DNA from: Acidobacteriaceae bacterium
GTDB taxonomy: Bacteria > Acidobacteriota > Terriglobia > Terriglobales > Acidobacteriaceae
DNA: 34,783 bases
Assembly (NCBI GenBank): GCA_003160215.1
Contig: PLQW01000090.1
Coordinates: forward strand, 80,307 to 115,089
Direction of reading: 5' to 3'
How positions within the stretch are numbered: position 1 is the stretch's first letter; every line of letters starts with the position of its first letter. Below are positions 1-34,783 of the stretch, in pieces. Made by a program: the position numbers and the translations under genes. The notes under the pieces are model-generated. The model did not search any database. It had not been told where the DNA came from and was given only the letters and a program-made list of their open reading frames with translations.

Positions 1-1555
1 TGGTAAAGAAAGGATCGAAAATGCGAGGCAGAATCGATTTATCGATGCCAGTTCCCGTATCGCTAACCGCTAACATCACGTAGCGTCCGGGTTGAACGGG
101 AGGGTGCTCCTGGGTGTACGCATTGTCTAAGTCGACGTTGGAAGTTTCGAGATGAAGGATGCCGCCTTCGGGCATGGCATCGCGCGCGTTGACAGCAAGG
201 TTGAGGATCACCTGCCCAACCTGGTTGGGGTCCAGCCGGGAATTCTCCAGCGTGTCACACAGGTTTGTCACCAGTTGAATGTCCTCTCCGATGATGCGGC
301 GCAACATGTGCGAAGTCTCGCTTACTACCGAGTTCATGTTGATGACGCGGACCTGCATAATCTGCTGCCGGCCGAGTGCCAGCATCTGCCGGGTAAGGGC
401 GGCGGCACGGTCGGCCGCTTTGGAAACTTGCAGCAGCAGCTTGCTGAGCGGATTATCAGGCGTGGTTTGAGCCAGCATCAACTCTGTCGAGAGCTTGATC
501 ACGACCAAAATGTTGTTGAAATCGTGAGCTATGCCTCCTGCCAGTCTGCCGACCGCCTCCAGCTTCTGCACCTGACGGACCTGCTGCTCCAACGCGCTCT
601 GTTGGGTCATGTCTTCGATGTAACCGGCGAAGTACTCCGCATTGGTATGAGCGTCGCGAGCGAGCGAACCTGAGATTCGCACCGGCACCGTGCTTCCATC
701 GTGCCGGAGCAGGCTGAGTTCATGACCATGAATTCTTATACTTCGCCTAAGCACCTCGATCAGCCGGCCGCGATCCTTAGGGTCCGAATAAAGCCCGGTT
801 GAGAGTTTCAGGCCCATGGCTTCGTCGACGCTGTATCCGCCCAGGATCTTCAGCATCGCTGGATTCAGAGATTCAAAACGGTCCTCGTCGAGCGAAGTCC
901 GGCTGATACCGAAAGGTGCGCTGTCCACCAGTGCCTGCAGCGAGGCCTGCGATTGCCTCAGCGCCTCCTCCATCGATTTGCGTTCGGTGACATTGTTGGC
1001 CAGCACCAATTCGTAGGGATGGCCGTCTTGCTCGAATCGAAACGCTCTGATCTCGGCGAATAGAAGACTGCCATCCTTCCGGCGGTGGCGCCAGATTCCC
1101 GCACAGTTGAACCCGAGATAGACCTGGTTCATAAGATCCAGTAACGCCGGTATCTCCTCAGGAGGGCGGATATCCAAGAGAGTCATCTCCAGGAATTCTT
1201 CCCGGAAAAAACCATAGGTCTGCACGGCGGCATCATTCACGGAGACAAAGCGCAGGGTGGCGCAGTCATAAACCCACATGGGGTAGGGATTGGAGGAGAA
1301 GAGGAGCTGCTGCTGGTTTTCGGCGTCGCACGAACGCTGCGATTCGGCCGCCAATTCCTGGCGCAGGCGCACCAGTTCCCGATCGCAACTAAGCTTGCGT
1401 TGGAGCAACCAAAGCAACGCCCGGCCCCGATCACGAGCGCGACGATGACGAAGAGCGGCATCCGGCCAGACCCGCGCAAAAGCGATATCTCCCAACCGGC
1501 TGTCGGGAGCGTTCGTACAGGCGCCGGTTTCGAACTCCGTAACCCTGCCGTGCAA
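1..1555 (-). CDS. PAS-domain sensor histidine kinase (partial, left edge)
   Basis: Reverse-strand reading gives a continuous frame entering at the left edge. From the N-terminal side it shows a coiled stretch (ELVRLRQELAAES), a first PAS domain (SNPYPMWVYDCATLRFVSVN, then the PAC motif WRHRRKDGS), a second PAS domain (LQALVDSAPFGISRTSL), then a HisKA helix with phospho-acceptor His in GRLAGGIAHDFNNIL. The HATPase domain has the N box (QVILNLAVNARDAMPEGG), the G1 box (DTGTGID) and the F box (ILPRIFDPFFT); the rest, possibly with a receiver domain, lies outside the window. It should autophosphorylate and pass phosphate to a response regulator not seen here. The frame is open from 1618 but has no ATG until inside the first PAS domain. 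TTG codons at 1555, 1495, 1417 and 1408 are the possible starts; none has a good Shine-Dalgarno, so the stated start is only nominal. No signal peptide or membrane helix appears in this frame. Confidence 0.85.
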   Translation of the reverse strand, partial: MHGRVTEFETGACTNAPDSRLGDIAFARVWPDAALRHRRARDRGRALLWLLQRKLSCDRELVRLRQELAAESQRSCDAENQQQLLFSSNPYPMWVYDCATLRFVSVNDAAVQTYGFFREEFLEMTLLDIRPPEEIPALLDLMNQVYLGFNCAGIWRHRRKDGSLLFAEIRAFRFEQDGHPYELVLANNVTERKSMEEALRQSQASLQALVDSAPFGISRTSLDEDRFESLNPAMLKILGGYSVDEAMGLKLSTGLYSDPKDRGRLIEVLRRSIRIHGHELSLLRHDGSTVPVRISGSLARDAHTNAEYFAGYIEDMTQQSALEQQVRQVQKLEAVGRLAGGIAHDFNNILVVIKLSTELMLAQTTPDNPLSKLLLQVSKAADRAAALTRQMLALGRQQIMQVRVINMNSVVSETSHMLRRIIGEDIQLVTNLCDTLENSRLDPNQVGQVILNLAVNARDAMPEGGILHLETSNVDLDNAYTQEHPPVQPGRYVMLAVSDTGTGIDKSILPRIFDPFFT

Positions 1556-1618
1556 CGTACGGAATTCTTCAGGCGCTTGTCGAGTGCTTGCGTGCCCTAG
1601 ATTGCATCGAGGCCCGCC

Positions 1619-1978
1619 CTATCGATCAGCTACGCGAGCGAGCCGTGCAGGACTTGAGGCAGCGCATGGCACCTTTGCAATAGCAATAAGCTCCCGCGCG
1701 CGTGACGCGGGAGTGATTCGACCTATCTAGTTAGCAGTTATACCACCTTACAGCCTGTTATCTATAGCATATTCTGGCATGTTGACATGCCACTTTTATA
1801 GTATACGCCTGGGTGCGGATTCGGAACCGCAGGGGGTTATCGCCAACCTGCCGCGATATCAAGGCATCTGGGCAGCGGTGGGAACGCTTCGGGGATGGTG
1901 GACCAGCGGCGTACAATCGCTAACGCTGGCCCGTCAACGGGCAAGAAATAAAATTGTTTCAGGAAATCGAGGTTCCTC
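1619..1978. other. Spacer with two hairpins, no confident gene
   Basis: No ORF here looks like a protein family. Two perfect hairpins stand out. One at 1691-1713 has an 8-bp stem (CTCCCGCG/CGCGGGAG) and a 7-nt loop but no T run. The other at 1775-1792 is TGGCATGTTGACATGCCA, followed by CTTTTA. The stretch around 1720-1810 is markedly AT-richer than the surroundings and may hold the promoter of the downstream gene, but I see no well-spaced -35/-10 pair. The first hairpin lies just after a plus-strand frame ending at 1683 that looks weakly protein-like (see findings). Confidence 0.4.
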
Positions 1979-2422
1979 ATGTCACTTTGGCAGGTCGGTG
2001 TGCAGATGGCTACGGGTAAGCTGCCCAAGGTCATCAAGCCTCGGCCACACGCGATGATCGACTACGCGGCCGCCGGATCATTCATGCTAATGGGCGCGTT
2101 GTGGTGGAGGCGCAACAAGCGGGCGGCTATCGGCTCTCTGATCTGCGGAGGAGCGACTGCCGTCAACAGCCTGCTGACGGATTATCCCGGCGGGATGTTC
2201 AGGGTCATCAGCTACAGACACCACGGCCGGATCGACGCGGGAATTGTGGGTCTGACAGCGGCCATACCGAGTTTCATGAACTTTAGGAACCAGCCTGAGG
2301 CTAGGTTCTTCATCCTCCGTGCTTTGGGGCAGACCGCAATTACAGGGTTGACGGATTTCGACTACTACGAGCACCCCTGGTCGCGGCGGCTTCGTCATGA
2401 GGAGAATGAACCTGCGGTGTAA
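1979..2422 (+). CDS. Conserved hypothetical membrane protein
   Basis: A 147-residue protein. The ATG is preceded at a suitable distance by GAGG (1967-1970). The N-terminal third has KPRPHAMIDYAAAGSFMLMG, a likely membrane helix after a conserved-looking HAxIDY motif. Next come a basic turn (WWRRNKRAA), a second hydrophobic segment (IGSLICGGATAVNSLL) with TDYPGG, and a third (GRIDAGIVGLTAAIPSFM). The C terminus is polar and acidic. An internal ATG at 2006 (MATGKLPKV) is the main alternative start. It resembles small acidobacterial membrane proteins with the same RRNKRAAIGSLICGG and TDYPGG signatures; I know no function for them. It is monocistronic, about 280 bases ahead of the sigma-factor operon. 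Confidence 0.75.
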   Translation: MSLWQVGVQMATGKLPKVIKPRPHAMIDYAAAGSFMLMGALWWRRNKRAAIGSLICGGATAVNSLLTDYPGGMFRVISYRHHGRIDAGIVGLTAAIPSFMNFRNQPEARFFILRALGQTAITGLTDFDYYEHPWSRRLRHEENEPAV

Positions 2423-2619
2423 GTTACTCTGCAGAACTCCTAAACCAGCGCAAGCGCCGAGTCGGGCTTCGACTGGCAGTTTGCCCGTACCGAATCCCTC
2501 TATTCCGCCGCGCCGTCCGAGGCTCTCTTCCTACCCCTGCTACAATGCAGGCGAAAACCATCCGCACGTCTGGAGATTCTGGCGCGTGCCAGAGTGGGTG
2601 GAATCTACGTAGTTCGATC

Positions 2620-2648
2620 GAACTTCTGGCCGTGTTTTTTCGTATAAA
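2620..2648 (+). promoter_or_regulatory. Candidate ECF-type promoter for the sigma-factor operon
   Basis: GAACTT (2620-2625) is separated by 15 bases, including a run of six T, from CGTATAAA (2641-2648). This resembles the GAAC...CGT pattern recognised by many ECF sigma factors, and would fit autoregulation of the gene starting at 2702. A perfect 6-bp palindrome with a 4-base loop (TCTGGC/GCCAGA, 2578-2593) lies just upstream and could be an operator or the end of an earlier transcript. A possible housekeeping -10 (TACAAT, 2541-2546) has no convincing -35. This is pattern-matching only. Confidence 0.35.
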
Positions 2649-2701
2649 TCTATAGCAGTGAGTGGGATTGGGCCAGGAGTCACGCCCCTTGGGAGCGCTG
2701 G

Positions 2702-3301
2702 TTGGACGATATCCAAGCCGTCAATGCCCTCGTCCGTCGCTGTGTTACAGGCGACGCTGCGGCTTGGCAGGAAATCGTTCAGCAGTATCATCGCCGGATC
2801 TATAACATCTGCTATCGCTTTTCGGGATCGCCCGACGATGCGGCTGACCTGACTCAGGAAGTATTCATCAAAATGTATCGCACGCTCAGCACGTTCGACA
2901 CCGCGCGCGCGTCGCTTATGACCTGGATCACGACGGTCACTCGGAATCTGCTGGTGGACCACTTTCGTAAGGGAAAATATGACCGGGTCACCGACTCGCT
3001 GGATGCGACGCCGGGCAACCAGGACGACGGCCTGACCCTGGTAGAGAAGCTGGAAGACCGCTCTGCCGGTCCGGAAGCCCGGGTGCGAAGCCAGGAGACC
3101 CAGAAGCTCGTCCACGAAGCCCTGCGGAAGCTCTCGCCGGAGCTGCGGGAGGCGGTCATTCTGCGCGATCTCCAGGATATGGACTACAAAGACATTGCCA
3201 TAGTCCTCAAGGTCCCAGAAGGCACGGTGAAAAGTCGCATAAATCGGGGGCGAACGGAACTTGCGAGGCTGTTACAACGTAATTACAAGCAGGTGAGTTG
3301 A
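2702..3301 (+). CDS. RNA polymerase ECF-type sigma factor (RpoE-like)
   Basis: A 199-residue sigma-70 family protein of the short ECF type. Region 2 is at about residues 25-95, with YHRRIYNICYRFSGSPDDAADLTQEVFIKMYRTL containing the DLTQEVF core-binding motif. A linker follows, then region 4 at about 135-190 (LRKLSPELREAVILRDLQDM, then DYKDIAIVLKVPEGTVKSRI), the helix-turn-helix that reads the -35 element. The start is TTG, chosen because GGGAG (2691-2695) sits at the right distance and no ATG or GTG is in frame upstream. The stop overlaps the start of the anti-sigma gene (TGATG), so the two are translationally coupled. It should direct RNA polymerase to a stress regulon, held inactive by the next gene's product. 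Confidence 0.93.
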   Translation: MDDIQAVNALVRRCVTGDAAAWQEIVQQYHRRIYNICYRFSGSPDDAADLTQEVFIKMYRTLSTFDTARASLMTWITTVTRNLLVDHFRKGKYDRVTDSLDATPGNQDDGLTLVEKLEDRSAGPEARVRSQETQKLVHEALRKLSPELREAVILRDLQDMDYKDIAIVLKVPEGTVKSRINRGRTELARLLQRNYKQVS

Positions 3302-4098
3302 TGCCCAGCGAGAACCAATCCGGAATGCAATGCGTCGAGTGCGAAGGCCTGTTGGCCGAAGCGATCGATGGCGCTCTGCACGGCTCTACGCTGGCCGCGT
3401 TTGAGGCGCACCAGCAGTCCTGCGCAGCATGCCGCGCTATGGTGGAAGAGGCCACGGCGGGCATGCACTGGTTGAAGGGGCTGGATGAGGCCGAGCCGCC
3501 GCGCAATCTGGTGCACAATATTCTGGCACAGACCATAGGGGCGCTTCCGTCGGAGCACGCCGTAGTCTCGCCGCGTGGCGATGGCTGGTTCGATAAGATT
3601 AAGGGCCGGTTGGCGACGGTCTTCGCTCCGGTTGCAACCCCGCGCTTCGCCATGTCGTTTGGCATGGCATTCTTCTCCATCACCATGCTGCTCAGCATCG
3701 CGGGGCTCCATTTGAGCGATCTGCGGCGGCTCGACTTGAGCTCCAAGGGCGTCACCAAGACGTATTACTCCACCCAGGCGCGCGTGATTCGTTATTACGA
3801 AAACATTCGCCTGGTGTATGAGATCGAGTCGCGGGTGCGTGACTTGCGGCGCGTCGCAACTCCGGAGAAGCAGCAGGAAGAGCCCACGCCCAAGAACCAA
3901 CCGAAGAGCGATAACCGGCAAGACAAGGATCGCCGTAACCAGAACTACAGCCGTGACGGAAACCAGCCCGAGCTGGCTGCGTCTCCGGCTGGGAATGAAC
4001 AAGGAATGAATAAAGTGACGAATCAGGCCCGGCTGCGGGGTCCCCAACAAGCTCCGCCTTTGAGCTTGGTGGGGTGCTTGAACAGGAGAACCGCATGA
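3301..4098 (+). CDS. Zinc-finger anti-sigma factor, single-pass membrane protein
   Basis: A 265-residue protein starting at the ATG inside the TGATG overlap with the sigma gene. The N-terminal 60 residues carry two cysteines (MQCVEC) and the H-x3-C-x2-C motif (AHQQSCAAC) of the zf-HC2/anti-sigma domain. A hydrophobic helix (SFGMAFFSITMLLSIAGLHL, about residues 118-140) should cross the membrane. A periplasmic region follows (TYYSTQARVIRYYENIRLVY), then a highly charged, glutamine/lysine-rich, probably disordered tail. By family logic it holds the adjacent sigma factor at the membrane until an envelope signal releases it. The stop codon overlaps the next ATG (ATGA). Confidence 0.88.
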   Translation: MPSENQSGMQCVECEGLLAEAIDGALHGSTLAAFEAHQQSCAACRAMVEEATAGMHWLKGLDEAEPPRNLVHNILAQTIGALPSEHAVVSPRGDGWFDKIKGRLATVFAPVATPRFAMSFGMAFFSITMLLSIAGLHLSDLRRLDLSSKGVTKTYYSTQARVIRYYENIRLVYEIESRVRDLRRVATPEKQQEEPTPKNQPKSDNRQDKDRRNQNYSRDGNQPELAASPAGNEQGMNKVTNQARLRGPQQAPPLSLVGCLNRRTA

Positions 4099-4835
4099 AC
4101 TGCGCCAATCATGTCGATGTTCCCGCAGTCGCATTCTGCCGTACGTGTGGGAAACCACTGTGCAGTAGCTGCGTGCGAGACGTCCATGGCGTTATCTATT
4201 GCGAGGAATGTTTGGCCTCGCACTTGAGCGGCACCATGCCGCCACCCGGTACCTCTACCGTGCCGCCGGGTGCTCCACCTGAAACCGGGGTCGGAAGTCC
4301 GGGCCTGGCTGCGATCCTGGGATTCATTCCGGGTGTCGGGGCCATGTACAACGGCGAATATGCCAAGGGCTTTGTTCATGTGCTTATCTTCGCCACGCTG
4401 ATTTGGATGACGGCCCACCTGAATGGCATCTTCGGTTTGGGCATTGCTGCGTTCGTAATCTATATGCCTATTGAGGCGTACCAGACAGCGCGTGCCCGCC
4501 AGATGGGGTTGCCGGCGCCGGATCCGCTTGGCCTTAACCGCCTGTTCTCGCCGGGAGGCCCGGCGCCGGACCGAGCTTCAGGTGTGGCTGCCGGCGCAGT
4601 ACCGGTGACAGGAACTACTTCGACAGCGGCCCCAGAGGGGCAACCTGCAGACGCCGAATGCTGCCCGCCGTCGCGAGTGCCGATCGGCGCCGTCGTCCTG
4701 ATCGGTCTGGGTGTGCTGTTCTTGCTCAACGAGATGGACGTGCTGAATTTCGACCGTTTATGGCGGTTTTGGCCGCTCGTCCTCATCGCCATCGGCATTC
4801 GCGTGCTGATGCGGCGGCGTGGGATGGGCTGGTGA
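4095..4835 (+). CDS. B-box zinc-finger membrane protein with LiaI-like C-terminal helices
   Basis: A 246-residue protein whose ATG (4095) overlaps the anti-sigma stop and has AGGAG at 4084-4088; an in-frame TTG at 4074 is less likely. Residues 1-45 form a B-box-type zinc finger (MNCANHVDVPAVAFCRTCGK, PLCSSCVRDVHGVIYCEEC). A Pro-rich linker leads to two or three membrane helices (GLAAILGFIPGVGAMYNGEY, then HVLIFATLIWMTAHL and GIFGLGIAAFVIYMPIEAYQ). The C terminus has two helices of the LiaI/LiaF-TM type (IGAVVLIGLGVLFLLNEMDV and WPLVLIAIGIRVLM) that recur in the next two proteins. This suggests the three assemble in one membrane complex. No enzymatic motif is seen; function unknown. Confidence 0.8.
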   Translation: MNCANHVDVPAVAFCRTCGKPLCSSCVRDVHGVIYCEECLASHLSGTMPPPGTSTVPPGAPPETGVGSPGLAAILGFIPGVGAMYNGEYAKGFVHVLIFATLIWMTAHLNGIFGLGIAAFVIYMPIEAYQTARARQMGLPAPDPLGLNRLFSPGGPAPDRASGVAAGAVPVTGTTSTAAPEGQPADAECCPPSRVPIGAVVLIGLGVLFLLNEMDVLNFDRLWRFWPLVLIAIGIRVLMRRRGMGW

Positions 4836-4845
4836 GGAGGACATC

Positions 4846-5241
4846 ATGAGATTCCGCTGTAACCCCTATTGTTCGTGCAGCCGTTGCCGTGCTCATGGGT
4901 TCATGGGACCTGCCGTCCTGATCACCCTCGGGGTGTTGTTCCTCGTTGATCAGTTAGGGCACGCGCACTGGATGGAATTTGGCAGTACCTGGCCGGCGCT
5001 ATTGATCGTGATCGGCCTGATCATGTTCCTGCAACACAACGCTTCGGTCGAAGGTCATGTGCCTCGCGATTATCCGGGGTTCGTGCAACCCGGTAGGCCG
5101 GGACAACCGATGCCGCCTGGCGCTCAGGGGTATCCGCCGCAACCGCCGGTGGTAACGCCGGCTCCGGTTCCGCCGGCTGGCTCAATCACGACGGGTGCGA
5201 ATTGGAACAATCCTAACGATCCGGAGGTGCGTAATGGCTAG
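4846..5241 (+). CDS. Small LiaI/DUF5668-type membrane protein
   Basis: A 131-residue protein; GAGGAGG (4834-4840) precedes the ATG at 4846, ten bases after the previous stop. A Cys-rich N terminus (RFRCNPYCSCSRCRAHG) could bind a metal. Two closely spaced membrane helices follow (MGPAVLITLGVLFLVDQLGH and WPALLIVIGLIMFLQH), the LiaI-LiaF transmembrane pattern also found in the flanking genes. The C-terminal half is a Pro/Gly/Gln-rich low-complexity tail. Its last codons overlap the start of the next gene by 8 bases. Presumably a membrane partner in the envelope-stress module; no biochemical function can be read from it. Confidence 0.78.
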   Translation: MRFRCNPYCSCSRCRAHGFMGPAVLITLGVLFLVDQLGHAHWMEFGSTWPALLIVIGLIMFLQHNASVEGHVPRDYPGFVQPGRPGQPMPPGAQGYPPQPPVVTPAPVPPAGSITTGANWNNPNDPEVRNG

Positions 5242-6652
5242 CCAGAATACCTATCCGCCACCACCGCCGCCGCAGTATCAGTATCCGCCGCCGCCGCCGC
5301 CGTATCGCTATCGGCGCTCGATCGCGGGCCCGCTGGTGTTGATCGTCATCGGCCTGCTATTTCTGCTGCGGAACTTTGGAATCCGGTTTCCGATCTGGCA
5401 CTTTTTCGGACGCTGGTGGCCGTTGCTGCTCATCCTCTGGGGCGTTATAGCGCTGATTGAGCACACCACCTCGCAGCGCATGGGCTATCGCACGCGTCAC
5501 CTGGGCGCCGGAGGCATTGTGTTGTTGATATTTCTGGTGGCCTTGGGTGTCTCCGCGCATTACTCGTCGGACATTGACTGGGGCGGGGTCCGCAATGAGA
5601 TCCAGATGGACGACGATCTCGGCGGCATCTTCGGCACGGCGTACACCTTCGACGACACGCTGCAGCAGTCGTTTCCCGCGCACGGTAATTTGCGCATGGT
5701 CTGCGATCACGGCAGCCTGAACATTGCGCCCGCCGACGACAACACCCTGCGCGTCGTGGTGCATAAGAAGGTGTATGCGCAGAGCCAGAACGACGCCAAT
5801 AAGTACAACGACGGCACCAAGCCACAGATCACGGTGACCGGAAATTCCGTGGTGCTGAACGCTAACACCAATGGCGCCGGCGAACACGGAGTGCAGGCCG
5901 ATATGGACATCTTCGTGCCGCGCGACGCGACGCTCGACATTGCCAGCAAACGCGGCGATGTGACCGTCAATGACCGCAAGGCCGACGTAAAGATCGCGTT
6001 GCAGCATGGTGACGTTACCCTGAACGATGTCAGCGGCGCGGTGAACATCAGCTTGCAGAAGGGTTCGGTGCGCGCCTCCAAGATTGCTGGAGACCTCGAT
6101 GTGGAAGGCCACATCGACAACGTGACCATCGATGAGGTGGCCGGTGCGGTCCATCTTAACGGCGACTTCTTCGACGATATTCGCCTTAGCAAGATCGCCA
6201 AAACCGTGACCTTTAAGTCATCGCGGTCGGACTTGCAGATCGCGTCCGTGCCTGGCGATCTGGAAATCGCCGGCGACGAGGTGCGGGGCAGCGATCTAAG
6301 CGGTCCCGTGCGTCTCATCACCCGGTCCAAGGACATCCACATGGAGAATGTCTCCGGAGACTTGCAGCTTGAGACCACGAATGGCGATATCGAAGTACAC
6401 GCGGCCGACAAACTGCCGCTGGGCCGGATCAGCATTTCGAGCAAACGCGGTGACATCTCACTGGTGCTGCCGTCGAAGGCGGGATTCCAGGTGCAGGCCA
6501 ACACCAGCAAGGGCGATATTACCTCCGAGTTCGATGCCGTGAAGATCGACGAAAGCAAAGGCTCGGCACGGGCATCCGGCGCCGTCGGCAACGGTGTGAG
6601 CAAGCTGCAAATCAGCACCGATACCGGTGACATACGGATAACGAAAGGGTAA
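5234..6652 (+). CDS. DUF4097 (beta-helical adhesin-like) protein with N-terminal LiaI-like membrane segment
   Basis: A 472-residue protein; ATG at 5234 with GGAGGT (5223-5228), overlapping the previous gene. The N terminus is a Pro/Tyr-rich cytoplasmic stretch, then three hydrophobic segments (GPLVLIVIGLLFLLRNFG, WPLLLILWGVIALIEH, GIVLLIFLVALGVSAHY). From about residue 150 there are repeating 15-25-residue turns of a right-handed beta-helix (SKRGDVTVNDRKADVKIALQ; HGDVTLNDVSGAVNISLQ; TNGDIEVHAADKLP; STDTGDIRITKG), the DUF4097 pattern of LiaF/adhesin-like domains. It is the last gene of the sigma operon and may be its main envelope-facing effector or sensor. That role is inference. Confidence 0.87.
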   Translation: MASQNTYPPPPPPQYQYPPPPPPYRYRRSIAGPLVLIVIGLLFLLRNFGIRFPIWHFFGRWWPLLLILWGVIALIEHTTSQRMGYRTRHLGAGGIVLLIFLVALGVSAHYSSDIDWGGVRNEIQMDDDLGGIFGTAYTFDDTLQQSFPAHGNLRMVCDHGSLNIAPADDNTLRVVVHKKVYAQSQNDANKYNDGTKPQITVTGNSVVLNANTNGAGEHGVQADMDIFVPRDATLDIASKRGDVTVNDRKADVKIALQHGDVTLNDVSGAVNISLQKGSVRASKIAGDLDVEGHIDNVTIDEVAGAVHLNGDFFDDIRLSKIAKTVTFKSSRSDLQIASVPGDLEIAGDEVRGSDLSGPVRLITRSKDIHMENVSGDLQLETTNGDIEVHAADKLPLGRISISSKRGDISLVLPSKAGFQVQANTSKGDITSEFDAVKIDESKGSARASGAVGNGVSKLQISTDTGDIRITKG

Positions 6653-6677
6653 TGCTGGTTCACCACAGAGACACAGA

Positions 6678-6701
6678 GGCACGGAGAAATCCGTGCCTTT
6701 T
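6678..6701 (+). terminator. Intrinsic terminator of the sigma/DUF4097 operon
   Basis: A perfect 8-bp stem, GGCACGGA (6678-6685) and TCCGTGCC (6690-6697), encloses a GAAA tetraloop and is followed by TTTT. It begins 25 bases after the DUF4097 stop. Its left arm is the end of a CACCACAGAGACACAGAG word repeat starting at 6659, so the terminator appears built from a dispersed repeat. Confidence 0.75.
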
Positions 6702-6718
6702 GTGCGTTAGGGCATGCT

Positions 6719-6827
6719 GTCATCCCGAATCGAGGGATCTGCGGTTCGCCGGTACCGTCACGCCGCCGGGAACAAACGCAGATCCTTCGACTCGCCCGCT
6801 GAAGCAGCGGGCTCGCTCAGGATGACA
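6719..6827. repeat. GTCATCC...GGATGACA inverted intergenic element
   Basis: TGTCATCC at 6719-6726 and GGATGACA at 6820-6827 are inverted copies. Inside are GGGATCTGCG and CGCAGATCC arms, plus a small hairpin CCCGCT-GAAGC-AGCGGG (6795-6811). Related full or half copies occur at 13697, 16207-16243, 20006 and 33040-33151. It has no coding potential and looks like a REP/MITE-like dispersed repeat. Confidence 0.6.
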
Positions 6828-6851
6828 AACCAGTGGTTGCCATTAGCTGAT

Positions 6852-6877
6852 GACTGGAAACTCGAAACTCGAAACTA
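6852..6877. repeat. TTTCRAG word repeat abutting the cmk stop codon
   Basis: Read on the minus strand the cmk stop TAG runs directly into TTTCGAGTTTCGAGTTTCCAG. The same arrangement recurs at the lgt stop (13801-13780). Confidence 0.7.
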
Positions 6878-7555
6878 CCTACGATCCACTTTTTTCACAA
6901 GCTGCTCCACCTCAGCCACCACATCGTCGATGCTCTTGTGCGTGGTATCGATGTGCACCGCGTCCGGCGCGGCGGCGAGCGGCGATGCCAAACGCGTGCG
7001 GTCGCGCTGATCGCGGGCAGTAAGCTCGGCGAGCACGCGCTGCGCCTTCTCGGGTGAGTGCGATCCGTCCTGCAGCACGCGCCGCTCTGCGCGAACGCTT
7101 TCATCGGCATCGAGAAAGATCTTCACGTCGGCGTTGGGAAACACGGCGGTGCCAATGTCGCGGCCTTCCATCACCACGCCGCCGTCCAGCCCTAACTCGC
7201 GTTGGCGCCCTACCATCACCTCGCGCAACCGCGGATGGATGGAAACGCGCGATGCTGCGGCGGTGACATCCGTGTCGCGTATGCGCTGCGAAACATCACG
7301 ACCATCCAGCAACACGCGGTTGCCTTCGCCGCGAGGTTCGAGTTCGATCGCGGTGCCGTCCGCCAACTCCCGGAGCGCCTCGCCATCGTCCAGAGAGACC
7401 TGCCGCTCCATTGCCTTCAGCGCCAGTGCGCGATACATGGCGCCGCTTTCCAGGTTGACATAACCGAGCTTCTTCGCCAGGCGCGCGGCGATTGTGCTCT
7501 TGCCTGAACCTGCCGGCCCGTCGATGGCGATCACCAACTTGCGGGCTGTACTCAT
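6875..7555 (-). CDS. cmk: Cytidylate kinase
   Basis: A 226-residue protein with P-loop IDGPAGSGKSTIAARLAKKL at the N terminus, then YVNLESGAMYRALAL (nucleotide-binding region). The family-typical DVTAAASRVSIHPRLREVMV and GRDIGTAVFPNADVKIFLDA follow, with a lid region RDQRDRTRLASPLAAAPDAV and C-terminal VHIDTTHKSIDDVV. It phosphorylates CMP/dCMP with ATP in the cytoplasm. Length is normal for the family. Its ATG overlaps the stop of the upstream AlkZ-like gene by 4 bases (ATGA), so the two are probably cotranscribed and coupled. Confidence 0.96.
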   Translation of the reverse strand: MSTARKLVIAIDGPAGSGKSTIAARLAKKLGYVNLESGAMYRALALKAMERQVSLDDGEALRELADGTAIELEPRGEGNRVLLDGRDVSQRIRDTDVTAAASRVSIHPRLREVMVGRQRELGLDGGVVMEGRDIGTAVFPNADVKIFLDADESVRAERRVLQDGSHSPEKAQRVLAELTARDQRDRTRLASPLAAAPDAVHIDTTHKSIDDVVAEVEQLVKKVDRR

Positions 7556-8547
7556 TCCTTGCCGGTGTCCTTCGCGGGAGGGACTGGTCTCGATGGCGAT
7601 GCCGATGGGGACTTTCTGGGCCGCCGCTGTACCAAGGGCTTACCGGGCTCGGGTGGGTGCGGTGTGAAGCGCGGCTGGAGTTTGGGCCTACGCTCAACAT
7701 GCGGGGGCGGCGCTTCCAAGGAAGAAACTTGCAGCAATACGCGGCCGGCAACGTGGACGAAACTCAATTCACGCGCAGCTTGGAGCGCGCTGATGGCCTC
7801 GCGGACCCGCGCGCGACCGATGAGGTTGGAGAAGAAATGTTCCACTTCTTCCTGTTGGGCTGCCAAAACACAATCGAGATATTTCGAGACCAGCGCCGTC
7901 AGCGACTCTGCCACCGAGACGTGCATGCCTTCTTTAACCGCCTCGGGCGACCAGCGGAAGAGCACGTCCCAGAACACACCTTTCTTCTGGGTGTAATCGA
8001 CGCGGGTGATGCGAAGCTTGGCCCACAATTCATCCGACGCGCGGTCTAGGGCCGCGGCGGAGATGTCGCCGCCCAGCAACTCGCGCAGCCGGTATTCGGA
8101 GATGGGCCCTTCCTTCTGGATTATGTGAAACGCATCCACCGCGAGCGGAGAATATTCCGAACGGGCGCCCGCTTTCGGTGCCTGCCGCGGGTTTCGGTCT
8201 CCGACCAATCCGTAAAAATAGGGAAAAACCGATGCTGAAACGATGAAGTTATTATCCGGGAAGACGTTCGCCTCGTAGGCCGCTTTCTCGCGCAGCAGGC
8301 GGACCATCAGGTCCTTCGCCTGGCAAGCGCTGGAATCGGCAAACGCCATCTGCCGGGCGGGCAGATGCTCGTCACTGCCGGCATACGCGCCCACGAAAGT
8401 TGGCACCAGCACCGCCGGCCGCTGCGGATAAAGAAGACAGAAGCCCACTGAATCGATGAACTCACGCGCCTCGTCCAGCGTGCGGATAGGCCGCCCGTTC
8501 AAGCGCCATTTTTCCCGGCGCAGCTCCTGTAGTTGCTGTTCCTGCAT
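7552..8547 (-). CDS. AlkZ-related winged-helix protein (putative)
   Basis: A 331-residue protein, first gene of a pair with cmk. The N-terminal region has LDEAREFIDSVGFCLLYP and VLVPTFVGAYAG, followed by LMVRLLREKAAYEANVFPDN and FIVSASVFPYFYGLVG. A probable winged helix (AFHIIQKEGPISEYRLRELL) and a DELWAKLRITRVDY segment come next. This order resembles AlkZ/YcaQ-related DNA-glycosylase-fold proteins ('FCFLFP...LLPYFY...GPL' pattern). I do not see the catalytic QxQ motif of true AlkZ, so glycosylase activity is unproven. The last 55 residues are a basic Pro-rich disordered tail. The start ATG has no obvious Shine-Dalgarno. Confidence 0.6.
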   Translation of the reverse strand: MQEQQLQELRREKWRLNGRPIRTLDEAREFIDSVGFCLLYPQRPAVLVPTFVGAYAGSDEHLPARQMAFADSSACQAKDLMVRLLREKAAYEANVFPDNNFIVSASVFPYFYGLVGDRNPRQAPKAGARSEYSPLAVDAFHIIQKEGPISEYRLRELLGGDISAAALDRASDELWAKLRITRVDYTQKKGVFWDVLFRWSPEAVKEGMHVSVAESLTALVSKYLDCVLAAQQEEVEHFFSNLIGRARVREAISALQAARELSFVHVAGRVLLQVSSLEAPPPHVERRPKLQPRFTPHPPEPGKPLVQRRPRKSPSASPSRPVPPAKDTGKE

Positions 8548-8835
8548 AGAAGGCAGCTATCAGCACTTGGCAACCAGCTAGAGCGACTCCAGGGTTACCT
8601 TATCCAGCGAGCAAGGGTAGAGCGGCGCTTTAGCGCCGCGTTCGCTGCGAACAAAACACCCCCCCTAGAGTGAGTGCTCCTCGACGCCGGCCTGAAGGCC
8701 GGCTCTACCGGCCGCACACCAATATTGGAACCGCTTTAGCGACGCTACTCTGTTTGTCCCCAAACCTCTAAAAAACCGCATCTCCAGCAAGTGCTAAATG
8801 CCAAGTGCTGAATGCTGATTGCTGATAGCTGCTTG
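8548..8835. repeat. Spacer with converging GGTAGAGC palindromes and a GCTGAT word repeat
   Basis: No gene is visible. A palindrome GCGGCGC-TTTA-GCGCCGC (8622-8639) is preceded by GGGTAGA, which runs into its first G. A second, GCCGGCC-TGAA-GGCCGGC (8686-8703), has the same GGTAGAGC prefix on the opposite strand. 8783-8835 is a run of loosely repeated words (GTGCTGAATGCTGATTGC and similar) that continues to the mutL stop codon. Confidence 0.6.
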
Positions 8836-10809
8836 CTAGATTCTCTTAAAGGCCCGCTGAATGTCCTTAACAGAATACCGCAGAACGACCGGCCGGCCAT
8901 GCGGACAGCTCATGGGGCAATCGGTTTTGGCCAACTCGCTCAGTAGCCACTCCATTTTGTTCTGCTCCAGCGGCATGTTGACCTTGATGGCCGCATGGCA
9001 CGCAATGCTGGCGGCGATGCCGGTTCGGATCCTTTCCAGGTTTAGCACCTGTTCGTCACGCTCGAACTGGTCCAGGATTTCATGCAGCATGTGCTCGACG
9101 TCGCCCGCCGTAACTCCGGCTGCCGTGGTCTTGACGGCGAAGGTGCGAGAGCCGAACGGTTCCACTTCAAAACCGTTGCAGTTCAGTTCGTCGCAGATCT
9201 CCGCGAAGACCGACATCTGGCCCGGCGTCAACTCGACGATGAGCGGCATCAGCAGTTGCTGCTTCTCCGGAGACTCGGCGAGGCGCAGCTTGCAGATTTT
9301 CTCGAACAGAATGCGTTCGTGCGCGACGTGCTGGTCGATGATCCACAGGCCCTGTGGATTGATCGCCAGGACGAACGAATCGCGAATCTGGCCCACGGGA
9401 CGAAGCGTACTCAGCGAATCCAGCCCGACAGGTGCGTCGTCGTCCGCAACGACGGCAGAGCAGCCATTTTCGCCCCGTGTCATGGCGGCAGCGCCCGCTA
9501 ACGGACCTCCAAACGTCTGCGGAGGGAAGCGGGCCACGGGAACAGCCGCATTCCCTTCCACGGCAAATCCGCTGCCCTCGAACTGCAACCGTGCATTGAA
9601 CGGCGGGACCTCGGGAGGACGCAAAGCAAACGCAGCATCGGCAGCGGTCACCTGCAATTCGTCAGTCGTAAAATCGCGGACTCCCGGCGTGAAAGACGGC
9701 GAAGCTGTCGGCTGGGCGTGAATCTCCGTCATGAACGCGGGAATTGGCCGGGTTTTCATCAGGACGGCGCGAACCGAATCGCGAATGAAGTCGTGCAACA
9801 CCGAGGATTGCCGAAAGCGCACCTCGGTCTTGGAGGGATGCATGTTGACGTCAACCTCGGTGAAGGGCATCTCCAGGAACAGCAGCACGACCGGGAAAAC
9901 CGTCGGCGGAATGATGTTGCGGTAAGCCTCGGTGAGGGCGTGCTGCACCACGCGATCGCGAATCAGGCGGCCATTCACGAAAATGAAAATCGAGTTGCGG
10001 TTAAGCTTCTGAATCTCCGGCCGCGAGACAAAGCCGTGCAGTTTTACATCGCCCGCCACCGGCGGCTCGTAGTCTTCGCCGCGCCGCCAGGGCGGAGGCT
10101 GCGGCAGTCCCACGCGCGATAGCGGCAGCAGCGCGCTCAGCGGAATCAACTGATCCAGCGTCTCCTTGCCAAACACCTGGTAGATACGCTGCGAATGGCC
10201 GGCCACGGGAGGGGCGATCAACATGGCATTGGTCGCGGAGTGCAGCTCCCAGTGCATCTCGGGATGGGCCAGGGCGTAGTGCGTTACCAGCGATGCGATG
10301 TGCGACAGTTCGGTGGATTCAGCCTTCAGGAATTTGCGGCGCGCGGGAATGTTGAAGAACAGATCGCGGACCGTGATGCACGTGCCCAGCGGCAGGCCCG
10401 CCTCCTCGACCGTCAGCAGCTTGCCGCCGGCGATCTCGACCACCGTCCCGGCAGCGTCTTCGGGCGCATGGGTCTCCAGACGCAGGCGGCTGACGGAAGC
10501 CATCGAAGGCAGCGCCTCTCCGCGAAATCCCAGAGTTGCAATGTTCAGCAAGTCGTCGGTATTGCGGATCTTGGAGGTGGCGTGACGCTCGAAAGCCAAC
10601 ATGGCATCGTCGCGCACCATCCCGCAGCCGTCGTCGGTCACCTGGATCAGTTTCTTGCCACCCGCTTCGACGGTGACCCGGATGCGGCGCGCCCCGGCAT
10701 CCAGCGCGTTTTCCAACAACTCCTTGACCACCGAAGCGGGTCGCTCCACGACTTCGCCTGCGGCGATCTTGTTGGCTACGTTTTCGGAAAGAACGTGGAT
10801 GCGGCCCAT
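8836..10809 (-). CDS. mutL: DNA mismatch repair protein MutL
   Basis: A 657-residue protein. The N-terminal GHKL ATPase has IAAGEVVERPASVVKELLEN, the DDGCGM motif, ATSKI and GFRGEALPSMASV. The transducer domain has VNGRLIRDRVVQHALTEAYR and DVNMHPSKTEVRF. A variable linker (about residues 340-460) leads to the C-terminal dimerisation/endonuclease domain with DQHVAHERILFE, SIACHAAIK and CPHGRP. The last three identify the endonuclease-bearing MutL class found in bacteria without MutH, though the canonical DQHA reads DQHV here. It coordinates mismatch excision after MutS. No mutS is adjacent. GAAG lies about 4 bases upstream of the ATG. Monocistronic, with repeat-filled spacers on both sides. 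Confidence 0.96.
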   Translation of the reverse strand: MGRIHVLSENVANKIAAGEVVERPASVVKELLENALDAGARRIRVTVEAGGKKLIQVTDDGCGMVRDDAMLAFERHATSKIRNTDDLLNIATLGFRGEALPSMASVSRLRLETHAPEDAAGTVVEIAGGKLLTVEEAGLPLGTCITVRDLFFNIPARRKFLKAESTELSHIASLVTHYALAHPEMHWELHSATNAMLIAPPVAGHSQRIYQVFGKETLDQLIPLSALLPLSRVGLPQPPPWRRGEDYEPPVAGDVKLHGFVSRPEIQKLNRNSIFIFVNGRLIRDRVVQHALTEAYRNIIPPTVFPVVLLFLEMPFTEVDVNMHPSKTEVRFRQSSVLHDFIRDSVRAVLMKTRPIPAFMTEIHAQPTASPSFTPGVRDFTTDELQVTAADAAFALRPPEVPPFNARLQFEGSGFAVEGNAAVPVARFPPQTFGGPLAGAAAMTRGENGCSAVVADDDAPVGLDSLSTLRPVGQIRDSFVLAINPQGLWIIDQHVAHERILFEKICKLRLAESPEKQQLLMPLIVELTPGQMSVFAEICDELNCNGFEVEPFGSRTFAVKTTAAGVTAGDVEHMLHEILDQFERDEQVLNLERIRTGIAASIACHAAIKVNMPLEQNKMEWLLSELAKTDCPMSCPHGRPVVLRYSVKDIQRAFKRI

Positions 10810-10822
10810 GACTTCAAGAGTA

Positions 10823-11130
10823 ATTCACCACAGAGGCACAGAAAAAGTATCTCAGTTTCGAGTTTCAAGTTTCAAGTTTCAAGTTTCGAGTTTCAAAGGA
10901 AGCTGGCTTCTTCCGCAATTGCCGGAACGTATTGGATTCACTATTCCATTAATTCACCACAGAGACACAGAGACACAGAGACACAGAGAAAATTTCTTGG
11001 TCTCAAGTTTCAAGGTTCGACCAAAATCGCTAAGCTGAAGAAGGGTGCCAAACGGAGAACTAGCGAAGTATCGGCGGTGAAAATTCGAAACCTCTCGAAC
11101 TGACCCCTAGCCCCTAGCCCCTAGCCCCCG
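10823..11130. repeat. Repeat-filled spacer: CACAGAG, TTTCRAG and CCCCTAG words
   Basis: No gene is seen between mutL and the VWFA gene. The spacer holds TTCACCACAGAGGCACAG (10824-10841), a run of six TTTCRAG-type units (10854-10896), and a longer CACCACAGAGACACAGAG array with three ACACAGAG units (10953-10989). A partial TCAAGTTTCAAGG follows, then three tandem CCCCTAG units (11103-11130) up to the VWFA stop codon. The words recur in other spacers of this window. Confidence 0.75.
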
Positions 11131-11132
11131 CC

Positions 11133-12308
11133 TTACTGCCGGGGCGCATAGTATCCTTTGCGGGCGCGCACCTTGTACTTCTTGTTGTCGGCCATGATTT
11201 CGATTTTGCGGTACTTGCCATTGGGAGCGAAATCGGCCGGTTTGTAGGAAACCGCGTACTGGCTGCGCAGCTCGTCCTGAATCTGCGAGAAGGCGTCGGC
11301 CACGTCCTGAATCTTGAAAGGGAAAAAGGCCTTGCCGCCGGTTTCGTCGGCGAAGTGTTCGAGGATTTTGTCGCCTCGTAACTTCAGCCCGCTGGTATTG
11401 GTTGAAATGGTATAGATGATGACCTCGGCGCGCTGCGCCATTTCCACGGCTTCGTCGCGCGAGACCCGGCTCTGATTGTCTTCGCCATCGCTGAGCAGGA
11501 TGATGGCGCGCCGCGTGGCCACCTGGCTTTTGTCGGCCTGCATCAGCTTATCGCGGCAGGCATAGTAGATTGCGTCGTACATCGCGGTACCGCCGCCCGG
11601 CCGCAGCATGCGCACGCCATGGGAAAGCGCCTCGGTATCGTCCGTGAAGTCCTGTGTCACCTCGGGTGTGGTGTCGAAGCCGATGACAAACGCCCGGTCG
11701 TACTTAGACCGGACGATCTGATTCAGGAACTCGATGGCCGCTTCCTGTTCGAACTTGAAGCGATCGCGCACCGAGTTGCTGGCGTCGATGAGCAATCCGA
11801 CGCGCAGCGGCAGGTTGGTTTCCCTACTAAAAGAGCGGACGCTCTCCGCAGGCTTGGCGTCGTCAAAAACTCTGAAGTCGTTCTGCGTAAGGTCTTTTAC
11901 GAAATGGCCGCGCTTGTCGGTGACGGTAAAGACTACGTTGACTTCGTCCACGCGTTTGCGGATGACGGTCAGGGTATCGTCGGGATTGTCGCTCTTCGCG
12001 GTGGAGCGATCGGCAGATGCCGTACCCGATTTATCCGATGCGCCGGAAGTGGACGGTTGCGAAGAGGCGGTCGGCGGAGCCGTTACCTGCGATGAAGAAC
12101 TTGGGTCCGCGGGGGTTGGCGCTGCCGGGGCCGGTGACTGCGCCGGAGTACTGGATTGGCTGGTCCCGGAGGGTGGCGGCGGAGCGGATTGCTGGGGAGG
12201 GAACTTCGTCGCCGATGGCGCGGTAGGAAACTGCTGCTGTGTCGGGTTCTGAGCGGCCAGCCCCCACGACAAAGCCGCCAGCAAAACCAGGATCAACCAA
12301 GTTTTCAT
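11133..12308 (-). CDS. Secreted VWFA-related acidobacterial domain protein
   Basis: A 391-residue protein if begun at MKTWLILVLLAALSWGLAAQ, a clear signal peptide. Upstream in-frame ATGs at 12320 (MELRMKTW) and beyond would also read, but the early part of that extension is repeat sequence. A Pro/Ser/Gln-rich linker runs to about residue 115. An N-terminal beta domain (VVFTVTDKRGHFVKDLTQND) follows, then a von Willebrand A domain with MIDAS LLIDASNSVRD (DxSxS), GGGTAMYDAIYYAC and AIILLSDGEDNQSR. It closes with a C-terminal SYKPADFAPNGKYRKIEI and RKGYYAP. This architecture matches the 'VWFA-related acidobacterial domain' family (TIGR03436), expanded in Acidobacteriota. Probably exported and metal-dependent in protein binding; partner unknown. 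Confidence 0.9.
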   Translation of the reverse strand: MKTWLILVLLAALSWGLAAQNPTQQQFPTAPSATKFPPQQSAPPPPSGTSQSSTPAQSPAPAAPTPADPSSSSQVTAPPTASSQPSTSGASDKSGTASADRSTAKSDNPDDTLTVIRKRVDEVNVVFTVTDKRGHFVKDLTQNDFRVFDDAKPAESVRSFSRETNLPLRVGLLIDASNSVRDRFKFEQEAAIEFLNQIVRSKYDRAFVIGFDTTPEVTQDFTDDTEALSHGVRMLRPGGGTAMYDAIYYACRDKLMQADKSQVATRRAIILLSDGEDNQSRVSRDEAVEMAQRAEVIIYTISTNTSGLKLRGDKILEHFADETGGKAFFPFKIQDVADAFSQIQDELRSQYAVSYKPADFAPNGKYRKIEIMADNKKYKVRARKGYYAPRQ

Positions 12309-12354
12309 TCGAAGTTCCATTATAGCCGCTGGCGAGGTCGCCGCGGACGCTCCG

Positions 12355-12436
12355 TTTTCACCACGGAGAACACGGAGGGCACGGAGAAGAAATAACAATA
12401 GAAACCCCGTGATCTCCGTGTCCTCCGTGGTGAAAA
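12355..12436. repeat. Two-armed CACGGAG inverted repeat
   Basis: TTTTCACCACGGAGAACACGGAG (12355-12377) and its inverse (12414-12436) match at 22 of 23 positions. They form a long hairpin with a 36-base centre that also contains GGGCACGGAG. This is a two-sided copy of the CACCACAGAG family seen one-sided at 6659, 10824 and 10953. Confidence 0.75.
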
Positions 12437-12454
12437 AAGAATTCTTGGGTAGAG

Positions 12455-12470
12455 CCAGCCTTCAGGCTGG
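12455..12470. repeat. GGTAGAGC-type palindrome
   Basis: CCAGCC-TTCA-GGCTGG preceded by GGGTAGAG, the third copy of the prefix-plus-palindrome family at 8622 and 8686. The stem sequence differs but pairing is perfect. Confidence 0.6.
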
Positions 12471-12514
12471 TGTCAAAGCTCGGCCCCACACTTCAGTACG
12501 CGCCACCCTGCTCG

Positions 12515-13555
12515 TCAGCCTCGAATCTGTTCCAGAAGCTGTGTCAATTCCGGAGGCAGCGGGGCGCTGAAGGAAAGCGGCTGACCGGTGCGGGGATGTG
12601 TGAACTCGATGGCCGCCGCATGCAGGAAGTTGCGACCGAGGGCGAGTACGATGGGCGTCTGCCTGGCTTTCGGCTGGCTTGCGCCCCGAGAGGTCGCTTT
12701 GGTTGAGGCCGGTCGCAGAGCAGTAGGTCGGCGCAGTTCTCTCGGCGCCCGGTACAGCGAGTCGCCCACCACGGGATGGCCGATCGACGACATGTGCACG
12801 CGGATCTGATGGGTGCGGCCCGTCTCAATGCGAACGTCCACCAGCGCAAACTTGCCAAATTGCGAGGCTATCCGCTCGCGAACTTCATAATGGGTGATGG
12901 CTGCGCGGCCTCCGCGGCCACGGGTCGTCATGCGAATGCGCCGCACCGCATCGCGGCCGATCTCAGTATTGATGGTGCCGCGGTCTTTCGCCGGCCAGCC
13001 ATGCACGAGCGCCACGTAACGCTTCTTCACCTGCCGCCCCGAAAATTGCTCGCCCAGCTTGCGGTGGGTCACGTCGTTCTTGGCGACGATGATCAGCCCG
13101 CTGGTTTCCTTGTCGAGACGGTGCACGATCCCCGGGCGCAGCGCGCCGCCCACATCCGATAGCTTGGCGAAGCGATGCAGCAGGGCGTTGACCAGCGTTC
13201 CGCGATTGCGTTCGTCCTCGGTGGCGCCCGCTCCGGCGTGCACCATCATTCCCGCTGGCTTGTTGATGACAGCCAGGTCGTCATCCTCATAGACGATGTC
13301 GAGCGGGATGTCCTCAGCGATGGCGCGCAACGGCGGAGGGTCAGGGTCGCCGAGGATGGCGATCTGTTCGCCGCCGCGGAGCCGAAGCGACGGCTTGGAG
13401 ACGCTACCGTTGACCAGGGCTTTCTGTTCCGCCAACAACTGCTGCACGCGGGCGCGGCTGATATCGGGGATTTGTGCGGTGAGGAATTGATCGAGCCGTT
13501 GGCCAGACGCATCGGCGGTGACGAAGATCGTTATGGGGAAGCGGTCTGACGGCAT
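12515..13555 (-). CDS. RluD/RluA-family 23S rRNA pseudouridine synthase
   Basis: A 346-residue protein. Residues about 12-75 form an S4 RNA-binding domain (GQRLDQFLTAQIPDISRARV). The catalytic domain carries DDDLAVINKPAGMMVHAG, GIVHRLDKETSGLIIVAK (motif II with the catalytic Asp in HRLDKETSG), KKRYVALVHG and ETGRTHQIRVHMSSIGHPVV. S4 plus this order is typical of RluD, which converts uridines of helix 69 of 23S rRNA, but paralogues (RluC and others) cannot be excluded. About 35 residues of low-complexity sequence (LRRPTALRPASTKATSRGAS) interrupt the C-terminal region. The ATG follows directly after a TTTC/GGAAACT word repeat, which supplies a GGA 5-7 bases upstream of the start. Confidence 0.92.
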   Translation of the reverse strand: MPSDRFPITIFVTADASGQRLDQFLTAQIPDISRARVQQLLAEQKALVNGSVSKPSLRLRGGEQIAILGDPDPPPLRAIAEDIPLDIVYEDDDLAVINKPAGMMVHAGAGATEDERNRGTLVNALLHRFAKLSDVGGALRPGIVHRLDKETSGLIIVAKNDVTHRKLGEQFSGRQVKKRYVALVHGWPAKDRGTINTEIGRDAVRRIRMTTRGRGGRAAITHYEVRERIASQFGKFALVDVRIETGRTHQIRVHMSSIGHPVVGDSLYRAPRELRRPTALRPASTKATSRGASQPKARQTPIVLALGRNFLHAAAIEFTHPRTGQPLSFSAPLPPELTQLLEQIRG

Positions 13556-13801
13556 GAGTTTCGAGTTTCCAGTTTCGAGTTTCCAGTTTGCGGAACGGTT
13601 GGGAGTTCGTCAACGACAGAGTGGAGCGCCAGGAGAGCGGGAAGCTCAGAACTGAGCGCTGCTTACTCAACCGGTGAGCTTCTCTATTTCTCGCTTGTCA
13701 TCCCGATCGACGAGCCTGCGACCCGGCAAGGGGTCGAGGAACCTGCCGTTCGCCACACCGGCCCTTTGCTGGGCCCACTGGAAACTGGAAACTGGAAACT
13801 A
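13556..13801. repeat. Spacer with TTTCRAG/GGAAACT words and a half GTCATCC element
   Basis: Between the RluD-type gene and lgt there is no gene. Four TTTC(G/C)AG units (13557-13590) touch the rluD-type start codon. A GTCATCCCGATCGACGAGCC half-element begins at 13697. Three GGAAACT units (13780-13800) run into the lgt stop codon. Confidence 0.65.
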
Positions 13802-14602
13802 CCTCGCCGCCTTCACCGCCACTGGCGGACTCAGCGTTGCGCGGCGCATCCACAGCAGGCCGCCGCCGATCACCAGGCACAACGCTATCGCCTGGGTTCC
13901 TGACATGAATCCCATGAACTCGCCGCGACCGGGGTCGCCGCGGAAGAACTCGATGAAATAGCGAGCCACTCCGTAGACGATCATGTATGTGCCCATGATC
14001 TCGCCTTCGAACTTCTTGCGCCGGAGGAGCCACACTAGGAACAGGCAGTTGGCCAGCTCGACAACCATCTCGTAAAGCTGCGTGGGATGCAGAGGCACGT
14101 TGAGCGGGGTCCCGACGATCTCATTGGCCAGGGGATTGTGGAAGGTCACAGCCCAGGGCACGTGGGTTTCGCGGCCCCAGCAGCAACCCGCGGCAAAACA
14201 GCCGACACGGCCGAAGGCGTGCCCCAACGCCAGTCCTGGAGCAAACACGTCGCAGGTTCGCAGCACGGGCAGATTGTTGCGGCGCATGTACCAGATGCAC
14301 AGAACCAGCCCGAGCACAAAGCCGCCAGACCACACGCCACCCGCCTGGAACGTTGACAGGCTGAAAATCTCTCCCGGGTGTTCGCGATAGTATCCGAAAT
14401 CCACAAGGATCATCAGGAGCTTCGCGCCGACAATGCCGGAGAGGATCGCAATGATGCCCAGATTCCATAGCTTATCGGGATCGAGTCCCTGCTCGCGACC
14501 GAGCTTGACGATGAGCATGAGGCCAAAGATGAGGCCCAAGGCGGCCATCAATCCATAGGTGGGCAGGCCAAAGTTGCCAATGTGAAATAAACGGGGAAGC
14601 AC
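13799..14602 (-). CDS. lgt: Prolipoprotein diacylglyceryl transferase
   Basis: A 267-residue polytopic inner-membrane enzyme that moves diacylglycerol from phosphatidylglycerol to the lipobox cysteine of prolipoproteins. Seen: N-terminal LPRLFHIGNFGLPTYGLMAA, AGGVWSGGFVLGLVLCIWYM, and the Lgt signature GHAFGRVGCFAAGCCWGRET containing the essential GRxGCFxxGC core. HPTQLYEMVVELANCLFLVW and FIEFFRGDPGRGEFMGF follow, with a final helix (AIALCLVIGGGLLWMRRA). Length is normal. Its product would process the lipoprotein encoded at 20181-20762. Confidence 0.96.
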   Translation of the reverse strand: MLPRLFHIGNFGLPTYGLMAALGLIFGLMLIVKLGREQGLDPDKLWNLGIIAILSGIVGAKLLMILVDFGYYREHPGEIFSLSTFQAGGVWSGGFVLGLVLCIWYMRRNNLPVLRTCDVFAPGLALGHAFGRVGCFAAGCCWGRETHVPWAVTFHNPLANEIVGTPLNVPLHPTQLYEMVVELANCLFLVWLLRRKKFEGEIMGTYMIVYGVARYFIEFFRGDPGRGEFMGFMSGTQAIALCLVIGGGLLWMRRATLSPPVAVKAAR

Positions 14603-14656
14603 GTTGCTATTTTAGATGCAAAGGGGCAGCGTGCGCTTCAGGGCGCGCCAGCCGTC

Positions 14657-14792
14657 AGCCATCAGCTTTCAGCCGTCGGCCAAAACCCCGCCGTCAGATC
14701 GAGAATACGGTTAGGAAAATGGTGATAGGAGAAAAAGGCGGCGCTGAGATCAATGACAGCTCTTGTCGGGCTTTAGCTGAAAGCTGATGGCT
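14657..14792. repeat. Inverted pair of AGCCATCAGCTTTCAGC words
   Basis: A perfect 17-base match, AGCCATCAGCTTTCAGC at 14657-14673 and its inverse at 14776-14792, encloses about 100 bases of non-coding sequence. Further degenerate copies (GGCTGATAGCTGAAAGCT) continue to the end of the 6S RNA terminator. Confidence 0.6.
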
Positions 14793-14809
14793 GATAGCTG
14801 AAAGCTAAG

Positions 14810-14975
14810 AAAAAAGCCGACCCGCGGGGCCGTGTTCAGTGGGCCGTCAATGAACCCGTCCTATACGGTGGGAACCCTCCGCAGCTCTTTAGGCATTTCC
14901 GCATGGCGGAACGTCGCACACCGAGCCGAATACGAGTAGGGCCCCCTGTTCATTGAGCATTGGTTCAAAAAACGG
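14810..14975 (-). ncRNA. ssrS: 6S RNA (probable)
   Basis: On the minus strand, downstream of zapA as in many bacteria, lies about 165 bases of structured non-coding sequence ending in TCGGC followed by six T. Matches to the E. coli 6S pattern that I can see by eye: CGGAAATGCCTAAAGAGCTGCGG (like its CGAGAAGCCUUAAAACUGCG), then CCCACC and GGGTTCATTG. CAATGAAC pairs perfectly with GTTCATTG to close a long hairpin, with an inner TTCCGC-CAT-GCGGAA hairpin and CGGTG/CACCG pairing. 6S RNA binds the housekeeping RNA polymerase holoenzyme and mimics an open promoter. The 5' end is approximate. A covariance-model search (RF00013) would settle it. Confidence 0.7.
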
Positions 14976-15185
14976 TTGCCACCAACACCAACTTTGCAGG
15001 CCGGCTTTCTGCTCAGATGCTATGGAAAAGGCGGACAGATAACAAGAGCTATGGGCCAAATAGTTGGAAATTTACGTGCGGCAATATTTACAACGGCGGA
15101 CCGGGAGGGCAGAGAGTTTCCACAATTCAGCAGCGGCAGGAAACACGAGTCTATTCCGTGCGCCCCATGGACTCGGCGGTCAGCC
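14976..15185. other. Spacer between 6S RNA and zapA
   Basis: No gene or clear repeat is visible. It presumably holds the 6S promoter (minus strand), but I cannot name a convincing -35/-10 pair. Confidence 0.4.
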
Positions 15186-15509
15186 TTATCCGGCTCGCCG
15201 CGGCTCCGCTAGCACTTCGTCCAGCGCGCCCGCCAGTTGCCCCGCTCGCTCGTTGTAGTCGCTGGCGATGGAGTCGTACTTCCGTCTCAGCATGTGGAAC
15301 TCATCGGCGATATTCAGCGCGGCCAGCACGGCGACCCGCAGGGAATCGACCGTAGCGGCCTGCTGTGAGATCAGACGCATCTTGGTATCCACGTACTCGG
15401 CCAACTCGCCGATATATTCCGGGTCGGAACCCCGGAGATGGTAGGTCTGGTCGTAAATCTCGACACGGACACTGCCCGCGCCGTTCCCGTTGCCGTTAGA
15501 CTGACTCAA
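15186..15509 (-). CDS. zapA: Cell division protein ZapA
   Basis: A 107-residue protein. After a short Gly/Asn-rich lead it has VRVEIYDQTYHLRGSDPEYI and GELAEYVDTKMRLIS (the ZapA N-terminal globular domain), then SLRVAVLAALNIADEFHMLR and a C-terminal coiled coil. ZapA tetramers bundle FtsZ protofilaments at midcell. Its position next to a coiled-coil zapB-like gene, pheT and 6S RNA fits the usual zapA neighbourhood. Confidence 0.92.
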   Translation of the reverse strand: MSQSNGNGNGAGSVRVEIYDQTYHLRGSDPEYIGELAEYVDTKMRLISQQAATVDSLRVAVLAALNIADEFHMLRRKYDSIASDYNERAGQLAGALDEVLAEPRRAG

Positions 15510-15615
15510 GCGTGCCTCCTATACAGTGGCTAGGGGTCAGGGGGTTAGGGGCCAGAAAATCGAGGATGGAACGCTACTCTAGCCCCTGCCACTAAACCCT
15601 AGTCCCTGCTTCCGA
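15510..15615. repeat. GGCTAGGGGTCAGG-type words between zapB and zapA
   Basis: GGCTAGGGGTCAGGGGGTTAGGGGCC (15527-15552) and its loose inverse TCTAGCCCCTGCC...CCCTAGTCCC (15580-15607) flank 30 bases. These are CCCCTAG-family words inside what is otherwise a probable zapBA operon. Confidence 0.5.
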
Positions 15616-15909
15616 TTATCTTGCCGATTCTTCCGCGTTTAAAGCCTCAATTTGATTCAGCATCTTTTCTACTCGGGTACGTACCTCTTCGCGCTCCCGG
15701 CGCAGGCCGACCATTTCCTGGCGCATGGTGTCGATCTCCTCTTCGCGCTCATTCAACTGCTCGCGCAGGCGGGAGGCATCGCGCTCGACGGCGGCCTTGG
15801 CCTCGCGGGCCGATTTTAACAGCTCGATGGTGCGGAGGATTTTTTCTTCCAGGGACTTGAAATCGGCGGTAGAAGAAACGGAGGCGGTTTCGACGGCGTT
15901 CGCGGGCAT
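15616..15909 (-). CDS. ZapB-like coiled-coil division protein
   Basis: A 97-residue, almost entirely coiled-coil protein (FKSLEEKILRTIELLKSARE through LNEREEEIDTMRQEMVGLRR to RVEKMLNQIEALN), acidic/basic heptads without Cys or membrane segments. It lies directly upstream of zapA and downstream of pheT on the same strand. Size, coiled-coil nature and location suggest a ZapB-type partner of ZapA. The sequence itself is too generic to prove it. Confidence 0.7.
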   Translation of the reverse strand: MPANAVETASVSSTADFKSLEEKILRTIELLKSAREAKAAVERDASRLREQLNEREEEIDTMRQEMVGLRREREEVRTRVEKMLNQIEALNAEESAR

Positions 15910-16261
15910 ATGAAGAATGACCTCAAAAAATTTGTTATCGCGAGCGCAGTATATCGCAGAAATTCATGTTGGATGACGGGCAAGTTGCGAATCTGGCTTA
16001 TTTAGGTGGCGGCGAACCTGAATGTTCACTGCGGACAACACGAAACAGAGACAAAAGACAAACCTACCGCAGATTTAACGGATGAACGCGGATTCTTTTG
16101 AAGGCAAGGCCGGACACCTCAGCGATTCAGGATTGTCATATTCGCCTTGTATGGTGAGCAGGGCTTCGGACCGGCGGCCAAGGGCGTGGGATCGTTGCCA
16201 CTACAGGGGTCCTTCGACTCGCTGCGCTCGCTCAGGATGACAACGTTAGCCAGTGGGCGAC
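15910..16261. other. Spacer with CCGCAGATTTAACGGATGAACGCGGAT word and a half GTCATCC element
   Basis: No gene is visible between pheT and the zapB-like gene. TACCGCAGATTTAACGGATG and a following AACGCGGAT (16066-16094) form an imperfect direct repeat. GGGTCCTTCGACTCGCTGCGCTCGCTCAGGATGACA (16207-16243) is one arm of the GTCATCC family. Its minus-strand translation gives the spurious VILSERSESKDP string. Confidence 0.55.
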
Positions 16262-18295
16262 TCATTGCGCGCGCAGCACGCCGCCCAGCGATTGCAGTTT
16301 CGCGACGATCTTCTCCGACCATTGCGCCACTTCGTCGTCGCGTAATGTGCGCTCCTTCGACTGGAACTCCGCGTGGAGCAGCACCGAGTACTTGCCGGGG
16401 CCAACCTTCTCGCCGCGAAAGATCTCTGCCGGAACGAACTGCTGTAGCTCGGCCAGCCCCAACTCTTCGACGGCCGACCGGATGCGCTCGAAGGTGGTCG
16501 CTTCATCGAAGATGAACGAGAAATCGCGCTCCACCGCCGGGAACTTCGAGATGCGCCGATAACGCGGCTCGCGCAAGGGATGGCGATACAGGCGGTCGAG
16601 CATTAACTCTGCGACGTAGACCTCCTGGCGTAACTTGCGAGCAGCCGACAGGTCAGGATGCAGTTGCCCAAAGCAGGCAAGGGTCTCGCCGTCCATCGCC
16701 GCGCGCGCCGAGCGGCCGGGATGGAAGTACGGCGGCGTCTGATCGTCGAAGTGCAGCTTCTGATGCTCGAAGGCCGCAAGCAGCTCTTCGACGTCGCCCT
16801 TCATGTGGAAGAACGTGTACGGCTGCGCCAGCGAGTGGACGCTCTTTGCGATGGCGTCGCCGGTAGCGACAAAACCCAAGTGTCGGCGCTCATCGTGCCG
16901 GTCGCCCAGCTTCTCGAATACCTCGCCTGCCTCGAACAGCCGCACGTTAGAGTTGCCGCGATTCACGTTGTATCCCACCATGTTCAGCAGGCCGGGGATA
17001 AGCGAGGTGCGCAGATAGCCCGCCTCATCACTCAGCGGATTGGCGATGGCCCGCGGCTCGCCTCCGCCGAAGGCCTTGGCCTCCGGCCCGGAGATGAAGG
17101 TGATCGAAATGCTCTCGTTGTAGCCGAGCGCGAGCATGGTCTCGCGAACCCTCGCATTCTTCGGCTCGTCGGGCAGCGCGACGACTGCCCCGACAAACGC
17201 GGGCAGCGTGTTGGGAAACTTGTTGTATCCGTAGATACGCGCCAGCTCTTCCAGTAAGTCAATCTCGCGCTCCACGTCGAGACGCCAGGTGGGAACAAGT
17301 GCGCTGAAGTCGCCTGCTGCGGTGCGGGTGACGCCGAAGCCGAGCCGCCGCAGGATGCGCTCAATCTCATCCCCGTCGATATCAACACCCAGGTTGCGCC
17401 TGACTTCCGAGCGGCACAGGGCGATCGGCGGGCGCTCCGGCTTGCGGGCAACGGCATCGATCTGCTCGCCGTGTAACTCGCCGCCGGCGCTCGCGAGAAT
17501 TAGCTCGGCTACGCGATCGCAAGCCAGCGGCGTAATGCCCCAGTCAGCGCCGCGCTCGAAGCGATGCGACGCGTCGGTGTGCATGAGGTGGCGCTTGGCC
17601 ATGCTGCGCACCGTCGCCGGGTCGAACCATGCCGACTCGATCAGCACGTTCTTGGTCTGCTCGGTAATCATCGAGTCGAAGCCGCCCATGACGCCTGCCA
17701 GCGCCACAGGCTTTTTCCCGTCAGCGATGACCAGGTCATCGGTCGTGAGCTTGCGGTCCACGCCGTCGAGAGTCTTGAGCAACTCGCCTTCGCGCGCGCG
17801 ACGCACAACGATGGTGCCGCCTTCCAGCAAGTCGAGATCGAACACGTGTGTCGGATGGCCAAGCTCGTTCAGGGCGTAGTTCGTCGCGTCGGCGGCGTTG
17901 TTAATGGGACGCGAACCCAGCATTTCGAGCCGCTTGGCGATAGGCTGCGGCGATGGCCCGACCTTGACGTTGCGAACGATGCGCGCGGTATAACGCGCAC
18001 AGCCCTGGGCATCTTCAATCACGATAGGGAAGTTTCCGGTGCTATTAGGCTGCGGTAGCTTCGGCTCGACCTTCTTCAGATCGACGTTGTAGATGGCCGA
18101 CGCCTCGCGCGCCACGCCGTAGTGGTTCATGGCGTCCACGCGATTGGTGGTCAGGTCCATCTCGAAGATGACCGCGCCGTTCTCTTCCTGGACAGACTCC
18201 ACCGCGATTCCGGCCGAAGTCAGGTCCTCGGCGAGTTGGCGGTCGGCGGCGGCAACGTTGACGAACTCACGCAGCCATGCGGGGAGGATTCTCAC
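16262..18295 (-). CDS. pheT: Phenylalanyl-tRNA synthetase beta subunit (short form)
   Basis: A 677-residue protein. N-terminal LPAWLREFVNVAAADRQLAE and AGIAVESVQEENGAVIFEMD run straight into LTTNRVDAMNHYGVAREASA, so the OB-fold tRNA-binding domain (about residues 40-150 of E. coli PheT) is absent. B3/B4 editing domain: INNAADATNYALNELGHPTH and KPVALAGVMGG. B5 and core: IERILRRLGFGVTRT, then ELARIYGYNKFPNT. C-terminal ferredoxin-fold anticodon-binding domain: FPAVERDFSFIFDEATTFER and GKYSVLLHAEFQSKERTLRD. With PheS it charges tRNA-Phe and edits Tyr-tRNA-Phe. It lies 430 bases downstream of pheS. Confidence 0.95.
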   Translation of the reverse strand: MRILPAWLREFVNVAAADRQLAEDLTSAGIAVESVQEENGAVIFEMDLTTNRVDAMNHYGVAREASAIYNVDLKKVEPKLPQPNSTGNFPIVIEDAQGCARYTARIVRNVKVGPSPQPIAKRLEMLGSRPINNAADATNYALNELGHPTHVFDLDLLEGGTIVVRRAREGELLKTLDGVDRKLTTDDLVIADGKKPVALAGVMGGFDSMITEQTKNVLIESAWFDPATVRSMAKRHLMHTDASHRFERGADWGITPLACDRVAELILASAGGELHGEQIDAVARKPERPPIALCRSEVRRNLGVDIDGDEIERILRRLGFGVTRTAAGDFSALVPTWRLDVEREIDLLEELARIYGYNKFPNTLPAFVGAVVALPDEPKNARVRETMLALGYNESISITFISGPEAKAFGGGEPRAIANPLSDEAGYLRTSLIPGLLNMVGYNVNRGNSNVRLFEAGEVFEKLGDRHDERRHLGFVATGDAIAKSVHSLAQPYTFFHMKGDVEELLAAFEHQKLHFDDQTPPYFHPGRSARAAMDGETLACFGQLHPDLSAARKLRQEVYVAELMLDRLYRHPLREPRYRRISKFPAVERDFSFIFDEATTFERIRSAVEELGLAELQQFVPAEIFRGEKVGPGKYSVLLHAEFQSKERTLRDDEVAQWSEKIVAKLQSLGGVLRAQ

Positions 18296-18425
18296 GCAGG
18301 CCTCATGGCTGGTTCGAGGGAGACAGATGATTTTCGGCCAGCTTCTCGGACGAGGAATGAAGCAAAGAAAGCCGATTTCCCATTAAAGCCTCGAGTAAGG
18401 AATGAAGCCGCCATTGCGAAAAAAA

Positions 18426-18514
18426 CAGTCCCGCGAGCGGGACGGCTTAGCTTAGCCCAGCGCTTCAGCGCTGGGTAAGGGTGGTGAGTAATCCTGAGTC
18501 CCGTAGGGACGGTA
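18426..18514 (+). repeat. Three-hairpin A-B-A palindromic unit, copy 1
   Basis: Hairpin A: GTCCCGC-GA-GCGGGAC (18428-18443). Hairpin B: CCCAGCGC-TTCA-GCGCTGGG (18456-18475). Second A: GTCCC-GTA-GGGAC (18498-18510). Gaps are 12 and 22 bases. The A hairpins are framed by (G/C)AG on the left and CGG on the right. It lies in the pheS-pheT spacer. Confidence 0.75.
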
Positions 18515-18530
18515 GAGGAGAACGAGTCTG

Positions 18531-18613
18531 CCGTGCCTACGGCACTCCAATCCATTTTTACGCCTACCCAGCGCTGAAGCGCTGGGCTAAACTGAGCCGC
18601 GCCTACGGCGCTG
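18531..18613 (-). repeat. Three-hairpin A-B-A palindromic unit, copy 2
   Basis: Opposite orientation to copy 1, head to head across about 20 bases: GTGCC-TAC-GGCAC (18533-18545), CCCAGCGC-TGAA-GCGCTGGG (18567-18586), GCGCC-TAC-GGCGC (18599-18611). Gaps are 21 and 12 bases. Stem bases of the A hairpins differ from copy 1 but both arms change together. Confidence 0.75.
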
Positions 18614-18725
18614 GTTTTGGCACGGTTCTGACTTTGCCGTATAAGCCAGGCTTTCTCGCGCTTCGAGCTACCATCCTCGAAGCCGATAACACTGGCCAAC
18701 CACACGGTCATTGAGAGAAAACTTT

Positions 18726-19829
18726 TCACGCGAACTGCTCCAAAAAGCGTACATCGCCTTCGTAGAACAACTGGATCTCTTCTACCTCGTACTTCAGGAT
18801 TGCGATGCGCTCCACGCCCATGCCAAAGGCGAAGCCGCTGATCTTCGACGAGTCATAGCCGTTCTGCTTCACGAAGTCGAAGACGTTGGGGTCTACCATG
18901 CCGCAGCCGAGTAGTTCGATCCAGCCGCTGAATTTGCACTTGCGGCAGCCTTTCCCACCGCAGAAGATACAGCTCACTTGCATGTCGGCGCTGGGTTCGG
19001 TGAAGGGAAAGAACGACGGATAGAAGCGCGTCTTCACCGACGAGCCGAACAGCGCCTTCATCGCGTGGTCGAGCGTGCCCTTCAGATCGCAGAAGGTGAT
19101 GTTGGTGTCCACCGCCAGCCCTTCGACCTGGTGAAACACCGGCGAGTGAGTCGCGTCGAGCGGATCGTTGCGATGAACCTTGCCCGGAATGACGATGCGC
19201 ACCGGCGGAGGCTGCTGCTCCATGGTCCGAATCTGCACCGGCGAAGTGTGGGTGCGCAGCAGCAGGCGATCGCGCGCGGGCTTGCTCTCCTGGTCGGCGA
19301 TGAACAGCGTGTCTTGCGTGTCGCGCGCGGGATGGTTCGGCGGGAAGTTCAGCGACTCGAAGTTGTAGTAGTCGGTCTCAACCTCGGGGCCTTCGCCGAC
19401 GGAGTAGCCCATCGCCTTGAAGACGGCGACAATCTCGTCCATCACGCGCAGCACAGGATGCTTGACGCCGATGGGGCGCTGGATGCCGGGAAGGGTGATG
19501 TCGAGGCGGTCGGCGGCCAGCTTCGTGCTTGAGGCCGAAGCGTGGATTTTGTCTTGCGCCGCTTCGATGGCGGCTTCGGTGCGCGCCTTGAGTTCGTTGA
19601 CGCGGCGGCCGACCTCGCGCTTAGCCGGGCCGGGCGCGGCTTTCAGCCAAGTGTCATTGATCTGTGTGAGCACGCCGTTTTTGCGAGCAAGCCAGCGGTC
19701 GTGGAAGGCTTTCCAGTCGGATTCGCTGTGGAGATCGCGGCTTTCGGCGTCAAGCGCGGAGAATAATTCGGCCACGGCGCGATCCAACGCCTCAGGGGAG
19801 TAGTCCTCGAGTTTTGGGACGGTATACAT
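18726..19829 (-). CDS. pheS: Phenylalanyl-tRNA synthetase alpha subunit
   Basis: A 367-residue protein begun at MYTVPKLEDYSPEALDRAVA; a longer in-frame start at 19889 would translate repeat sequence and is rejected. The N-terminal coiled coil contains KARTEAAIEAAQDKIHAS. The class II core has HPVLRVMDEIVAVFKAMGYS, NFPPNHPARDTQDTLF (motif 1 region), LLRTHTSPVQIRTMEQQPPP, IPGKVHRNDPLDATHSPVFH (motif 2) and GFAFGMGVERIAILKYEVEE (motif 3). A CIFCGGKGCRKC stretch adds four cysteines near GWIELLGCGMVDP. It forms the catalytic half of the tetramer with PheT. The leader contains the palindrome GCGCGGC-TTCC-GCCGCGC at 19840-19857, 11 bases from the ATG, and no clear Shine-Dalgarno. Confidence 0.96.
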   Translation of the reverse strand: MYTVPKLEDYSPEALDRAVAELFSALDAESRDLHSESDWKAFHDRWLARKNGVLTQINDTWLKAAPGPAKREVGRRVNELKARTEAAIEAAQDKIHASASSTKLAADRLDITLPGIQRPIGVKHPVLRVMDEIVAVFKAMGYSVGEGPEVETDYYNFESLNFPPNHPARDTQDTLFIADQESKPARDRLLLRTHTSPVQIRTMEQQPPPVRIVIPGKVHRNDPLDATHSPVFHQVEGLAVDTNITFCDLKGTLDHAMKALFGSSVKTRFYPSFFPFTEPSADMQVSCIFCGGKGCRKCKFSGWIELLGCGMVDPNVFDFVKQNGYDSSKISGFAFGMGVERIAILKYEVEEIQLFYEGDVRFLEQFA

Positions 19830-19839
19830 GCGTCGTGTC

Positions 19840-19857
19840 GCGCGGCTTCCGCCGCGC
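19840..19857. repeat. Palindrome just upstream of pheS
   Basis: GCGCGGC-TTCC-GCCGCGC, perfect 7-bp stem, ending 11 bases before the pheS ATG on the minus strand. If transcribed it would sit where the Shine-Dalgarno is expected. Confidence 0.55.
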
Positions 19858-19869
19858 TCAGGTCTTGTG

Positions 19870-19958
19870 CCGCCCCTGAAGGGGCTCAAATCTCAAATTG
19901 CAATCTACCCAGCGCTGAACCGCTGGGCTAAGCTGTTCCGTCCCGCAGGCGGGACTCG
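19870..19958 (-). repeat. Three-hairpin A-B-A palindromic unit, copy 3
   Basis: GCCCC-TGAA-GGGGC (19872-19885), CCCAGCG-CTGAAC-CGCTGGG (19908-19927), GTCCCGC-AG-GCGGGAC (19940-19955), gaps 22 and 12 bases. It has the same orientation and spacing as copy 2, and lies in the leader of pheS on the same strand. Confidence 0.75.
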
Positions 19959-20005
19959 ATCCGTCGCGCTACGATAATTCTTCCTCTGCAAGAAGTTTCA
20001 ATCCT

Positions 20006-20140
20006 GTCATCCCGACCGAGGACTTCAGTCCGAGCGGAGGGGCCTGCTTTTGGTGCCGCCCCTAAAGGGGCTCGGAATCTTCTTGGTGGGCGCGGTAAAT
20101 GATCCGAGTCCCTTCAGGGACGACACCGCAACCAAAAATC
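20006..20140. repeat. Half GTCATCC element and an inverted pair of A hairpins
   Basis: TGTCATCCCGACCGAGG begins at 20005 with an internal GGAC-TTCA-GTCC (20020-20031). GCCCC-TAAA-GGGGC (20058-20071, minus orientation) and GTCCC-TTCA-GGGAC (20108-20121, plus orientation) follow. The pair is bounded by GCTTTTGGTGCCG and its imperfect inverse ending in CAACCAAAAA. No gene is visible in 19890-20180. Confidence 0.6.
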
Positions 20141-20180
20141 TCTGCCCGATTAACACGATGCCGGATTTTCGCCGGCAGCT

Positions 20181-20762
20181 TTACAGCGTTCCCTCTTTAC
20201 CGTGCGTCCGGACCAGCACCGTGCCGAAGCGCGTCCCCGAACCACGCGGTTCGATCGAGACCAGGTGTTCGTTGTCGCTGGTGCCGGTCTTGAGTTCCCA
20301 TCCATCGCCATGCGTGTCCTTACAGGTCAGCTTCTGGTCCTGACCATCGCCATGCGATCCTACATGAACATCCGAGCCACCGCTGTGGCCGCTGCATACC
20401 AGCACGTCGCCGAAGCTCTTCAGTTTGTCGAGATAAAAAGATTTGACCTTTTCCGGCGAGTCGTCGGTCTCGTACTCCGCCGCGATCACCTTCAGGCCAA
20501 ATCCCGCGGCGCCGATATTGATGTTGGCGGAATGGTTGTCCCCGTTTTCCTCGGGACGCAAGTGCGCACCCGGGTAAACCGGAATACCGTTGTCCGCCGC
20601 CTTATCGCCGGTATCCACCTTCAGGTTGGCAAAGGGAGTTTGAATATCGACCTTCTCGTTCTTCTTGTCCTTATCGTCCACATGAATCGAGCAGGCAGCC
20701 AGCAGCACCGCTATGCTCGCCATTATAAGAGCTAATAAAACCTTCGTAGCGACCTTACTCAT
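20181..20762 (-). CDS. Putative lipoprotein coupled to the GH3 gene
   Basis: A 193-residue protein starting at the ATG with GGAGG nine bases upstream; the start overlaps the stop of the GH3 gene by 4 bases (ATGA). The N-terminal signal (KVLLALIMASIAVLLAAC) ends in the lipobox LLAAC, so it should be lipidated. The mature part has DIQTPFANLKVDTGDKA, then GIPVYPGAHLRPEENGDNHS, and EYETDDSPEKVKSFYLDKLK, the 'VYPGA...D.....V..FY...L' pattern of an uncharacterised family of small exported acidobacterial proteins. No catalytic motif is visible. Probably an outer- or inner-membrane-anchored partner of unknown role. Confidence 0.82.
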   Translation of the reverse strand: MSKVATKVLLALIMASIAVLLAACSIHVDDKDKKNEKVDIQTPFANLKVDTGDKAADNGIPVYPGAHLRPEENGDNHSANINIGAAGFGLKVIAAEYETDDSPEKVKSFYLDKLKSFGDVLVCSGHSGGSDVHVGSHGDGQDQKLTCKDTHGDGWELKTGTSDNEHLVSIEPRGSGTRFGTVLVRTHGKEGTL

Positions 20763-22663
20763 TGTGGTCCTCCGCTGGACTCTTGTGCCACGCCCGTCAG
20801 TCCCGCACCACGACCGGCGATGTTCGGAATGGTTACAGGCAAGCGGCCGGTCATCGGGATTTCGCCAAACATTGCCTTCACCGCACTCAACTCGGAATCG
20901 TGACCGTTGGAGAAGGTGCAAATGTAGGTTTGCACCTCGGGCACTTGGGCGGCAATGTAGGGACTGCCCACGGCCACAACGATCGTCTTCTCCGCCGCGC
21001 TTCGCAAAACCTGCTGTAGCAGTGTCGCGGACGACTCCTGTACGGCTATCGCGTTGACGGCTGCGCCGTCCTGCGCTCGCACCACCCTGCCCGCAACCGG
21101 AAACTCGTACACTGCGGCGATCGCCACTTGCGACTCTTGCACCGCAGTCAACACCAGTTGCGTCATTCCTGCCGCGTCGCGGGGATCGATGTAATACACC
21201 CGGGCGTCAGGAATTCTCGCCCTGAGCTCATGGTCCAGCGTTCTCCCCGAATCGGAGCGGCTGTCGTCCGCAAAAATCAACAAGACAGTGCGATGGCGCG
21301 TCTCCGCTACTGGCTGATACGAATTCGGCGGAGCCTTGGTTCCCTTTCCGGTTGCTTTTAATGGAAGCGCCCGATGATTGTCCCGGACCAGCGTAACCGC
21401 TCGGTCAGCGACCTCTTGCGCAGCCTCCAGGCTAGCGGGTTTGGCCACGATCTGATTCACGGCATGGATATCGACCAGTTTGGCCTTGTTCAGCCCAACC
21501 GAGGCCTTGGCGCGCAGGATCTTCAACACCGATTGATCGATGCGCGATTCGGAAATCTCCCCGCTGCGGACCGCTCGCAGTAATCCGTTGTACGAGCCGT
21601 CGAGATCGAAAGGCATCAGCAGCACGTCATTACCCGCCTTCACGGATTCGACCGCGGCCCGGGCCGCCCCCTCGGACCCCTCTTGCGGGAATGACTGCCG
21701 CAGCCCACCCATGTCGAGCGCGTCGGTGATGACCAATCCGTGGAAGCCCATCTGCTCCTTCAAAAGTCCGGTCACGATAGCGGACGAGATTGTGGCCACG
21801 CGATTGGGACCGGAATCGAGCGCTGGGACGAGCACATGGGCGACCATCACCGCGTCAACTCCGGCTTGGATGGCGGCGCGAAACGGTGGCAATTCAATCG
21901 TATCGAGATGGGCCGTGTCTCCTTTCACCACGGGCACGAACACATGGGAATCGCTTTCGGTGTCACCGTGCCCCGGGAAATGCTTGGCCGTGGTCATCAT
22001 GCCGTACTCGTGGGCGCCTGCGATGTAGGCGGCTGCCATGTCACCGACCCGCTTCGGGTCTTCGCCGAACGAGCGGGTGTTGATGATGGGATTCGCAGGA
22101 TTGGAATTGACGTCGGCATCGGGAAACCAGTTCCACTGCACGCCGATGGCGCGCGCCTCCTGGGCGGTGATGCGACCGGACTGGCGCGCAAAGTCGACGT
22201 CATTAGCAGCGCCGAAGGCCATGGCTTGGGGGAAGTCGGTGGCCCCGTTAAGGCGCATGCCCAGTCCGTGCTCGAAGTCGGCGGCGAAGATCAGCGGAAA
22301 ATCGGAATCCTTCTGCAACTGATTGGTGACCATGGCCGCTTCGAGCGGTTCATTCTTGTAGAGAAAGCCGTCCTCCCAACGCACGGTCAGTCCAAATCCA
22401 CCGAGGTGGCACTTGCGCATGGTATCGCGCAACGCGATGTAATCGGGGCTGTCCACGTTCGTGAACTGCGCCAGCGCGCGGACCATGAACATCTGGCCAA
22501 TCTTCTGCTCCAGCGACATTTTCTTCAGCGACTCGCGCGCCCATTTCTCGCCTTTCTTATCGAGATGGACCGGGCCGGGGATTTGAAACGGTTCTTTGGC
22601 GTAACTCACGGTTGACATACAGACCGAGATCGAAAGCACGGCAAGAAGCACTCCGCGATTCAT
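20759..22663 (-). CDS. Exported GH3 beta-N-acetylhexosaminidase (NagZ-like)
   Basis: A 634-residue protein with a signal peptide (RGVLLAVLSISVCMSTVSYA). The GH3 N-terminal barrel (about residues 40-400) shows LEQKIGQMFMVRALAQF, ADFEHGLGMRLNGATDFPQA, the NagZ signature KHFPGHGDTESDSHVFVPVV with the catalytic His, and VITDALDMGG carrying the nucleophile Asp. A C-terminal GH3 domain (about 440-620) has TVLLIFADDSRSDSGRTLDH and EKTIVVAVGSPYIAAQVPEV. Family members hydrolyse GlcNAc-linked glycans such as peptidoglycan fragments or chitooligosaccharides. An export signal and C-terminal domain argue for a periplasmic or secreted enzyme rather than classical cytoplasmic NagZ. It is coupled to the downstream lipoprotein. 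Confidence 0.9.
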   Translation of the reverse strand: MNRGVLLAVLSISVCMSTVSYAKEPFQIPGPVHLDKKGEKWARESLKKMSLEQKIGQMFMVRALAQFTNVDSPDYIALRDTMRKCHLGGFGLTVRWEDGFLYKNEPLEAAMVTNQLQKDSDFPLIFAADFEHGLGMRLNGATDFPQAMAFGAANDVDFARQSGRITAQEARAIGVQWNWFPDADVNSNPANPIINTRSFGEDPKRVGDMAAAYIAGAHEYGMMTTAKHFPGHGDTESDSHVFVPVVKGDTAHLDTIELPPFRAAIQAGVDAVMVAHVLVPALDSGPNRVATISSAIVTGLLKEQMGFHGLVITDALDMGGLRQSFPQEGSEGAARAAVESVKAGNDVLLMPFDLDGSYNGLLRAVRSGEISESRIDQSVLKILRAKASVGLNKAKLVDIHAVNQIVAKPASLEAAQEVADRAVTLVRDNHRALPLKATGKGTKAPPNSYQPVAETRHRTVLLIFADDSRSDSGRTLDHELRARIPDARVYYIDPRDAAGMTQLVLTAVQESQVAIAAVYEFPVAGRVVRAQDGAAVNAIAVQESSATLLQQVLRSAAEKTIVVAVGSPYIAAQVPEVQTYICTFSNGHDSELSAVKAMFGEIPMTGRLPVTIPNIAGRGAGLTGVAQESSGGPQ

Positions 22664-22687
22664 GACGAACCGACCATATCAGAAGTC

Positions 22688-23662
22688 TCAGACCGACGGC
22701 CGTACGGTTTCCCGGGAGGAAACCAGTTCGGCAGCTTCTTTCGCCACTGCGGGATCGTCTCCGAAGGCCGCGAGCCAGGTGACGTCGGGCTCGCGGCGAA
22801 ACCATGTCATCTGCCGCTTGGCGTAGTTGCGATGCCCTTGCTGCGTCGCCGCCAGCGCCTGCTCGCGCGTAAGTTCTCCGCGCAGGAATTGTGTGGCCTG
22901 CTTGTAGCCGAGTGAGTCCAGTGGCGTGACGCTCTTGCGCTCGCCGTATCGCGCGAGCAGAGATTTTGTTTCTTCGATCAAGCCGTTGTCGAACATCTGG
23001 CAGGCCCGCTGATTGAGGCGCGCGTACAGCGCCTCGCGCTCCGGATTGAGCCCGATCCGCAGAATGCGAAATCCGCGCAAGGGATCGCGCCCGCGTAGCT
23101 CCCACAACTGGCTCATCGGCGCACGCGCAGCCAGGCATACCTCCACGGCGCGAATGATCTTGGGTGCGTCGTTAGGATGAATCTTCGCCGCAGCCGCGGG
23201 ATCCAGGCGAATGAGCACCTTGTGCAGATGAAGCGAGCCGCGCTCCTGCGCGCGTTCGCGTAAGCGTTCGCGCAATTCTTCCGAACGTTGCGGCCCTGGG
23301 AAGAGCCCGTCCAACAGCGCTCGCAAATAAAGACCCGTGCCACCAACTACGATGGGAAGCCGCTGGCGACCGGCGATTTCCTCAATGGCTGTTCTCGCCT
23401 GTCGCGCATACTCACCTGCGGTGAACGGCTGGTCGGGCTCAGCCACATCGAGAAGATGATGCGGCGCCAGCGCCCGTTGTTGCGGTGTTGGCTTGGCCGT
23501 TCCAACCTCGAAGTGACGATAGATGGCCACCGAATCGCAACTGACCACTTCGCCGGCGAACTGTTGCGCAAGAGCGATCGCGAGAGCCGATTTGCCCGAA
23601 CCTGTCGGTCCAAGAATAACGACAAGGAGCGGCTCAGATTGGATCGGAGGCAGAGTGCTCAT
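22688..23662 (-). CDS. miaA: tRNA dimethylallyltransferase
   Basis: A 324-residue protein with P-loop VVILGPTGSGKSALAIALAQ, then EVVSCDSVAIYRHFEVGTAK, PHHLLDVAEPDQPFTAGEYA and LPIVVGGTGLYLRALLDGLF. The tRNA-binding part has PKIIRAVEVCLAARAPMSQL and VTPLDSLGYKQATQFLRGEL, with RQMTWFRREPDVTWL. It transfers dimethylallyl to A37 of UNN-decoding tRNAs. Its ATG directly abuts the stop of the small membrane protein gene upstream, so they are probably cotranscribed. Confidence 0.96.
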   Translation of the reverse strand: MSTLPPIQSEPLLVVILGPTGSGKSALAIALAQQFAGEVVSCDSVAIYRHFEVGTAKPTPQQRALAPHHLLDVAEPDQPFTAGEYARQARTAIEEIAGRQRLPIVVGGTGLYLRALLDGLFPGPQRSEELRERLRERAQERGSLHLHKVLIRLDPAAAAKIHPNDAPKIIRAVEVCLAARAPMSQLWELRGRDPLRGFRILRIGLNPEREALYARLNQRACQMFDNGLIEETKSLLARYGERKSVTPLDSLGYKQATQFLRGELTREQALAATQQGHRNYAKRQMTWFRREPDVTWLAAFGDDPAVAKEAAELVSSRETVRPSV

Positions 23663-23854
23663 TCAACGCGCACCCCAGGGAATGGTCCGGCCGAAACGGA
23701 AGAACGCCAGGGCAAGGATGAAGACCACAAGGACGAGAAGGCCTAAAACTTTCGCGCGCTCACGCGAACGATATCGCGCCTTCCAATCTGCATCATGCTC
23801 GCGAGCATCGGAGTCAGGCTTTGATCCGGGCTGCTGGCCGGGGTTCACAGCCAC
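23663..23854 (-). CDS. Small single-pass membrane protein
   Basis: A 63-residue protein with a GTG start. A polar, charged N-terminal half (DAREHDADWKARYRSRERAK) precedes one membrane helix (VLGLLVLVVFILALAFFRFG) and a short basic tail. Topology is probably cytoplasmic N terminus. It lies immediately upstream of miaA with stop and start codons adjacent. I recognise no family. Confidence 0.6.
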   Translation of the reverse strand: MAVNPGQQPGSKPDSDAREHDADWKARYRSRERAKVLGLLVLVVFILALAFFRFGRTIPWGAR

Positions 23855-23951
23855 ATTCTACGCGTGAGAGTTGGCACTGGTGCAGTTTGAATTCTAGCGG
23901 CCTTGAACGCCTCTAACGGGACAAAGCTGGTAAACTTTCCTTGATCCTAGC

Positions 23952-23974
23952 GCACCCCTAATATAGGCTGGTGC
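23952..23974 (+). promoter_or_regulatory. Possible operator over the cassette promoter
   Basis: GCACC-CCT-AATAT-AGG-CT-GGTGC is an imperfect palindrome that encloses a -10-like TAATAT (23959-23964), about 75 bases before the first gene of the cassette. Autorepression through a palindrome at the -10 is usual for toxin-antitoxin operons; here it is only suggested. Confidence 0.3.
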
Positions 23975-24043
23975 GTCTACTTAGATGTGCCGTTGTATGT
24001 GTGTGCGCGTCCGGACCCTTCCTCTGGGGCGGGAGAGAAGCCA

Positions 24044-24556
24044 GTGGCTACCGCAAGCGAAGTCCTCAACAACTTTGGAATCGATAATTGGAACGCTAAG
24101 GTGTACGGCAGCCTCTCGACGGCTGCGCAGCTCTCGCTCTTAGTGAAAAATCGCGCCCAGGCGTTAAGGATGTCATACCTTCTCTGGAAGCTGAACTCGC
24201 AAACCGCAAAATTCTTTCAGGAAGTGGACGACGTTATGACGGGGAAACACGTCGCCGCGCAGACGCAGCCCTGTGAACCTATTTCACTCGAAAGGCTTGA
24301 ACAATCGAGAGATTCCTTGATCCAGCTCGGAATCAACCTAGGCAGGATTTACGAGGATGCGAGACGGAACAGATTAACCAATCATTCGCTGATTGCCGGA
24401 CCCGTAACCGCTCTTCGGGCACACGCCGATCATTTCCTTGAATTGGCAGAGTGGTTCGATTCGTTCCAACACATGGACGAGATCGAGCAAGCGTTTGCCA
24501 GCGCGCGCGAGGAAAAGCGCCTAGGCGAGGTGTACGACTTATCGCAGGTCCAGTGA
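24044..24556 (+). CDS. Unrecognised helical protein, putative antitoxin
   Basis: A 170-residue protein from a GTG start, chosen because GGGAG (24031-24035) is well placed; an in-frame GTG at 23987 would add 19 residues. It appears almost wholly helical: NFGIDNWNAKVYGSLSTAAQ, RMSYLLWKLNSQTAKFFQEV, LERLEQSRDSLIQLGINLGR, ALRAHADHFLELAEWFDSFQ. The C-terminal tail REEKRLGEVYDLSQVQ resembles the short toxin-wrapping tails of antitoxins. I see no ribbon-helix-helix, HTH-Xre, AbrB or Phd/YefM domain. It stops directly before the toxin start. It could be an antitoxin of a new type or an unrelated cargo gene. Confidence 0.65.
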   Translation: MATASEVLNNFGIDNWNAKVYGSLSTAAQLSLLVKNRAQALRMSYLLWKLNSQTAKFFQEVDDVMTGKHVAAQTQPCEPISLERLEQSRDSLIQLGINLGRIYEDARRNRLTNHSLIAGPVTALRAHADHFLELAEWFDSFQHMDEIEQAFASAREEKRLGEVYDLSQVQ

Positions 24557-24814
24557 TTGGCGCTGAAAGTCCAACTCGCGGGCACAGCGTTCAAATATCT
24601 CAACTCTCTCGACAAGCCCACAAGAGCCAGAATTAGGGACAAATTGGAGGCGATTGCGAAGGCCCCTGAAGACCCTCGCCTCTCTTACCCTCTCTCGGCC
24701 AGCACCAAGAGAAGCACCCGCATTGGCCCTTACAGGGTCCTATTCGAAATCGACGAGGAAACTCTTTTCGTTGCTCATATCGCTCCCCGGGGACAGGTTT
24801 ACCGTAAAGCCTGA
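24557..24814 (+). CDS. RelE/ParE-superfamily toxin
   Basis: An 85-residue protein. The TTG start follows the preceding TGA with no gap, implying translational coupling. The fold signature is complete: strand VQLAGTAFKYLNSL, helical hairpin DKPTRARIRDKLEAIAKAPE, then TRIGPYRVLFEIDEETLFVA and HIAPRGQVYRKA. RIGPYRVLF and the C-terminal HIAPRGQVY carry the Arg and Tyr residues usual in RelE mRNA interferases. It would cleave mRNA at the ribosome unless held by its antitoxin. ParE-like gyrase poisons share the fold and cannot be excluded. Confidence 0.88.
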   Translation: MALKVQLAGTAFKYLNSLDKPTRARIRDKLEAIAKAPEDPRLSYPLSASTKRSTRIGPYRVLFEIDEETLFVAHIAPRGQVYRKA

Positions 24815-24840
24815 ATTCAAACTGCACCACAGCGTGGGAG

Positions 24841-25920
24841 CTATTCGATATCGCCCTTTTGCGGGTTGTAGTAGAAGCGGAAACGCAATGCCAGATAGGG
24901 AGCGTGATATTCCGATGGCAACGGAGCGAACGGGTTCGAGGCGGTGATTCCGCCCCAGGCGGCGCGATCCAGCGACACGTCGCCCGACACTCCAGTGATC
25001 TTCATGCCTGCCACCCTGCCATCCGGCAGGATCGCGAACTCGATGGCAACCTTGCCGCGTTTGAGCAGTGGGGCACGCGCCGCTTCGGGGATGATGGTGT
25101 ACCAGTTTCTGCGCACGGCATCGACAACGCGGGAGAGATAAGGCCCGAAGTCAACGCCCTGGGTGTCGCTCAATACATCCAGGGCCCCTAGCGTCCTCGC
25201 TCTTCCACCCGGACCCGCCCCGTAATCGCCGCCACCACCGCCGTAAGAGCCGCCGCTGCCGCGATGCTCGGCAACCGAACGAGCGGCCTGCGCCGTGAGG
25301 TCGCCCGGCGTCTTCATCATCTGCGCGAAGTCAATCTGCTTGCCGCTGCCTTGATCTGGCATGGGCAGCTTGGGATTCGCCTGCGGCGTGGCCGACTGCA
25401 TCTGTGCCATCTGTTGCGACGGGTTCGGTTGCTGGCTGCCTTGCGGCGGTGGCGTCATCTGCGCCGACTGTGCGGGAGGCGCCGGCGGCCCTGCACGCCG
25501 TAACTCCTCCAGCGTCTTTTTGTCGATCGACGGATGCTGGCTCATCGCGATGCGGTTCTTGTCGGAAAGCTTGTCCGTCTTGGGCGCAACTTTGGGCGCT
25601 TTCTGCAGGTCGGGTGGCAGATCGAGATAGGTCATGTTCTGGTTCTTCATCAGGTCGGCCGTCGTGGCCAGATCGATGCTCTTGTAGCCGAAAATCTTCG
25701 GTGACATGACCAGAAAGATCACCACCATCATGTGCACGACGACGGAAATCCAGAAGGCTTCGCGCAGGCGCGAGCGCTCTAGGTCATCCTCTAGTTGGAG
25801 CAGCAGATGTGGCGTGAGGTCCAAGCCGGCAGGACCGTTGTCAGCCCACAAGGCGAGCTGCTGTTCTTCCTTGGTAGGGAGTTCTGTCGGTCTCTCTGGC
25901 GGTATTAAGATTGAAGCCAT
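24841..25920 (-). CDS. TonB-family energy-transducing protein
   Basis: A 359-residue protein. A cytoplasmic N terminus of about 55 residues precedes one membrane helix (AFWISVVVHMMVVIFLVMSP). The periplasmic linker is long and rich in Pro, Gln and Met, then Gly (SYGGGGGDYGAGPGG). The C-terminal TonB-like domain has GPYLSRVVDAVRRNWYTIIP, GKVAIEFAILPDGRVAGMKI, DRAAWGGITASNPFAPLPSE and LALRFRFYYN. It would couple the proton-motive force to outer-membrane transporters, or serve as a TolA/TonB-like structural link. No exbB/exbD is adjacent. It lies ahead of the small membrane protein and miaA on the same strand, separated from them by the inserted toxin cassette. Confidence 0.85.
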   Translation of the reverse strand: MASILIPPERPTELPTKEEQQLALWADNGPAGLDLTPHLLLQLEDDLERSRLREAFWISVVVHMMVVIFLVMSPKIFGYKSIDLATTADLMKNQNMTYLDLPPDLQKAPKVAPKTDKLSDKNRIAMSQHPSIDKKTLEELRRAGPPAPPAQSAQMTPPPQGSQQPNPSQQMAQMQSATPQANPKLPMPDQGSGKQIDFAQMMKTPGDLTAQAARSVAEHRGSGGSYGGGGGDYGAGPGGRARTLGALDVLSDTQGVDFGPYLSRVVDAVRRNWYTIIPEAARAPLLKRGKVAIEFAILPDGRVAGMKITGVSGDVSLDRAAWGGITASNPFAPLPSEYHAPYLALRFRFYYNPQKGDIE

Positions 25921-26072
25921 CCGTTTGGATCAAGTACGCCCTGAGCTCAACCACTTAGACGCCCCTCGACCCTCCGGAAGTACAATACTTCCCCGGTGAT
26001 GGAGCAACCGTAGTAAACCCGGTAGCCTGCTGCAAGTTTCTAGCTTCTATTTTCGCACAGGAGGAGTCCTTA

Positions 26073-26258
26073 ATGCGATTCGCCCGCTGGGGTCAGAGAG
26101 TTCCACTAAAGGTACTCGTGGATGAGTTGCCGAGTTGCCAGCAGATCGGAAGGAACGGAATTACTTCTCGCTTTGCCGACGATACGCCCCGGATATCGTT
26201 GGTCATCCCAGCCGGAAACGCCTCAGGCCGCTTCCGTTCAGATATCATGCTGGAGTGA
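26073..26258 (+). CDS. Small ORF coupled to the acetyltransferase gene
   Basis: A 61-residue ORF with an unusually good ribosome site: AGGAGGAG (26060-26067) then ATG. Its stop overlaps the GTG start of the acetyltransferase (GTGA), so ribosomes finishing it could start the next gene, which has only a weak Shine-Dalgarno. The product (WGQRVPLKVLVDELPSC, TPRISLVIPAGNASG) resembles no family I know. It could be a leader peptide, a small partner protein or a gene remnant. Confidence 0.45.
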   Translation: MRFARWGQRVPLKVLVDELPSCQQIGRNGITSRFADDTPRISLVIPAGNASGRFRSDIMLE

Positions 26259-26785
26259 CTCTGCAAACAATTCTCACTTCGCGGCTCATGCTGGTGCCCT
26301 CTACGCAAGCCTTGCTGAGCCTGGAGATGGCCGACATGGCGGCGTTCGCGAACCTGCTTGGGGTGTCTATCCCGGAGGACTGGCCACCCGGCGAATATGA
26401 CCGCGATGCCATGCAGTTCTTCATCGAGAAGTTGACGGAAGGTGGATCTGACGCAGTGGGTTGGTATGGTTGGTATGCGATCCGACAAGCCACACAACAC
26501 GAACCAGCCACCCTGGTTGGCGGCGGCGGCTATTTGGGCCCGCCAGATGAGACGGGCACCGTAGAGATTGGCTATTCCATCTCAGAACGATGGCGCGGGC
26601 AAAGTCTGGCACAGGAACTTGTTACCGCCCTGGTAGACAACGCACTTAGGAGTGGCGCAACGAAGATCATTGCTCACACCCGTCCTGATAATCCGGCCTC
26701 TGTCGCCGTGCTGAGGAAGTGCGGCTTCTGCCAAGCGCTCAGTACAGACCCACGCATGCTGCAATTCGACTACTCTCACTCATAG
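26255..26785 (+). CDS. GNAT-family N-acetyltransferase
   Basis: A 176-residue protein from the GTG that overlaps the upstream small [22 protein letters not shown] is typical of RimJ/RimL-type GNATs. [20 protein letters not shown] and [20 protein letters not shown] carry motif A with the acetyl-CoA pyrophosphate loop (WRGQSLA). [20 protein letters not shown] followed by CGF is motif B. It should acetylate an amine from acetyl-CoA; the substrate is not evident. A longer in-frame start at 26135 would translate the small ORF region out of frame and is disfavoured. Confidence 0.85.
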
Positions 26786-26877
26786 CGAACTTGTGCCTTT
26801 GGCTTGTCGCAATCCCAATTCTCGAGTAACGGGCAAATCGGAAACTGACCCAATCCACAAAAGGTACACTGTCTGCC

Positions 26878-28782
26878 ATGAAGTCAGTCATTGTCGGCAC
26901 CGCGGGCCACATTGACCACGGCAAGAGCGCGCTGGTACGGGCCCTTACCGGCATCGATCCCGACCGCCTGGAGGAGGAGAAGCGGCGCGGCATCACCATC
27001 GACCTGGGCTTCGCCAATCTCGACTTGCAAAGTCCCGATGGAGAGCCGATCCGCATTGGCTTGGTCGATGTGCCCGGCCACGAGCGCTTTGTGCGCAACA
27101 TGCTGGCCGGCGTCGGCGGCATCGATCTGGTGCTGCTGGTGGTGGCGGCCGACGAATCCGTCAAGCCCCAGACCCGCGAGCACTTCGAGATCTGCCGTCT
27201 GCTTGCGGTGCAGCGTGGCATTACCGTCCTCACCAAGGCCGACTTGGTTGACGCCGAGACCCTGCAAGTCGTCGGCATGGAAGTGGCAGAGTTCCTCCAA
27301 GGCTCGTTCCTCGATCCGGCAACTTCGCCGATTATCCCTGTCAGTTCCAAGACCGGCGCGGGACTCGACCAACTGCAACGCGAACTGGCGCGGCTGGCCG
27401 CCCAGGTTCCGGCCAAAGACTCCAGCGCAGTCTTCCGGCTGCCGATTGATCGCGTGTTCACCATGAAGGGTTTCGGAACGGTGGTTACCGGCACTCTGAT
27501 CTCGGGCACGGTCCACAAAGAGCAGGAAGTCGAAGTCCATCCTACCGGCAAGCGCCTGAGGGTGCGCGGAGTGCAGGTGCATGGGCACTCGGCGGAAGAA
27601 GCCATCGCCGGACAACGCACGGCGTTGAACCTCGCCGGCGTGGAAACCACTGAGCTCGCTCGCGGCATGATGCTGACGCCGCCAGAAATGTTCCATCCGG
27701 TGGTCCGCTTGGGAGTGCAGCTTGACCTGCTGCCTTCGGCAAGGCCACTGCGGCAGTATGCTCGCGTCCACTTGCACGTGTTCGCGGCGGAGACCATCGC
27801 GCGCGTGACCCTGCTGGGCGCAAAGCAGCTTCTGCACGGCGAGTCGGGATTCGCGCGCTTGAAGCTCGACCGTCCGATCGTGTTGTTCCCCGGCGACCGA
27901 TTCATCCTCCGGCAGTATTCGCCCGTGATCACCATTGGAGGAGGCCGCGTGCTCGACGCCGGCGACCCGCCGATACGTATTGCACGCGATCAAAGCTTGC
28001 CCTTTCTTCAGACCATCGCCAACGCCAGCCCCAGGGAAGCGCTGTTGGCGCGCATAAATCGGCGGCGGATTTTTGGACTCACCCTTGCCGAAGCCGTGGC
28101 GGAAACGGGATGGCTCCCCGCTCGCGTGCAACAGCTCGCCGCTGAACTAAAGCAGGCGGGCGAGATAGCGATTTTCGGCAACGTTCTGATCACCTCCCGC
28201 TGGCTGGAAAGAATTCGTCAGGACATCCTGTCCCTTGCCCGTCACTTCCATGACGCCAACCCTTTGCTGGCGGGAATCAACAAGGAAGAGCTTCGCGCAG
28301 CAAAGTGGGGCTATCCCGAGCTGTTCGATGGAGTCGTCGCTGCGTTGCTACGCGAAAAGAAGCTCGAAGCCGACGGCGAGCTGCTGCGACTTCCCGGCCG
28401 CGGCGTGGTTCTCCGCGACGAGGAGGCCGAATCGAAGTCGCAGATCGAGCAGGCCTTCGCCAAGGCAGGCTTGCAGGTCCCGGCGCTCAAGGACGTACTG
28501 GCCTCGCTGCCGGTGGACAAAGTGCGCGCGCAGAAGATTCTCACGCTGCTGCTGCGCGATCGCGTGCTGATCAAGCTTTCGGATGACCTGGTGTTTCATC
28601 GCGATGCGCTGGAAGCCATGCGCCGGCAGATTGTCGCGCAGAAAACGAAAACACCCAAGCTCAACGTGGGAAACTTCAAGGACCTCTTCGGGGTAACGCG
28701 GAAATACGCCATCCCTCTGCTCGAATATCTCGATCGCGAGCGGGTGACGCGCCGCGTGGGGGACGAGCGGGTCATTCTCTGA
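26878..28782 (+). CDS. selB: Selenocysteine-specific elongation factor SelB
   Basis: A 634-residue protein. The GTPase domain has [55 protein letters not shown] and [12 protein letters not shown]. Domains II/III follow with [40 protein letters not shown] and [20 protein letters not shown]. The C-terminal half holds tandem winged helices ([58 protein letters not shown]) that bind the SECIS hairpin of selenoprotein mRNAs. It delivers Sec-tRNA to UGA codons. No selA, selD or tRNA-Sec is visible in this window. Confidence 0.95.
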
Positions 28783-28848
28783 TAGGGATATTTACTTGAC
28801 GCCACCTGACCAACCCCTCTAACACAGTCGAAACTCACGAGCGCGCTA

Positions 28849-29712
28849 CTACAGCCCTACTTCGATCCTTGACCGTGGATCGAGGTAATCCCGCAGGCCG
28901 TCGCCAATGAAGTTGAACGACAGCACCGCCAGCATGACTGCGGCGGCGGGGAAAAGTACCAGGTGGGGCGAATCGAACAGGTGGGAGCGCCCGTCGTTCA
29001 GCATCGAACCCCAACTTGCCGCCGGAGGCGGGACACCCAGCCCGAGGAAGCTCATGGTGGCTTCCGCCAGGATGGCGCCCGCCATTCCGATGGCCGCCTG
29101 CACGATAATGGGCTGAATGATGTTCGGCAGGATGTGCCTAACGATGATCCGCAAGTCGCTTGCGCCCAGTGCGCGCGCGGCTTCCACGAATTCGCGCTCG
29201 CGGACCGCCAGCACCTGAGCGCGGACCAATCGCGCATAGCCTACCCATCCTCCAATCGATAACGCTAGGATCAGATTGAAGATGCCGGGGCCGAGAAAGG
29301 CGACAAACGCGATCGCCAGCAGGATTCCAGGGAACGACATGAAAGCGTTCATCACGACCACGTTGAGCACGCGGTCGGTGACTCCGCCATAGTAGCCCGC
29401 AATCGAGCCGAAGATCAGTCCCAGCGTGAGGGACGCTGCCACCACGCAACTTCCCACCAGCATCGAGATGCGGGCTCCGTAGATGATGCGCGAGAGGATG
29501 TCGCGGCCTAGTTCGTCGGTGCCAAACCAGTGTGAGGCCGAGGGCCCCATGAGTCGCGCCGGCAGGTCGATCTGCGCGGGATCCTGCGGAGCGATCCAGG
29601 GCGCGAACAGAGCGCACAACAAGAAGATGGCGACCATTACGAGACCCGCAGTTGCGAGCAGGTTATAGCCGGCAGCCCGACGGAGCGAAACAAGTTGTGC
29701 GGTGGACGCCAT
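28849..29712 (-). CDS. ABC transporter permease, DppC/OppC type
   Basis: A 287-residue protein with six likely membrane helices. N-terminal OppC-type segment (LLATAGLVMVAIFLLCALFA, PWIAPQDPAQIDLPARL), HWFGTDELGRDILSRIIYGA, RISMLVGSCVVAASLTLGLI and MSFPGILLAIAFVAFLGPGI. The EAA loop is VEAARALGASDLRIIVRHIL PN, and the C terminus has ATMSFLGLGVPPPAASWGSM plus IGDGLRDYLDPR. Such permeases import di-/oligopeptides or related solutes with a DppB partner, two ATPases and a binding protein. None of these is next to it, so it is an orphan here and its substrate is unknown. Confidence 0.92.
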   Translation of the reverse strand: MASTAQLVSLRRAAGYNLLATAGLVMVAIFLLCALFAPWIAPQDPAQIDLPARLMGPSASHWFGTDELGRDILSRIIYGARISMLVGSCVVAASLTLGLIFGSIAGYYGGVTDRVLNVVVMNAFMSFPGILLAIAFVAFLGPGIFNLILALSIGGWVGYARLVRAQVLAVREREFVEAARALGASDLRIIVRHILPNIIQPIIVQAAIGMAGAILAEATMSFLGLGVPPPAASWGSMLNDGRSHLFDSPHLVLFPAAAVMLAVLSFNFIGDGLRDYLDPRSRIEVGL

Positions 29713-29735
29713 GCAGCATCATGTTAAATGAATAT

Positions 29736-29761
29736 GGCGGCGTTCTTGCGAAAGCGCCGCC
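29736..29761. terminator. GC-rich hairpin between the secreted protein and the permease gene
   Basis: GGCGGCG (29736-29742) pairs with CGCCGCC (29755-29761), with an inner TTC-TTGC-GAA. It lies downstream of the gene ending at 29790 on the minus strand. There is no T run, so factor-independent termination is uncertain. Confidence 0.4.
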
Positions 29762-29789
29762 AAGTAGTTGGGGACTTGCGACCGAGCAC

Positions 29790-30233
29790 CTACTTCATGG
29801 TGACGTTTCGTATCAGATAGCTGGCGACCTGCCGCCCGTTCTCGACGCGCTTGTCAATCACCTGCTGCTCTTTGCTCTTGTCGCCATATTGTTTCATCCG
29901 CAGGTCCAGTACTTTCATCCCAAGACCATCGAGAGCGGCCATGTTTTTGTAGGTTAGGGAGATTCCGATGTCCCAGTCGTCGATACTGGCTTTCGTCTGG
30001 TTAAAGAAAACCTGATAGCCCTCGATGAGCCCGGCGATCTTCTCGGCGTCCCAGATCGGCTTGATGTTGTTCTTCACGTCGTCCATGAACGCGTTGAAGT
30101 GCCCGGGAAGAATGTGGACCAACGTGACACGTTCCACTGTGCCCTCGGTGTATTGGTCCTGTGCTGCCGCCGTGGCCAGAGATAGAAGAGAGAAACACAA
30201 TGCTGCTACTGCGAGCCGCAAAGCTTGCTTCAT
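29790..30233 (-). CDS. Small exported hypothetical protein
   Basis: A 147-residue protein with a signal peptide (KQALRLAVAALCFSLLSLAT, cleavage near TAAAQ). The mature part has VERVTLVHILPGHFNAFMDD, VKNNIKPIWDAEKIAGLIEG, YQVFFNQTKASIDDWDIGIS, LTYKNMAALDGLGMKVLDL. The layout recalls small exported dimeric alpha/beta (ABM-like) folds, but I cannot assign a family. No Cys is present in the mature sequence. Monocistronic, with a hairpin after its end. Confidence 0.72.
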   Translation of the reverse strand: MKQALRLAVAALCFSLLSLATAAAQDQYTEGTVERVTLVHILPGHFNAFMDDVKNNIKPIWDAEKIAGLIEGYQVFFNQTKASIDDWDIGISLTYKNMAALDGLGMKVLDLRMKQYGDKSKEQQVIDKRVENGRQVASYLIRNVTMK

Positions 30234-30480
30234 GTACAGCCTCCTTGTTTTGTGATGTCCGGAGTGTGCCTTATCTGCGGTATCCCGTAAAGCGAAAACT
30301 GGTAGGCTCGCCGGGTTCCTGCACGCTGTGCGCTTCCTTAAACGTTGATGGAGGACAGCTCCATCGCGAATCGGGAAGGGCAGCGTGAACTTAAGCCGCG
30401 AAATGGCACAACTCTCGCAGTATCAGCGTCCAAGGACTAGAATCGTGGGTTCAGAGGCATGCCCCTCGGGTAATCGGCCC

Positions 30481-31494
30481 ATGTTGTCTTTCAAACTGGT
30501 CTATAGCGAGAAGTATTTCCTCCCCATCGGCGAGCACATCTTTCGCGCCGACAAGTTTCGTCTCATTCGCGAGCGCCTGCTTGAGCAAGGCGTTGCTGAA
30601 GACTCCGATTTCGCGGTTCCGCACTCGGCCAGTGAAGCCGACGTCCTGCTGGTACATTCGCCGCTTTATGTGAACAAGTTGATGGAAGGCACCCTAAGCG
30701 CACGCGAGGAGTTAGAGATGGAGATTCCGTACTCGCCGCAGGTGGTGGATGCCTTCATGCTCCACACCGGAGGTTCGATCCTGGCAGCGGAACGCGCTCT
30801 GGAAGATGGTGTCTGCATTAACGTGGGCGGCGGGTTTCACCACGCGTTTCCAGAACACGGAGAAGGCTTCTGCATGATCAACGATTTCGCCGTGGCCATT
30901 CGTGCCATGCAGAAGCGCGGCAAGATTGGTCGTGCCATGACGGTTGATTGCGACGTACATCAGGGAAACGGCACTGCCTTTATCTTTGGAAGTCCGCGGC
31001 CCAACCCGGGCACTTTACCCTCCTGGCCGGCTGCAACAATGGGAGCTCCGCGGCGGACCACCATGATGGAAGGCTCCAGCAAAGATGTGTTCACGATTTC
31101 CTTGCATCAGGAGAACAACTATCCCTTCGTCAAGCCGCCATCTTCCATCGACGTCAACCTGCCCGATGGCTGCGGCGATGTCGAATATCTGGCCTGGCTC
31201 GATAACGCTCTGAGTTCCGGTTTGCGGCTGTTTGAGCCGCAACTGATCTGCTACGTTGCGGGCGCCGATCCTTACGCCGACGACCAGCTTGGCGGACTGA
31301 ATCTGTCCATTGCGGGGTTGAAGCAACGCGACGAGCTTGTCTTCCGGGCCGCGCGCGCACGCGACATACCCGTGATGGTCACCTACGCCGGCGGCTATGC
31401 GAACCACATCGAAGACACGGTGACCATTCACTGCAACACCGTGGTTGCGGCGGCCGAGGTGTACCGCACAGCGCCGAGTGAAACGTCGCGATAG
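30481..31494 (+). CDS. Histone-deacetylase-family amidohydrolase
   Basis: A 337-residue protein begun at MLSFKLVYSEKYFLPIGEHI, as in family members; an upstream GTG at 30385 with GGGAAGGG before it would add 32 unrelated residues. Zinc-hydrolase residues are all present: NVGGGFHHAFPEHGEGFCMI (His pair), VDCDVHQGNGTAF (Asp and His ligands), VAGADPYADDQLGG (Asp ligand) and TYAGGYA (Tyr-bearing loop). Bacterial relatives (HdaH/AcuC-like) remove acyl groups from small amides or protein lysines. About 30 extra residues (SPRPNPGTLPSWPAATMGAP onward) are inserted after GTAFIFG, before VFTISLHQENNYPF. Standalone gene ahead of ffh. Confidence 0.88.
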   Translation: MLSFKLVYSEKYFLPIGEHIFRADKFRLIRERLLEQGVAEDSDFAVPHSASEADVLLVHSPLYVNKLMEGTLSAREELEMEIPYSPQVVDAFMLHTGGSILAAERALEDGVCINVGGGFHHAFPEHGEGFCMINDFAVAIRAMQKRGKIGRAMTVDCDVHQGNGTAFIFGSPRPNPGTLPSWPAATMGAPRRTTMMEGSSKDVFTISLHQENNYPFVKPPSSIDVNLPDGCGDVEYLAWLDNALSSGLRLFEPQLICYVAGADPYADDQLGGLNLSIAGLKQRDELVFRAARARDIPVMVTYAGGYANHIEDTVTIHCNTVVAAAEVYRTAPSETSR

Positions 31495-31595
31495 GTTCTC
31501 TCATCCAGTAAGTACGCATCGCTGCGTGATATCCTGATTTCAGCGCGGAAACCGCAGGTTTCCGCCCGCCCAGCCAGAGCTGTGGACTCCTAACA

Positions 31596-32954
31596 ATGTT
31601 TGAGAACCTTACAGATAAGCTGCAGCGTGCCTTCAAGAATTTGCGCGGACAGGGCACCCTGACGGAAGAGAACATCGGCGAAGCGCTGAAAGAAATCCGC
31701 ATGGCGCTGCTCGAAGCCGACGTTAACTTCAACGTAGTCAAAGAATTGATCGAGCACATCCGCGAGAAGGCGCTGGGCCAGGAAGTGCTGACCGCGCTTT
31801 CCCCCGCCGAGCAGGTGGTCAAGATTGTTCGCGACGAACTGATCATCGTTCTGGGCAAAGACTCAGCCAAGCTGAAGTTCGCCTCCCAGCCGCCCACGGT
31901 TGTGCTCATGGCGGGTCTGCAGGGTTCCGGTAAGACAACCACTTCCGGCAAGCTAGCGAGCTGGCTCAAGCAAGGTGGACACCGGCCCATGCTCGTCTCG
32001 GTTGACGTTTACCGTCCCGCGGCGCGGGAGCAGCTCAGAGTAGTCGCGCAGGCCATCAAGGCCCATATCTATGAAGGCAAGGTCGAGGAATCGAACACCG
32101 CGACTGTCGAGCGGCTAGTAAAGGAAGCGCGGCGCGAGGCCATCAACAACGCCTGCGACGTGCTCATCGTTGACACCGCCGGCCGGCTGCACATCGACGA
32201 GCAACTGATGGACGAGATGCAGTCGCTGAAGAAGATCCTGAATCCGCAGGAGATCCTCTTCGTCGCTGACGCCATGACCGGCCAGGACGCGGTAAGGTCG
32301 GCCGACGAGTTCCACAAGAAGCTCACGCTCACCGGCGTGATACTCACCAAGATGGATGGCGATGCCCGTGGTGGTGCGGCGCTTTCCATCCGCAAGGTGA
32401 CCGGGCAGCCCATCAAGTTCATCGGCATGGGCGAAAAATACGATGCCCTGGAGTTGTTTCATCCCGACCGTATCGTGGGACGGATTCTGGGGATGGGCGA
32501 CATCCTCTCGCTGATCGAGAAGGCCGAAGCCCACCTCGACAAGAAGAAGTCGGAAGAGTTTGCGCAGAAGGCGCTCAGCGCCGACGGCTTCTCGCTGGCG
32601 GACTTTCGCGATCAGTTGCGGCAGGTGAAGAAACTCGGCTCGTTGCAGAGCATCATGGGCATGATGCCCAAGATCGGACCGTTCGCCAACATGCAGAAGT
32701 CGGCGGACAAAGTGGACGAAAAGCAACTCAACCGCGTCGAGGCCATCATAAACTCCATGACTCCGCACGAACGCGACCACCACGAGGTCATCAACGGTAG
32801 CCGGCGCAAGCGCATCGCCCGCGGCTCGGGGACCAGCGTTCAGGAAATAAACCAGTTACTGCGCCAGTACGCGCAGATGCGTAAGATGTTCAAGAGCATG
32901 GGCAAGCCCAGCTTCGCTCGCCGGCTAGCAGGCATGAAGATGCCGGGCATGTAG
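31596..32954 (+). CDS. ffh: Signal recognition particle protein Ffh
   Basis: A 452-residue protein. The N domain has FENLTDKLQRAFKNLRGQGT and RMALLEADVNFNVVKELIEH. The G domain has the P loop LMAGLQGSGKTTTSGKLASW, SVDVYRPAAREQL, DVLIVDTAGRLHID and TKMDGDARGGAALS. The M domain starts with SLADFRDQLRQVKKLGSLQS and has RRKRIARGSGTSVQEINQLL and MRKMFKSMGKPSFARRLAG. It binds 4.5S RNA and nascent signal sequences and docks to FtsY. No rpsP-rimM-trmD-rplS genes, which often follow ffh, are present; a repeat element and hslU follow instead. Confidence 0.97.
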   Translation: MFENLTDKLQRAFKNLRGQGTLTEENIGEALKEIRMALLEADVNFNVVKELIEHIREKALGQEVLTALSPAEQVVKIVRDELIIVLGKDSAKLKFASQPPTVVLMAGLQGSGKTTTSGKLASWLKQGGHRPMLVSVDVYRPAAREQLRVVAQAIKAHIYEGKVEESNTATVERLVKEARREAINNACDVLIVDTAGRLHIDEQLMDEMQSLKKILNPQEILFVADAMTGQDAVRSADEFHKKLTLTGVILTKMDGDARGGAALSIRKVTGQPIKFIGMGEKYDALELFHPDRIVGRILGMGDILSLIEKAEAHLDKKKSEEFAQKALSADGFSLADFRDQLRQVKKLGSLQSIMGMMPKIGPFANMQKSADKVDEKQLNRVEAIINSMTPHERDHHEVINGSRRKRIARGSGTSVQEINQLLRQYAQMRKMFKSMGKPSFARRLAGMKMPGM

Positions 32955-33039
32955 GAAAGGCCGCGGTTCGCGTTGAGAGGGGATCACTACGCAAGTAAAT
33001 GCCCCATGTGGATGTTTGGAATTGACGGTTCATCTCTAG

Positions 33040-33151
33040 GAATTGTCATTACGAGCGAAGCGAGGAATCTGCTTTCGTCTGCGCCAGGCGCGATGGCGGG
33101 AGAAAAGAAGCAGATCCCTCACGGCCTGAAGGCCGTTCGTGATGACAATTC
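33040..33151. repeat. GAATTGTCAT...ATGACAATTC inverted element
   Basis: Outer arms GAATTGTCATTACGA (33040-33054) and TCGTGATGACAATTC (33137-33151) are inverted copies with one mismatch. The inner parts carry GAGGAATCTGCTT and AAGCAGATCCCTC, and a palindrome ACGGCC-TGAA-GGCCGT (33121-33136). It shares its plan with the 6719-6827 element and fills the ffh-hslU spacer. Confidence 0.65.
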
Positions 33152-33179
33152 AGAAATCACGAAACACAAGAGGTAATCA

Positions 33180-34619
33180 TTGGCTATTTATCTTCCAGCA
33201 ACCGCAGATGACGAACACGTTGCACTCGACGAATTAACCCCGCGCGAGATCGTGCGCGAACTTGACAAATATGTTGTAGGGCAGAACCAGGCGAAGCGCG
33301 CCGTGGCCATCGCCCTGCGCAATCGCATGCGCCGCCAGAAGCTCTCGGCCGAACTCGCCGAAGAAGTCATCCCCAAGAACATCATCATGATCGGCCCCAC
33401 GGGCGTGGGCAAGACCGAGATCGCCCGCCGGCTGGCGAAGCTGGCCAACTCTCCCTTCATGAAGGTGGAGGCGTCGAAGTTCACCGAGGTTGGCTACGTG
33501 GGTCGCGATGTTGAGTCCATGATCCGCGACCTGGTGGAGATCGCCATCGACATGGTGCGCGAAGAGAAGCTGGAAGACGTTGCCGACAAGGCTGAGCTAA
33601 ACGCGGAAGAGCGCCTGCTCGACCTGCTACTGCCGGCGATGCCAGCCCCGGTGCAGATGCGTCCCGCCGCGCAGGACCCGCAGCAGATCGGATTCAACAT
33701 TGGAATTGGCGGTGAACCCTTGCTGGCCGGTGAACCTGGCTCGCGCACTCGCGAGAAGTTTCGCCAGCAGTTGCGCGAAGGCAAGCTCGACGAGCGCATC
33801 GTGGAGCTGGACGTCCGCGAAAAATCGATGCCTGCGTTCGAGATCATTACCAATCAGGGGGTCGAAGAGATGGACGTCAACATGAAAGACATGTTGCCCA
33901 ACATCTTTGGCCAGCGCACCAAAAAGCGGAAGATGAAGGTCAGCGAGGCTTTCGAGTACCTCATCCAGGAAGAAGAGCAGCGTCTGATCGACATGGACCA
34001 GGTCACGCGCATCGCCGTGGAGCGCGTGGAGAACTCGGGCATCATCTTCCTCGACGAAATCGACAAGATCGCCGGACGCGAAGGCGGGCACGGGCCTGAC
34101 GTCTCGCGTGAAGGCGTGCAACGCGACATTTTGCCCATCGTCGAAGGCACCACGGTGAACACGCGCTACGGCATGGTGCGCACCGACCACATCCTGTTCA
34201 TCGCCGCCGGTGCATTCCACGTGTCCAAGCCCAGCGACCTGATCCCCGAATTGCAGGGGCGCTTCCCCATCCGGGTGGAGCTGCAATCGCTGACGGTGGA
34301 AGACTTCATCAAGATACTCACCGAGCCGAAGTCGTCGCTCACCAAGCAGTACATCGCGCTGCTCGACACCGAAGGGCTAAAGCTGGAGTTCACTCCGGAA
34401 GCATTGGCGGAAGTCGCGAACTTCGCCTTCCGCGTGAACGAAGGGACAGAGAACATCGGCGCACGTCGCCTGCACACCATCATGGAGCGCGTGCTGGATG
34501 AGATCAGCTTCGAGGCTCCGGACATGAAGGAAAAGAGCGTGACCATCGACGCCGACTACGTGCGCAAGACCCTCACCGACATTGTGAAGGACCAGGACTT
34601 GTCGCGGTACATCCTGTAG
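33180..34619 (+). CDS. hslU: ATP-dependent protease ATPase subunit HslU
   Basis: A 479-residue AAA+ unfoldase with a TTG start after [25 protein letters not shown] is the HslU N-terminal motif. Walker A is [20 protein letters not shown], with the pore-loop region [20 protein letters not shown]. The I-domain insertion spans about 110-240, and Walker B is [17 protein letters not shown]. Sensor/C domain: [20 protein letters not shown] and [20 protein letters not shown], ending DLSRYIL, the conserved C-terminal tail that inserts into HslV. HslU unfolds substrates for the HslV peptidase; hslV, normally just upstream, is not in the window. Confidence 0.96.
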
Positions 34620-34625
34620 TTAAGT

Positions 34626-34676
34626 GGCAAAACTTTGCCCAGGACAGAGGCACGGATGGGAGGCCATGCCTTCCGT
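34626..34676. terminator. Hairpins between convergent genes after hslU
   Basis: GGCAAA-AC-TTTGCC (34626-34639), then a bulged stem ACGGA..AGGC-CAT-GCCT-TCCGT (34652-34676), lie between the hslU stop and the convergent gene on the right. Neither has a strong T run; bidirectional termination is plausible but unproven. Confidence 0.35.
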
Positions 34677-34708
34677 CTGGCAACTGATCACTGGCCACTG
34701 ACAACTGC

Positions 34709-34783
34709 TTACATCCCCGCCCCGCCTTCGAAGATTTTCTCCATCTGGTAGGGGAACACGCGATAGAGAGCGTAGCTGATGCC
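34709..34783 (-). CDS. C terminus of an unidentified gene (partial, right edge)
   Basis: On the minus strand the last 24 codons of a reading frame enter from the right edge: ISYALYRVFPYQMEKIFEGG, then AGM and TAA. The stretch is too short to assign a family. It is convergent with hslU. Confidence 0.5.
   Translation of the reverse strand, partial: GISYALYRVFPYQMEKIFEGGAGM

Follow-up and report, generated by a model that had tools for sequence, protein, structure and literature searches.

The spacer between pheS and pheT in this Acidobacteriaceae genome is very probably a non-autonomous, REPIN- or MITE-like copy of a small transposase-repeat system, its two ends abutting without the gene. In full form the element reads A-B-A, tnpA, A'-B'-A', where A and B are hairpins and tnpA encodes a 145-residue HuH/Y1 transposase of the IS200-like subclass 1.2. 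Four observations form the basis of this reading: copies are dispersed, they flank tnpA in inverted orientation, their stems covary almost only by Watson-Crick exchanges, and the spacer itself is derived. The draft genome to which the 34.8-kb window belongs (G000) comprises 5.34 Mb in 292 contigs.

Both genes lie on the minus strand. The gene for the alpha subunit of phenylalanine-tRNA ligase, pheS (18726-19829; TIGR00468, 309 bits), has its stop at 18726-18728 and its start placed at the ATG at 19829 by comparison with relatives, and pheT, for the beta subunit (16262-18295; TIGR00472, 588 bits), begins with a GTG at 18295. The gap is 18296-18725, the 430 bases given in the initial annotation, and the two head-to-head A-B-A units described there are borne out by sequence, folding and model scores; their mirror centre, put at about 18520, has its midpoint near 18522. 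The hairpins extend from 18428 to 18611 and the doublet overall from about 18424 to 18616. The left unit (18426-18523), which reads A-B-A on the plus strand and is one three-hairpin unit on the minus strand, scores 78.7 bits with the three-hairpin model R1 (18429-18522) and 49.0 bits with Rfam RF01687 (18427-18475). The right unit, A'-B'-A' on the plus strand (18519-18613), scores 82.8 bits (18521-18613) and 55.8 bits (18567-18612), respectively. Both spacer units were part of the R1 training set; RF01687 is an independent model, and both exceed its 37-bit covariance-model cut-off.

The left unit opens with the outer A hairpin GTCCCGCGAGCGGGAC (18428-18443), which on the minus strand is followed by TGTTTTTTTC and is terminator-like. 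Hairpin B, CCCAGCGCTTCAGCGCTGGG (18456-18475), and the inner A hairpin GTCCCGTAGGGAC (18498-18510), helix 1 of the model, complete it. On the other side of the centre are the inner A' hairpin GTGCCTACGGCAC (18533-18545), also found by the three-hairpin model, hairpin B' CCCAGCGCTGAAGCGCTGGG (18567-18586), recovered by inverted-repeat comparison, RF01687 and the three-hairpin model, and the outer A' hairpin GCGCCTACGGCGC (18599-18611). Immediately 5' of hairpin B on the plus strand is an unpaired foot, TTAG (18452-18455), of an NTAG form common in the copies; by its likeness to the GTAG of REPs it is a candidate guide or cleavage motif. The two halves have in common a 40-nt inverted repeat, 90% complementary, and with their inverted arms and folds they form a REPIN-type arrangement of two close inverted units able to make one long hairpin. 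As single-stranded RNA the 193-nt doublet folds at -122.5 kcal/mol versus -70.6 for shuffled sequences (z -11.8), and folded as DNA it gives a z of -9.3. A third full unit, A'-B'-A' on the plus strand (19860-19954), lies upstream of pheS, some 30 nt from its ATG, and scores 66.1 bits with R1 and 35.9 bits with RF01687, just under the cut-off. The three-hairpin model also detects degenerate pieces of units at 20046-20133.

The same unit is found throughout the genome. At least 116 full three-hairpin units were recovered with the covariance model, together with 75 RF01687 matches and 64 BLAST matches, and a pattern for hairpin B matched 54 times compared with 3 for the reversed control pattern. 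All eight congeners carry units, from 26 to 139 each. The copies keep a common order of outer A, B, linker and inner A, and their hairpin B is preceded by TTAG, ATAG or CTAG, not by GTAG or GT[AG]G. Abutting pairs in the (-,+) orientation are present in several genomes. On account of this dispersal we rejected a regulatory repeat specific to pheST. An exact search of viral contigs with the extended B motif returned no match.

Among the Y1_Tnp genes of the genome, the best is an intact tnpA for a 145-residue protein (L001:1405-1842), located between inverted units at 1307-1356 (minus) and 1940-1988 (plus). Since an intact tnpA is flanked by units of the same kind in the same inverted order, the pheST doublet corresponds to that element minus its gene; its terminal inverted repeats match those around the autonomous gene, as expected of a MITE. 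The second tnpA of the genome, on contig C205, is frameshifted and likewise has units on both sides. The L001 protein carries the motifs NHIH, WQ and YIGNQAEHH, and H53, H55, Y110 and Q114 are invariant in 18 sequences, giving the HuH pair and a single catalytic tyrosine in a Y---Q context. By its tyrosine motif, WQ and length the protein fits the IS200-like subclass 1.2, marked by DH[IV]H, WQ, YIKNQKEHH and a median of 148 residues (Quentin et al. 2018, PMC6006769), and it falls outside the TnpAREP class (class 2) with its Y..NP motif. Subclass 1.2 has been recorded without REPs, mostly in Cyanobacteria and Bacteroidetes (PMC6006769). The closest relative of L001 TnpA in named genomes, at 70% identity, comes from an Acidobacteriaceae metagenome-assembled genome, which makes membership of that family most likely for the host. 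In another genome, locus L255 holds a truncated tnpA of the same subclass with both ends present, which resembles an internal-deletion intermediate. In congeners G005 and G008 the tnpA locus is empty, but the intergenic sequence there has diverged too far for the exact ends of the insertion to be located.

A classical IS200/IS605 insertion sequence, or a simple deletion derivative of one, is a very improbable reading of the element. TnpA does match the NCBIfam IS200/IS605 family, its nearest solved structures are IS608-type transposases, and like IS608 and ISDra2 the element combines a HuH/Y1 transposase with ends made of hairpins and short unpaired motifs. Here, however, the ends are inverted with three hairpins each, the repeats vastly outnumber tnpA, and in place of several near-identical full copies the genome has one intact and one broken tnpA that have diverged to about 71% DNA identity.

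The association of unit and transposase extends well beyond this genome. Among 20 tnpA loci of the phylum Acidobacteriota, RF01687 was found on both sides of the gene in 13 and on at least one side in 16, on the expected strand, and the three-hairpin model added L112, L113 and L115 to the flanked loci. When named genomes were searched with a profile of the transposase alignment, 80 loci were recovered, picked by their protein and not by their flanks. Rfam scanning of 16 of these loci placed RF01687 beside the gene in Planctomycetota, Verrucomicrobiota, Calditrichota, Deltaproteobacteria, Nitrospirae and Chloroflexi, so that at least seven bacterial phyla have it as a flank of subclass 1.2 tnpA genes. 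Where RF01687 matches in these 20 phylum and 16 named-genome loci, it lies on the minus strand before tnpA and on the plus strand after it, at a near-constant distance, and the inner hairpin, outside the Rfam model, is also present. A covariance model built from Acidobacteriota units only was then run on 79 loci outside its training set. In 55 of the 79 it placed a unit no more than 150 nt from the gene, and in 35 on both sides, with expected to other strand at 45:5 upstream and 50:6 downstream (about 9:1). No unit was detectable in 24 of the 79, 13 of which belong to Bacteroidota, where 8 of 21 loci have one. When the left flank of each locus was compared with its right flank without a model, 42 of the 79 loci exceeded the 99th percentile of mismatched flanks. 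Among 19 control loci with other Y1 genes only L255 was flanked, itself a tnpA fragment of the same subclass. Two tandem arrangements were also seen: in Planctomycetes bacterium Pan216 five head-to-tail copies of the unit, each of 95 nt, lie upstream of the transposase (L180:1514-1988), and L157:2654-2943 holds a 50-nt array of alternating A and B.

Across 297 genomes of the phylum, RF01687 occurs in 58 of 66 with this tnpA and in 20 of 231 without it, an odds ratio of 76 whose p-value is inflated, as the test ignores shared ancestry. Four genomes (G094, G197, G213 and G252) are rich in the repeat, up to the 20 copies scored, and no Y1 gene was found in them. Within the RF01687-rich genomes that lack this tnpA, no alternative Y1 gene was flanked by units except the fragment L255.

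RF01687 is known as Acido-Lenti-1, a candidate small RNA typed "Gene; sRNA" in Rfam, and its model covers only the outer two hairpins of the unit (B and outer A). Weinberg 2010 grades it "probably RNA", the open-access papers that name it give no function, and a 2026 paper states that little is known of what it does. With this classification and the very stable RNA fold of the doublet, Acido-Lenti-1 could be a genuine small RNA, in which case the pheST copies would be two RNA genes or an RNA element carried in mRNA; we consider this very unlikely. The 13 pairs of the model were examined in an alignment of 150 units, all from loci that had not been used for training: 97.2% of cells were paired (about 1,790), double-sided changes numbered 441, and only 6 cells were G-U as against 51 mismatched. 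RNA helices usually accept G-U pairs, which here are nearly absent and fewer than mismatches. The tRNA control for G-U content is weak because the DNA used held only three tRNAs. Covariation that is almost only Watson-Crick points to a DNA hairpin rather than RNA, and what selection favours would seem to be perfect palindromes in the DNA. Also against a small RNA, the copies occur in both orientations, as inverted pairs and around one transposase subclass. We infer that RF01687 represents the outer two hairpins of a transposon DNA end and is not primarily an RNA gene; some copies may nevertheless act as transcribed RNA or within mRNA.

The pheST site itself has a traceable history. The two genes had been described as normally almost gapless, and this holds in 5 of 8 congeners (G002, G004, G005, G006 and G008), where the spacer is empty and the two genes share a 4-bp overlap (GTGA or ATGA); the 430-nt spacer is therefore unusual and derived. 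Two other genera of the family (G018 and G028) have the same overlap, which is most likely ancestral. Among congeners, a homologous spacer with the doublet is common to G000 and G007 only, and single units are found in the pheS-pheT spacers of G003, G015 and G023. The spacer exceeds the 188-nt doublet and has GCGTGA at both of its ends, with the ends of the element inside it; its downstream flank (18296-18425), considered as part of a larger repeat, had no copy in the genus other than those of G000 and G007. We propose that the common ancestor of these two genomes acquired roughly 430 nt where the genes overlapped by GTGA, which would have left both genes whole with an open frame between them.

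Further differences were seen around this site. In G007 rplT precedes pheS, and homology to the window ends inside the third unit (19860-19954; L245:2499-2593), so that a rearrangement breakpoint, taking pheST away from the rplT neighbourhood, seems to lie within a repeat copy. In several relatives (L241, L216, L219 and L224) the pheS-pheT spacers contain small intact-looking open frames, those of L219 and L224 apparently related, and in L241 and L216 a repeat unit shares the spacer with the frame. The alignment of the window's PheT with the bacterial PheT model starts at model position 159, so that the usual N-terminal region is lacking; also absent from this protein is a variable in-frame insert, which most congeners (L239-L246) have near residue 83. 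Another interspersed repeat, TTCACCACAGAGACACAGAG, occurs in the window at 6659-6687, 10821-10989 and 12355-12436 with a related inverted pair, and similar sequence is present in the pheST spacers of relatives. Short AGTTTC-type arrays (AGTTTCGAGTTTCAAGTTTC) occupy several gaps on both strands (6853-6876, 10840-10900, 13543-13589 and 13777-13800). The window also encodes selB (26878-28782; TIGR00475, 396 bits), and the organism thus probably makes selenoproteins.

The initial annotation had further suggested that the units affect pheT expression or transcript stability. Strong hairpins in the sense direction, one of them terminator-like, uphold part of this, whereas the dispersal of the repeat argues against a dedicated pheST regulator; judged from the sequence, a possible effect on pheT would be a side effect. 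The more specific alternative is that the doublet is a selected regulatory device, in which pheT is attenuated by the hairpins together with the terminator-like A stem, and the attenuation is lifted when the spacer frame is translated. An open frame of 145 codons on the minus strand does span the whole spacer (18292-18729), its GTGA overlapping the pheS stop and its TGA the pheT GTG start, and the homologous frame of the sister genome G007 is open over 158 codons with GTGA overlaps at both ends. A frame that overlaps both genes in both carriers hints that translational coupling has been kept. For each genome alone, the chance of such a frame in random sequence of the spacer's composition is about 0.006, a figure that applies to a frame noticed after the fact. 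Given the changes observed between G000 and G007, however, the chance of the frame staying open is 0.26, and because of shared ancestry the second genome adds little. We found no third-position excess that would mark amino-acid selection on the frame: substitutions fall on all codon positions and are mostly non-synonymous. Similarly, the terminator-like stem with its T run (18421-18443) points towards pheT in G000, but the T run is interrupted in G007 and two terminator-like sites were seen where 0.8 were expected. An SD-like GAGG lies 5 nt before the pheT GTG. As the spacer is also absent from most congeners, we regard a selected device as unlikely. Its translated form, which we hold to be similarly doubtful, would have ribosomes leave pheS, restart at GTGA, melt the hairpins and the terminator-like stem and restart at the GTGA of pheT, and a repeat insertion would thereby have been turned into translation-dependent control of PheT.

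For the preferred reading, a copy of the transposase-repeat system that lacks its gene, a mechanism can be proposed from REP and IS200 transposases, which recognise single-stranded hairpins and cut at a short unpaired foot (PMC8266576). By analogy, TnpA would most likely recognise the hairpins and NTAG foot in single-stranded DNA, such as that of the lagging-strand template, and cut at the foot, here NTAG before B, allowing units to spread. Doublets without a gene would arise by loss of tnpA, as L255 illustrates, and then spread in trans. The genomes compared yielded no transposition event with exact ends. Effects on pheT would be secondary; hairpins or partial termination would cause them, and ribosomes translating the spacer might lessen them.

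The closest known systems are REPtron/REPIN and IS200/IS605. As in REPtrons, where a TnpAREP (RAYT) gene is associated with REPs, BIMEs and REPINs, a Y1 gene, here one intact tnpA in the genome, lies between high-copy dispersed palindromes that often form inverted pairs; L001 and the 35 held-out loci with units on both sides have this organisation. Unlike REPtrons, the transposase is of subclass 1.2 (Y---Q--HH), the unit has three hairpins and the foot is NTAG rather than GTAG. TIRYT elements or TIRtrons, described also from Acidobacteria (Di Nocera 2013), likewise carry a tyrosine transposase; the long inverted repeats on either side of it are partly self-complementary, and some form dispersed families. 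They are set apart by their transposases as described, which belong to subclasses 2.1, 2.2 and 2.5 (PMC6006769) and not 1.2. Acido-Lenti-1 as published (Weinberg 2010) is matched above the gathering cut-off by two copies in the window; in contrast to its filing as an sRNA, it is here part of a three-hairpin transposon end, and its range goes beyond the two phyla after which it was named.

An orphan Rfam RNA family thereby gains a concrete identity, and a transposase subclass reported without REPs gains a repeat partner; both can be tested with the cutting assay already used for REP transposases. The labels that annotation pipelines give to such copies in Acidobacteriota, Planctomycetota, Verrucomicrobiota and others would change. 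A REP-like system in a transposase lineage nearer to the true IS200 enzymes also bears on the origin of domesticated transposases.
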